Assembly: GCA_025765595.1 (NCBI GenBank)
Contig: JAIVFH010000040.1
Span: 62,001 to 126,000, forward strand
Length of the DNA: 64,000 nucleotides
Origin: Obelidium mucronatum
Taxonomy: Eukaryota; Chytridiomycota; Chytridiomycetes; Chytridiales; Chytriomycetaceae
Direction of reading: 5' to 3'
This document shows positions 1 to 64,000 of the stretch, in pieces. The first letter of the stretch is position 1. Every line of letters begins with the position of its first letter. The notes under the pieces were generated by a model that saw only the letters and a program-made list of their open reading frames with translations, did no database searches and had not been told where the DNA came from. The translations under genes and the position numbers were made by a program.

Positions 1-235
1 TGAAGAATGAAACCAAACTGATAGTTCAATGTTTGAAGCTGCGAAGCTGCTTGTTTCGTTTTCGTCGAAGGAAGTCGACATTCAAGTCCCAGAGTTGGTA
101 CAAAACTCACTGAACTTTTTTCACCCGACATTATGAATTTAAGAGCATGTGGGCCAGCACTTCCGTTATTTCCAAGCTACATTTTCACCTTGTCTATAGT
201 TTATTTAACTTCGTCTTGTTTCATAATGAGAGACA
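1..235. other. no recognisable gene
   Basis: I see no conserved coding sequence or RNA gene here. It lies just downstream of the stop codon of the minus-strand Atg22-like gene and may hold its 3' UTR and terminator. Confidence 0.4.
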
Positions 236-2153
236 TCAAACTTGAACACCGCCATTCTTCTTTGCCTCCTCCCTCTCTCTCTCCAAAGCTCCAAATACCT
301 TCCCTTCTTCGACTCCGGCAACCACGTCCACACGCGAAAACAAAAACATTCCCAAACCGAATTGAGCGGCCAAGAAAACGAATTGCCAAGATTTGTTGGC
401 TCCAGAGGTACCAATGGCAGCAACGACCAATGGACCCACCCAAGCCGAACCCTTGTCGACAATTTCATACAAACTAAAGAATTTGGACTCATGGCCAGAA
501 GGAAGCAATTGAGCAAACAGAGAACGACATGTACTTTGAGTGGCCCCCAAGATAAGTCCATGCAATGTTGCAGCAATGAACAATTCAATCTTTGTCTTGT
601 ATCCGATTCCCATATTGGTAAATCCTAGACATCCCCAGAGAACAACAACAGTGTAGATGGTGTTGTGAACGAGTAAAAGCCGCTTGGAAGAAATCCCGAA
701 TCGTGTCTGGAGCTTATTCCATGCCCAAGAACCAAACAACGCAAGAATCGGAACTTCGGCCGCCAGAATCAAAATTTCAGTTGAAGAAAAGCCCTAAAAG
801 TTTTTGAACTAAGTAAGTGCAAGGCTTAGGCCCAGGACAAACACCCACAAGTTGCTCTTTCGCCCACAAAACAGTTGCGGCAATCAAAGTCATCAAGCCG
901 TCAGAATAGCAGAACCAGCCAAGCAGAAACAAAAACAAATTCTTGAGCTGTCGAGCTTGATAGATGGCACTGCATACTATAAATCGTAGGCAATACTTTC
1001 AGTCGAATGCACAGCAAAATCGAGAAAGAAACCGCAAACCCACCCTTCTTGGTTGAAAATAAAACCACATTTTCTCCTTCTGGAAATGCTGGTCCTGGTC
1101 TGTCTCTCATTCCCCTGGCGGCAATGACAACTCCCACCAACCAAATAATGCCACCAATACCAACTCCCGCATGGTAAGCATAATCAGCCGGGAAACTAGA
1201 TGGAACCGGCAATACAAAAGCCAAACCAACGATAATCACAAGCAACACAAGAGTTCCTGCATACATGTACACAAACGAAATACTGGAGATGTAGTTTGTA
1301 ACTTCATCCAATTTAAGCAAAAGAGACTCGCGGGTTGCATTTGGGTCTTTGGCAGCAGCCAAGAAAGTCGGGTGGTTTCTTGCCAAAGGAGGAATGAAAG
1401 CGTAATTGAAGACCCAAGTTGATCCCAATGAAACACCAGCCACGATTGTCAGAATGGCAGCCATCCAATAGCTTCCTTTTTGGACAATAGCCAAAAAGAG
1501 AATGCAAGCTACAGATCCCAAGAGAGAGAATCCAAGCATAAACTTTTTTCTGTATGGGCCGTGATCAGCAATCGAGCCGAGGCCAATGAACAGAACAAGC
1601 TGGAGAATGGTGGAAACAACGACAGTCATGAAGTAGAATGAAGACACATCCATCTAATGGGAGAGGGGATTTGGCGTTAGAGAGGCTTGTGCCACCGCAG
1701 CCGGTGTTGATGAACTGACCCATCCACTGCCGACCGGAACAACACACGAATATCCCGAAATGCTTGTATCACACGCAACACTGTGATCTTCTGTCTTGAA
1801 GCCGCCAGAGGCGGCAAGGCCTTGCACAATCAAAGGAATGAAGAAACCTAAAAATAGAGCCAATTTGAGGGCATTAGGACGGCCTCAGCATAGCGCCAAC
1901 TTGGCATGGCGCCAAGACAAACCTTGACAGAAGCTGAAACAGTTACCAAATCGGTCAGCGAGTGTGGGGAAAGAGCAAGTTGAGTTTGTGTCTGATATCA
2001 GTCAATCACTGGAACCCTGCAATCCACTTACGCAATGGGGTCTGCGCATCCTCCAAAGAGGTACCAAGCTCGGAGTTCCTGAGGAGTTACTTCCGAATCA
2101 TCAATGTCCTTGAACTCATGAGAGAGAATGTGTGCATCTTCTGCTTTGGCCAT
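236..2153 (-). CDS. Atg22-like vacuolar MFS effluxer, copy 1
   Basis: This is a multi-exon membrane transporter of the Atg22 family (major facilitator superfamily), which in yeast exports amino acids from the vacuole after autophagy. The start at 2153 opens MAKAEDAHILSHEFKDIDD, matching the N-termini of the other copies in the window. Later exons give IPLIVQGLAA, GSIADHGPYRKK, FIPPLARNHPTFLAAAKD, RPGPAFPEGENV and the family hallmark GATQSTCRSLFAQLLP followed by EIVDKGSAWVGPLVVAAI. Good splice sites can be placed near 1717/1654 (donor GTCAGT), 1043 and about 835, each restoring the frame shared with the plus-strand paralogue. The acceptor of the first intron is not clear, because a palindromic GC-rich sequence sits there (1871-1915). 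No internal stop is visible in the conserved exons, so the gene is probably functional. Substrate assignment rests on family membership only. Confidence 0.85.
1871..1915. repeat. GC-rich inverted-repeat sequence in first intron of Atg22-like copy 1
   Basis: Within the AT-rich first intron is a short GC-rich stretch with overlapping inverted repeats: GCCAA/TTGGC occurs twice (GCGCCAACTTGGC and TTGGCATGGCGCCAA). It has no counterpart in the introns of the other Atg22 copies and may be a small inserted repeat. Its presence obscures the expected splice acceptor. Confidence 0.4.
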
Positions 2154-2418
2154 AATTTTTGAAGGATTTTTCTTCTGGTATGAATACAATCTCCAGCCAC
2201 AAAGCCACGATCAACAAGATCTCTCGGCTGGTCAGAAGGCTTACACCAATCAACTGGTATCGAGAAGCATGTTTACTCCTTGAAAATGTTGGTATCGGGG
2301 GCAGGAAGAAGCTGCCCAGTTTTGTAAACATTTGATTTGTCAAACAACCAAGGCACGCACGCAGGCACGTTGAGAGATGAAAGAATGAAATTTATTGTTT
2401 TTCTATGAATGATATCTT

Positions 2419-5400
2419 TTACTCAGCATCGGCCGGTTCTTTCAATAAAGAAGCCACTCTCGCCCGTGCCTCCACTGGAGATTTCAAGCTCACGAGCTCG
2501 TTCAGATCAACTTCGAATGCATCTGACATGAAGTCATCCATTTTGAAGTCGGTTTTTTCTTCTACATCAACTGCCGTTGACACGATATCTTCCGTTGCTT
2601 CTACCGTAGCAGTTGTTGTTTCTTCAGCAAGAATTTCGTCAAGGAAGTCTGATGAATCTTCCTCCTCCGCGCCATAATCACCAAGATCGAAAGTATCATC
2701 TTCAGCATCAGCTATGTCATCAACGATTGGCGCTTCCAAAGAAGAGTCAGTGACATACACTTGCTCAAGAGGATTGGTAACATCAACAGCAACTTGAACT
2801 GGTTTGGCAGAAGCCGCCTCACCGCCCAAATATTGGTCTGCCACATCGTCAATATCGTTTGAAACTCGGTCAAAAGCAATAGCTTCTATTGGCGATTTGA
2901 CGGCTACCTCAACAATAGTGGTGTCCCAATCTTTCTGGTCTGCAGTAACTTGAATATGATCAGGAGCAAGCGGTTCTCTGTTGCTCTCATTAATCCAAGC
3001 ACCTTCAGATCGAATGTTTTGGTCTAAAGATGCATCTTGCAACTGGGCCAAATCATCGACTTGAGTGATCGAAGAGGGGAGTTCTCCAACAGTTTCCTCT
3101 CCAGATATAGTTTCTTGCCTGGCAGTTTCCAGCTCACTCACAGACTCTGCGACAGTATCAATACTAATGGAGGTTACTTCCGCAACAAAAACAGGAAGTA
3201 CTGGAACTGGAGATGGGGTTCTTTCTTTTTCTTCAGCCGCGAGGTATTCATATTGTGACAGAGTCACAGATTTCGTAATCTCGACTGTTTGAGTCGGCTC
3301 AACCAAATCATGACCTGTAGCATCAGCAATATAATCTTGGAATTCAAACGCAGCAATGGCTGTGACAGCGGTGGCTGCCATAACAACAGTGGGTTCAACA
3401 ATAGTTGTAGTTGAGACTTTCGGAGCATCAGCGACATCAGCATGTGTGGCCGCCGGTGAATTGTGGTTATACGAATAGCATGTATTGGTATTGGTGGAAG
3501 TATGGTTGCACAGGAACGAATAGCATCTGACCGGCACCCTAGCAACGGTTGCTTTTTCTGCAATGGCTACAGAAGGATAGGACGGCACCAGCTGAGATTC
3601 AGCGATCTTGTGGTCAATGATATCAACTTCGCTTTTCGCTTGAGGTAAATCCTCATAATCTTGAGCGGTTGAAGGAGGAATGGCGTATGCTTCGGCGAAT
3701 GCTAATTCAGCCGGAGAATCATTCTTAGAGATTTCAGTCAAGGTATCAGAAACGAAAACGGCGGAGGAGGAGTGAATAGCCGTGTTTTCTGTCAAAGCAG
3801 AAGAAACGGATTCCAAAAACTCGGATTTCGGTTCATGGAAATCAGCCACAATATACTCGGCATTGACATCTTCATCTTTGGGAAGTGCATCTTCTAAACT
3901 AGCACCTTCATTGACAGCATCAACAGCAGATTTTTCTGTAGGCGCAGGACTTGGTTCATTTTGAACTTCGAATTTGTGAGCAGCTGCAAAAGACAATAAC
4001 TTGGCAGATGGCGCCAAGTGAATACCATCCACCGTCGAAATTACTGTAGCTGACGTCTTCGGGGCCAACTCAGCTGGCTCGTTCACTACAGCAAAAACGC
4101 TTGGTGGGTTATGATTGTAGGAGTAGCAAACGTTGGTATTGGCCGATGAGTGGTTGCACAGGAAGGAGTAACAAACAGGTGGTGGCAGAATCGGAATCTC
4201 TTCTGGAACGATCAAGTCCGCTCCAACTGCTTTCCTGTCCTTGGCATCCGTCAAAATGTAACCGTCAGCATGGATTGACTCAAAAGTGGTATCATGCTTC
4301 TCAAATTCAGTCACAGCGATTCCATTTTGAACGGAAGTGATTCGATTTTCCTGGTCTTCAACTTCAATTGAGGCCACTTCAATTGTTTTTCTGTCTTTGA
4401 CATCCGCAGGAAGGTCGTCATAAGGGATTGAATCAATGACAATGTCTTGACTCTTCACTTCAGCCCCAGCGCTTTGAACAGAAGGGATAACCAGATTTTC
4501 CTGTTCTTCGACAGTCACCAAGTCTACTTCAACAATTTCCCCGTCTTTGAGATCAGAAGAAATGTAGTCAGCAGAGTCGGTTGGCTCAATGATAGTATCG
4601 GCAAACGTCAACTCGGCCAGATTGCTACCATTTTGAACATAAGATGTGTCTCCAATTTGCAGCTCCTCGACAGCCGCGTTGGACTTGATCGTGGCAGCTC
4701 GATCCACTGCTTCAATCTCAGAAACCTCATCCACATCTTCCATGGCTATGTCATATGTTTCCGCATTTTCCGCAATCGCAAACTGCTGTTCAACAGAAGC
4801 AGGAACGAGGCTGTCCACATCCTCATAGTTGGACGCAGAAGGGATGACTGAAAGATCATCAAATTCTCCTCGCTCATCTTCACTGAGCTCATTCTCTTCT
4901 TGATACAATTCTCCTTCCAGCGGTTCAAGTTCTTCCGGTTGGTCAAATGTCGCAGCAACAGATTTGGGCTCTCCTTTGACCATTTTCGCAATGCTTTCCT
5001 TTACATTTCTTTCAAACTCGACTCGCAAAGCACGGTTTTCGCGTTCTTTGGCTTGAACGGCCATTAACCGCTCTTCTTCCTCTTCCAAAAGACGAGCTTC
5101 CTCATTCGCCTTAGCCCTTACAGCACTGGAAGTAATAAAAAAAAGATGAAACAAAACGTCAATGAAGCTAAAATACAATGTTTAAACAAAAAAATCTACT
5201 ACTCACGCCATTTCACGTTGGATATCTTCAAACGAGGGTGGAACTCCTGGCGCACGAACAGCACCAACTTCACCCGCGCCAGTACTCCCAAGAAGGGCAC
5301 CCAAACTTTTAGGCAGAATAGACAAACGAGATGTCAAGGCAGTCATTTTGGGTGCTTCCATCATTGGGCTCTTGGGAGCTTCAACAACGTCAACAGTGTG

Positions 5401-6362
5401 ACGGTCCACCACAGGTGCCTCATCAACATACTCGCTAGAGGCCTTCAAAAGAGCGGCCTTCAATTCCGGAACACTGGCAGAGACAGAGACTCGTTCAGAG
5501 ATGACGGTGTTTAGAATACTTGATCGTCGACGATGACGAGCTTCAAAGTCCTTGAACTTTGCAGAAATCATGTCGAAGGCACCCTTGAGATCTGCAGGAG
5601 GTTTGTAGTAAGGAGTATACAAGCTTGGATCCACTGGGACAAACTATAGCAAACATAAAAAATGAACTCAGTGACAAACAAACACCAACGCAAGATACAT
5701 ACGTGAACAGAGCCCAGCTTGAAAATTTCACCATCTCCCGGAACCCTCTTTAAATCAACATAGCAAGTGTTGATATTACAAAGAGTCTTCAAATATCCCA
5801 GTCTCAAAGAAACACGCCCCATTCCAGCAAGTTGCTTTTGCTCTTCAACGGGGAAGAATCTAGTGAATCCACGAACAACTTCCAATTCTGGATCCACCGA
5901 ATTTCTATAGTCCTGCACTTCAGTGATTCCACATACGAATTTCAAGTGAAGCCCTCCATTCATGCTCACACGCAAAGAGCTCACGATTTCCGGAATTTCC
6001 ATGTCGCAAATAACTTCAAAATGTACCACGCGGAAGCCCCGAGTCTAAACGAAGTAATCCAACATGACCATGAGAACCAGATCCAGTTGTGAACTGCCAT
6101 GAATCCGATGATCGCGAATTCAATTCAACACGGTTTTGAGTCAACTGGGCCTGGATTTTCGTATCCCACGGCAGTAAGAGAGAATCCTTCCAAATCTTGA
6201 GGTTCCAAGTCAAGGCCCGCAGTGGCGATGGGGTGAAAGTCTTCACCATCGCCAGTGGATGCAATCATGTTGGAGATTTTAGACGCAGAGGAAGTCAACA
6301 CATTCTTCAATGCTCCCAAACGCGTTTTGTTGGACGCCGCTGCTTTCGACGAGGGCCACTAT
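2419..6362 (-). CDS. large acidic coiled-coil protein, possibly the C-terminal part of the NACHT-WD40 gene
   Basis: I do not recognise this protein. Three coding blocks are visible: 6362-5710 (several exons, including CDMEIPEIVSSLRVSMNGG and GYLKTLCNINTCYVDLKRVP), 5634-5209, and a long last exon of about 900 codons ending at 2419. After the intron near 5127-5208 comes a glutamate/arginine-rich coiled coil (ANEEARLLEEEEERLMAVQA), then a very acidic region with many VEV/EAT/TEI repeats. Two copies of a cysteine-, asparagine- and histidine-rich motif interrupt it (CYSFLCNHSSANTN and CYSFLCNHTSTNTN, at about 4110-4175 and 3465-3535). The first exon has no clear ATG. An acceptor (GCAG near 6340) joins in frame to a donor after LTVVNLHWK of the WD40 block, so one fused gene is plausible. 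The region 6125-6060 has competing frames and may hold a further intron or an indel. Confidence 0.6.
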
Positions 6363-6378
6363 TTTTTTTAAAGCATCA

Positions 6379-9300
6379 TCAGAATTCACACATACTTGTC
6401 AAAACAACACGTAGCAGCCACAAACCTTTCCAGTGCAAATTAACGACAGTCAAAGAGCCATACACATCAACAGCGCTCAACTGCCGCGCTCCAGAAACAA
6501 ACGACGCAACCTTCAACGGAGGGGAAATCATCCACAAATCATGTATCCAAATCAACTCCCCAGAATCAGCACCATGAACCGTCACTCTCTTATCTTCACA
6601 AAGAGATACCACAGCACCATCATCTGAAGACCAACCAATGGCAAGAACCGCAATGTTTGAAAAAGACCGGTCAGGATGCGTAAGCAACGCCCTACGTGTC
6701 TTTGGGTCAAGGTACCAGATATTCACTGCTCCATCCGGCTCTCCCGTCGCCAACACTTGATCACTGTGATTCGAAAAGGCAATCACAGTAGATCGCACCA
6801 TGCTCTGATCAAACATTCCATTCATTGACCAAACACTGGATGAAGACCGTCTCAGTCCATTATAGGAACCTCTATCACTCCCCCCATTTGCGATATCAGG
6901 CATATTCCCCGGCGCCACAAGAACCTTAACCGAAGAAAGACCAGTCGAAACACCATCCCAAATCGCAACCGTCTTGTTATCAACAACAACAGCAACAGCC
7001 TTACTTCCCCGCAATCCCAAATGCAGGAACCAAAGGCCGAGATACGTACCAAACTTGAGTGGAATCGACTTGACTGCAGATATATCCTCTGCCTGAACTG
7101 ACCAGTCCCACATGCAGACGGATCCATCTTCGTGACCAGTCAGAAACGTCAGATTGTCCACAGGCGCGCCATTCACAGTTTGAGGCTGCCCACTGGCGTT
7201 TCCATTGGATCGAACAAAACTAATGCACGTTGGGGATGATATTTTGGGATCCCGGCATAGATTATACGTGGCCAAAAGCCCATCTTCCACCTTCTTGCTA
7301 CCCCAAAGCCCTTTAATCCATCCTCGAACATCAGCCGAAATGCTATCATTGTAGAGAATCGAAAGGAACCCTTGATCAGTAACAACAACCGTAAAAGGCT
7401 TTGTCGGGATGACTATCAATCCCCACCACAACATCCCTAAAGAACGCTGGCTTCGGGTACGAGAATTTATCCGGCGCATTTTCCATCGACATGTCGTAAC
7501 ATCGGACTTTCGCCTTCCCCCGCGAATCCGACAAGGAAACGTCTGTCCAATTCTCAGTCAACGCCCATCCAATACTTGTCGACGCGCTGCTCATGATGGG
7601 ACTCAAATTCTGCGCCAACGCCGGCAATACAGAGTAGTATCGCGTTGTTGAATGGTCTCCCAAGTCATTCAACGCCCATACTTGCGTCTGCCCACCCTCG
7701 CCGTCAGTCAAGACTGTCATTCTGTTCCTGCTGAACAGGCATGTCGGCTGATCCACGTCAGAACCAAGAATCGTTCCCATATGGACATAGACCAATAACT
7801 CTGTACGTCTCCTTTGCAGGATCGATTGCTTCTGTAAGCCCCAAAATGTGGATAACTTTTCCTTCTTGAGGGACAATAGCAATGCGAGTTCCATCGGCAG
7901 AGAGAGACACGTATCGAACAGTGTCGATTTCGATATCAACTTTCGCAACCGCCTTCTTTGCACGAAAGTCAATCAGCGTGTACCCAGTTCCTTCATCTGT
8001 AGCGACCAACACGTATGTGGATTTATGAGCTAAAGCGAACCGAGCACAACCATCAGCAGGTGGGTCACTGTGTGACTTTGTGGCTATTCAACCCCCAAAA
8101 AAAAAGATGAGTCCTTGACCAACTCTTAAAACTCAAAACGTAAAAAAAAAAAAGGGCGGACACTCACGAATATACTGCAAAAACAATCCACTTTCAGCAT
8201 CCGAAGCCAATTCATCCACATCCAGTAAAATAAACAACTCCCGATACTCATCCCAGAATCCAATATTCGAAAACGACCAACAAATCGGCTGTCGCGGATA
8301 CTGACTTTTAATGACCCTCAAAAGCGAATAAGAGTGGGCGTCCCAAAGAACAATCCGCCCTGGCTCGCTTCCATCAGATGCCGGTTACGATGCATCCGTC
8401 GTCTTTTGTCCATGCCATCGCCGTGATCAAGGTCTCCTTCAGCTAAAGTCGGATCCACACCTTGTCCCAACGTCGACATGTTGCTCGTGTTCAAAAACAA
8501 AACAGTCCGCTGATGCAATAGCAATGGATTTCCCACTCCGTGAAAACACACAAACTAAAGGCATTACCCTCTTCCACGTCAGTCACATCCCAATACAGCC
8601 GTTCCCATCAATCGCCCTCGTTCTTCAGGAAGCACCGACAAGTTGCTTTTGAAGTTGACTTCAAACAAACTCAACGCACTCGCTCCATCACTGTTCCTGA
8701 TTCCAGTCACTGCCACAATGTTGGCAAAGGTGTCACGACAAGTGATTGTCAACTCTTGTGTGGGCTCGTCGGCGCGGAGAAGTGCAACAGGCTCTCCCCG
8801 CGAGGTTGGTCTGTTGATCCACTCGGCCCAATTCAAATCTGGCGCCCGTGATCGAATCCAAGACCGTACGTCAGCCAGATACCAACGAGGAAGTGTACAA
8901 GTTGGCAGCCAACGGAATCAATTGGCGTGGCGTTTTGGAAAGCATATTGTAATTGATGATCAGGAAGCGATAGTCTGTTATTCCAAGTTAAAACTTTCAC
9001 AAGGCTCAACCAAAAACAAAAAAAAAAAAAAGAAGAAGAGAGGATAACAACTCACACTCCGTCAGCTGGGCACTGTATATACTGGATTCCAAGTTCTCCA
9101 AAGCAAACTTGAAACACTCCAAGACTTCATCCAAAAGCCCAGCATCAATTGCAGGCCCCTAGAAATGAAATATTCTGCAACGGTCTTCACGGCTTCGGTT
9201 GTCCCAGAAACACTTGAATTCAGCAAGTGCCACACAACCGAGGATATACGCCGTTCATTCGGTCTCCCTGCAATCAAAAGTGTTTGATTGAAACCATAGG

Positions 9301-12300
9301 TTTTGCGAACAACAGTTTTCGTTGCAGTTGTGCTGGTTCCATTAGAATTGGTTGTGACAGTGGTTACTGGTTCTTTGGCCTTCTTGTCGCACCAATAGCT
9401 GGCAAGGCTTCGATGAACGCTGGTTACATGTTCTTTCTCGTACAAATATCGTTCAATAACAACGCTCTTGAAAATTGAACTCGACCTGATGATAAAGTTA
9501 AATTCAACCAAAAACCACCCCCCCCTGTTTTCGAATTCAAACCAACCAAAACAATGCCTCAACACCATGGACTTTCTTTGTCAAAACACAAACACGCAGC
9601 TCGTATATTATTCTTTCCACCAGGACAACGTTAATTCTGCGAATAGCCGGCTCTTGATTCTAAACAAAAAGAAAAAGAAAAATAAAGCAGCCATGCATCA
9701 GCATCATGAAATAAGACCAAGTACGCACGTGCCACCCCCCGTTCTTCAATACCTTAAAAATTCATCCAGAACCTCCCAATCCAAACTCAAAACATCACTC
9801 AGCTCACCCAAACTCAAACCATTTCTAGCAATCGCAAGATAACTACACAATCTCGACACAAGTGTCGCCCCATACTGTTTCTCCAAAACTTCCAGAAAGT
9901 CTTCAAACAATCCCACAATCGTTTCTGCCTGTACACTTCTCTTGACGACACTCAAATCAGAACTGGATGTCCACTTTAGCGCACAGAGATGCCATGCCAA
10001 TTCAATGTATAAAGGCATTCGCGAGCTTTTGGATTTGCTGCAAAAGAGGGCGGTTTGTTCGGGCGTCAGATTCCGGTTTCCCTTTTTCGAAAGTTGAGTA
10101 AAGTAGAGGTCCGCTTCTGATTCGGTCAGCACTGGAAGCTCAATGTAAATTGCGTTGGTGAGACTTGTGGCGGATGTACATCGTTCTTAGTCACAGCCGG
10201 ATACTTTGAGCACAGAGACAGGAAGAGAGACTGCTTTTTTGCTGACGGGTAGGGCCGGAAATAACAACTTTCACGTTCGGGTGGTAAGAGCACCGGTAGC
10301 CAGTCGATATTTACGGCATCATTTTCGTTAGTGAGATCGTATAAACCATCAAGTATCTATATAACAAAAAAAGCCAAATCGCTTCAGCAAAGAACTTGAA
10401 AGAAAAAAAAGCCGATCAGATTACCAAAAGAAGTGGACTTTCACTGGTGGCTAATCCCATCCCAATCCTGATTCCCAGCTTTAACCCAGCCATCGATGTA
10501 GGAGGCCAAGATTCCAGCAAATCAAACAATTCATCTTGCAATGCCGCATCTCCAACCCCATCAAGCCCTTCCAGCTCTTCTGTGATACGGGCTCGGATAT
10601 CGTCCAGCCCATAAATATTAGCCATTTTCTGGCAAATGGATTGCAGTAAACTATGGATCCCACTGGTTGCTGCAGTTTTTCCCAACAAAACGAGAAACAA
10701 TCACAGACGATGTATCGCTTAGGGATTGAGCAAACTTGGCAAGAACCGCACTTTTTCCAATCCCACTTGAGCCATAGACAACGCAAACTGCTTCCTGCCC
10801 GTCTTCATTCACAGCAAAGTCTCGCAACTTGGCCAATATATCCTCTCTTCCGACAAACCCATCAGAAACCTTGAGAATAAATTTGCTTTCCTCGTCTGAC
10901 GTCCGCGCTGCCAGTATCAACGAGGGATGTATAATGTCTCAAAATACTTTCGGCCAAAATCCTTGCAGCGTCATCGCAAAAGGTCTTGATGTATGCAGCA
11001 TGTGCCTTTTCGGTGGCAGGATTGAATCCAGCACTCGATTCCATGTCTTTTGGGTTGACACTCCAAGGCACTGAATACGTTCGTTTGGGTTTGATTTTCG
11101 AAAGTAGGACTTTCTTGGCGGCAGCTACATCAATTTGAGTGGACGTTGTGGTGGGTGTGTCAAAATACTGGAATTCATTGATTGATGTTGTTCCGGTTGC
11201 TGGCTTAATGAATGTTCGTCTTTTTTTTGCCAAACGCATGCATTCTTAGTATTGTGGCAAGACCATAGTTTTGAAGATAAGTACATGCTACTCACTGGAA
11301 ACAAACTGATCGATCCGACGGAGATGATGAAGACTGCTACAAAAGAACCGACTTGGAAGTCCGTGCGGGAGCCATGAATAATGCGATAGGTATCGGAATC
11401 TTTCTTCAAGCTAGCATTTGACGATTCAATCAGGGCCGCACTCAATCTCAATTTCGTTGTTTCCCATAATACTTTGCGAGATTCGAGAGATGGGTAAATA
11501 GCGTCAATTGAAACAAGTGAATATTGAGGAGGATTCGTATTGGTATCCAGTTTGTACCAGGTATGAAGCAGTTCTTTGAAGTCATCGTCTTTGCAAGAGT
11601 CAACAAGAAGGATCGAATTCGAAAGCAGGGAATAGAGGTTGGAATGCAAGTGGAGCCATACTTGTCCCCTATAATCAAAGCAAGTCTAGTAGCCAGCCAC
11701 AGCAGGCAGATCTGACAAGCCTCGTACCAAGAAAACAAAAGAAGGCAGGTCCAAAAGAATGGTTGATGCATTCATCGAGAAGCCGGCGAGTACTCTGTGT
11801 GATGATAACAACAAGGGTTTGAGTGTCTCAAATTGACAACACACCAATTTACAACAACATGAAACTGCAAGAGACGCATTACCTCCAGATCGCATCAACC
11901 CATTTCCCTCCGGCATATTCCAGGTGCTTGTAAGGAAGAAGACAGTGAGAATCAGTCCAGTCTGAAAGCAAGCAACTCACAGATCCAGGGGCACAAAGTC
12001 GATGCCCAAGACTCTCGAAAAGCGGCGCAGAAACGGAAAGACGTCTTTCGCCAGCGCATTCCGTTCCCAGAGGCAGTCTGCAGCAAAGCAAAGCAAAGCA
12101 AAGCAAAGCGAGTCAGTGGCGGCGCAACTGGAAGAGAAGAGAAGCGACACGCACCGTCGCCGTTCAGCGCCACAAACAGGCGCACGCCGCCGCCGCCCGC
12201 CGCGCCGCGCTTCGCCCGCGCCGCGCTGGCCGCCGCAACCAGCGCCGAAAACACGGGCCGCGTCTCGCGCGCAGGCGCCCCATCGAACCCGCTGAACACA

Positions 12301-12422
12301 AACGCCGACGCGGCGGCCGCACTCGCCGCTGGGCCGCCGAGGAGCGACGGGTTGGGCGCCGCAGTTGACGCCGCTGAAGTCCGCGGCGACTCGTCGCTGG
12401 GCTTCGATGTTTCGTTGCCCAT
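6379..12422 (-). CDS. NACHT-WD40 NTPase (NWD/TEP1-like), with frameshifts
   Basis: Order of domains: N-terminal MGNETSKPSDESPR (a good N-myristoylation signal), an Ala/Gly-rich linker, and a DUF4062-like block with LFVALNGDDCLWERNALAKD once the intron at about 12079-12165 is removed. Next come NHSFGPAFFCFLG-GDKYG, a NACHT P-loop GSSGIGKSAVLAKFAQS (about 10770), the winged-helix-like region YLAIARNGLSLGELSDVLSL (about 9800) and YLYEKEHVTSVHRSLASYW. A C-terminal set of WD40 repeats follows (8836-6379; for example LTGHEDGSVCMWDWS, ATGEPDGAVNIWYLD). Such proteins act as STAND signalling NTPases; the target is unknown. At least five apparent single-base frameshifts are seen (about 10695 in an A-run, 8430, 8385, 7795, 7395), so it is either a decaying gene or error-prone sequence. 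Exon borders between 11650 and 11200 are not resolved. Confidence 0.7.
12082..12109. repeat. AGCAA pentanucleotide microsatellite in an intron
   Basis: About five and a half tandem AGCAA units lie in the first intron of the NACHT-WD40 gene; on the coding strand they form a CTTTG-rich polypyrimidine tract directly before the acceptor CTGCAG. Confidence 0.8.
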
Positions 12423-12768
12423 TATTCTTTGGTTCAAATTATTTATTATTTGTGATGATTCCAAGTTAAGTCATGTGTCTTTGATTTTACAAAGAATGCA
12501 ACGCATCCTTCTGCTTTCAAGTGAATTGCTTGATAAGTTGATAGTACAAGACTCTTGTCGAAACATCCTCATCACCCACTTTGGTTAGAAACCTCAAGGC
12601 CGCTTGGGCCAAACTCAAGAATTAGAGACAATTACAATAAAATGCTTATCTGATCTATCCGACTCTTCTGTAATGTTGATCCTGAATTGTGCGTGCCAGA
12701 GAATCATCGCGTGCCCTACTTTTAAAGATTTCTTACACCCAATTTCAAAACACACAAAACTGACTGAA

Positions 12769-14876
12769 ATGGCAGAAGACTTTGTGGTTCTCGAAGGCAA
12801 GAAGAATGCTTCTGCTCTGTCCTTGATCAATGACGAGTTCCGCGATATCGATCAGACCCCTGTTTCCAAAATGGAGCTCACGGTAGGTGGCTTCAGTGGA
12901 TATCAGCTCTACGAAAAGAGAGTTAAACCGATTCTTTTTACTTGAAAAGGCTTTCTACATCATGGGTGCTGCCATGGACCCAGCGCAGTAAGTATTCATA
13001 GACTGGCATCCCTTCGGCTTGAAATAAGTACATCTCAAAGACGTACCACTTTAAAACAGATTCGGAGCAGTTGGCTTCTTCATTCCGCTCATTGTTCAAA
13101 CTCTTACTGCCGGTTACGGATACACTCGAGGTGAGTAATGAGTTTGAGTTTTCTGTCATATTAACAAAATCATTCACTCTCAGCGGACCACTCCATCCCA
13201 TGTGATATTACTGGAAGCTATACTTGTGACGTCCAGTTTGCTGGCACTTGGGTTGACACTACATCATTGTTCTTTTACGGCGTCGTCGTCAGCACCATCA
13301 TTCAAGCCTTCATTTTCATTTGTTTTGGATCTGTTGCAGACCACAACGGTATGCAAGCCGCATTTGCCATTCTGAAAGTAATTTTAACCACATTTTCTAC
13401 ATTCCAGCTTACAGAAAGACTCTTTGGATTATCTTTTCAGTTCTGGGATCAGTTTGCTGTTTATTGTTCCCTGCATTGGTCAGCTACTCCATGTTTACGT
13501 TCGGCTGGATTCTCACGATTATTATTGGAGTTTGCTTGGGGGCTTGTTGGATGCTCGTCTACGCATATCTTCCACTTCTGGCCAGGAACCATCGTTGAGT
13601 GTTCATTTAAGTTCATGGATTCCACCAAAAATACTCAACACAGTTTTCAAAATAACAAACAATACACAGCCGACTTTCTTGCAAAAGCCGAATCTCCTGA
13701 CGCGACGCGGGAACTCCTTCTGGCGGACTTGGACTCAATCACTAATACAATTTCCTCAAATGGATTTATTTGGATGTATTCCTCGACACTTGGGTTTCTC
13801 TTACTTGTGATTGTATTTGCCTTGTTTTACACACCAGCCGGATCACTACCCCCAACGTATGCATTGCAGCTTGGTGTTGCCTTGTTTGGAATAGTCTGGC
13901 TAGCAGGAGTTTTGTTTGTAAACAAGCATTTGAGAACGCGTCCTGGGCCCCCATTTCCAGCCAATTCCAACGTGATGACATATTCTACCAAGAAGGGTTT
14001 GTGTTTTCACTCGTATAAAAACTCTGTTGGGTTTGCTAAATATTCTAGCACCACAGTTTTCACGGCTTTCTCCAAAGCCAGTAAGCTACGCCATCTGTTT
14101 TTCTTTCTGATTGGTTGGTTCTTTTATGGAGACTCGTTCTACAGTTAAGAATTATTTTATTTTATCTTATGCTTCTGATATTCTTGCTAACTCATCCTTC
14201 CCACCCCACAGCTCTCTCCTCAGTTGCAATCCTATGGGCCCAATCCCATCTCGGATTCACAACAAAAGACACCCTCGTCCTCGCCGTAATCGTCCCCGTC
14301 TGCGGAATCCTCGGAACCTACCTCTGGAAACGTATCCAAGACTACACCCAAATCAGCTCCAAACGAGTCCTCCTCCTCCAAAACACCATCTACAGTATCA
14401 TCCCCTTATGGGGCTGCTTGGGCCTCATCCCAGGCTCTCCTTTAGGTTACCAGACGAAAATCGAGATTTACATTGCCAGCGCGGTACACGGGTTTTTACT
14501 TGGTGCCACGCAAAGCACGTGTCGTAGTTTGTTTGCGCAGTTGTTGCCGCCGGGTTCTGAGGCTGAGTTTTACAGTTTGTATGAGATTACGGATAAGGGG
14601 AGTGCATGGGTGGGTCCGCTTGTGGTTGCTGCGATTGATAATTCGGGGGTGAATAAGCTTTATTCAATGGTTTTCTTGGGGCTGCAGTTTTTGGTTTCGT
14701 TGTGGGTGTTTTCGTTTGTGAATGTGGAGAAGGGGATTGACGATGGGAGAGGAGTTTGGGAAGGCGGAGAGGGAGAGGGAAGGGTTGTAATTAGCTGGCT
14801 AGTTTTGTGTAGTGTTTGGCATTGGGATACTAGGAATCGCAGAATAGAGTCCAAAATGAAAAAAAAAAATGAGTAA
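12769..14876 (+). CDS. Atg22-like vacuolar MFS effluxer, copy 2
   Basis: This gene is a divergent paralogue of copy 1 with eight exons that I can place: 12769-12882, 12950-12987, 13060-13130, 13184-13348, 13408-13593, 13670-13996, 14057-14143 and 14212 to the end. Splicing gives MAEDFVVLEGKKNASALSL, FGAVGFFIPLIVQTL, ADHSIPCDITGSYTCDV, AYRKTLWIIFSVLGSV, LARNHPDFLAKAE, RPGPPFPANSNVMTYSTKK and GATQSTCRSLFAQLLPPGSE followed by YSLYEITDKGSAWVGP. This is the full Atg22-type transporter expected to export solutes from the vacuole. Near 14750 an extra G relative to the other copies (GAGAGGAG against GAGAG) shifts the last codons. The expected end DDGREFGKAERERE is therefore replaced by an unrelated tail; this may be a real polymorphism or a sequence error. 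Confidence 0.87.
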
Positions 14877-14968
14877 AATACTGAGTTTTAACCGGCTTGT
14901 TCTACTAGTGCACATCCCGCATTCAGCTTTCGACCATATCAAACTCTCTATCAAATCGCAACGAAAGA

Positions 14969-15327
14969 GTGGGAATCTTGAAGCTGATTGACGCAGGTAC
15001 CTTAGTTCATCATCCACACTCAACACTTCTCAACCAAACACCACAACCTTGTTTTCCAGCTTGGGCCGAAGATGCCCGCCAGAAGCTAGAACGAATGCCA
15101 GAGAAAATAGAAGTTTCCTCGGAACCGCGAACCGCACTAGGGTCTATTCAAACTCGGATCACCGTGAAAAGGCCATGCAAAGCGCCGCTGTCCAGAATGC
15201 AAAGGAGACAAAGAAGCTTCACATTACTCAAGCAAGAACTGGAAAAAATGTGGCAGCATTCGAAATCAGGCGTGAAGCGGGTACGGCGGGGACATCTAAA
15301 CTGTAACTTTGGAAAGGGGCCGCTGAT

Positions 15328-15360
<33 letters not shown>

Positions 15361-16026
15361 ACAGACGTACAAAGAAAAAGCAGCAAAACTAAGAGCGTTT
15401 CTCGAGAAGCGGAAAGGACTAGTACAGGAAAAAGAGCGTACTACAGCCTTCTCTGCAAACCCCGCTCTGCAAAACACGTGGCAGAAAGTCTCTTGAAACC
15501 ATTGTCAGCGTTCGGTCGATATGCCTGAAGCAAGAGACATTAAGCTGCCTGCCGATAGCGATTCGGATGTTGTGATTGGCGCATTCAAAAGGCTTCAGGA
15601 AGATTGGAAGCAATTGCCTGAATTGGAGAAGGAGGTACTGATGGTTTTTGGTTTTTTATGTGTGGAAACCGCGTTTTTGGAATCGACGATTGATTTTTCA
15701 ACGAAAACAGCCGTATATGCTTGAAGCAGAGACTCAGGAAGCAAAGTACAATATCGAACGATTCAAATTGACAGCAGTGAGTAATTGTTGAATGATTTTG
15801 ACACCATGATTCATGATTACTTATTATTTTTTAAGGAAACAACAACCGATGAAGAACTCAAAGAGAGATCATTAAAAAGCTGAAAAGGGAAGAACGGAGG
15901 CTTGAGTTGCTTTTGACTGAAAAGAAATCGAGATCACTCATGGACATGGAGGCTGCTATTGCGGGAAAGTCGAAGCAAGCGCTTAGAAAATGGAGAGAAA
16001 AGCAAGAAAGAAAAGGATTGATATAA
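14969..16026 (+). CDS. small coiled-coil protein, several exons, function unknown
   Basis: I do not recognise this gene. Coding signal is seen in pieces: LLKQELEKMWQHSKSGVKR spliced across a T-tract intron to TYKEKAAKLRAFLEKRKG, then MPEARDIKLPADSDSDVVIG with AFKRLQEDWKQLPELEKE (from 15521), PYMLEAETQEAKYNIERFKL (15716 on) and IIKKLKREERRLELLLTEKK ending QALRKWREKQERKGLI at 16026. All are rich in Lys, Glu, Leu and Arg, as in a long coiled coil. The frame breaks near 15495 and at about 15873 (one base), so exon linkage and the N-terminus are uncertain. It ends only 16 bp before the start of the segmental duplication. Confidence 0.5.
15329..15359 (+). repeat. 31-nt poly-T tract in an intron
   Basis: An uninterrupted run of 31 T residues stands directly before the acceptor GACAG of the coiled-coil gene. 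It may serve as an extreme polypyrimidine tract, or be the trace of a reverse-strand poly-A insertion. Confidence 0.8.
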
Positions 16027-16117
16027 ATGGATATATGCGGACTGTTTGGGCAATTCCTTCTTTTGATTGGTTGTTAAAAAACATCTTGCAAAATTTAATA
16101 CAGTGCGTATCACTACG

Positions 16118-16734
16118 ATGGCACAAGTCAATGTCACAGCAGACACAATCGTTCCAGCCGGAAAGATTCTCCTTGCATGCGTCCCTATCAATTTAAAATA
16201 CAGCAGAGTTGACGACTTGTTTCCTTCTGGTCTGTCTGGCCGGCTTGATCAAGCAATTTACAGTGCCCGTATCAAACATCTCAACACAGTTCTTGCTCAA
16301 AAACGCCGGCTCTGGAATATAATTAACATCGTTACGAAAATTCTGGTAGTCACTCCGTTACTGGTGCTAGCCATTCTCCAGATTGCTCAAACTGCATACT
16401 TCAACACTGACACATTCATCTTGGTTGTGTTTATATCCTTCTTTGCTATTTTCACTATCCCAATAGCCTATTTGGTAATTACCCATGCATTCCCCGTCGT
16501 TTCGCTAGAGCGTCTCACGTCATTTGAATACTAAAACTTGCTTTCAAGACCAAACGTGAATGTGACGGACTGATCAGAGAATGGAACAAGGAAGATGAAC
16601 AACTTGGAGTATCTTACGAAACCCAAAGGAATGACACGTGGTTTGTGAACCCTTTTACAACCGCAGAAAGCATGAATCTGTTGGATAGAGTGTCGATGCA
16701 GTTGGTGGTGTTTAGAGCCCAAGAAACAGCCTAA
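16118..16734 (+). CDS. small membrane protein with two TM segments, unit 1
   Basis: The two exons (16118-16474 and 16549-16734) join at TTG|GTAATT ... TTCAAG|ACC and give about 180 residues. The N-terminal part is MAQVNVTADTIVPAGKILLA, followed by two adjacent hydrophobic helices (ILVVTPLLVLAILQIAQ and ILVVFISFFAIFTIPIAYL), then a soluble tail TKRECDGLIREWNKEDEQLG ending VSMQLVVFRAQETA. I do not recognise the family. A very similar intact copy lies at 27374-27990, the only gene that appears unharmed in both duplication units. The short intron and the short hydrophilic termini suggest an organelle or ER membrane protein, but this is inference. Confidence 0.75.
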
Positions 16735-16826
16735 CCACACGTAAAAAAAAAAAAACGAAATTGAAAAAGGAATAATATATGCTCTACATGAACAGTCGAT
16801 AACCTCATAAATATGAAGCTTCTTTT

Positions 16827-17423
16827 TTATAAATAAAACCGTTGCCGAAACCCTTGTTCATCAAACACTCGACCAAACCCATCCCCTTTGTCTTGGATTC
16901 CTACCATCTCTGGTTCCATCTTCCAGTATACATCCAAATTAAAGAAGCATCCCTCAGTTTCAAAGCCCGGATACTCTGGCGGAGCAGCCAACCACACCCC
17001 ATCTTTTTGCATATGCCTCCGATCCGATGCAAAGGTGGTAATATATTCCTTTGCCTTCACGACTCGATAATATCGATGGAACAAGGACAAGTCATTGTCG
17101 GGAGTTGATTCAAGAAGTGGGCAGGCCAATTCTATGTACGTTTCGAAGGGACATGGGAACGGCAGAGTGGAATCCAGGTCATACACCCATACTCCGGTGG
17201 TTTTAATTATGACTGCAAAGACATGGTAGTCCCAGACCACCGGGTTTCCTCTTGTTTGGTGCCATAGCGGGACAGATTGATTTGGATTGGACACAAAAAC
17301 GGCATATGCATCGAGGTGGGTGTCGCTAGTTGAAGAGAGTATTCGTTTCAGGAGAAGGAATGTGTTTTCTTCGCAGTAACTTGGTGTGTGCGTGAAGTCG
17401 GACTTCTTTGATTGTGTTTCCAT
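16827..17423 (-). CDS. NTAQ1: protein N-terminal glutamine amidohydrolase
   Basis: NTAQ1 converts N-terminal glutamine to glutamate, the first step of the Arg/N-degron pathway for tertiary destabilising residues. The single-exon product (198 aa from METQSKKSDF) has the catalytic Cys in SYCEENTFLLLKRILS, the His in VVWDYHVFAVI and the Asp in WVYDLDSTLPFPCPFETYIE. The conserved C-terminal FASDRRHMQKDGVW and PEYPGFETEGCFFNLDVYWK are also present. The length matches the family (about 200 aa). I chose the ATG at 17423 because it gives the usual short lead before the Cys motif; the longer upstream reading runs into the kinase remnant on the other strand. The unit-2 counterpart (28056-28639) is broken. 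Confidence 0.93.
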   Translation of the reverse strand: METQSKKSDFTHTPSYCEENTFLLLKRILSSTSDTHLDAYAVFVSNPNQSVPLWHQTRGNPVVWDYHVFAVIIKTTGVWVYDLDSTLPFPCPFETYIELACPLLESTPDNDLSLFHRYYRVVKAKEYITTFASDRRHMQKDGVWLAAPPEYPGFETEGCFFNLDVYWKMEPEMVGIQDKGDGFGRVFDEQGFRQRFYL

Positions 17424-17466
17424 CTCAAAAAAAGTTACTTGCGCTTCTTCTCGCAAAAGCGAGTGA

Positions 17467-17683
17467 TTCATTCCAGCCGCCGACGTAATCAACAAGACCG
17501 AGGCGCTTGGAAGAAGAGGTTTTGGCAGTGTTTACTCTGGACTCGTCAATCCCAAAGCCATCAAGTTGAAGGGTTGCCTTCTGGTACAACATGAAGCATC
17601 CAAATATTACTCGACTTTTTGGAGTGAGCATCAATGAGCGCGTTTGGGCGAAGCGACTTGGGGAAACTGTACCGAGGTGGTAA
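17467..17683 (+). pseudogene. protein kinase N-lobe remnant, unit 1
   Basis: The sequence encodes FIPAADV-INKTEALGRRGFGSVY-SGLVNPKAIKL, then loses frame where the unit-2 copy reads on to FWYTLKHPNITRLFG. This is the glycine-loop and beta-3 lysine region of the TKL-like kinases found at 21552-23716, but the catalytic loop and C-lobe are absent. Relative to unit 2 it has a 3-bp deletion and an 8-bp deletion; the latter causes a frameshift. It is a degraded fragment of a kinase gene. Confidence 0.75.
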
Positions 17684-17784
17684 AAAAGTTGTTCAAAACT
17701 ATTCCAAAGTTCACTATCGCTGCCAACCAAGGAAAGTCTTAGGAAACGCAGATGCACAGAATAACTCTTGTTTTTAGTACGAGG

Positions 17785-17904
17785 ATGGCAACGGCGCTGC
17801 TTAGGACTATTCCAAAGCAGTGGAATGGGTCGCGCTTGCTGCTTAAGGGACAAAAGAACTTGGGTCGTTTGTACGAGAACGGCAAGTCTAGAACCCAACT
17901 ATAG
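17785..17904 (+). CDS. short ORF, function unknown
   Basis: A 39-residue reading frame starts MATALLRTIPKQWNGSRLLL and ends with KSRTQL. A splice-acceptor-like TTTTTAG precedes it, so it could be an exon of something larger. The unit-2 copy (29010-29128) has a one-base deletion (GGGCAAAAG for GGGACAAAAG) that changes its C-terminal half. No family is recognised, and it may not be a gene. Confidence 0.3.
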   Translation: MATALLRTIPKQWNGSRLLLKGQKNLGRLYENGKSRTQL

Positions 17905-18025
17905 CAAATTATTAAGAAATTCTGTCCGTTTTACTCGAAAAAGTGTCATGTGAAATGAAAAGTAAGCTGTGTTGATCTGCTGCAGGCTGAGAGATTGTTC
18001 TTGTGAAGAGTATTCAAAAAGACCA

Positions 18026-18785
18026 ATGAACAAACAACACGATGAAGACGCACCAAGCGCCAATGTGCCAAAGCTGATTGTATTCGACCTCGACGGGACA
18101 GTGTGGTGGTTCGCGTCCTTGTCTTGCCATCAAAGAGTCGTCTTGGTACTTATCTTTGTTGGATAGGCCTGAGATGTACATGTTGCCTGGGGGTCCCTTC
18201 CGTGCAGATCCAAAGACGGGAAACGTCTTTTGCGGCAAACCAAACAATCCAACGCCGGTCTACCTCCTCGAACAGACCAGACCCATCATGCAACTACTCA
18301 TGCACGATCCCCAGTTTGCACACAGTGAGCTGGCGATTTCGAGCTGCACTGATGAACCCAGTTGGGCGCAGGAATGCTTGCGTTTGATGGAGGTGGGGAC
18401 TGTTTTCGACTTTATCTTGGCCCCAGTCTGGTTCTGACAGTTTGACTCGATAGGTAGAACCAGGCGTGAGTGTCAAGAGTCGCTTTCGCTATGAGCAAAT
18501 CAGCAAGACTTCGAAACGAAATCACTTTATTGCATTGCAGAAGCAAACTGGCCTTGCATTCAAAGAAATGGTTTGTTTGATAATATTCCCACAATGATGA
18601 TCTCATAATCTCATTAACTCAACCCCCTTTTGACTTTTTATGAACAGATCTTCTTTGATAATGAAAGGGGTCGCGTTAATGAAGTGAGGCCTTTGGGTGT
18701 CACTGCTGTGTATTGTCCAGACGGGCTGACTATGGATGTGTGGAACAAGGGGATCGCAGAATGGAAAAACAACCAGGAACTCTAA
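18026..18785 (+). CDS. MDP1: magnesium-dependent phosphatase 1 (HAD superfamily)
   Basis: MDP-1 is a small HAD phosphatase acting on phosphotyrosine or sugar-like substrates; fructosamine-6-phosphatase activity is reported for the family. The product begins MNKQHDEDAPSANVPKLIVF and contains the nucleophile motif DLDGTVWWPEMYMLPGGPF once the intron 18109-18167 (donor GTTCGC, acceptor GATAG) is removed. It continues VYLLEQTRPIMQLLM, ISSCTDEPSWAQECL (HAD motif II), EPGVSVKSRFRYEQISKTSK (Lys motif) and, after a further intron, IFFDNERGRVNEVRPLGVTA (metal-binding motif), ending WNKGIAEWKNNQEL. All HAD motifs are present. The second Asp of the usual FFDDE motif is Asn (FFDNE). The unit-2 copy has lost exactly this motif. 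Confidence 0.9.
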
Positions 18786-18840
18786 CCTCGCTCGAACATC
18801 ATTTAAGTATTGAAACGCAAAGGCAATCGAATTAATTAAA

Positions 18841-19076
18841 TTACCTTGTTTTTGTGAAACTGTGACTTTCTGTTAGCCAATGCTTAATTGCCAACAAGGT
18901 CGTAGCCGCTTGTTGGACAGAGTCGGCGGTGTCGCAGCATTGCTTCTGTTCCTGAAATGCGAATTCTGCCCCGTTGCCTGTTTGGTTCTTGCAAACATTC
19001 GCGGGTCTACCAGAATCATCGTCAACGAAACAACCGCCGTACTCATTTCGAGATGACGCAGCAATGCTAATACGCT
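18841..19076 (-). CDS. possible exon of a small Cys-containing protein, unit 1
   Basis: One minus-strand frame is open for about 78 codons and reads SRNEYGGCFVDDDSGRPANV, CKNQTGNGAEFAFQEQKQCC and DTADSVQQAATTLLAIKHWL. It has four cysteines and no ATG; a splice acceptor (TATTAG) could stand before it. The composition looks like a small secreted protein, but I recognise no family. In the unit-2 copy (30058-30293) one CAA codon has become TAA. It could be an exon of a real gene, a remnant, or chance. Confidence 0.3.
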
Positions 19077-19180
19077 ACGTATCTTAGGCCGCTGCTTTGG
19101 AAGCCGTTTCGATTTCCAGTAAATTTGAACAAGGTGTCAAGCTGTCATTGTTCTTATATAACCCCAATCAAAAAATCCCA

Positions 19181-21038
19181 ATGGCAGAAGAGAGTATGGC
19201 GAGCAATGGTCAACAGGTTTCATTGGATGTCACGGATAGTAAAGGGAGATCCTCTGTTGGCTTGATAAATCGAGGATTCTTTGATATCGACAACACACCC
19301 GTTTCCGAGTCTGAACTGAGGGTGACTAGCTATAATTTTGTCTGACAAAGAATTTAAAAATAACAACGCGAAAGGCGTGGTTTATAAGCGCTGCAGCTAT
19401 TTACCCAATTACGTGTGTATTTGAATACTGTCACTTGTACTTGTGAGACTGACGTTCGAATGGCAGATTCGGTGGACTTTCCTTCTTTATTCCCTTGATT
19501 GTGCAGGCTTTATCGGCTGGAAGCGGTTTCGTGCATGTCGACCATACAATTCCATGTAACACAACTTCAAGTTATACATGTGACATTTACTTTGGCGGAG
19601 CCTGGTTGGATGTTACGGCCTTCTATTTCTATAATGTCGCAATTGCCACAGCTATTCAAATGGTTATATTCATCACTTGCGGATCGATTGCAGATCATCG
19701 AGGTACCTATTGAATCTCCACATTTTATTCCAACCATGCTAGCCTGAATAGATTGGCGAAAATCAATTTATTTATGGAGTTCTCTTCTTGGTGGAACTTG
19801 TTGCTTGTTATTCCCAGTGCTGATAAGGAATGGTGAGAATTGCTGTTTGGGAATACTTATTGAAACTCCTTCAGATCACTACATCTACGCTTGGATTTTG
19901 ACCATCATTATAACTGTTTGCATTGGGATTTGTTGGATGCTCGTGTATGCATATCTTCCTGTTATCGCAAGAAACCATCCAGACTTCCTGGCGAAAGTGG
20001 ATACTGCTGAAGCAACGAAAGACACAGTTCTCCGCGAATTAGACTCAATAACTAACTCAATTTCATCACGGCAATTTGTATGGATGTATGTCGCAGCTTT
20101 GCTTGGAATGGCTGCCATGATTGTATTGGCTCTGGTCTACTCTCCAAGCCAGCCGCTACCAGAAACATATGCGTTACAAATCGGAATAGCGCTTTTTGGA
20201 GTGATCTGGTTAGGTGGTGCCCTTATTGTCCGCAAGTATTTGAGAGCCAGGCCTGGACCGTTATTTCCCATCGACGCCAATATTTTTACATTCTCCACGA
20301 AAAATGGCAAGTCCTATAGGCATTTACTCCAACCTTTTATATAACTGTTCTTTCCAACAGTGCTTCGCACAATCAAAAAGGCAAATCAAATGAAGCAACT
20401 GTTCACCTTCTTAATTGGTTGGTTTATGTTCAGTGATTCTTTTCAAAGTTGAGTCAATTGAACTTGAGTAAGACTGTGCTCTCCAACACACTAAATTTTC
20501 TTCGATAGCTCTTAGCAGTGTGGCGGTGCTTTGGGCCCAATCCCAACTTGGCTTCACAACTAAAGATTCCCTAATCTTGGCTGTTGAAGTTCCTCTGGCA
20601 GCGGGAATTGGTGTTATCATGTGGCGCAAGCTTCAAGAATATACTAAAATAACCTCCAAAACCCTTCTCGTGATTCAATCGGGTCTATATACAATTGTTC
20701 CGTTATGGGGAGTACTTGGATTTATACCAGGAATCCCAGTTGGCTATCGAACCAAACTTGAAATCTTTGTGTTTTCAGCTTATCACGGAATCTTATTGGG
20801 AGGAAGCCAGAGTACTTGCCGGTCGCTGTATGCTCAACTTATTCCACCGGGATCTGAGGCAGAGTTCTTCAGTTTGTACGAAATAACAGATAAAGGTAGC
20901 GCTTGGTTGGGCCCACTTGTGGTTGCTGCTATAAATAACTCTGGGGCAAACAAACTGTATTCAATGGTGTTTTTGGCTGCCCAGTTTGGTTTGGGTTTTA
21001 TTGCCTTCTCACTGGTGGATGTCAAGCAAGGGAATTGA
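19181..21038 (+). CDS. Atg22-like vacuolar MFS effluxer, copy 3 (unit 1)
   Basis: Exons can be placed at 19181-19321, 19375-19412, 19467 to about 19701, 19747 to about 20307, 20361-20457 and 20509 to the end. The product starts MAEESMASNGQQVSLDV and includes FGGLSFFIPLIVQALSAG, CGSIADHRG, VIARNHPDFLAKVDTAE, RPGPLFPIDANIFTFSTKN and the hallmark GGSQSTCRSLYAQLIPPGSE. It is a typical Atg22 family transporter. The intron after FSTKN uses a GC donor (AATG|GCAAGT), conserved in copy 4. At the 3' end GTCAAGCAAGGG replaces GTCAACAAGGG of copy 4. This frameshift stops the protein at 21038, about 22 residues short of the expected end, outside the transmembrane core. Confidence 0.85.
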
Positions 21039-21551
21039 GGATGGACGAGAGTTTGGGAAAGCTGAAAGGGAAAGAGATCCTGCGTTGTCTTAGATGTACG
21101 GAAAATTAAAGTCTATTTTTAGATCAATTGAGCTTTGTAGCGTCTACTATTTTTTGTTGTGTTGGATTTATGACAGTCAGTGTCAACTTTCTTGCAATGC
21201 CAAACGCCAATTCACTAGTTCCAGCTGCGTTGTCACCAATACCACTGGGATCTGCCTCCCATCATCGTACAAAGGCTGGTTCATGATTCTCCAACTATCT
21301 TCGCTCCCTAAGGAACCAGTACTTAAATGTACCAAACCGTGTGTCTATGGGCTAGAGTGGACATTGTTTCTACTTGTCGCTTCTAAGTAAAATGCAAGGG
21401 CAATGTTAAGACTTTATCAGTCTTATTGATGGTACTTGCACTTGGCAGTTAAAAGTGTTTTATTATCAGCCCACACTTGCAAAGAATGTCACAGCGTAGG
21501 TTGGATTGCAAGCCAACACAGGACTGATTACCGGTTTGATAAGACTGCTAC
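21039..21551. other. intergenic region with possible Cys-rich exon remnant
   Basis: Between the Atg22-like gene and the convergent kinase gene I see one stretch (about 21166-21390, +) that could encode a Cys-rich peptide (YDSQCQLSCNAKRQF, SSSCVVTNTTGICLPSS). It has no clear start, and the unit-2 copy is altered by indels and a stop. Nothing else is recognised. Confidence 0.25.
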
Positions 21552-23716
21552 TTATTGCTGGTCTGGATCATCTTCACTAGCCGCCAGTGAAGATGTTTCA
21601 AACATGGCAGATGTTCTTGCAGGGACAATGGGTGATACTAATCGAGCTGACATTGACTTGGATAGCGAGATTAAATCTGAGTGATCCTGAATAGTCTTAA
21701 CAATCTCTTCAAAAGACGGTCGTTTGGTTGGGTCTTGGTCCCAGCAAGCTTGAATCAACGACCACTCCCAAGAATCCTCGGGGATTTGGTCCGGCTGGCT
21801 TTCCGGACGTTCACCGTTTCTAACCCATGTTGCAATAATGTTTGGATATAGCACGTCATTGAACGGTTGAACTTCAGAAAGAATCTCATAGACGGTCATG
21901 GCAAAGGAGTAGACATCGTGAGCTGTGGTGGCCTTATAGTTTCGGCCAAACGATTCGGGCGGAGAGTATCGCATTGTTTCATGCGATTGACAAGATAAGC
22001 TAGAGGAATCAAGGAAACGACGAGAAAGCCCAAAGTCTGAAATCTTTGCAATCCCATCATAGCCTACAACATCAGCAGAAATAGTGTCAAAAATGGAGCA
22101 AATATCACCCTTCCCTCTCAGAATCACCTACCAATCAGGACTTTACGCGGATTCAAGCTAGCGTGAATAACCGGGTTTGTTTGCGCGTGGAGATACTTGA
22201 ATGCCTGAGCAATCTGCAGGATCCAACACATCTTGACCTCCTTGGATACTGGCTCTTCGTCGTTTACATTGTAAAGACGACTGATGAGACTTGTTTTGGC
22301 TCGTTCAATGATAAACACTGGATTGCCACAATCGTCGACGCTGACCCCATAGAACGGAGTGATGTTGGGATGTCTCAGGGTGTGCCAGATGGAAGCTTCG
22401 CTCTTGGCCATCTTGATGGCTCTGGGATCAACAAGTCCCGCGATGGTTCTGATTGCGACAGGGTTAATTCCGTAGTAGCCAGAAAAGACCTCCCCAAAGT
22501 ATCCTCGCACAAGCAGTTCAGCCCTGTTGATTGTGACTTCAGCGGCTGGAATGAACCACACGCTGTCTTTGAACGCATTGATCACTGTGGATGCAGAAGA
22601 AAACGTGAGAAGGCGGGGAAAGTTAGTAACAGTAAGGGGTAATAAGAGACACTCACTATTTTTAAACAGGGAGGGAGATTGGCGACCGAGTTTTGGTATA
22701 TCCGCGTGATCCTGGATAATTTTGACGATCTCTTCAAAGGATGGTCGTTCGGTTGGGTCTTGACGCCAGCAAGCTTGAATCAACGACCACTCCCAAGAAT
22801 CCTCTGGGATTTGGTCTGGCTTGCTTTCTGGTCGCTCACCGTCTATAACCCATGTTGGAATCACCTCTGGAACGACAGCGTCGTCAAATGGTTGAATGTT
22901 CGACAGAATCTCATAGGCAGTCATGGCAAAGGAGTAGACATCGTGAGCCGTGGTGGGCTTGTACTTTCGGCCAAACAATTCGGGCGGAGAGTATCGAATT
23001 GCTTCATGCGCTCGGAGAGAGGAGGTATGGGAAGCAAGAAGGCGACGAGAAAGACCAAAGTCCTTAATCTTTGCAGTCCCATCATAATCTAAAACATGAG
23101 ATATTGAGAAACTGTGTCAAAAATACACCCGCCCTCAAAATCACCTACCAATCAGCACATTGCGCGGATTCAAGTCAGCGTGAATAACCGGGTTTGTTTG
23201 CGCGTGGAGATACTTGAATGCCTGGGCAATCTGCAGGATCCAACGCATCTTAACCTCCTTAGATACTGGCTCCTCGCCGTTTGCACAGTAAAGACAACTA
23301 TACAGGCTTTTTTCAGCTCGTTCAATGATCAACGTTGGATTGCCGTGTTCATCGACAGCCACCCCGTAGAGCTGAGTGATATTGGGATGCTTTAGGGAGT
23401 ACCAAAGAGTAGCCTCGCTTTTTGCCGTCTGGACGGCTTCGGGGTTATCCAGTCCCGTGATGGTCTTGATTGCGACAGGGATGGTTCCGTAGATGCCAGG
23501 GTACACCTCCCCGTAACCTCCTTTTCCAAGCGGCTCAGCCTTGTTGGTTACAACGTCAGTGGCTGGAATGAACCACACGCTGTCTTCGTACGTATCGCTC
23601 ACTGTGGGTGCAGAAGAAAGCGTGAGAAGAGTGACAGTGAGGGGCAACAAGAGACACTCACTCTTTTTGATTAATTTAAGACGCGTTTCCTGAACTTCAA
23701 AATTGAAACACGCCAT
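21552..23716 (-). CDS. tandem TKL-like protein kinase with C-terminal pseudokinase, unit 1
   Basis: One gene encodes two kinase domains in a row. Domain 1 has LGKGGYGEVYPG, the beta-3 lysine in PVAIKTITG, the catalytic loop IHADLNPRNVL, then across an intron KIKDFGLSRR and the TKL-type RYSPPELFGRKY and DVYSFAMTAYEIL. After ERPSFEEIVKIIQDHADIPK and an intron, domain 2 begins (DSVWFIPAAEVTINRAELLV). There the glycine loop is VRGYFGEVFSG, the lysine is arginine (PVAIRTIAG) and the catalytic loop reads IHASLNPRKVL. The Lys, Asp and Asn needed for catalysis are all replaced, while KISDFGLSRR is kept. It should therefore work as a kinase regulated by, or scaffolded through, a pseudokinase. The start MACFNFEVQETRLKLIKK at 23716 splices to MSDTYEDSVWFIPA. 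No receptor or TM segment is visible. The acidic tail is ETSSLAASEDDPDQQ. Confidence 0.85.
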
Positions 23717-23739
23717 TTCAATTTGGGTTTCGGATTGAA

Positions 23740-24110
23740 CGAAATTAATACTGCTGATTCAAGGGCACAATTTTCATTGTTGGGATCGCAGTCGTGTTTC
23801 TCTTTTGGACCGGGTGGGTTAATACTTCGAAACTGGCCAATATATTGCTTTATGACATTTACGGCAGCTCAATTTAAGTGTCGCTCCGTGTCCACACAGC
23901 TCTTGCCTCCTGGTTCAGCGGCCATATTTTTCTCGCTCTGTGAATTAACCGTCAAAATTGAAAAGAGTTTGGCTTGGTTGGGTCCGCTAATTGTTGCAGC
24001 AATGGGAAACTCTCGCGCAAAACAAGTACTATCAATTCCTGTTTCCTGTGTTTTTACATGACCTTGTGGGAGTCATTGTTTGCAGTTTCGTCAAATACGT
24101 AATTCAGAGA
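23740..24110 (+). pseudogene. Atg22-like C-terminal remnant, unit 1
   Basis: Pieces of the Atg22 signature survive out of context: KCRSVSTQLLPPGSAAIFFS, LCELTVKIEKSLAWLGPLIV and AAMGNSRAKQ correspond to TCRSLYAQLIPPGSEAEFFS, LYEITDKGSAWLGPLVV and AAINNSGANK of the intact genes. Upstream transmembrane exons are absent. This is a degraded third Atg22 locus within the duplicated unit; the second copy lies at 55870-56210. Confidence 0.75.
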
Positions 24111-24187
24111 GTGGAGCGTACAACAACAAGCTTTCATTAAAAAATAAATAAATAAATATGAACTTTTTTTTGAAGAATTTTTTTTTT

Positions 24188-25542
24188 TCAAATGGGTCCA
24201 ACCAAAAACGCCATCAAAGTTCCCCCAAGAAACATGAACGCAACAGTAATAAAACTCGCCACACTCAATTGAGCCATTCCACTCAACCCATGACCGGAAG
24301 TGCAACCCCCAGCAATTCGGCTTCCATACACCAACAAAATACCCCCACCAACTAATCGCGAAACTTGAGCAGGTGTAAATAATAAACTACCCGCCACAGG
24401 TTTCGCAGCCAACCCTGCACCATAAACCAAACCCGAAGTCAACGAGGAGCAAAGCCCACCAAACACCATCCCAACAGAAAATCTGAAACTCGAACTCATG
24501 TCACGGTAATCCTTATAAAACGGCGCCGTCTTTTCCCATCGGCGATCCAACCGTGTCATGATAACCGCTCCAATGTACGGAAACACAGAACTCGCACCAA
24601 TCACACTCCCAGTGATGAGGATTGAAATTACTTGCGTTCCTCCAATGGCGAGACCAGAGACAAAGGGACTCCACGCCGGCCGTGTAAAATCAAGCTCAAC
24701 ATCCCCAATGTTCTGGAAGGGGTTGGATACAACTTCAGGTCTTGCAGCAGGGGCCCGCAGAAAATCTGTGATCATGTCTTGTTGGAGCTGAGACCTCCAT
24801 GGAATCCGCGTTGTTCCATACCAGAGCAACGGGAACCCTGCCAGACACGCCACACAAGCAATCGCAAGAGCCGAGAATGAAGGGGAATCCAAAGTTTCCA
24901 CTGGTTTCTTGGTACCGAATTTAGATGCTCGAGATGTGGCAAACTTGTGGAGGTACCCGTAACTGAGAGATCCAAGTAGTGTTCCAATGAGAGTGTAAGG
25001 GGTAGATACCGACGCCGATTTGCACAAGTACGGTTCCTGGACATGCGCCGCTGAGGGACATTCCGAAGCCGATGAGGAGGCCGCCGATGAGGTTGTTTCC
25101 AAATCCACGGAAATAGTTTTCGCCAAGGAATGCGAGTGGGGGTTTCGCAGATCTCTTGCAGATTCCAAGTTTTTCGAGGATGGAAACTGCAAGTCTGGGA
25201 GAGAAGAAGAAAGAAAAATGTTTTAAATAAGATGATAGTATAACTAGTTTTTTTTGTGGTTGTTGTTGTTATAACCCTCACTTACAAGCCAACCAGTGTT
25301 GCAGTCATAAAGACAATCAGCATAGAATACTGCTCCCATCTCATTTGACCAATGATTACAGATGGAAGATACACTTTTGCTTTCTCAAGAGCAAATCCAA
25401 ACAAGAAACCTGCAAGCAAGTACGTGAACCAAGTCCAGACAGTGAAAATCACGCTCTTGCCATTGGGAGACGACGAAGACTCCTTGATTTGAACAACGTG
25501 TCTTGGTAAATGTGGCGTGTTGGTCAAACCTGGTTGCACCAT
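24188..25542 (-). pseudogene. YeeE/YedE-type sulfur transporter, unit 1, frameshifted
   Basis: This is the Sul_transp (DUF395) family, whose bacterial member YeeE (TsuA) imports thiosulfate. Exon 1 (25542-25286) starts MVQPGLTNTPHLPR; exon 2 carries GMSLSGACPGTVLVQIG and the second signature GSRIAGGCTSGHGLSGMAQL, whose conserved cysteines form the thiosulfate path in YeeE. Nine or more hydrophobic helices are visible. At about 25010 this copy lacks 5 bp present in the unit-2 copy (which reads GVGVPTTPYTLIG), shifting the frame in the middle of the protein. The rest of the gene is undamaged, so the loss is recent or erroneous. It forms a tandem pair with the next gene, 222 bp upstream. Confidence 0.8.
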
Positions 25543-25763
25543 AACTTGTGTTTTTGGTTCAGATGATTCCAGAAGAATTATCTCATGACGCAAGGAAAGA
25601 AAATACATGGGGAAGAATTATCTCACGCAAGGAAAGAAAAAACATGGGGACTTCAAAAAATATGGGAAACTTGATTATTTATGTATTGAACAAGAAAGAC
25701 TTTTACAACAAAAGGAAGCATCCAGATGTTACCAAATCTGGAAACCCAACTGTTGGGATTCTT

Positions 25764-27091
25764 TTAAAACCACCCAACAATATATGCTACACCGGTACCA
25801 CCCGCAAACATGGCAGCCACAGAAACCCCACTCGCAATACTAAGCTGCGCCATCCCACTCAAACCATGCCCACTCGGACAACCCCCAGCAATCCGAGATC
25901 CATACACAAGAAAAACTCCACCAAAAACCAAACGCGCCACCACCCCAGGACTATACACCAACACATCCACCACGGGTCTACCCCCGATCCCAGCCCCATA
26001 GGTCAACCCTGACGTCACCGCTGAAACCAAACCCCCCACAATCACACCAACCGAAAACCGCACCGTTGATCCAAGCCCAACAAACTCTTTATAAAACGGG
26101 GCATTGACTTCCCAGTTGCGGTCCACCGTCTTCACCAACAAATAGCCTACATAGGGAAACACTGAACTCGCGCCAATCACATTGTGTACAAGAACGACGG
26201 ACGCGATTTGGGCGAGCCCGATAGCAAGACTCGCGCTGAAGGGACTCCACCCTGGAACCGTGAAATTGAATTCAACATCTTGTATTGATAGAAAGGGGTT
26301 CAGCAACACCGTTTCCGGCCTTCCCCGCGCGAAATCAATCAACAGGTCTTGGTATACATCAACTCGCCATGGAATCCGCGTGGTACCGTACCACAAAAGA
26401 GGGAACCCAATCGCTGAAATCACAAACGCGAGTATCAAGGCCGGGACCTTGGTAACCCCATCCAACGTTGCAATTGCACTCTTTGCGCCAAACTTTGCAG
26501 CCAACCGCGTTGTAATCAGATTGTGTAGGTACCCGTACGTGACGGATCCAATCAAGGTTCCGGCGAGAGTGTATGGGGTTGTTGGGACGCCTGTTCCGAT
26601 TTGGACGAGAACTGTTCCGGGGCAGGCGCCGCTGAGGGACATTCCGAAGCCGACAAAAAGGCCTCCGAGGATGTTGTTTCCGTAGCCGAGGAGCCAGTTT
26701 TTGGAGTCGAGGAGGGAGAGAGGGGGTTTGGGGTTTCGTTTGTAGAGGCCAAACTTTTCGAGGATTGCAAAGGCGATTCTTTTTTTGAAGGAATTATTAG
26801 TTATATAACTACAACAACGGTCTTTTAAAAGAATTTGGCTTCTTACAATCCAGTGAGTGTTGCTCCCAAAAACACAATCAGCATTGTCAGTTGGGTCCAC
26901 CTCATTTGCCCCACAATCAGTGATGGAAGGTATACTTTGGACTTTTCAAGGGCAAAGCCAAACAAGAAACCAACAACCAAATGGTTGATCCATGTCCAAA
27001 TGGTTTCAAGCACAGTTCTTATCTGAGACGGTTTGCGCTTTTCATTCTGATGATGTTGGGGGAGAATATTATTGTCTGACGTTGTTGGCAT
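25764..27091 (-). CDS. YeeE/YedE-type sulfur (thiosulfate) transporter, unit 1
   Basis: The two-exon gene starts at 27091 (MPTTSDNNILPQHHQNEKRK). Exon 1 ends ...MLIVFLGATLTG and is joined across an intron of about 75 bp to IAFAILEKFGLYKRNPKPPL. The signature elements GMSLSGACPGTVLVQIGTG and GSRIAGGCPSGHGLSGMAQL are both present, with the Cys residues that bind and relay sulfur compounds in the YeeE family. Repeated segments GYGNNILGGLFVGFG, VFPYVGYLLVKTVDR and FSVGVIVGGLVSAVTSGL are membrane helices. No frame damage is visible, so this is the one clearly intact member of the four YeeE-like copies in the window. Membrane location (plasma or organelle) cannot be told from sequence. Confidence 0.9.
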
Positions 27092-27373
27092 TTTTATCAA
27101 AGTCTCTGATATCCTGCGCTGCTGTGCAAATGAACGGGGGGGAAGGAGGCAAGTTGGTTATCTTATTTGTACCTTTTCAAGCCTTTCACAAGCGTTTTGC
27201 ACGGATTTCCGCACATGTCATTGCGTCATTTTTTCTGTTGAATAAGCTGAAGAATGTGAGTCACACAAAATTTTTTTTCCATACTGCGTTGGTAACTTGA
27301 ACCAGTTTTTATGTTTGGGCTCCTTCTTTTGATTGGTTGTCTTGCAAAATTTAATAAAGTGCGTATCACTACG

Positions 27374-27990
27374 ATGGCACAAGTCAATGTCACAGCAGAT
27401 ACAATCGTTCCAGCCGGAAAGATTCTGCTTGCATGCGTCCCTATCAATTTGAAATACAGCAGAGTTGACGACATGTTTCCTTCTGGACTGTCTGGCCGGC
27501 TTGATCAAGCAATTTACAGTGCCCGTATCAATCATCTCAACACAGTTCTTGCTCAAAAACGCCGGCTCTGGAACATAATTAACATCGTTACGAAAATTCT
27601 GGTAGTCACTCCGTTACTGGTGCTAGCCATTCTCCAGATTGCTCAAACTGCATACTTCAACACTGACACATTCATCTTGGTTGTGTTTATATCCTTCTTT
27701 GCTATTTTCACTATCCCAATAGCCTATTTGGTAAGTACCCATGTATTCCCCGTCGTTTCGCTAGAGTGTCTCACGTCATTTGAATACTAAAACTTGCTTT
27801 CAAGACCAAAGGTGAATGTGACGGACTTCTCAGAGAATGGAACAAGGAAGATGAACAACTTGGAGTATCTTACGAAACCCAAAGGAATGACACGTGGTTT
27901 GTGAACCCTTTTACAACCGCAGAAAGCATGAGTCTGTTGGATAGAGTGTCGATGCAGTTGGTGGTGTTTAGAGCCCAAGAAACAGCCTAA
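27374..27990 (+). CDS. small membrane protein with two TM segments, unit 2
   Basis: This is the unit-2 copy of the gene at 16118-16734. Exons 27374-27730 and 27805-27990 encode the same two-helix protein with few substitutions (for example TKGECDGLLREWNKEDEQLG and AESMSLLDRVSMQLVV). The frame, both splice sites (GTAAGT here) and the stop are intact, unlike the neighbouring unit-2 genes. Family and function remain unknown. Confidence 0.75.
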
Positions 27991-28055
27991 CCACACGTAA
28001 AAAAATAGAATGCGTAATTGGAATAATATATGCTTTACATGACCAGTCGATAACC

Positions 28056-28639
28056 TCATAAATAAAACCGTTGCCGAAACCCTTGTTCATCAAACACTTG
28101 ACCAAACCCATCCCCTTTGTCTTGGATTCCTACCATCTCTGGTTCCATCTTCCAGTATACATCCAAATTAAAGAAGCATCTCTCAGTTTCAAAGCCCGGA
28201 TAGTCTGGCGGAGCAGCCAACCACACCCCATCTTTTTGCATATGCCTCCGATCCGATGCAAAGGTGGCAATATATTCCTTTGCTTTCACGACTCGATAAT
28301 ATCGATGGAACAAGGACAAGTCATTGTCGGGAGTTGATTCAAGAAGTGGGCAGGCCAATTCTATGTACGTTTCGAAGGGACATGGGAACGGCAGAGTGGA
28401 ATCCAGGTCATACACCCATACTCCGGTAGTTTTAATTATGACTGCAAAGACATGGTAGTCCCAGACCACCGGGTTTCCTCTTGTTTGGTGCCATAGTTTG
28501 GATTGGACACAAAAACAGCATATGCATCGAGGTGGGTGTCGCTAGTTGAAGAGAGTATTCGCTTCAAGAGAAGGAGCGTGTTTTCTTCGCAGTAACTTGG
28601 TGTGTGCGTGAAGTCGGACTTCGTTGATTGTGTTTCCAT
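28056..28639 (-). pseudogene. NTAQ1: NTAQ1 pseudogene, unit 2
   Basis: This is a near-identical copy of the N-terminal glutamine amidohydrolase gene. Around 28495 a 13-bp deletion removes codons of the loop SNPNQSVPLWHQ, between the Cys and His motifs, and shifts the frame. The Cys half (SYCEENTLLLLKRIL) and the His/Asp half (WDYHVFAVI, VYDLDSTLPF) can no longer be translated together. Confidence 0.9.
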
Positions 28640-28685
28640 CTCAAAAAAAAGTTACTAATTGCGCTTCTTCTCGCAAAAGCGAGTG

Positions 28686-28914
28686 ATTCATTCCAGCCGC
28701 CGACGTTTCAATCAACAAGACCGAGGCGCTTGGAAGAAGAGGCTTCGGCAGTGTTTACTCTGGACTCGTCAATCGCAAAGCCATCAAGTTGGACAAAGGT
28801 GAGGTTGCCTTCTGGTACACCTTGAAGCATCCAAATATTACTCGACTTTTTGGAGTGAGCATCAATGAGCGCGTTTGGGCGAAGCGACTTGGGCAAAATG
28901 TACCGAGGTGGTAA
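28686..28914 (+). pseudogene. protein kinase N-lobe remnant, unit 2
   Basis: The frame is open for FIPAADVSINKTEALGRRGF, GSVYSGLVNRKAIKLDKGEV and AFWYTLKHPNITRLFGVSIN, ending NVPRW. It is a kinase N-lobe of the TKL type with Gly loop and alpha-C/beta-4 region but no HRD or DFG motif. It matches the first part of the tandem kinase. This unit-2 copy is better preserved than the unit-1 copy, the reverse of the general trend. Either it is a remnant or a stand-alone N-lobe exon. Confidence 0.7.
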
Positions 28915-29252
28915 AAAGTTGTTCAAAACTATTCAAAAGTTCTCGCTGCCGACCAAGGAAAGTCTTAGGAAACGCAGATGCACATAAGAACTTGCGTTTT
29001 TTGTAAGAAGATGGCAACGGAGTTGCTCAGGACTATTCCAAAGCAGTGGAATGGGTCGCGCTTGCTGCTTAAGGGCAAAAGAACTTGGGTCGTTTGTACG
29101 AGAACGGCAAGTCTAGAACCCAACTATAGCAAATTTATTAAGAAATTCTGTCCGTTTTACTCGAAAAAGTGTCATGTGAAATGAAAAGTAAGCTGTGTTG
29201 ATCTGCTGCAGGCTGAGAGATTGTTCTTTGTGAAGAGTATTCAAAAAGACCA

Positions 29253-30002
29253 ATGAACAAACAACACGATGAAGACGCACCAAGCGCCAATGTGCCAAAG
29301 CTGATTGTATTCGACCTCGACGGGACAGTGTGGTGGTTCGCGTCCTTTTCTTGCCATCAAAGAGTCGTCTTGGTACTTATTTTTGTTGGCCAGGCCTGAG
29401 ATGTACATGTTGCCTGGCGGTCCCTTCCGTGCAGATCCAAAGACGGGAAACGTCTTTTGTGGCAAACAAAACAATCCAACGCCGGTCTACCTCCTCGAAC
29501 AGACCAGACCCATCTTGCAACTACTCATGCACGAGCCCCAGTTTGCACACAGTGAGCTGGCGATTTCGAGCTGTACTGATGAGCCCAGTTGGGCGCAGGA
29601 ATGCTTGCGTTTGATGGAGGTGGGGACTGTTTTTGACTTTATCTTGGCCCCAGTCTGGTTCTGACAGTTTGACTCGATAGGTAGAACCAGGCGTGAGTGT
29701 CAAGAGTCGCTTTCGCTATGAGCAAATCAGCAAGACGTCGAAACGAAATCACTTTATTGCATTGCAGAAGCAAACTGGGCTTGCATTCAAAGAAATGGTT
29801 TGTTTGATCATATTCCCACAATGATGATCTCATAATCTCATTAACTCAACCCCTTTTTGACTTTTTATGAACAGATAATGAAAGGGGTCACGTTAATGAA
29901 GTGAGACCTCTGGGTGTCACTGCTGTGTATTGTCCAGACGGGCTGACTATGGATGTGTGGAACAAGGGGATCGCAGAATGGAAAAACAATCAGGAACTCT
30001 AA
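29253..30002 (+). pseudogene. MDP1: MDP1 pseudogene, unit 2
   Basis: This is a copy of the magnesium-dependent phosphatase gene. At the start of the last exon a 10-bp deletion between two GAT trinucleotides removes most of IFFDN (CAG|ATAATGAAAGG instead of CAG|ATCTTCTTTGATAATG), shifting the frame and deleting the metal-binding motif. The nucleophile motif DLDGTVW and motif II (ISSCTDEPSWAQ) are still present. Confidence 0.88.
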
Positions 30003-30057
30003 CCTCGCTCGAACATCATTTAAGTATTGAAACGCAAAGGCAATCGAATTAATTAAA

Positions 30058-30293
30058 TTACCTTGTTTTTGTGAAACTGTGACTTTCTGTTAGCCATTGC
30101 TTAATTGCCAACAAGGTCGTAGCCGCTTGTTGGACAGAGTCGGCGGTGTCGCAGCATTGCTTCTGTTCCTGAAATGCGAATTCTGCCCCGCTGCCTGTTT
30201 AGTTCTTGCAAACATTCGCGGGTCTACCAGAATCATCGTCAACAAAACAATCGCCGTACTCATTTCGAGATGACGCAGCAATGCTAATACGCT
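30058..30293 (-). pseudogene. unit-2 copy of the possible Cys-containing exon
   Basis: This is the counterpart of 18841-19076. In the frame that gives the Cys-containing peptide, the codon after VCKN has changed from CAA to TAA, so the reading is interrupted. This supports decay if the unit-1 frame is real. Confidence 0.3.
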
Positions 30294-30569
30294 ACGTATC
30301 TTAGGCCGCTGCTTTGGAAGCCGTTTCGATTTCCAGTAAATTTGAACAAGGTGTCAAGCTGTCATTGTTCTTATATAACCCCAATCAAAAAATCCCAATG
30401 GCAGAAGAGAGTATGGCGAGCCATGGTCAACAGGTTTCATTGGATGTCACGGATAGTAAAGGGAGATCCTCTGTTGGCTTGATAAATCGAGGATTCTTTG
30501 ATATCGACAACACACCCGTTTCCGAGTCTGAACTGAGGGTGACTAGCTATAATTTTGTCTGACAAAGAA

Positions 30570-30578
30570 TTTAAAAAT
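30570..30578. repeat. 9-bp target-site duplication of the Mutator-like element, left
   Basis: TTTAAAAAT here and at 41129-41137 flank the element; the empty site in unit 1 (about 19352-19362) has a single copy. Confidence 0.92.
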
Positions 30579-30735
30579 GGAAATAATTATTTCATGCCCC
30601 CCCTGCACGATCTATTTCATGCACCCCCCGCACACAATAGGCCCATGCGGGGGTCCGTTAAATAACCTGGATGCTTATTCCATGCCCCCCCCCCAATAAA
30701 TCATTTTTTAAACAACTTTGAACACTGTTGCTGTG
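30579..30735. repeat. left terminal inverted repeat of the MULE
   Basis: The arm pairs with 40975-41128 with few mismatches. Both arms contain C/G runs in CATGCCCCCC and CATGCACCCCCC contexts; the run in the ATTCCATGCCC part differs (10 C left, 7 G right). Confidence 0.9.
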
Positions 30736-30834
30736 TTGTGTGATGTATAAACTTATCATCCGATGAAGAAAATGGTTGGTCTTTATTTGTAAACTAACAA
30801 CACAAAGGAAGAAAAATACAAGCAATACAAATAA

Positions 30835-32340
30835 TCACTTTTTTCCAGGTTTTCTGCATCTCTTCGGTGCTGGATTTAGAGGGCTTGATGGCAACAAATG
30901 GGTTGGAGAATACGTTTTTCTGGCGCGTTTTGAAGCTGCTGTTGGCTCGTGGGCGTTTCGAATTCGCTTCTTTTTGGGTCGCCCCTTCCCATTTGTGTGT
31001 GGGGGGGACTTAACATTGTTCAGAGGCAGATGTTCAAGTATAGCTTGTTGGAAAATCTCTGAAGCAATTTGTTCGACTTTGTCCGGGTGACCAGCATTTG
31101 CTTTCACAAGCACGTCATAAAATCGCTGACTGTGAGCAGTGTAATTTGCATGAGCTTTCTTTCTTGGAGAAATGTGGTGCTCTGTTTGAGGCACCGGAAA
31201 TGATGAGCAGCAATTCAAAGCTTTGGAAATTGAAGCCATCAATATATCGGAAGTTTCCGGGGTTTCGGGGACCCAATCCAAACTGCCACTACGAGAAATT
31301 CCGACCCACGCTGCTTCCACATTAGTGCATTGCAGTTCCTCCTTCCAAAGACGTCTGGGCACCAAATCCAAAGAAAAGAGAGCATGACCACGCTCATACA
31401 TCTGCACAGCAAAGAAATGTTCACACAACACACAGCTGTACACATGAAGCAGACAGGTACAAATATGTGATCCATTTTCCAGCAAAACGAGGTAATGCCT
31501 GGTTGAAGCCCGTACTTTCGATTGGATGTAGTAGATATTCTTGATTGATCCAGCCAACGATGACGATAAAGATTGAAGGGAAATCAGCCGGGACTGTGTA
31601 CTATTGATTTCCGTGAGCTCAAGGTCTATGACATCGTTTACAACTGGAACGTCATTGTTGCCGATGTTGTCATTGTTTTGATTGTTGTCTCCACTGGTAT
31701 TGTCACTGTTGCCTCCCTTGCCACTCTTTTCATATTCAGCAATTTCGTCATCAATTTGATCAGCATCCATTTTCGCTGCATCAAAAAAGAAGGATGTGAT
31801 CATTTTCGAACGCAAAGAGTTCATGTACCAGTGGCTCAAGTACTTTTCAGAGACATGCAGTATGGAAGAAAATGCTTTGAAAACATCATTTTGATTCTTT
31901 GTCGGTATGCGATGGGCAGATTGGCTTGACATGAAATCAATCTTGTTCTCCAATTTTACAGCCACAGATTCAACTGCTTGGATGTGGCCCAGGAGTGACA
32001 AACAACCACGTCGTTTGATAAGATCTTGGTACTTTTCGACTCTTCCGCTGGTCTGGGTTCCAAGAGTAAAGATTTTCCCACAATAAGCTCGACACCACTT
32101 GTTTCGATTTGAGTACAAGCGATCCAGATATGCAAGAGCTGATGCCGTGGTCTCTAGCTTTGCGTTTGCTCCAGTCACTGCATAAATAACCGACTTCACA
32201 CGACAAACGGTTTTCGCGTGGCATCGGCGTGGGCATCCTCGCTGTCGGCATCCATAAGAAAGTATTGGCCGATTCTCGATATGATTGTTCGTATGTGGGA
32301 TGTAATCTGATTTGTTGGCGTTAGTTTCGCCACGTGGCAC
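30835..32340 (-). pseudogene. MULE transposase, C-terminal part with SWIM zinc finger
   Basis: The frame encodes ALAYLDRLYSNRNKWCRAYC and GTQTSGRVEKYQDLIKRRG, a typical end of the MULE transposase domain. A SWIM motif follows (HICTCLLHVYSCVLCEHFFA, pattern CxC...CxH), then a basic C-terminus with a KGRPKKKRIRN-type AT-hook/NLS. The true frame probably enters at about 32310 (ANKSDYIPHTNNH). The catalytic core that should precede it is missing; instead the CACGTG-rich segment begins at 32331. It is therefore a truncated transposase. Confidence 0.75.
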
Positions 32341-32345
32341 CGCGT

Positions 32346-32397
32346 GGGGAACTGAAATGCTGTATATTATATACGGGAATCTGTCATTTCAGTTCCC
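32346..32397. repeat. inverted-repeat stretch in CACGTG segment, copy 1
   Basis: The arms GGGGAACTGAAATG and CATTTCAGTTCCCC enclose a TATATTATATACGGG-type centre. The same structure with few changes recurs at 34650-34700 inside the helicase gene's intron. Confidence 0.8.
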
Positions 32398-32846
32398 CAC
32401 GTGGGTAGAATCCAAAACACCAACCTGGAGTGGCTTCACCATGTCAGCGTTGGGCACAACACAATCATACATCTTCACGTTGATGCCATGTGGGTCTTCA
32501 CCAGTAAAGGCCATGAAATAATCCAGATCCAGTTGCCGGAGATCATGTTGCGCAAGAACAACACGCCGAGCATCCAGTAGAACAGACTTAAGTCGAGAAA
32601 GGCTCGCCACGAGCCGAGGCATGAACGTGGATGTCGTGGTATGCTGCCGCAACAACCCAGCCTCGTCGAGTATAACTATATCCCACGTGTCGCTGCCCGT
32701 TTTGGTTGTGGTGAGTGAATCCAGCACGATCGATAAGTTCTGGCTGCGCATCTGACCCCCTTCCATGTCTTTGTAGAACGCCAACCCCAGCCGCGTGGCT
32801 AGAGCACGTGCTAAAGACGTGTATCTGTGGTAACACGTGATGAGTT

Positions 32847-34616
32847 TTTTTTTTTTAAAACACTTTGTCGAACTGCTAATCCCCCTCCAATTTCTTAAAA
32901 CGGTTTAACAAGACCCGGCCCCATTTACTCTATTCCCTTGCAGACCTCCCGCCTACCAACGCTACGACCCCGACTTGCAATCCCAAATTCTTCCTCCCTC
33001 CCTTCACCCTCCCCAATCCCCGCAGTTTTGACTTGGCTCTTGATTTCCTCCTAGGGGGGCGCTACTGCCCCTAAGGTACTTGATGCTAGGTGCGGCTTGC
33101 ACCTGCCCAGGGATTCATTCCCTCTTCCACGGCTGTTGCTTCTTTATTTTCGTCGTCCTCTGGTATTCCGAGTCTCTTCCTTTCCATTTCTATTCCTTCT
33201 CTGACCCCTTCCAGGGTGATCCTTCCTTTTCTCAGGTCTTTGAAGACTCGATCCTCATATTCTTCAAGTTCTTCTAATTTCCTTTTCAGTCTTTGATCTT
33301 TTCTTCGGTCATCTTTGTCAGTTTTTTCTTTTGGTAGTTGATTCTCTTTTGCTTCTGTACAGTTTCTTGATTCATGGTTTCGCTTAGGTTGGTATTCAAA
33401 TTCTTCGTTTTTTGTGTAGGCGCTCATGTACTTGCTGGAGGTGGTTGTCCATCCAGGTTGTATTTTTTTGGTGCCTTTTCTGTCCTCAATGAGGATTTTG
33501 ATTGCTTTTTTGATCCTTCCCATCCTCCCGGAGCATTCGTGGTTTCCAGTTGGGTTCATGGCCCCTTCGCATAGTTGACATATTGTCTCTTTTTTAATTT
33601 TCGTGTTTTTGGTTGTTCTTATTTCTTTGGTTTCTGTTTTGTTCCTTGGTCCTTCCTTTTTGGTTGTTTTTTCCTTCCTCTTGTTCTTGGCCTTCTCTGT
33701 GATTCCACAGGTAATTTCAAATTCAATTGTTTTCTCATTTCAGTATTTCCATATCTTTTCCTTCACTTGGTATCTCAGTTCTTTCCATGCCTGGATGATG
33801 ATTCTTCTGGTACTTTCTGTTTTCTGAACGCCACATTTTTTAATGCAGTCTTGGGTTACTTTAGGAATTAGTCCATACCCTGCTACGTGTTCAAATGAGA
33901 ATCTGTCTGTTTCATTGTTTATGAGGTCTGTTTCTTCATCTGTTTGCTGAGTCACTGGTTGTCCCATCCAGTTTCTAAACCACTTGTTCATTTTCTGTTT
34001 AATTTCTTCTTGTGTCAGGTTGTGTTCCTTTTCTGTTTTCCCAATCAGTATTGGTTCAATCTCCCCTTCCATGCTGGTTGGTTGTTGGGGATCTTGTTTG
34101 TCTTCTTTTTGGCATTCCTCATTGATTGTTTTACTCAGTGAGTTGATGAAGTTGGACATGATTTCCTCCCTGATTTCTTGCATTGCTGGACAGTTCCATA
34201 AGTGTTCATTGGTTTCTTCTTCGTCAGATAGACATACCCGGCAGCATCCATCTGGGTATAGATCTTGGTGTCTTCTTCTCATTTCTTTTTGGGTTGGTAG
34301 TTGTCTATGCATCGAGTTAATCAGGTATTTTCTGTAATGGCTGTGTTTCTCACTGGTGAAGAGTGATGTTACTTTGTGCCCGCATTGGACAACAGTGAAT
34401 GTGAGACCTAGGTCTATTTTGTCTTGGAGCTCTTTGATGTGTTTGTGTTTGGGTTGCTCGACCCATTCCAGGTGTGCCGCTATCCTTGTGATTTCTTTTA
34501 GGTTGTTTCGGTATGCTCCTTCAATAAGATTTCCATCTGCTTTGAGTATGAATTGGACGTTGGATTGTGCATGCATATTTTGGGTGAGCATTGGCGCTGT
34601 GTGTCCCCCGTTGGGG
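32847..34616 (-). mobile_element. 5'-truncated LINE retrotransposon
   Basis: This is a non-LTR element fragment of about 1.77 kb. Its 3' end shows as a T-run at 32847-32856, and identical 17-bp direct repeats (GGTAACACGTGATGAGT) flank it at about 32830-32846 and 34616-34632. It encodes the C-terminal end of a LINE ORF2: a region with HSHYRKYLINSMHRQLPTQ, the zinc knuckle CRVCLSDEEETNEHLWNCP, and a downstream basic coiled stretch in another frame (KRKLEELEEYEDRVFKDLRK). Reverse transcriptase and endonuclease are absent. It disrupts only the intron of the helicase gene. Confidence 0.85.
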
Positions 34617-34649
34617 TAACACGTGATGAGTACAGGCACAGCCCCGCAT

Positions 34650-34700
34650 GGGGAACTGAAATGCAGTGTATTATATACGGGAATCTGCCATTTCAGTTCC
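34650..34700. repeat. inverted-repeat stretch in helicase intron, copy 2
   Basis: The arms GGGGAACTGAAATG and CATTTCAGTTCC are separated by a TATTATATACGGGAATCTG-type centre nearly identical to 32346-32397. It lies between donor GTGAGT (about 34728) and acceptor CACAG (about 32829) of the helicase gene. Confidence 0.8.
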
Positions 34701-35322
34701 ACACGTATCCCAGCACGTGTAACTCACCCCGTTATAGCAGCCACGCGCACATTCGGGTTCTCCTCACGGGCATGCCTGAGATACTCCGCTATGACCTCTG
34801 TTTTCCCGGTACCCATTGTGGACTTCAACACAACCCAACGTTCCCGATCCTCCTACATGCGCATGTGTTCGTGTTCGTATCCCGCTTGGTTAATATGCCT
34901 GCACCCGTTGCCAAGTTTGACAACTCGCGTGTTTTCAACGTGGATAATGGGAGAGTCCCACGTGGGAACTTCAAATATGGACTGCCCGCACGTAAAGCAA
35001 AACATCATACGAGTGAAACCGAACAGACGCACGTGCGCCAAAGGAATACCCTCTCGCCCCTCACACTCCACGTGGTACACGTAGTCTCCAACAACGGTGT
35101 CCTTGAATGCTACCCCTTCGTCACCGTCTTCCAGCCGATAGACCCGCGCCGTGTCCAACAAGAACGACGACTTACCCTCACGCGCACCACCGCCGCCGCT
35201 GTTCGTCTGCACGAGCAGCATCCACCAGCTGTGCCCCGCGATTCACGCCATGTGTTTCAAATCTAGCAAACGTTTCCAGAAGACTAATGGCGTGTTCAAA
35301 GACTTAGAGACAGTGATCAACT

Positions 35323-35496
35323 GTTGGAATTTAGGGGCCATTCCGAGGGGGTATCGTGTTGGGTTATAGGCACGTGTGCCACGTGAGAACTACACGTGGG
35401 CAATTCTAATGTTAATTACACCATTTCAGTTCTCACGTGGCACACGTGCCTATAACCCAACACAATACCCCCTCGGAATGGCCCCTAAATTCCAAC
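35323..35496. repeat. palindrome with 69-bp arms and 36-bp spacer
   Basis: Arms 35323-35391 and 35428-35496 are inverted copies with about one mismatch. Each contains GGCACGTGTGCCACGTGAG and CCATTCCGAGGGGGTAT. It could be the fused termini of two elements in head-to-head arrangement, or a hairpin replication end. Confidence 0.9.
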
Positions 35497-35699
35497 TAAA
35501 ATTCGCGAAAACGGATTGCAGGTAATTAAGTCCGGCTCCTGGGTCCAGTAGCTTCCTTGTGTCAGTTCCGTTTGCCTTTTTGATTTTGTTTATTGTGTTT
35601 GCCAAGTCTTGGTAGGTTGTTAGAACCAGATAGTCAATAAAAGACTTAAGGGTTCTTGAAGGCACGAGGGCTTAGGGGGCACGAGGGCTTGTCCAATAA

Positions 35700-36090
35700 C
35701 GGCTTGAGGTCACGAGAGACGGAACAAAGAGTTACAAAACTGTAAAACTAACACAGAATGTATTGAAACTGAACTAAAACTCAGAGCAGAAAGCTTGCTA
35801 TTTATGCAAGTTCTGGAATTTCAAATAACAAAAGTTCAAAACAGAAAACAAACTGAAAATCAAATAGAAATTGTGATAGCAAGAGTGATAGCACAATAAT
35901 ATGTGAAATCAAGAATGATATCACAAAATGAAACAGAAAAACTTAGTAAAGTGACAAATCAAAGATGACAAATACAAAAATAGAAACTTAAAGTAAAATG
36001 TTACTAGCGGGGATCAAACCCGTGTTTCCACCGTGAGAGTCGCGCGCAATGACCACTAAGCTACGGAAGTATAGAGAAATATCCCTATAA
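35700..36090 (-). mobile_element. tRNA-Glu-derived SINE (candidate)
   Basis: Read on the minus strand, 36071-36003 resembles a tRNA gene: A box TAGCTTAGTGG (36063-36053), an anticodon-loop-like ACTCTCACGGTGGA as in tRNA-Glu (CTC), and B box GGTTTGATCCC (36020-36010) followed by CCCGCTAG. The acceptor stem is only partly paired (about 5 of 7), so it is a tRNA-derived pol III promoter rather than a working tRNA. An AT-rich body of about 300 bp follows toward 35700. The exact 3' end and target duplication are not determined. Confidence 0.6.
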
Positions 36091-36908
36091 GACGGGTGAT
36101 TCCTAACATAGGTTCCGCTCCCAGAGACGCTGTGTCCATTTTCGTTGACCCTGTGGTTGCCAACTGCAATCAAAGTTTCCTTCACTTGTGAAACTGAAAT
36201 ACCATGATTGGCCATTGCTGTTACGAGACGTACATCATCGGGATGCAACTGGCGATTTGCACCAAAGCGTGCAGTCCATTTATCAACAACTGGACTACGG
36301 TTGTGCCCCTTTGATTCCAACTCAAAACACTGCTGGAGCTTGAGTTTGGCTGGTGCGGTCAAGGCCCACTTCTTACCAATAGGTTTTGTTCCAATCAGCG
36401 AGAATTTGCAGTCTGTTTTTTTGGTCCTTCCGTTTCGTTGTTTTGTGAGATCCACGGAGATCTTGGGCTTGTGTTTCCCAGCAAGATGACATAAAAATGT
36501 AGCTGTAGAGCGTATAAGTATTATAAGTATAATCAAGGAAATCTTGCTCTAGTCACCTCCTCGAATCTCTTTCTTTACATTGTATTGAATGTGCCCCAAA
36601 ATCAACGGCATCTTGATTGACAGAAACAGAGCCTTGATGCGGCTTGTGAACACTGCATAACAATCCTCCTCCACTCCACAAACAGCCGTAACAAAGTCAC
36701 TGTCATTGAGTTCATGATTTGATTCCGCCGGAGAGCCACTTGTTTCTGGATGGGAGTCCCTTGCTTCATCTATTTCATCACTGGAAGCAACACCTGCAGT
36801 TGGAGAAGTTGCCCCGAAAGTGGAGTCTGTGGAGACGGATGCTGCAACTGAAAGAATATTAAGATATTCAGTGTTGTTGGTGTAATTGGTTGAAGCATCA
36901 TCATTCAT
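35988..36908 (-). pseudogene. MULE transposase, N-terminal DNA-binding part
   Basis: Two exons join across a short intron (donor GAG|GTGACT near 36553, acceptor CTACAG near 36499). Exon 1 starts MNDDASTNYTNNTEYLNI and is acidic and serine-rich. Exon 2 gives FLCHLAGKHKPKISVDLTKQ, RNGRTKKTDCKFSLIG and KKWALTAPAKLKLQQC with ELESKGHNRSP, the C...C...HNH-type zinc-binding domain (FAR1/MULE type) that recognises terminal repeats. After SVSQVKETLIAVGN the reading enters the SINE, and the DDE core does not follow. Confidence 0.7.
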
Positions 36909-37140
36909 GGATCTAACTGCTTCAGTTACTATATTGTTGTTCGGTTGTTAGGGGCCCTTTCAATTCAGATCATGATGCACAATATACCAGAATGCATTGG
37001 GAGGCTGAAAACGGCAGATGGTGGTTCAGGAGTTGCACTCGTAGACCTGGTAGCTGGACTTTGCCAGACTGAATTTGAAGGAGTGACAGAAAATCTGTTT
37101 TGAAAACACTAATCCCAACAATTTCCGCAACAACAATATG

Positions 37141-37298
37141 CTAGATGCACAGTCGCGTAACGTCGGCATTTATGCAATCCCATGTCACTTTTTTCTTTAC
37201 AGCGATATGAATCAGTGTCATGAGTGCACATGGACCGCAGTTGTGGTGATCTTGTTGCTGAGGGTATTTGTCGATTGGGTCAGTCCTACCATTATAAT
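37141..37298 (-). pseudogene. Ulp1-like protease, C-terminal part with catalytic Cys
   Basis: The minus-strand frame reads PQQQDHHNCGPCALMTLIHI, AVKKKVTWDCINADVTRLCI and stop. QxDxxNCGPC is the active-site Cys motif of C48/Ulp1 proteases. It continues the protease ORF that stops at 39771, from which it is separated by the Harbinger-like insertion. The exact splice or join is not resolved. Confidence 0.75.
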
Positions 37299-37541
37299 AG
37301 ACATGTGCCGGTTTTTACCGGCGATCGATACATCGATAATAAGCTATAATAAACTATAATGTTTTACCGTGTTTTATTGCTATTTAGCGCTCATCGTATC
37401 GCGGCATATTTTATCGCTAAATAAAATAAATAAATAACATAAAAATAAACTGTCATAAAAATTATACTCCTAGCAATAGAATAGTTAAATAATTAAAATA
37501 AAACTTTATTTATATTTCCGTCACTCATTTTCCTCAGTTCT

Positions 37542-38535
37542 CTACGGGTATCGCTGCTGGTTTCTGAAGGTATACATTGTGGTTGAATGAATAATCACTT
37601 TGACGATGTTCCATAGATAGGAGTGGGTCATTTGACCCCTGTCAAACGATTCGGGAATTCTTCGAACGCGATTCGTATGTTTGATGGCTGTGTATTGTTT
37701 GGCAAACCCAAAGGAGTGTTCCACAACAATACGGTTGACTGAATGCATCTGGTTGTATGCAAGCTTGAACGGTGTCAGAGGGCTCCTTGCCGTTGCCTTG
37801 AAAGGCACTATCAGACTCAATCCGCGTCCACGCGGCCCTACGTAGCCCTTATCTGCCAAGACCAGCTCTCCTGGATCCAACTGCGGATGATCTTGTGCGT
37901 ACATTGTCATGTCATGTACTGAGCCTTTGAACATCTAGTAAAAGTGAGCAGTCTAACAACCACACCTCCACCATCACTCACCCTATCACCCATCCAGCAA
38001 ATGTTCCCGCGATTGTCTGTAAGACATTGAATTTTGACGCAATGCCTCTTGTATTTACCAGAGAAAAACCTTCTCTGTTTTCGATGAGGAGGTCTTTGGA
38101 TGTAAACCTAGAAAAAGACAGACTTAAAGACAAGTATAGAAGAAAATAAAGAAAAATCAAAGATTTAACTTAGTAACTTACTGGAAAAGCGTCAAGTGAA
38201 AGGCGGTGGCGTAGGTCAAAAGATCCATCAGAGATGTCATTGGCATCACACCAGCGATCATCCCACACCTCCTCCAGTTCGTTAATGACGCTTCCCAAAT
38301 AAATTATACCCTTTTTAATCTTTCCAGCCAAGGATCCGTAGGACTTTCGGGTTTTGTATTCAGCAGAGGCCCGTTTAGTTGTATCTGTTTTCAAACTCTG
38401 AAAACAATTGAACAGGCACTTGCAGGTCTTGATGGGGGTATTTCTGCCGCAATACTTGAGAAAAAGGGACTCCATCGTATCTTGATCCAGCCCTGTTGAC
38501 GCCCGTAAGCTCCCAATGACAAAACTCCATGACAT
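37542..38535 (-). CDS. Harbinger-like (DDE_4) transposase
   Basis: Three coding blocks are seen. 38535-38170 reads MSWSFVIGSLRASTGLDQDT ... SFDLRHRLSLDAF. 38109-37980 is spliced to VYIQRPPHRKQRRFFSGKYK and RHCVKIQCLTDNRGNICWMG. 37934-37542 starts MFKGSVHDMTMYAQDHPQLD and continues GELVLADKGYVG, with the catalytic Glu in NRIVVEHSFGFAKQYTAIKH. GSVHD, LADKGY and VEH are the hallmark motifs of the HARBI1/PIF family. The upstream HTH region is short. It appears intact and could be active. Confidence 0.82.
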
Positions 38536-38669
38536 TTTTTAAGTTAAAACCTACACCAAGTTAGAAAACCAAATTAAAAAGCAAAATTAGAAAGCAAAAT
38601 TAGAAAACCAAATTAGATTTATGTTTATTTGTATAAGAGAAGTACTTGAACCAGGTAAAGTCCCACAAA

Positions 38670-39419
38670 ATGTCCGAAAAACTCTCAAAGGTCCAAAAAT
38701 CCCCCAAAACTCCCAGCGCAGCCAAGAAATCCAAATCTCCCACTCCATTTGATGATATTAAACCACTCTTCTTGTCTCCAAGAAAGAGAAAGCTGATGGG
38801 AGGATGGTAAGCTCCAACATTCCAGTCTTCCTGACCCCACCCCAATTTTAACTCTGCACTTTCATTCAGGTTCTTCAAGACTAGTGCGTTGGAACGTACA
38901 AAATTTACTGGGTTAGCGGCGGTCATCAAAAACAAGTTAAACCTTACTGTGGACTCAAAGGCACTCAAGCTGAAGGGAAAAGATCTGGACGAGCTTGCAA
39001 AACAACATGGAGTAAGTGAAAGTGATGATGAGGGGGAAGGGGTTGAAGCAGATGCACTCTTGGCAGATATCCAAGAGTCTGCAGCAGGAACTTCAAGTGA
39101 CCATCTTACCAGATACGTCAAGCAGATTGCCGGCAGTCTCAGCAGGATCGCGGCTTCCCAAGAGTCCCTGGTGAAACAAAACGCTGCCCAGTCGTTGCGC
39201 CAGAATATTGCTGCTGTGTCTCGGGCGGGACTTTCGCATGATGACGTAGAGGCCATGAAGCTGTCAAAAACGGACCTCGCAAAGGTTGCTGCCAACAAAA
39301 GAAAATCAGCAAAGGCGGCGATCACCAAGAAAACAACCAAGAAATCAAAGGGGAATGTGGTTGTTGAGGAAGAAGAGGAAGACATACTTGATGAGGAGGA
39401 GAGTGACGAAGAACCATAA
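38670..39419 (+). CDS. Harbinger-element accessory protein
   Basis: The two exons (38670-38806 and 38870-39419) give a protein of about 228 aa. It starts MSEKLSKVQKSPKTPSAAKK and contains LSPRKRKLMGGW-FFKTSAL, a central helical part LERTKFTGLAAVIKNKLNLT and a coiled stretch DHLTRYVKQIAGSLSRIAAS. The C-terminus is very basic (KKTTKKSKG) and then very acidic (EEEEEDILDEEESDEE). Known Harbingers encode a Myb/SANT DNA-binding partner that brings the transposase into the nucleus; the position suggests the same job here. I do not see a clear Myb domain, so it may be a different type of partner. Confidence 0.7.
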
Positions 39420-39770
39420 TAATGCGGATGAGGATGATCAAAGTGGGGGATTTGATACTTACTAGAACAATAGGGACTGGTCGGGTGGTTGAGGGCAGCG
39501 TTTCTTTGTTCTTTTTTTTTCGATCGAGAGTTATCGCATTGTCACGATAATTTATCGTGTGGTTATTGTCAAATAAAGAGAATTATGATATTTTCTTATT
39601 TATTGCTATAAAACTCTATAAATATCGATGAGAATACCGTGGTTTAGCGATAATTACGGTAAACCTATATCCAACGATCATCGATAGTTGAACATCGATG
39701 ATAATCGCTAAATAAAAAAAAACGGCACATGTCTAATGTGTTAAACTTCTTTATGCAAGTGAAGAAAGAT

Positions 39771-41036
39771 TCACCGGTATTGTGAGATCCCTGATTTGCA
39801 ACAGCCTGCAATGTCTGCCAGAATCTCCACAGCTTGCAACCAGTACTTTTCCGGCTTCCGTTCCTTGGTGTGTGTTTTCCTTAAATCCCACAGAGAGTCA
39901 CCATACTGGACCAAGTGTTGGTGTATGTCAACATAACCGGCAACCCAATGAGAATTGTGCACAAACGTGGGCACAAGAATGCGAGCGTAAGAAAAATTCA
40001 TTGACGTTGATAGATAGTAATTTGTTCCTATCTTCTTGGCCAATATGGAATCCGTTTTATGCCCAGTCGAAAGTAGGGACATAACCGCTTGAAGATCCCC
40101 TGAATCCAACACAATCTCATTGTCTATCTTCATCTTCATTACTAGCGCTTTCAATGTAAAGGCAATGAGTCCATCGTGAAACCAGTTATTCCCAGAGATA
40201 CCGATAACAGCCTCTAGTGTTATGTCTGGGTGAATGTGTCCAATTTGCAATGGCATTGTCGGAAAATTAGTAAGTAAGGACTGCACAAAGGAACCACTGC
40301 TTGTACTGTTTTTATGAGCTTCAACCCATCTGACAACCATTTTCAGATCTTCACGCAAGGTCTTGAGCTGGTAGTATACAACTTGTCCGTTAACTTCTGC
40401 ATGAGTATACGCAGTACCATCCACAATGGCAACGGAATCTCTTTTTCGGTTTAACAGCAGCTCATTTTCAATGCTTCGTGCCACGTCAGGTGGAAGAAGG
40501 CGGCGGACATGATCTCCATTTGGCATCACACAAAGACAGTCAGTGGAAATCAGAAATTCGGCATTCTTGCTCACTTCTGCAAGTGTTTGGTATTGTATTT
40601 GCCGAATATTGTTTGGTGTAAGACTACGAGATGCAGGGATGAAGTTGCCGGGAGCATTGATTAGATCGCCCACTGTCCAAGTGGAGCGAGCGGTTGCGGC
40701 TGGATGCAAACGTCTTCCATCTTCAGGGATGGAAATTACAGCTCCATTGGTGTCGCCATCTTCATCAAGCACTATAGGTATATGCTTGACAGGTGCTTGA
40801 AGCGCTTGCCTCTGTGCTCCTACAGAGCTGGAGCATGCTCGAATATTACTGCTGTTGCTTGGAAGCAGGGCACCGGATCTGCTACGTGTGCCGAGGCGTG
40901 TTTTTCCATGCATGACGGCAAGCAGCGGGACGACTTTGTCACTGATTTTTTTCAACTCCGCTGCTGTCAAACATTGCAGCAACGGTGTCCAAAGTTGTTT
41001 AAAAAATGATTTATTGGGGGGGCATGGAATAAGCAT
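39771..41036 (-). pseudogene. Ulp1/C48-like cysteine protease of the MULE, N-terminal part
   Basis: The ORF opens inside the right terminal inverted repeat (MLIPCPPNKSFFKQLWTPLL). The protease fold begins with NNWFHDGLIAFTLKALVMKM and includes the catalytic His in VHNSHWVAGYVDIHQHLVQY and Asp in GDSLWDLRKTHTKE. It then runs to GCCKSGISQYR and stops 37 bp before the Harbinger-like insertion; the Cys motif lies beyond the insertion at 37141-37298. Ulp1-like proteases deconjugate SUMO. Their role in MULEs is unknown, but they recur in several such elements. Confidence 0.78.
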
Positions 41037-41128
41037 CCAGGTTATTTAACGGACCCCCGCATGGTCCTATTGTGTGCGGGGGGTGCATGAAATAGATCGT
41101 GCAGGGGGGGCATGAAATAATTATTTCC
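40975..41128. repeat. right terminal inverted repeat of the MULE
   Basis: This is the reverse complement of 30579-30735; it ends ATAATTATTTCC before the 9-bp duplication TTTAAAAAT (41129-41137). It contains the start codon of the Ulp1-like gene. Confidence 0.9.
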
Positions 41129-41543
41129 TTTAAAAATAACAACGCCAAAGGCGTGGTTTATAAGCGCTGCAGCTATTGACCCAATTACGTGTGTATTTGA
41201 ATTCTGTCACTTGTACTTGTGAGACTGACGTTCAAATGGCAGATTCGGTGGACTTTCCTTCTTTATTCCCTTGATTGTGCAGGCTTTATTGGCTGGAAGC
41301 GGTTTCATGCATGTCGACCATACAATTCCATGTAACACAACTTCAAGTTATACATGTGACATTTACTTTGGCGGAGCCTGGTTGGATGTTACGGCCTTCT
41401 ATTTCTATAATGTCGCAATTGCCACAGTTATTCAAATGGTTATATTCATCACTTGCGGATCGATTGCAGATCATCGAGGTACCTATTGAATTTCCACATT
41501 TTATTCCAACCATGCGAGCCTGAATAGATTGGCGAAAATCAAT

Positions 41544-41553
41544 CCTTTTTAGC
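41544..41553 (+). repeat. 5' asymmetric terminal inverted repeat of the Helentron
   Basis: CCTTTTTAGC matches, in reverse complement, GCTAAAAAGG at 51796-51805. Confidence 0.8.
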
Positions 41554-41670
41554 CTCAGCTATAAAGCTACACATCCTTTTTCTCTGTGCGGCGACATTTT
41601 GCTGAGCCACTATTATAATAAAGTGATCGCCCCACTATTTCATTGATTTTTCAATAAACACCGAAATTCA

Positions 41671-41739
41671 GTTTCCAATAATTACAAAATATTGGAAGTC
41701 ACTCAAAATTCAGTTTCCAATAATTCCAAAATATTGGAA
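41671..41739. repeat. two hairpin units near the Helentron 5' end
   Basis: Two tandem units (41671-41697 and 41713-41739) with arms TTTCCAATA and TATTGGAA lie outside the coding part, between the 5' end and the stop of the minus-strand gene. A diverged unit follows at about 41845. Confidence 0.8.
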
Positions 41740-41947
41740 GTCACTCCCCACTATAAACAGGAGTTGAGGGCCACCACTGCATACATGGCTGGTACTGCTA
41801 ATTTCTTTAGTTCGGAAATGTCACCTTAAGTGTGATATTCTGTTTCCAATAAGGGCGGAATATTGCTACACTATATTGCACAAAAATTGAAGAGCAGATA
41901 ATGGGCTTTATTAACCTAGTGATGACAAATTCAATATAAATAGCTAT

Positions 41948-43030
41948 TACCATTCATCCTCCTTAGCCACCACGTCCTTTTTTCCAAACACAACTCTGTC
42001 AACGTTGCCGTTTTCATCTTCATTGCGTTCAAACAAGACAACAAAGGTAGGGACAAAAGACACGTCTCCATTGGAATCCAGTTTGACTGTTGCAGAAACC
42101 AAAACAAAGTCACCTGGGAGCAAATGGGCAAGACGTTTGTTCTTTTGGAGTTCCTTCAGATCAAAGTCCTTTTTTGAGCAGTCAAAAAGAGGTATGAATG
42201 GAACACCGTCCTCATTTAGATTGTAAGGTCTGTTGGCTGCTGGTGGGCGTCTTCCGGGAGTTCTAGAAGGAGTACTTGCATTGGGTTTTGGTGGTGGTCT
42301 CATAGGAGTGTTTGTTGCTTTCGCAGAGCTCTCTGGCCCTGTAATTGTAACAGTTATGTAAGTCGGATAGCAGGATAAAGTAATACTCACAGTAGGTACG
42401 ACAAAAACGAATCCAATCAACGTCATCATGAACGCCAAAATCGAACGGCTTTGGCATTGGTTCTGATCCAATTCGCTTCGTCAGAAAGTCGCTGAAACCC
42501 TCGGCATGGGCTGATCTCAACAAAGACCGACAGAAAATACTTCCAACCAAGAACGGAGTGTTTTCAGTTGGGGGGCGGAAGACTCCATCTGTTCTATTGA
42601 GAACTTCACAAGGAAACAAGAAGGATGCAGGAATTTGCTTCTTCTCGAGGGTAGTTACGCCAAGGTAATATCCCGCTGAAAGAGAGAAATGAAGTTAGTG
42701 TCTATGCTTCCAATAAAATAAAAACATTGGAAGTTCCAATGCCTTCCAATAAATGAAAAACATTGGAAGTTAATTGTCCTTCCAATAAAGCAAAAACATT
42801 GGAACTAAACCTGGTTCGCCAAAAAAAAACTTTTGGTAACTCGCTGGACTGCGAATCACATCTGGGACGCCAAGACCGTTAGCAATGACACCAGCTTTTG
42901 ACTCAAGTAGACGAAGAATGTCAGCCAAGTTTTTTGGAGTCCGAGAAGATGCATCGCCGGAGAGGAATTTTGCAAGACTAACAGTGGCAGGTCGAGCAGA
43001 CGTTTCAGAGTCCCAGTTAGCACTGAGCAT
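41948..43030 (-). CDS. Helentron accessory protein A, function unknown
   Basis: Three exons give a protein of about 300 aa. It starts MLSANWDSETSARPATVSLA at 43030 and includes NLADILRLLESKAGVIANGL and SYQKFFFGEPG. An intron with three hairpin units comes next, then YYLGVTTLEKKQIPASFLFP, NTPFLVGSIFCRSLLRSAHA and KPFDFGVHDDVDWIRFCR, followed by a Pro-rich linker (TPMRPPPKPNASTPSRTPG). The C-terminal part is beta-rich: GDFVLVSATVKLDSNGDVSF and VPTFVVLFERNEDEN. I recognise no family. Some Helitrons carry RPA-like OB-fold genes, and the C-terminal stretch could be such a fold, but this is only a guess. Confidence 0.6.
42708..42805. repeat. three hairpin units in intron of accessory gene A
   Basis: Three units with arms CTTCCAATAAA/AACATTGGAAG are strung together between donor (about 42811) and acceptor (about 42677) of the minus-strand gene. 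Confidence 0.85.
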
Positions 43031-43193
43031 TTAGGGAATCGGTAGGGAAGGTTTTGAGGGGTGGGTAGGTAGTTTGAGGGGGCAGGGATGTTGCCTTTAT
43101 ACCTTTTTCCCGCCTGGCCAAGCAGTGTGAATATCCAAGCAACGTGAATTAAGGCCTCCAAGCAATTTGGAGAGAATCCAAGATTTTTTCAAA

Positions 43194-44904
43194 ATGGAGC
43201 CAAGCGCAGACACGCACACAGACGACAACACCACAGAGGCCAACTCGCCGACACCTTCACAGGGGACAAGAAGCGGCGCCGCTATTAGCACTGGTGCTAT
43301 CGAAGATGTACAACCAGGGCTGCGGTAAGGACACACACCAAGAGAGCTATAGTGTCTAAGTTATTGAGCTCTTGCTAACCTAACACTGATCCTAGCAATG
43401 ATAGAAAACGCACCAGGGATGAGCGAGAACCTTCAGATGACGAGGCAGCACCCACCTTTGGACCGCCAACAACTATAGCCGCCGCCATAACTGCAGGGAT
43501 CGGTCGTCCTTGCAAAACGCGCTGAATACCTGTCCATAGACCGTGAAGCATTCACCCAAGACCCGAACAAGTCCGCAACAAGCTTGGTGGATACCCTGTT
43601 ACAATCTCGAATAAGTGTGGAAATTGACGAGCGTCTGGGAATGGCAGCTGCATTCAAGGCAGTACTACTCAATGTGATAAGCGACGCAGCAACCTTTGGT
43701 GACTGTCTGAGCCAAGTAGCTCAAGCGCAAGGACAAAACTGTTTTTATATTTCTCAAGCATTCAACAGGTAAAGTAATTTTTTCCTTCCAATAATTTTCC
43801 TTTATTGGAAATGGGATTTTCCAATAATTTTCCTTTATTGGAAATGGGATTTTCCAATAATTTTCCTTTATTGGAAATGGGATTTTCCATAGGTTTTCAA
43901 CTTACAATCTTTGACCAGATTGTTTCTTTTGCAAGCCATGCCAATCGAAGAATGGAGAGATCTACTGGCGAGAGAGTACGAAACTGCTTTCCCATCAACT
44001 ACTCACCAGCCGGCGTCACACTCCCACAAAAAGCAAAAGGTTGGGACTTCTATGGGTGATACTTCGGCTTCAAGCCTTTCACGACGGAAGTCAAGTGGTA
44101 CAACCACCAAACAAGTGCAGAAAAATTTTGATCAACTGTACAACAAGTTGGATGCTTTATTGGCTTTATCGGTTTTCCAACCTTTGGCTCCAGCTATTGC
44201 CGAGCTTGCCCAAGATATAAGCATTGGAATGAAGTATGCTATTATCCTGAACAAGTTGACCAGGTAAGATAATCAAAAGTTTTAAATTAAAGTATTCCAT
44301 TAAAAAAAGCAAAACTAGGGAATTCAACGGAATATGTGAGGACTTGTATCGCTCCCGGTGTGATGGGAAACTTGGACGGTCATCAAAAGTTCTTTCTTTT
44401 GGGGTATCCTTGCTTCTGGAAACGGTGAAGTGGCTCAATTTCTATATTCAAGATCACAGGGGGAAAAAGCCACCAAAGGGGTATTCATCGAAGCGGCACA
44501 TTGAAGATTATCTCCTGGGGCTTCGTGGGAAGGGGGGGGCATATGGTGCTCTTCTGACTCCTCAGGAACACTTGAAGGAGAAGGAGAGAAAGGACAATGC
44601 CGCCGAAGATGCGCGAAATCAACAAGTCACCGAGGATGAAGAAGCCAGCGACTCCGTCACAGACTCAAACAGAAAAGGAAACGGAAAAAGAAAAGACAAG
44701 AAGAAGCGGAAGACAAGTGATTTCTCCGAGATGGACCCGCAAATTTTCAGACTTAAAGATGGGGAGTTCAAAGGTTATTTACCATTGGAGGTGCTGCGAG
44801 TTTTCTGTGAATCGAAGCGCATCTCAGTTGACGGTGAAGGTGTGACTGTTATTGATCTAACCAACGACAGTGAGAGTGAGGACGAAGCCGGGGGAAATGC
44901 TTGA
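43194..44904 (+). CDS. Helentron accessory protein B with SUMO-interacting motif
   Basis: The gene starts MEPSADTHTDDNTTEANSPT. Exon 1 splices (CG|GTAAGG ... CCTAG) to NDRKRTRDEREPSDDEAAP. The frame shifts near 43500 and continues KRAEYLSIDREAFTQDPNKS, VDTLLQSRISVEIDERLGMA and NCFYISQAFN. Further exons give MPIEEWRDLLAREYETAFPS, VQKNFDQLYNKLDALLALSV and SFGVSLLLETVKWLNFYIQD. A charged linker (DSNRKGNGKRKDKKKRK) and LPLEVLRVFCESKRISVDGE follow, and the end is VTVIDLTNDSESEDE, a textbook SUMO-interacting motif. The middle looks alpha-helical. I know no such Helitron protein. The exon borders near 43500 and 43890 are uncertain. Confidence 0.65.
43786..43876. repeat. three perfect hairpin units, 33-bp period, in intron of accessory gene B
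   Basis: Units at 43786-43810, 43819-43843 and 43852-43876 are identical: arm TTCCAATAA, 7-nt loop TTTTCCT, arm TTATTGGAA. They fill the intron between donor GTAAAG (43769) and acceptor CATAG (43892). Confidence 0.95.
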
Positions 44905-45232
44905 GTTCAATTTCTTTTGATGCTTATGCTACTTTGCTCTGCTTTGCTGCTTGCTGCTTTGCTGCTTTGCTGCTTGGTGAATTATTCATTTTTTCTTGGC
45001 TTTTTTTGGTATATAAGTAAAGAGTTTCCCTCGTAGTTTCCCTCATCTCTAGTTTTTCAATTCATTTCAATTGAAAATTTCTGCTTGGGATATATCCAAT
45101 TTTGACCTTCCAATATTTTCAAATTATTGGAAAGGCCAAAGCCCTTACCAGGTTTGTTCTTGTGTTCTGGTTGAACCCCTTCCTATGTTCAAATGTTCTC
45201 CTGCACTATAGTCAGTCTCTGGATAAATTCAA
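44905..45232. other. Helentron spacer with GCTGCTTT microsatellite and one hairpin unit
   Basis: This stretch separates accessory gene B from the Rep-helicase gene. At about 44934-44977 it has GCTGCTTTGCTGCTT-type repeats, and at 45107-45133 one hairpin unit (CTTCCAATA/TATTGGAAAG); it probably holds the promoter of the Rep-helicase gene. No ORF is recognised. Confidence 0.5.
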
Positions 45233-48200
45233 ATGTTGGGAAAGGGACGAAGGGAGTCAGCTGCCTCAATGCTTCCGAGATTTGCTCCTGTCCAATCATT
45301 TTATCCTGAAGCCCTGCCTCCTGCGACCCCCCTTCGGCAGATTCAGGCAGCGGAAAGGGTTTATTCAAGTTCTCGGAAAGCCATCAGCAAGAGGAACACC
45401 CACTCCAAAAAATCTTCAGCTGAAAAGAGGGACATTCGCGAAAAGCAGCGTGTGCGTATGTGGGAGTTACGGGTTGCAACTGGGTTTACTCCAAGGGCGG
45501 CAAGTATCCGAGAGCGGGATTCTGATCGACATCGGGAGGTTTACAATGCAAAGTTGCTTGCGGAAAGGAATGCTGCTGTATACTCTGATGAAGAATTGGC
45601 TGACATTGACAACAAGTACCAGTTTGGATTACAGTCATCAGTGAAAGACTTATACACCAAGTGTGCCCAACGGCTATCATTTGCATCAATGACTAAGCAT
45701 TGCTGTATTGTTTGTGATTGTAACTATACGAAGAACGAATTGACTTACAGTAGCCCTTCTTTGGAATATTTGGTCAGTTGCTGGCGTATTTGTCACAATA
45801 GCGTGTTTGTCACAATAAGATGTTAACATATTAAACAGAATTTACGGAAGTCTCTTCGGGTAGCAGAAACAGTCATGAATTCATTGGACCCGCTTCTCGT
45901 GTCTCAATATGACGTTTCCAAATTTGATGTGAAGTTGTCAAAGCTATTACTGAGTCAAAATGCCTTCTATTTGAATGAGAACAACGTTCTTCACCCAGTG
46001 ACCTTTCAAAGCGAAGAAAGTGAAGAGTTGGTTTATCAGCCACTTCCCGGAAAGTGGGTCATTGTGCCGAAGATTGAGCTGACCATTGCCTTGTGTCGTG
46101 ATTGTTATGCTGGAACCCGAAGTAAAAGTCAGCATATGCCAGCTGAAGCAATCGCTAACGGGAACTGGATTGGACGTCTGCCTGCAAAGTTCGGCGATGT
46201 GTCTAGAACAACCGAGAACGTTGTATCCTTGATGCAGCCATGCATTTATCTGTCATCAATTTTTGGCCATGGATCTGACAGCAATACCCGAAACATCAAC
46301 TCTCACCATTACATTCTGAAGAACAATGCACCTGTGCTTTGCTCTGTCCCTGCAAGTATTGGCTCTACCTTTCGCTTTACCTTTGTTGGAGCATGGACAC
46401 CTTTGGAGATTGCAGAGCAAAAAACTCGATATAAATGCCAAGACTTTGTTTATGAACTCTTGGAATTTTTTGAGGCTCATCATTCTGGTTACAAAGAACA
46501 CAATTATCTTGTAAACAAACGTCACCAAGAGAATGCAAGCCAAGAAGAGCTGGATGCAGAAGGTCAGTTTGGTTCCCATTAATTTTATGTATTTTCCAAT
46601 ATAGTTTGGTTTATTGGAAACTTCCTATCTTGGATTTCCAATAATTTGGTTTTATTGGAAACTTCCTATCTTGGATTTCCAATAATTCTGTTTTATTGGA
46701 AACGTGAATTCACATCATTCCCGCTTTTTTTGTCTTATTGGTTCCTTTATTTTGGTCCTAATTTTTGGTTTTCGCAGTATTTGTTGACCGCTCCTTCAGT
46801 AGTGAGACTGCTGTAAATGAGAAGATTTGCCGTTTGTTGAACCACACAACATACAACACCGGTTCTGCAGCTTCGTCCTCTAATGAAGATACTATCCACT
46901 ACGTTTTCTCACCTTCAACAAACACTTCAATGTCTGCCCCTCAACCTGACATCCCAGACAGTACTGCAGCTGCTGCTGCTGCCCTGCAACCACAACCTGA
47001 CCTTGTTGACGGACCACAAGACTATGCTGTTTTCAGATCTTCGACGTTTTCAAATGCCAGAGGGTTCTCTGAGTTTCCTTTGTATTTTCCATGTTTGGTC
47101 CCATTTGGTCGCGGTGGCCCAAACGAGCAACGTAGTGTCCCTCTGTCTGAAGATCGATGGATTAAGCGTATATACCGCCTCCACGGCGGAAAGGCGGCTA
47201 GACATTGGGGCTGTGTTGGTGTAACGCATGACCGCACTTCATCGCGTAAATCTTATTCACAACAGTATCTGTCAATGCGACTACGGAAGTCAGTTGTTGC
47301 GGAGGGGTCGTGGACCCGTGAAGATATTCGAAAGTGTCAGGAGCATGCCGAACAAACAGAGGAATGCCTTAAACGCGGTCTTAGTATGCCGCCAGTTCCT
47401 GTTGAAGTTAAACGTCTGTTGGGATTAAAAAATTCAGTGATGCCTGGTCTTCGCGGTTACACTGGTTCAGATGAGTCCCGCCAGAGTGCTCTGCACACTG
47501 CTTTTGGGTTGCAGAGAAGATTGGGGGTTCCCAATGTGTTTGCAACAATCTCCCCTGCAACATCGCAAAGCTTTGTTGTTGCCATCAATTGTCATCTATT
47601 GAGTGGGGAACTTTGTGAGTTGAAGTTCAGCATTGGAGGGGAATATGACGACTTAATCCTACCCACCCTATCCAAGCGAGCTTCTGAAGCAGCAAAAAAT
47701 CCTTATGAATGTGCGGATTATGCTCGTAGAGTGCTGGAGGTGTTTTTGGAGAGCTTTATTGGTTGGGACTTCAAGTACAGAGCTCCCACAAGAGGGGGTG
47801 GTTTTTTGGGTGTTCCCCGTTATGTCACCACCTCTGCTGAAACCCAGAAAAAAGGGGATATTCACTTTCACATGAATATCTCCATACATGGGCTACCGAA
47901 AACGTCAGAAGATTTTCGTAAGCGTCTGGAAGACCCTGAATTTAACAAAAGGTGAGTTCATAATTTTCTAATTTTCCAATATTCCCAAATTATTGGAAGC
48001 CTTATTTCCAATAATCCAAAATTATTGGAAATTGATTCTTAACCTTGTGCACTTTTAGGTTCATGGCCTTTCGTGACACTGTTCTTGATACTAGTCCTCC
48101 CTTCTCATGCTCTTGCAACTCCTGTCCAACTCCCGGTTGTGATGGCACATTGGAGACTGTTCCTATTCCAGGGGAGGCTTTTCAGAAACTCCGAGTTGGG

Positions 48201-51200
48201 AAGAAACCATGTACCACCTCTGAGTGCAAAACGTGTAATCGATCATTTTGCCACAAGGACGTCATCGAGGAGCGTATCCGCGAATTTGCAAAAGAAAAGA
48301 ACATCTCCATAACTCCGGAGGATATTGATCGCTTTCGTTGTTCCCCTCCATCAAAGGATTTCATCATGTCCGACAAGGAGACAGTCCTGTTTGCTCTTTG
48401 TTTGCTTGAGTTTCAGTTTCATCATGCGTCTCATACACGCTCCTGCTTCAAGTGCACCTCCAGAACCCCCCATGCTTCTATTTGTCGATTCTTGATACCA
48501 AACCTGGCAAATATGCTGGAAACTGCTATGGATCCAACAACCTGTATAGTGAAAAGTTTTCGTTCAATTGGACTGGAATACTATAATCTTTGTAATCTGC
48601 ACTGGACGCGACTTTCCCTGGACAACATGGATGTCCAGTTTCTAATTAATTCCGCAACAAGAACATCAACAGCTTACACGATTCAGTACACTTTTAAACG
48701 CCAGGGACTGGAATCATCTGTTATTATGAGAATTGGCCTGTATTCTAAAACTGTGGATGCTGTTTTGTCGAGGGAAGATGACTCTGCTCTCTCAAAAGAA
48801 GAGCGGGGGCTTCGTATAATCAACAAGCTGTTATATACCTTGACAAAACCTGTGGAAATCTGTACTACAATGGCTGCATACTTAACAATCAATGATGGTG
48901 ACTTATTTAAGAGCTCACATGAGTATGTGTACTCCAATCTGGGTCTCATTACTGGCTGCTATCCTGACTCGACACCTGCAGAATCTGCTGAAGAGTTCAT
49001 TGACATAAGCATTTCCGTTTCAGCTCTCAATTCTTCTGGGACTTTATCTCCTATGTCTCTATACTGGGAGCGCTGTTCAAACACCCCTACCCACAGAAAG
49101 ACTCTTGTTGATACAAACTACATTGATTGTATTGAACAGTACCACCTTGTGGGATCTGGGCCGTTGAAGCACTGGGTGCGCAACAAGAATTTTGCACGTA
49201 AAGTCCTAATCATCAACGGGCGCCAATTGCCAAATATGTCCAAGGACTTACCTGCTGCAGACATACAGTTCTACTACAAAAGCCTGCTGTGTCTTTTCAA
49301 GCCTCACACTTCCTCGACAGACCTCAGGTACACTTCAGGTAAATATTTTGTTTTTTCTGTCTTCCAGCCTTCCAATAATTTCATTTTATTGGAACAGACC
49401 AGTCCTATGAGGACGCCTATTCCCAATTTTTGCTTCATGGGGCTGCAGTCAATGTAAGGGCTGCACTGCTTCATGAGGAACTCAATCGGGGGTATTATGA
49501 GAGCAATGAAAAGAAGTTCTCCAATGAGGAATCAGATGAAGAGAGGATATTGAGGGAGCACCCGCTTTCAGATCCAGATTCCATAATACTGCCTGCTTCT
49601 GACATTTGTGACCATGATCCGGATGATGAGGATGGGGACTTGTTGGCAGACTTTGAACAAGAATTGGCTGATTCTATTGCGCGTTCTGCTGCTGCCGATC
49701 AGGATTCTATCCATCCCCTGTTGGATGCTGCTATTTCCTCTTCTGTCAACAATGCTCCAATATTGCAGCATACATATCTTCCAACATTTTCAACTTTTGA
49801 GGATTATAAAGCTGCTTTAAAGGCACAGGAAGCGCAGCAGGAGCTGGATTTTAATGGCGCGGATCGCTACTATCGACAAGTATCCAAATCTGAGAAAGTT
49901 CTTCGTCTAGGGGATTTACTTGCCCCTGTACCATGGGTTGAGTCGACTCCAGGGTGCTGTTCCGAATCCTTCCATTTTGAAACCTTTTGCCAGAATCTGT
50001 CAAATATCAAGTGCATTCTGCTTGGATTTTTGGCAGCATTACACTTTTGAGACTTACGCGAGGCACCTTCTTTTCCTCTATCTTAATGATGCTCACCAAA
50101 TTGATGATCCTACCAAATACAACCTGAAACCTCAGCTAATTGGGTACCTTGGTGGCGAAGCCGGCACAGGCAAATCGGCCGTAATATCTGCATTATTAAC
50201 ATTTGCAAAACTATGGGGAAGAAGAAATACTATTGAAACAATGTCATTCACTGGGCTGGCTGGTCTCATGATTGAAGGAGACACAATCCACTCCTATCGT
50301 GGGTTGACCATATGTTTGGATCAATCTCCTCCTTTGAATCACACACTCAAAACCAAGATACAATGTGTTTACCTGTCAATTGTTGATGAGGTTTCAATGA
50401 CAAAAATTGATGTTATGGGAAAAGCAGATTTGAGAACTCGTGAAGCTTGTGGAAATAGTCCCCTTGTTTGGGCAGGGAAACATCTGCTCAAGTGTGGAGA
50501 CTGGTTGCAACTACCTCCTGTTGGAGGAAAGCCTTTGTTTGATCATGCTTCCCGGAACTCGTCAGACAGCTCAAATGTTTCTGCAGGTCGACGCCTGTGG
50601 GCAAACGTGAATTTTGTTGTGTTTTTGACCAAGGTTTGTTTTCACTTGATTCCATCTTTCCAATATTTTTGTTTTATTGGAAAATGGTACCTTCCAATAA
50701 TCCTATTTTTATTGGAAATAGGTCTGGCGCCAGAAAGATGACCCCGTATTCATGGGGATCCTAGCGCGAATGCGTTGGGGGGCACTGACTCAGCCTGACA
50801 TTGATGCAATCAATGCTGCAAGTTCCCAGGCTACTTTGTCAAATGTCCCACCTACTTTGGAATTCTTTGCTCCAGTGGCTACTGCAAAGAATCTTGAACG
50901 ATGTGCTGTCTTGCGGAAGACAGTCATGGACTTTGCTCGGGAGAAGGAATTGGTGTGCTACCGGATTGTGGCAAAGGCTTCGAAGGATGTCAATACTGCA
51001 GAATTGTCTCGTCTTAGTTTTCTGAATGACGACGCCACCAGCAAGATTCCCCTTACTTTTGAATTCTATCTCGGAATGCCTGTGATGATAACAAAGCGTA
51101 TTCCGGATTTGGAACACTTGAAGATCTTTGCCAATGGAACTTTGGCCTTTGTTTTGGGATTTGCGGCCGCGTCAAATGAATCCTTCATATCAACAACAGT

Positions 51201-51720
51201 GAATGGTGTTGTTGTTAAACAATTCAAATTCATGCCTGGCTGGTTGTGGGTCAAAGTTCGGAATTGTAATCAGGTGCTGGTGGCTGGTTGTGCTCCTGGT
51301 GTTGTTGCAGTGCCCCCTCTCACGCTATCTGTCAGAATATCACTGCCCAATTCTGATAAGTCAAAGTCCATTACTCTGACCCAATTTCCCGCTATCTCGG
51401 CTTTGGCTTGCACCCCTGAGAAACTTCAAGGGGTCACCTTGAATCATTGGATCACCATTGCTCAATTGGACCGTCCAAACTATAATCCTCAAACTTTATA
51501 TGTAGCTTTCTCTCGTGTCAAGACATTGGCATCCATTAGACTTGTGCAAAAACTTTCCATGGCTTATTCAAGAAAGTTCCGTCCCCCTAAAAAATTTGCA
51601 GATGAGATGATTCGTCTCATTAATTTGGTACAACTGCCAGATTATACTCCCAATCATATTATACATACCTTCCATCAATGGAAAGAGGAGCAACAGTCTT
51701 TTGCTCTTGCTCTTTCTTAA
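45233..51720 (+). CDS. Helentron Rep-helicase (DUF6570 + HUH Rep + PIF1-type helicase)
   Basis: A multi-exon gene starts MLGKGRRESAASMLPRFAPV. Introns fit at 45773-45838, 46563-46777, 47952-48058, 49339-49397 and 50633-50722. Domain order: a basic N-terminus; a DUF6570-type region (LTIALCRDCYAGTRSKSQHM, NGNWIGRLPAKFGDVSRTTE); a Helitron_like_N Rep domain (SFVVAINCHLLSGELCELKF) with the HUH motif in ETQKKGDIHFHMNISIHG; a Cys-rich part (CSCNSCPTPGC, CTTSECKTCNRSFC); and a PIF1-like SF1 helicase with Walker A in YLGGEAGTGKSAVISALLTF, Walker B in CVYLSIVDEVSMTK, GDWLQLPPVGGKPL and the C-terminal LQGVTLNHWITIAQLD with YVAFSRVKTLASIRL. The frame slips near 49940, where an unseen intron or indel must lie; otherwise the reading is open. 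It would nick, unwind and replicate the element. No apurinic endonuclease domain is seen. Confidence 0.88.
46593..46701. repeat. three hairpin units in Rep-helicase intron 2
   Basis: Units at about 46593-46619, 46636-46661 and 46677-46701 share arms TTCCAATAA/TTATTGGAA, the last two with the linker ACTTCCTATCTTGGAT before them. They lie between donor GTCAGT (46563) and acceptor CGCAG (46777). Confidence 0.9.
47974..48030. repeat. two hairpin units in Rep-helicase intron 3
   Basis: Arms TTCCAATA/TTATTGGAA at 47974-47998 and TTCCAATAA/TTATTGGAA at 48006-48030 occupy the middle of the intron 47952-48058. Confidence 0.9.
49369..49392. repeat. one hairpin unit in Rep-helicase intron 4
   Basis: TTCCAATAA ... 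TTATTGGAA stands directly before the acceptor ACAG in the short intron 49339-49397. Confidence 0.9.
50657..50719. repeat. two hairpin units in Rep-helicase intron 6
   Basis: Two units (about 50657-50681 and 50692-50718) with arms TTCCAATA(A)/TTATTGGAA lie in the intron that begins GTTTGTT (50633) and ends AATAG (50722). Confidence 0.9.
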
Positions 51721-51795
51721 GTATTGACTCCATTTTGCAAATAAACACGTTTTTATGCAGAACTATTCTTTAAAGCTTCTACAAAAAAATTCAGC

Positions 51796-51829
51796 GCTAA
51801 AAAGGTCCTAGCGGATGGCTTGCCACCGC
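51796..51829 (+). repeat. 3' terminal repeat and hairpin of the Helentron
   Basis: GCTAAAAAGG (51796-51805) is the partner of the 5' repeat. The hairpin 51811-51829 pairs GCGG(A)TGGC with GCCACCGC around a TT loop, seven bases from the 3' end. Such a hairpin marks the transposition terminator of Helitrons. Confidence 0.85.
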
Positions 51830-53162
51830 ACCTCAGTTTATTTATGGAGTTCTCTTCTTGGTGGAACTTGTTGCTTGTTATTCCCAGCGCTGATAAGGAA
51901 TGGTGAGAATTGCTGTTTGGGAATCCTTATTGAAACTGCTTCAGATCACTACATTTACGCTTGGATTTTGACCATCATTATAACTGTTTGCATTGGGATT
52001 TGTTGGATGCTCGTGTATGCATATCTTCCTGTTATTGCAAGAAACCATCTGGACTTCCTTGCGAAAGTGGATACCGCTGAAGCGACGAAAGACACAGTTC
52101 TCCGCAAATTAGACTCAATAACCAACTCAATTTCATCACAGCAATTTGTATGGATGTATGTCGCAGCTTTGCTTGGAATGGCTACCATGATCATATTGGC
52201 TCTGGTCTACTCTCCAAGCCAGCCGCTACCAGAAACATATGCGTTACAAATAGGAATAGCCCTGTTTGGAGTCATCTGGTTAGGTGGTGCCCTTATTGTC
52301 CGCAAGTATTTGAGAGCCAGGCCTGGACCGTTATTTCCCATCGACGCCAATATTTTTACATTCTCCACGAAAAATGGCAAGTCCTATAGGCATGTACTCC
52401 AAGCTTTTATATAACTGTTCTTTCCAACAGTGCTTCGCACAATCAAAAAGGCAAATCAAATGAAGCAACTATTCACCTTCTTAATCGGTTGGTTTATGTT
52501 CAGTGATTCTTTTCAAAGTTGAGTCGATTTAACTTAAGTAAGACTGTGCTCTCCAACACACTAAATTCTCTTCGATAGCTCTTAGCAGTGTGGCGGTGCT
52601 TTGGGCCCAATCCCAACATGGCTTCACAACTAAAGATTCCCTTATCTTGGCCATTGAAGTTCCTCTGGCAGCGGGAATTGGTGTCATCATGTGGCGCAAG
52701 CTTCAAGAATGCACTAAAATAACCTCCAAAACCCTTCTCGTGATTCAATCGGGTCTATATACAATTGTTCCGTTATGGGGAGTACTTGGGTTTATACCAG
52801 GAATCCCAGTTGGCTATCGAACCAAACTTGAAATCTTTGTGTTTTCAGCTTTTCACTGAATCTTATTGGGAGGAAGCCAGAGTACTTGCCGGTCGCTGTA
52901 TGCTCAACTTATTCCACCGGGATCTGAGGCAGAGTTCTTCAGTTTGTACGAAATAACAGATAAAGGTAGCGCTTGGTTGGGCCCCCTTGTGGTTGCTGCT
53001 ATAAATAACTCTGGGGCAAACAAACTGTATTCAATGGTGTTTTTGGCTGCCCAGTTTGGTTTGGGTTTTATTGCCTTCTCACTGGTGGATGTCAACAAGG
53101 GAATTGAGGATGGACGAGAGTTTGGGACAGCTGAAAGGGAAAGAGATCCTGCGTTGTCTTAG

Positions 53163-53666
53163 ACGTACGGAAAATTAAAGTCTATTTTTAGATCAATTAA
53201 TTTGCACATCTAACACAATCTCTATTTTTTGTGTGTGTGGGTTTTATGACAGCCTGTGTCAACTTTCTTGATGCACGCACAATACCAAACGCCAATTCGC
53301 ATCGATTATTCATTTGCAACTAGTTCCAACTGCATTGTCACCCATACCACTGGGATCTGCCTCCCATCATCGTAGGCTGGTTCATGATTCTCCAACGATC
53401 TTCGCTCCCTCAGGAACCAGTATTTTAATGTTTGCAATGCTATGTACTAAACGGTGTGTCTATGGGCTAGAGTGGACATTGGTTCCACTCGTCGCTTCTA
53501 AGTAATATGCAAAGGCAATGTTAAGACTTTATCAGTCCTATTGATGGTACTTGCACTTGGCAGTTAAAAGTGTTTTATTATCAGCCCACACTTGCAAAGA
53601 ATGTCACAGCGTAGGTTGGATTGCAAGCCAACACAGGACTGATTACCGGTTTGATAAGACTGCTAC
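53163..53666. other. intergenic region, unit 2
   Basis: This is the counterpart of 21039-21551, with several indels. The weak Cys-rich reading seen in unit 1 is interrupted here (SSNCIVTHTTGICLPSS followed by a stop). No gene is recognised. Confidence 0.3.
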
Positions 53667-55836
53667 TTATTGCTGGTCTGGATCATCTTCACTAGCCGCC
53701 AGTGAAGATGTTTCAAACATGGCAGATGTTCTTGCAGGGACAATGGGTGATACTAATAGAGCTGAGATTGACTTGGATAGCGAGATTAAATCTGAGTGAT
53801 CCTGAATAGTCTTAACAATCTCTTCAAAAGACGGTCGTTTGGTTGGGTCTTGGTCCCAGCAAGCTTGAATCAACGACCACTCCCAAGAATCCTCGGGGAT
53901 TTGGTCCGGCTGGCTTTCCGGACGTTCACCGTTTCTAACCCATGTTGGAATAATGTTTGGATATAGCACGTCATTGAACGGTTGAACTTCAGAAAGAATC
54001 TCATAGACAGTCATGGCAAAGGAGTAGACATCGTGAGCTGTGGTGGCTTTATAGTTTCGGCCAAACGATTCGGGCGGAGAGTATCGCATTGTTTCATGCG
54101 ATTGACGAGATAAGCTAGAGGAATCAAGGAGACGACGAGAAAGACCAAAGTCTGAAATCTTTGCAATCCCATCATAGCCTACAACATCAGCAGAAATAGT
54201 GTCAAAAATGGAGCAAATAACCCCCCCTCAAAATCACCTACCAATCAGGACTTTTCGCGGATTCAAGTCAGCGTGAATAATTGGGTTCTTTTGCGCGTGC
54301 AGATACTTGAATGCCTGGGCAATCTGCAAGATCCAACACATCTTGACCTCCTTGGTTACTGGCTCTTCGTCGTTTACATTGTAAAGACGACTGATGAGAC
54401 TTGTTTTGGCTCGTTCAATGATAAACACTGGATTGCCACAATCGTCGACGCTCACCCCGTAGAACGGAGTGATATTGGGATGTCTCAGGGTGTGCCAGAT
54501 GGTAGCTTCGCTCTTGGCCATCTTGATGGCTCTGGGATCAACAAGTCCCGCGATGGTTCTGATTGCGACAGGGTTAATTCCGTAGTAGCCAGCGAAGACC
54601 TCCCCAAAGTATCCTCGCACAAGCAGTTCAGCCCTGTTGATTGTGACTTCAGCGGCTGGAATGAACCACACGCTGTCTTTGAACGCATTGATCACTGTGG
54701 ATGCAGAAGAAAACGTGAGAAGGCGGGAAAGTTAGTAACAGTAAGGGGTAATAAGAGACACTCACTATTTTTAAACAGGGAGGGAGATTGGCGGCCGAGT
54801 TTTGGTATATCCGCGTGATCCTGGATAATTTTGACAATCTCTTCGAAGGATGGTCGTTCGGTTGGGTCTTGACGCCAGCAAGCTTGAATCAACGACCACT
54901 CCCAAGAATCCTCTGGGATTTGGTCTGGCTTGCTTTCCGGACGCTCACCGTCTCTAACCCATGTTGGAATCACCTCTGGAACGACAGCGTCGTCAAATGG
55001 TTGAATGTTCGACAGAATCTCATAGGCAGTCATGGCAAAGGAGTAGACATCGTGAGCCGTGGTGGGCTTGTACTTTCGGCCAAACAATTCGGGCAGAGAG
55101 TATCGAATTGCTTCATGCGCTCGGAGAGAGGAGGTATTGGAAGCAAGAAGGCGACGAGAAAGGCCAAAGTCTTTGATCTTTGCAGTCCCATCATAATCTA
55201 AAACATGAGATATTGAGAAACTGTATCAAAAATACACCCCCCCTAAAAATCACCTACCAATCAGCACATTGCGCGGATTCAAGTCAGCGTGAATAACCGG
55301 GTTTGTTTGTGCGTGGAGATACTTGAATGCCTGGGCAATCTGCAGGATCCAGCGCATCTTAACCTCCTTAGATACTGGGTCCTCGCCGTTTGCACAGTAA
55401 AGACAACTATATAGGCTTCTTTCAGCTCGTTCAATGATCAACGTTGGATTGCCGTGTTCATCGACAGCCACCCCGTAGAGCTGAGTGATGTTGGGATGCT
55501 TTAGGGAGTACCAGAGAGTAGCCTCGCTTTTTGCCGTCTGGACGGCTTCGGGGTTATCCAGTCCCGTGATGGTCTTGATTGCGACAGGGATGGTTCCGTA
55601 GATGCCAGGGTACACCTCCCCGTAACCTCCTTTTCCAAGCGGCTCGGCCTTGTTGATTACAACGTCAGTGGCTGGAATGAACCACACGCTGTCTTCGTAC
55701 GCATCGCTCACTGTGGGTGCAGAAGAAAGCGTGAGAAGATGGTGAGAAGAGTGACAGTGAGGGGCAACAAGAGACACTCACTTTTTTTTGATTAATTTAA
55801 GACGCGTTCGTGAACTTCAAAATTGAAACACGCCAT
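53667..55836 (-). pseudogene. tandem kinase/pseudokinase, unit 2, first exon damaged
   Basis: This is the copy of 21552-23716. Both kinase domains are present with the same introns. Domain 1 keeps LGKGGYGEVYPG, PVAIKTITG and IHADLNPRNVL; its activation segment has SLPELFG for SPPELFG. Domain 2 has PVAIRTIAG and IHADLNPRKVL, so unlike unit 1 the Asp of the catalytic loop is still there. The short first exon differs: GTTCACGAACGCGTC replaces GTTCAGGAAACGCGTC, and this one-base loss shifts the N-terminal reading before MSDAYEDSVWF. An alternative internal start could still yield protein. Confidence 0.75.
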
Positions 55837-55869
55837 TTCAATTTGGGTTTCGAATTGAACGAAATTTAA

Positions 55870-56210
55870 TACTGCTGATTCAAGGGCACAATTTTCATTG
55901 TTGGGATCGCAGTCGTGTTTCTCTTTTGGACCGGGTGGGTTAATACTTCGAAACAGGCCAATACATTGCTTTATGACATTTACGGCAGCTCAATCTAAGT
56001 GCCGCTCCATGTCCACACAGCTCTTGCCTCCTGGTGCAGAAGCCGTATTTTACTCGCTCTATGAATTAACCGACAAAAGAGTTTGGCTTGGTTGGGTCCG
56101 CTAGTTATTGCAGCAATGGGAAACTCTGGCGCAAAACAAGTACTATCAATTCCTGTTTCCTGTGTTTTGACATGGCCTTGTGGGAGTCATTGTTTGCAGT
56201 TTCGTCAAAT
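55870..56210 (+). pseudogene. Atg22-like C-terminal remnant, unit 2
   Basis: This is the counterpart of 23740-24110, less diverged from the family consensus in places: KCRSMSTQLLPPGAEAVFYS, LYELTDKR-VWLG, PLVIAAMGNSGAKQ. A one-base difference splits the reading near 56085. It is a degraded fragment. Confidence 0.75.
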
Positions 56211-56294
56211 ACGTATTTCAGAGAGTGGAACGCACAACAACAAGCTTTCATTAAAAAATAAATAAATAAATAAGAACTTTTGTTGAATATTTAT

Positions 56295-57657
56295 TCAAAT
56301 GGGTCCAACCAAAAACGCCATCAAAGTTCCCCCAAGAAACATGAACGCAACAGTTATAAAACTCGCCACACTCAATTGAGCCATTCCACTCAACCCATGA
56401 CCAGAAGTGCAACCCCCAGCAATTCGGCTTCCATACACCAACAAAATACCCCCACCAATCAATCGCGAAACTTGAGCAGGTGTAAACAATAAACTACCCG
56501 CCACAGGGTTTCGCAGCCAACCCTGCACCATAAACCAAACCCGAAGTCAACGCGGAACAAAGCCCACCAAACACCATCCCAACAGAAAATCTGAAACTCG
56601 AACTCATGTCACGGTAATCCTTATAAAACGGCGCCGTCTTTTCCCATCTGCGATCCAACCGTGTCATGATAACTGCTCCAATGTACGGAAACACAGAACT
56701 CGCTCCAATCACACTTCCAGTGATGAGAATTGAAATTATTTGCGTTCCTCCAATCGCGAGACCGGAGACAAAGGGACTCCACGCGGGCTGTGTAAAATCA
56801 AGTTCAACATCTCCAATGTTCTGGAAGGGGTTGGATACAACTTCAGGTCTTGCAGCAGGGGCACGCAGAAAATCTGTGATCATGTCTTGTTGGAATTGGG
56901 ACCTCCATGGAATCCGCGTTGTTCCATACCAGAGCAACGGGAACCCTGCCAGACACGCCACACAAGCAATCGCAAGAGCCGAGAATGACGGGGAATCCAA
57001 AGTTTCCACTGGTTTCTTGGTACCGAATTTGGATGCTCGCGATGTGGCAAACTTGTGGAGGTACCCGTAACTGAGAGATCCGAGCAGTGTTCCAATAAGA
57101 GTGTAAGGGGTGGTTGGGACGCCTACGCCGATTTGCACAAGTATGGTTCCTGGACACGCGCCGCTGAGGGACATTCCGAAGCCGATGAGGAGGCCGCCGA
57201 TGATGTTGTTTCCAAATCCACGGAAATAGTTTTCGCCAAGGAAGGCGAGTGGGGGTTTCGCAGATCTCTTGTAGATTCCAAGTTTTTCGAGGATGGAAAC
57301 TGCGAGTCTGGGAGATAAGAAGACAAGAAAAATGTATTAAATTGTTAATATGGAGGTTTTTCGCCTTTTTTGTTGTTGTAGTTGTTGTAACCGCCACTCA
57401 CAAGCCAACCAGTGTTGCAGTCATAAAGACAATCAGCATAGAATACTGCTCCCATCTCATTTGACCAATGATTACAGATGGAAGATACACTTTTGCTTTC
57501 TCAAGAGCAAATCCAAACAAGAAACCTGCGAGCAAGTGCGTGAACCAAGTCCAGACAGTGAAAACCACGCTCTTGCCACTGGGAGACGACGAAGACTCCT
57601 TGATTTGAACAAAGTGTCTTGGTAAATGTGGCGTGTTGGTCAAACCTGGTTGCACCA
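56295..57657 (-). pseudogene. YeeE/YedE-type sulfur transporter, unit 2, frameshifted
   Basis: This is the copy of 24188-25542. The stretch damaged in unit 1 is intact here (GACPGTILVQIGVGVPTTPY), but at about 56506 an extra G (CCACAGGGTTTCG for CCACAGGTTTCG) shifts the frame after GAGLAAKP. The last part with the signature AGGCTSGHGLSGMAQL is therefore out of frame. The two units carry different lesions in the same gene. Confidence 0.8.
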
Positions 57658-57873
57658 TAACTTGTGTTTTTGGTTCGATGATTCCAGAAGAATTATCTGA
57701 TGCAAGGAAAGAAAATACATGGGGAAGAATTATCTTACGCAAGGAAAGAAAATACATGGGGACTTAAAAAAATATGGGAAACTTGATTATTTATGTATTG
57801 AACAAGAAAGACTTTTACAACAAAAGGAAGCATGCAGACATGTACAAATCTGGTACCACTTTTTGGATATTTT

Positions 57874-59205
57874 TTAAAACCACCCCACAATGTATGCTAC
57901 AACTGTACCACCCGCAAACATGGCAGCCACAGAAACCCCACTCGCAATACTAAGCTGCGCCATCCCACTCAACCCATGCCCACTCGGACAACCCCCAGCA
58001 ATACGAGATCCATACACAAGAAAAACTCCACCAAAAACCAAACGCGCCACCACCCCAGGACTATACACCAACACATCCACCACGGGTCTACCCCCGATCC
58101 CAGCCCCATACGTCAACCCTGACGTTACCGCTGAAACCAAACCCCCCACAATCACACCAACCGAAAACCGCAGTGTTGATCCAAGCCCAACAAACTCTTT
58201 ATAAAACGGGGCATTCACTTCCCAGTTGCGGTCCACCGTCTTCACCAACAGATAGCCTACATAGGGAAACACTGAACTCGCGCCAATCACATTCTGTACA
58301 AGAACGACGGACGCGATTTGCGCGAGCCCGATTGCAAGACTCGCGCTGAAGGGACTCCACCCTGGAACCGTGAAATTGAATTCGACATCTTGTATTGATA
58401 GAAAGGGGTTCAGTAACACCGTTTCCGGCCTTCCCCGTGCGAAAGTCAATCAGCAGGTCTTGGTATACATCAACACGCCATGGAATCTGTGTGGTTCCGT
58501 ACCACAAAAGAGGGAACCCAATCGCTGAAATCACAAACGCGAGTATCAAAGCCGGGATCTTGGTAACCCCATCCAACGTTGCAATTGCACTCTTTGCGCC
58601 AAACTTTGCAGCCACCCGCGTTGTAATTAGATTGTGTAGGTACCCGTACGTGACGGATCCAATCAGGGTTCCCGCGAGAGTGTATGGGGTTGTTGGGACG
58701 CCTGTTCCGATTTGGACGAGAACTGTTCCGGGGCAGGCGCCGCTGAGGGACATTCCGAAGCCGACAAAAAGGCCTCCGAGGATGTTGTTTCCGTAGCCGA
58801 GGAGCCAGTTTTTGGAGTCGAGGAGGGAGAGAGGGGGTTTGGGGTTTCGTTTGTAGAGGCCAAACTTTTCGAGGATTGCAATGGCGATTCTTTTTTTTGA
58901 AGGGATTATTAGTTTATATAACTACAACAACGGTCTTTTAAAAGAATAATGGCTTCTTACAATCCAGTGAGTGTTGCTCCCAAAAACACAATCAGCATTG
59001 TCAGTTGGGTCCACCTCATTTGCCCTACAATCAGTGATGGAAGGTATACTTTGGACTTTTCAAGGGCAAAGCCAAACAAGAAACCAACAACCAAATGGTT
59101 GATCCATGTCCAAATGGTTTCAAGCACAGTTCTTATCTGAGGCGGCTTTGCGCTTTTCATTCTGATGATGTTGGGGGAGAAGTTATTTCTGACGTTGCTT
59201 GGCAT
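57874..59205 (-). pseudogene. second YeeE/YedE-type sulfur transporter, unit 2, frameshifted
   Basis: This is the copy of 25764-27091, starting MPSNVRNNFSPNIIRMKSAK. Both family signatures are present (GMSLSGACPGTVLVQIGTG; AGGCPSGHGLSGMAQL), but an inserted base near 58443 (GCGAAAGTCAATC for GCGAAATCAATC) breaks the frame after YQDLLIDF. If this base is real, the protein is cut in half. Confidence 0.8.
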
Positions 59206-59435
59206 TTTATCAAAGTCTCTGATATCCTGCGTTGCTGTGCAAATGAACGGGGGAGGAAGGAGGCCAGTTGGTTATCTTATTTGTACCTTTTCAAGCCTTT
59301 CACAAGCGTTTTGCACGGATTTTCGCACATGTCATTGCGTCATTTTTTCTGTTGAATAAGCTGAAGAATATGAGTCACACAAAAATTTTTTTTCCATATC
59401 TGCGTTGGATAACTTGAACCAGTTTTTATTGACAT

Positions 59436-60651
59436 TCATGATATCAAGAGATGCACAACTCCAGAAGGCGTTAAAACACCGAAATTCGTGATGAGAGACG
59501 TAACAAGTTGTGGAGGCGTGTAGTCAACGTGGTGAGCTGAAACAAAGGAATAGTTGGAGGCGCCTTCAACGTCCTGGTCAATCTTGTGTTCTTGAAGCTC
59601 CACGTCGGTTTGGGAGAGAGGGAACATGTGTAAGAATTTATGTCTGAAGAAACAGAGAAGGTGTGTAAGAAAAATAATTTCAAACATGAAAAAAAAAACA
59701 TACGTCTCTGTCACTGAGTAAAATGGTTTATGAGCTGCTTTGGCCACTAATGCAATTTGGTACGTTCCCATTTGGTTGATTAAGCCTCCGTTCTCGACGA
59801 CAGCTTCGGCTCCAACCAGAACCATGTCTACCTTTTCCATCACAAAACCGACAGCAGAGTCTGGAATAAGTTTAACGGGTACACCCAGCTTTTTGAGGGC
59901 ATCAACAGACTTTTGCCTATGTGAAGTGAATGTTGAGTACAGAAACACACAGGAAAAGAATACAAAGAAGAAAAAAAGCAACACAAACCCGTTATGTGAC
60001 GGCCTACTCTCTGTAACAATGACTGAATATCTCCTGTTGAGTTTGGCAGCCCTTTCCAACAACACCATCACAACTCTCGAGAAGGAATGAATCAAAATAA
60101 CGGCGCCGTCCTTGATCAGATTCACTCCAACAGTTGCAATCTTTTCCAGATTTTCACTGGCTTCTTTCACAAATTGAGTTTCAAACGCTGCGATCCGTTG
60201 TCGACACTCTGCTACACTCTCATCGTCCACGTATTTGAGTTGTCGCAAGAAAGCCTCACTTCCTATTTTGATTGATGCATTAAGAAAGAGTTGTTTGATG
60301 GGCGTAACGCCATCAAAAAAAAAACCTGCAATGACTGAGTAGTTTTTTGGAGCACTGTTTTCCAGTTCCGCAGAGGCAACCAGAAGCTTCTTTGTCAGTT
60401 CACTCATTGTCGAAGCTTCCATATTAGCCACTGTTTTTGCCAATACCTTGGAAATGTTCCAAGAGTTTGGAGGACAAGCAATTGTCAGTGACATCATCAC
60501 TCAACTTCACAAAAGAAAAACGATGACGACCCCACACCTTGACGGCAGCAACTGGAAGACTCATTTCTGGGTTTTGACGAATAAGGTCATCCAAGTGGGA
60601 GCGAATGGTTGGCTTTTCTGTTTTCGCACTTTCGGTCCTTTTTCTGGTCAT
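59436..60651 (-). CDS. GCN3: translation initiation factor eIF2B subunit alpha
   Basis: eIF2B is the guanine nucleotide exchange factor for eIF2; the alpha subunit (Gcn3) senses phosphorylated eIF2. The start MTRKRTESAKTEKPTIRSHL and LIRQNPEMSLPVAAVK is followed by an intron, then ASTMSELTKKLLVASAELEN and, after a T-rich intron at about 60256-60327, SEAFLRQLKYVDDESVAECR. Next come GVNLIKDGAVILIHSFSRVV, YSVIVTESRPSHNG, KLGVPVKLIPDSAVGFVMEK and VDMVLVGAEAVVENGGLINQ, then GTYQIALVAKAAHKPFYSV. The last exon ends VDYTPPQLVTSLITNFGVLT and VVHLLIS. The set of motifs is diagnostic of eIF2B alpha. Its stop codon lies only 7 bp from the end of the segmental duplication. Confidence 0.93.
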
Positions 60652-60779
60652 TATTGTATTTTATTTATTTTTTATTTATTTAATTTTACTTTTTTCCAGT
60701 GATTTAAAAAAGAACCCAATCAAACAACTCTCTACTTATTATTCAGCACATCAAACAGCGAGTAAAGTGAGAGACCACG

Positions 60780-62751
60780 ATGCAGGCACTGTACACGGGC
60801 CGGTCCAACTGCAGCACGACTGGCGGCATTGTGCAGACGCGGCGCCGGTTTGTCCCCGCAGCCGATTGCTTCAACCAGACGTTTCCGTGCCTCGGCGGCC
60901 CGTTTCTCGCCGAGCGGCGCTGCGTGGCGCTGCCGTCTTTTTCGCCGCAATTTTCCGCGATTGCGACCCCTCCCGGGAAAGACGACTTTGACGAAAGCGC
61001 GCTCGGACCGGCGTTTGTGCGGCGAACGCGCTGCGAACGGAAACTCGACCGACAGCGACGCGTTCCTTGCGGACCGCTGCGTGTTTTGGGCGCCGGCGCG
61101 CCAGGCGCTGCTGTCGCTGTCGCGGCAAAAAGACCGCATCGCCGTGGCGCTTTTCGCCGACGCCGGCGCGCTGTGCGGCGCCGAGACCGAAATCGCCGCG
61201 CTGCGCTTCAGCGTCGCGCGGGGCGCCTGCGATGCGGACGCCGCGTGGCGCTACGACTGGGTCGGCGCTCTGCCGCCGCTGGGTCCGGAGACGGAGTCTG
61301 CGCCGCCCGAGCCACCGAGGGACAGCAGCGTTTCGGGCGCCCTGGTTGGCGGCATTGCCGCAGGAACGGTTGCGTTTATCGTGCTGGTCGTCGTGGCTTT
61401 CATGGTGCTTCGGCGCCACTTTGCCAAAACAACAAAGGTAAAAAGTCTGTTTTGTTTACTTTTCAGGGAAAAGCTATTTATACAATTTTCAATTACATAG
61501 AATGGAGGGGAGAGATTTGATGCTACAACCACCCTCCTCTTCCTCCGCCTCCGCATCCACAATGCACATGAACGCATCCTCCATATCTTCCTCATCAGCT
61601 CCTCCCTCCTTCACCGCAACTCCTCATCCTCGCACAAACTCATCGGACGCCACAAGCACACTGCGAGATGGTCGAACTGTTTCTGTCACTGCAACAACAA
61701 CAACCAACAACAACACCAATTCCGTAACCGCTACTGACGAAAAGTCAAAAGCTGCTTATAGCGATGCATCCAACTTATTCCACGACATTATCGCTTTGAC
61801 AGATAACCACCACTACCCACACCGTACCACTGCTCCCAATACAGACTTTGTCAATGAGAAACTTTTGTTCCATCAATTGAATAGTGCAACCGACAGCACT
61901 ACTATTGCTAGCACTACTATTGCGGATTCCAACAACAGTACTCACACTTCAAGTTCATATGATCAAAAAACAAAGAATGGCGACGGGTTATTCTTATTCG
62001 ATGCCATCAACTCAGCTGCTACTACGCAGTACCCAACAAAATCTGGAAATAATGATGAAAAGAATAGCGCGTTTATTTGATGGCATCAGTCAGGTTGTGG
62101 ATCAAGCCACCAAAAGAAAAAAAGATTATGATGATGGAAGAGGAAACGCTGTACCAGAAGAGACAACAACAACTACGAAAGTTCTTTATGGTCCCTTGAA
62201 TGATATGATTGATGGAGTTTCGCCATACCGATAATACTGTTTGGACCGGTTTCTGATTTGCTTACCACGACAGAAAATGAAAAAAAGAAATCAACATGCA
62301 GGGAAGAACGCATGTTTGATGCAATGGGTGATTTGGCTGCTGGAAACAATGAGGATGAACCAACCAAAGACAATTCTACTGCTCCGGTAGCAGCACCATT
62401 GGATCCGCCCTTACATATGAATAATGAAACTTCTAGTTTAGTATCTTGGACAATCCAGGATGTTGCGGAATGGGTCCTCATGAATGGTGGTAGCGATGTG
62501 GAAGCGGCGAATGTCCATGGTAATGCTTTTATTCTTTGCCGCTTTCTTCTATTTCATTTTTTTCAAAACAAAATCATCACAAAGCCCACCGCATTGATGG
62601 TGAAGTGATTATGGCTGTATCAATCAACGAGTTGATTCAAGCCATCACTCACGGAAGCCCACGACGAAATCCCGAAGAATTACGTGAAGCCCTGTTACGT
62701 CTAAAGGATTCCCAGCTTCCATCATACGACCAGTTTTTGCAGTCGTCGTGA
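60780..62751 (+). CDS. single-pass membrane protein with cytosolic SAM domain
   Basis: The GC-rich first exon (about 60780-61437) encodes an ectodomain with spaced cysteines (TGRSNCSTTGGIVQTRRRF, AADCFNQTFPCLGGPF, NGNSTDSDAFLADRCVFW). One TM helix follows (SGALVGGIAAGTVAFIVLVV) with RRHFAK after it. Then comes a Ser/Thr/Asn-rich cytosolic part with recurring LFxDI-like motifs (NLFHDIIAL, LFDGISQVV, MFDAMGDLA). The end is a SAM domain split by an intron (62517-62582): SWTIQDVAEWVLMNGGSDVE joined to AHRIDGEVIMAVSINELIQA. The arrangement suggests a surface sensor or polarity scaffold. The frame shifts near 61015, 61505, about 62060 and 62235, so introns or errors remain unresolved. No signal peptide is visible at the chosen start. 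Confidence 0.6.
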
Positions 62752-62855
62752 ATAACATTTAAACATTACTAATAATTTTTTTCCATCATCTTTATTATAT
62801 TTATTTAAATTAGTCTGCTATTTATTTATTAAAAAAAACTACATAAATCCATAAA

Positions 62856-63744
62856 ATGCCTCAACAAAGCACTGATCCAGTGACGATCGTCGTGTCTCTT
62901 GTCATTTTGTTCTTTGTTTTTCGATATCTTCTAGGTAAAAACAGTTCCTTTGGGCGGAAATTGATTTACAATCCTAATCAACACGCAACGATCCAAAAAC
63001 AACAACAACCAAACAGCTTCCCAAACCAATGAATCACCGAATGGATCACGACAAGCCGGCACCGCCGCTGGAAGCCAAGCAGCCGCCGCCGGAACTGGAA
63101 GAAGGCCAAGGAGGCAGGTGGCAGTGTCTCAAGCAAAGGTAAAAAAAGATGATCACCACCAAACCCATCAAGAACTCCCTTCCCCTAATCTTTTTGGGGG
63201 ATTATCCCTTTTTTTTTTGTTTGGCGTGTTGAAATGTAGGTGGACGCAGTACTCAACATGTTCCCAAACTACTCCCGCGACGTGATTGAACAAGATCTAG
63301 CTCGATCCGGTGGAAACGTTGAACAAACTATTGAAAATATTCTTTCTGGTGTTTTGGTTCGTTTTTTTTTTTAATTTTTAAAATTACTTCTGTCACTCAC
63401 TGACTTGTGTTAAAAAAAAAAAGCCTCCACCGCCTCCCCCTCCAGTTGAACCATCCTCCAATGCATCCTCCTCCTCTTCTTCCCCATCGACTCCATCCGC
63501 GTTTACTCCGTCCCCGTACCTGACCCCCAAAGTCCTGGACCCTTCAACACCGACCACGGAACCTCCCAAAGTATGGGAACAGACATCAGCGGGCCGTGAA
63601 GCGAATTTGAGGGCGAGAAAAGAACATATGGTTCGATTGGCGCGGGAAAGGATGGAGAAGGCGGCGGCGGCAGCAGCCACAACTTCTGCGGGCGGTGTGG
63701 GTAATGGAGAAAGTGGGAATAGTACTGCCGCTGCAACTCAGTAG
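62856..63744 (+). CDS. Cue1-like ER membrane protein with CUE domain
   Basis: Cue1 recruits and activates the ubiquitin-conjugating enzyme Ubc7 at the ER in ERAD. The four-exon gene begins MPQQSTDPVTIVVSLVILFF, a short lumenal end plus one N-terminal TM anchor. Exon 2 (from about 63018) gives an Ala/Gly/Arg-rich linker. Exon 3 is the CUE domain, VDAVLNMFPNYSRDVIEQDL and ARSGGNVEQTIENILSGVL, with the canonical MFP and the IL near the end. Exon 4 starts with a Pro run and ends with a basic helix (REANLRARKEHMVRLARERM) that may correspond to the Ubc7-binding region. Size and order agree with Cue1. AUP1/AMFR-like proteins are the alternative. Confidence 0.82.
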
Positions 63745-64000
63745 CCGGGATGCAAAATTATTGGGGGAGTTATTTACCTCTCTTTTTTTAGAGGTAAATA
63801 AATTATGAGAGATGTTGACGCCGAGAATGTGTAGCTGAGAATATTGAGAAAATTTCTTGAATTTTTGGTTCACGATTGAATAAGACTTGTCCTATACATA
63901 TAATTAGATCTTTTTTATTTTACTTTATAATTACATGTGTTTTTTTAAAGAGTGAAGTTAACAAGTTAAATATGATGTGATAATGATTGTGTATGAAAAA
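63745..64000. other. no recognisable gene
   Basis: AT-rich sequence follows the Cue1-like stop codon; I see no coding or RNA gene. Confidence 0.4.

Follow-up and report, generated by a model that had tools for sequence, protein, structure and literature searches.

The bacterial REP palindromes are dispersed sequences linked to an HUH enzyme, and the VANDAL transposons of plants belong to another class than the rolling-circle elements. According to the available portion of one report, the protein VANC21 binds a 9-bp motif that lies in introns and in intergenic and terminal non-coding parts of VANDAL21, where it forms tandem repeats and undergoes gain and loss (PMC5735166). Introners, as described in the accessible part of another report, insert into many genes and make introns (PMC9860276). 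The Helentron, Helitron2 and proto-Helentron groups have, in the sections of PMC4067079 available to us, a T beside their ends, asymmetric terminal inverted repeats, accessory genes and non-autonomous derivatives. Among the titles and abstract openings of the open literature that we surveyed, a scope that leaves subscription papers aside, no description was found of palindromes spread through a Helitron or Helentron.

The window, i.e. the whole stretch of 64,000 nucleotides of Obelidium mucronatum DNA that we analysed, contains a rolling-circle element within which such palindromes occur. The C-numbers used below (C293, C313, C30, C212, C165 and so on) denote contigs of the same 48.3-Mb genome. 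The element, its ends and its genes are as follows.

41543-51836, plus strand: rolling-circle element, a Helitron2-like member of the Helentron group, with ends common to C293, C313 and C30
41544-41553, plus strand: 5' arm of the terminal inverted repeat, CCTTTTTAGC, an exact inverted match to 51796-51805
51796-51805, plus strand: 3' arm of the terminal inverted repeat, GCTAAAAAGG, 31 bp inside the 3' end
41947-43030, minus strand: minus-strand gene, three predicted exons (42811-43030, 42391-42675 and 41947-42338) with an open spliced frame
43194-44904, plus strand: gene 1, four predicted exons, with relatives in C212, C165 and C3
45233-51720, plus strand: Rep-helicase gene, six predicted exons, with matches to DUF6570, Helitron_like_N and PIF1 helicase

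The preliminary description called the element a Helentron, and the label is apt in that Rep (Helitron_like_N) and a PIF1 helicase stand in one gene, the combination that marks Helentrons (PF14214, E 7.9e-8, and PF05970, E 4.8e-14, matched in adjacent exons of the window). It needs a qualifier, however, because no Pfam family was found at E 1 or better in 50752-51720, at the Rep C terminus, where an AP endonuclease was sought; since no endonuclease domain was found, the element is nearer to Helitron2 than to Helentron proper as the two are described in the available sections of PMC4067079. Asymmetric terminal inverted repeats without an endonuclease are what distinguishes Helitron2, and the 10-bp repeat here is asymmetric, its 5' arm standing 1 base inside the end and its 3' arm 31 bp inside. 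A T precedes CCTTTTTAGCC in 12 of 13 derivative copies, the thirteenth being cut at its 5' end, and CTCAG followed by T was found at all four 3' ends seen. The longest stem found on searching the 3' end is 4 bp (TGGC-TT-GCCA at 51816). A second copy of the 5' part of the window's element, 99.7% identical over 1047 bp, occupies C10:1-1047 and ends at the contig end.

The ten introns of the element are predicted from GT..AG ends and the reading frame. In the window copy the frame changes inside gene 1 exon 2 (43396-43768) and again in the Rep-helicase gene between about 50000 and 50050; the helicase region of the C165 relative is a single continuous frame. Relatives of the minus-strand gene are 48% identical in C212 and 40% in C165, and neither 41947-42471 nor these two relatives gave a Pfam match; a PDB search with the gene likewise gave no match. 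Gene 1 has no Pfam match over the cut-off, and two weak PDB matches to its exon 4 (E 0.24 and 0.71). For both genes, no known DNA-binding domain was matched in Pfam or PDB, and structure predictions gave unusable models (mean pLDDT 31 and 45). No relative was confirmed in the viral contigs scanned with a Rep exon.

The palindrome is 25 bases long and occurs within the element as 17 full units and one half unit (41844) between 41673 and 50717. Its loop is 7 nt in 15 of the 17 and 8 nt in the other two (46594 and 50692). Eight units are perfect; 100 dinucleotide shuffles of the window produced no perfect unit. The units are gathered at eight stations.

41673-41739: station 1, in the 5' region, two units (41673 and 41715) 42 bp apart, with the half unit at 41844-41868
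42708-42804: station 2, in minus-gene intron 1 (42676-42810), three units
43786-43876: station 3, in gene 1 intron 2 (43769-43892), three perfect units (43786, 43819 and 43852) with a 33-bp period
45108-45132: station 4, in the spacer between gene 1 and Rep, one unit
46594-46701: station 5, in Rep intron 2 (46563-46777), three units 41-42 bp apart
47974-48030: station 6, in Rep intron 3 (47952-48058), two units
49370-49394: station 7, in Rep intron 4 (49339-49397), one unit, which adjoins the acceptor
50658-50717: station 8, in Rep intron 5 (50634-50721), two units, the second of which adjoins the acceptor

Predicted introns thus contain 14 of the 17 units, and the other three lie in the 5' region (two) and the spacer (one); local tandem duplication is visible with periods of 33, 36 and 41-42 bp. 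These positions confirm most of what had been reported at the outset, namely at least 15 units in the element, two of them near its 5' end, one in the spacer at 45107 and three perfect ones with 33-bp spacing in a single intron. The statement that none occurs elsewhere in the window also holds, except for two weak matches (3811 and 57090), each with 3 mismatches and a 12-nt loop. The claim that units occupy most introns, with Rep intron 1 as the exception, translates into six of the ten predicted introns: Rep intron 1 (45773-45838) is indeed free of units, but so are gene 1 introns 1 and 3 (43325-43395 and 44264-44318) and minus-gene intron 2 (42339-42390). The spacer between the minus gene and gene 1 (43031-43193), likely a shared promoter, has no unit, which speaks against the units being simple promoter sites.

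The same geometry prevails across the genome. TTCCAAT-N11-ATTGGAA occurs at 233 sites in the 48.3 Mb and at none in the backwards control. A spacing of 12 between the 7-bp arms occurs at 7 sites (control, 1), and spacings of 1-10 pooled occur at 33 (control, 1). Spacing 10 accounts for 15 of these, of which 14 are copies of a single sequence, and spacings 1-9 for about 2 each. A free search of six sequences for 9-bp inverted repeats with loops of 3-15 returned the CCAAT type in 103 of 109 alignments, overlapping alignments being counted apart. The outer base is loose: ATCCAAT-N11-ATTGGAT, with A on both sides, occurs at 41 sites genome-wide, and the half-changed form, with A on one side only, at 73. 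In view of these 73, we dropped the 41 sites as a candidate case of compensated outer bases.

Of the 233 TTCCAAT sites, the 50 on contigs C1-C40 were classified, and 49 of these 50 are tied to relatives of the element, 46 lying in or beside element-related sequence and three, on C33, sharing merely unit sequences with the C3 relative. Repeats common outside introns, which the preliminary description regarded as telling against its account, were found just in the sense that units of relatives also occur outside introns. Helitron_like_N has 12 hits in the genome, seven at loci with TTCCAAT units and two (C212 and C13) at loci with the ATCCAAT type; at C52, C79 and C179:17761 no unit was found within 3.5-3.6 kb, and these three loci have no tblastn match to the window's Rep. 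Two further observations concern particular places. One unit-like site, C6:462491, has no relation to the element within the 3 kb read, and C65:165773-166413 holds five ATCCAAT-type units with an identical loop at 154-bp steps, in sequence also present on C3, C6, C50 and C126.

Related copies show which properties of the array persist. Outside the 5' region, C293 and C313 are mostly 79-96% identical to the window in 250-bp blocks; they keep the window's introns, and their unit numbers differ, with one unit instead of three in gene 1 intron 2 and two instead of three in minus-gene intron 1. In C313, the stretch with Rep intron 2 is lost. C212 and C165 are more diverged (66% identity to the window in Rep exon 4) and have the same gene order. 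Both have units, with at most one core mismatch, at the window's eight places, i.e. the 5' region, minus-gene intron 1, gene 1 intron 2, the gene 1-Rep spacer and Rep introns 2-5, their introns being judged from breaks in tblastn alignments and two matches that fall within coding alignments and have two core mismatches each (C212 4647 and C165 8363) being left out. Homologous stations number eight in C40, C212 and C165; in C212, the core is mismatched at two of them, in minus-gene intron 1 and in Rep intron 4. Five of the window's six unit-empty segments are empty in C212 and C165 too, and the sixth, the 3' end, lies outside the fetched sequence.

The stations are also evenly spaced. Gaps between them are 1050-1528 bp in the window (mean 1283, CV 0.12), 727-1430 bp in C212 (mean 1160, CV 0.22) and 842-1482 bp in C165 (mean 1224, CV 0.16), the relatives sharing ancestry and providing no independent repeat of the spacing. 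Only 4 of the 3003 choices of 8 from the window's 14 non-coding segments, a segmentation of our own choosing, are as even by CV; weaker measures of evenness are matched by 17 (smallest gap), 129 (farthest point from a station) and 230 (largest gap) of the 3003. When choices were length-weighted, 12 of 20000 reached the evenness of the stations by CV; with the choice restricted to introns, 8 of 210 reached their smallest gap.

Non-autonomous derivatives retain units as well. The 4.4-kb C30 derivative has no long Rep frame (its longest related open stretch is 157 aa), and its units are present. In the 5' parts of 13 copies of this non-autonomous family, the core is intact at 54 of 78 unit places, as counted from the alignment, the remaining places being changed, deleted or in rows that no longer align. 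Some of these copies come in pairs, C119/C1, C124/C140 and C296/C172, which share the ten bases before the 5' end and could stem from duplicated segments or from an assembly that contains both haplotypes. Elsewhere, C167 has three 5' ends of a related element (11472, 20348 and 29233) 8.88 kb apart, as in a tandem array, and the copy read is interrupted within the minus-strand gene, beyond which the sequence resembles, by eye, an endonuclease gene. These three copies were rejected as unit-free negatives because two slightly decayed units are present and the copies are broken.

The explanation that we favor, with confidence that is evenly poised, is that the units are sequence-specific, dyad-symmetric DNA-binding sites for a dimeric protein, arranged at eight stations and serving in recognition of the element. 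A repeated protein-binding dyad would explain the strict geometry, the conservation of the core, the non-coding location, the tandem turnover and the retention in derivatives. Of the three readings offered in the preliminary description, binding sites for the element's own protein is thus the best supported, the binding itself being what we infer. Two inverted half-sites, TCCAATA and TATTGGA, would be contacted by the dimer over 25 bp overall, at about eight stations along the transposon that are on average 1.2-1.3 kb apart. The stations lie in the 5' region, one spacer and six introns, probably because the motif is not easily kept in coding sequence; introns would house the sites, and the sites would not make the introns. 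Units would be gained and lost locally by tandem duplication and stations would persist. The units most likely allow the element to be recognized throughout its length, which could either keep the element accessible against host silencing, in the manner of VANC, or mark it for replication. The protein that binds could be an accessory one, the product of gene 1 or of the minus-strand gene. Several observations weigh against this reading: neither accessory gene matched a known DNA-binding domain, the arms are able to fold as hairpins, the outer base is loose, the core changes no more slowly than the exons, its excess conservation in the non-autonomous family is weak, and evenness is less marked by measures other than CV.

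The main rival is that the units act as single-stranded DNA, the strand displaced in rolling-circle transposition folding at them into hairpins for Rep recognition, second-strand priming or protection. Enzymes related to Rep in other elements do read hairpins, the units can fold as DNA (-3.4 to -5.3 kcal/mol for the 4 of 17 folded), and both the even spacing along the element, which this account would predict, and the retention of units in the non-autonomous C30 copy are consistent with it. We nevertheless consider it unlikely. Twelve fetched sequences contain 97 units with at most one core mismatch, 72 of them distinct, and the information in these 72 lies in TCCAATA/TATTGGA. If folding were what is maintained, mirror positions of the arms should match in excess, but no arm pair was matched significantly above shuffles, in a test whose limit of one core mismatch hides compensated core pairs: pair 9/17 is matched in 36 units versus 42.7 in shuffles, pair 10/16 in 25 versus 30.2, and the outermost pair in 50 versus 43.8, a value reached by 0.063 of shuffles. 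The compensatory stem changes expected of a structured RNA or DNA hairpin were not found among the 72 units, and no conserved flank was found beside the arms. Moreover, a hairpin does not require a fixed 7-nt spacing. Base identity and spacing, rather than mere pairing, appear to be what is kept in the units.

A second possibility is that the units have no function and are a palindromic minisatellite that has spread passively and is tolerated in non-coding DNA only. The visible tandem duplication would fit such spread, but the fixed geometry and the eight stations common to two diverged relatives would not, and neither would the rates of change. Between the window and C293, the core has changed at 12 of 179 positions, three times less than the loops (25/114) and the other intron sequence (102/474; Fisher p 2e-4 and 3e-6, respectively); the spacer has changed at 170/635 and the exons at 711/8446, and the core is not slower than the exons (p 0.50). 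The comparison with C313, a close relative of C293, gives 6/145 for the core, 19/92 for loops, 82/397 for other intron, 169/636 for spacer and 652/7849 for exons. Alignment may favor the core by pairing units with one another, but the loops in those same units change at the rate of the neighboring intron. In the non-autonomous family, an excess conservation of the core is only suggestive, which leaves passive spread some room: with local masking the core has changed at 4/594 versus 223/13302 positions (Fisher p 0.066; placement control 0.08), a count from nine of the 13 copies that omits C225b, which is truncated, and C1, C296 and C140, whose flanks are common to C119, C172 and C124. Without masking, where rows that do not align throughout are included, there is no difference (78/875 in the core versus 1718/19308 elsewhere). 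On balance, passive spread seems quite improbable.

We think it very unlikely that the units act in RNA as intronic hairpins, whether by shortening introns or, as the preliminary description had put forward, by bringing splice sites together. Such a role could be suggested by the intronic location of 14 of the window's units, by RNA folds of -4.0 to -7.7 kcal/mol (4 of 17) and by the position of units beside the acceptor in Rep introns 4 and 5. The arms do not covary, however, four of the ten introns have no unit, and in the window, C212 and C165 alike units also stand in the 5' region and the spacer. In addition, at the former Rep intron 4 of C30 (one copy) the unit is intact and the donor is missing, homology beginning three bases past it.

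Least probable of all, to a degree that we would set it aside, is the notion, also raised there, that insertion of introner-like palindromes created the introns: C293 and C313 share the window's introns with other unit numbers, the unit is 25 bp versus introns of 59-215 bp, four introns lack units while the 5' region and spacer have them, and, rather than whole-intron copies in many host genes, the units are parts of introns, with 49 of the 50 listed sites element-related. One point stands on the other side: in the C10 Rep relative (35-43% identical) both intron 4 and its unit are absent, the frame continuing unbroken where they would lie. Joint gain of unit and intron would account for this, but housing would do so equally well. 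The Rep relatives in C355, C10, C68 and C35 (40-43% identity) have open frames of 575-1287 aa, and among the sites listed no unit site lies near C10:341 kb or C35:134 kb.

Returning to protein-binding dyads, we would go one step further only tentatively, and with the chances rather against us, to suggest that a self-recognition array has evolved here, in which a dimeric and perhaps element-encoded protein reads the 25-bp palindrome at eight spaced stations, introns are kept as the sole coding-region sites, and the whole is an independent counterpart of VANC with spacing added. If so, an element of the Helentron group would carry family-specific recognition sites throughout, as is known for the plant VANDAL elements, and the introns of a transposon would gain a purpose, as housing for DNA sites. 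A single 25-bp probe and two candidate proteins would then be enough to test how a transposon distinguishes its own copies from the host.

Compared with known systems, the units resemble the bacterial REP palindromes in being dispersed palindromes tied to an HUH enzyme, but they have no conserved flank, lie in a eukaryotic-looking genome and are tied to the element. With the Helentron, Helitron2 and proto-Helentron elements described in the available sections of PMC4067079, the element here has in common Rep, PIF1 helicase, asymmetric terminal inverted repeats, a flanking T, accessory genes and non-autonomous derivatives; it has five predicted Rep introns, whereas the mite and Phytophthora elements, the two so described there, have none, and those sections describe terminal palindromes and central repeat blocks, as opposed to palindromes spread through introns. 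Like the introners of the accessible part of PMC9860276, the units are repeated elements within introns, but they are parts of the introns of one transposon group. The VANC arrays, as far as the available text of PMC5735166 describes them, differ in that the VANC21 motif is 9 bp long and in one orientation, the word “palindrome” being absent from that text, whereas here a 25-bp dyad stands at evenly spaced stations common to diverged relatives; and VANC21 binds the VANDAL21 motif, whereas the two accessory proteins here are candidate binders. In both, a short, family-specific motif occupies the non-coding parts of one transposon family, is gained and lost in tandem and is rare in other transposons. 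By this analogy, and within the available text of PMC5735166, the VANDAL/VANC motif arrays are the closest described counterpart of the units.
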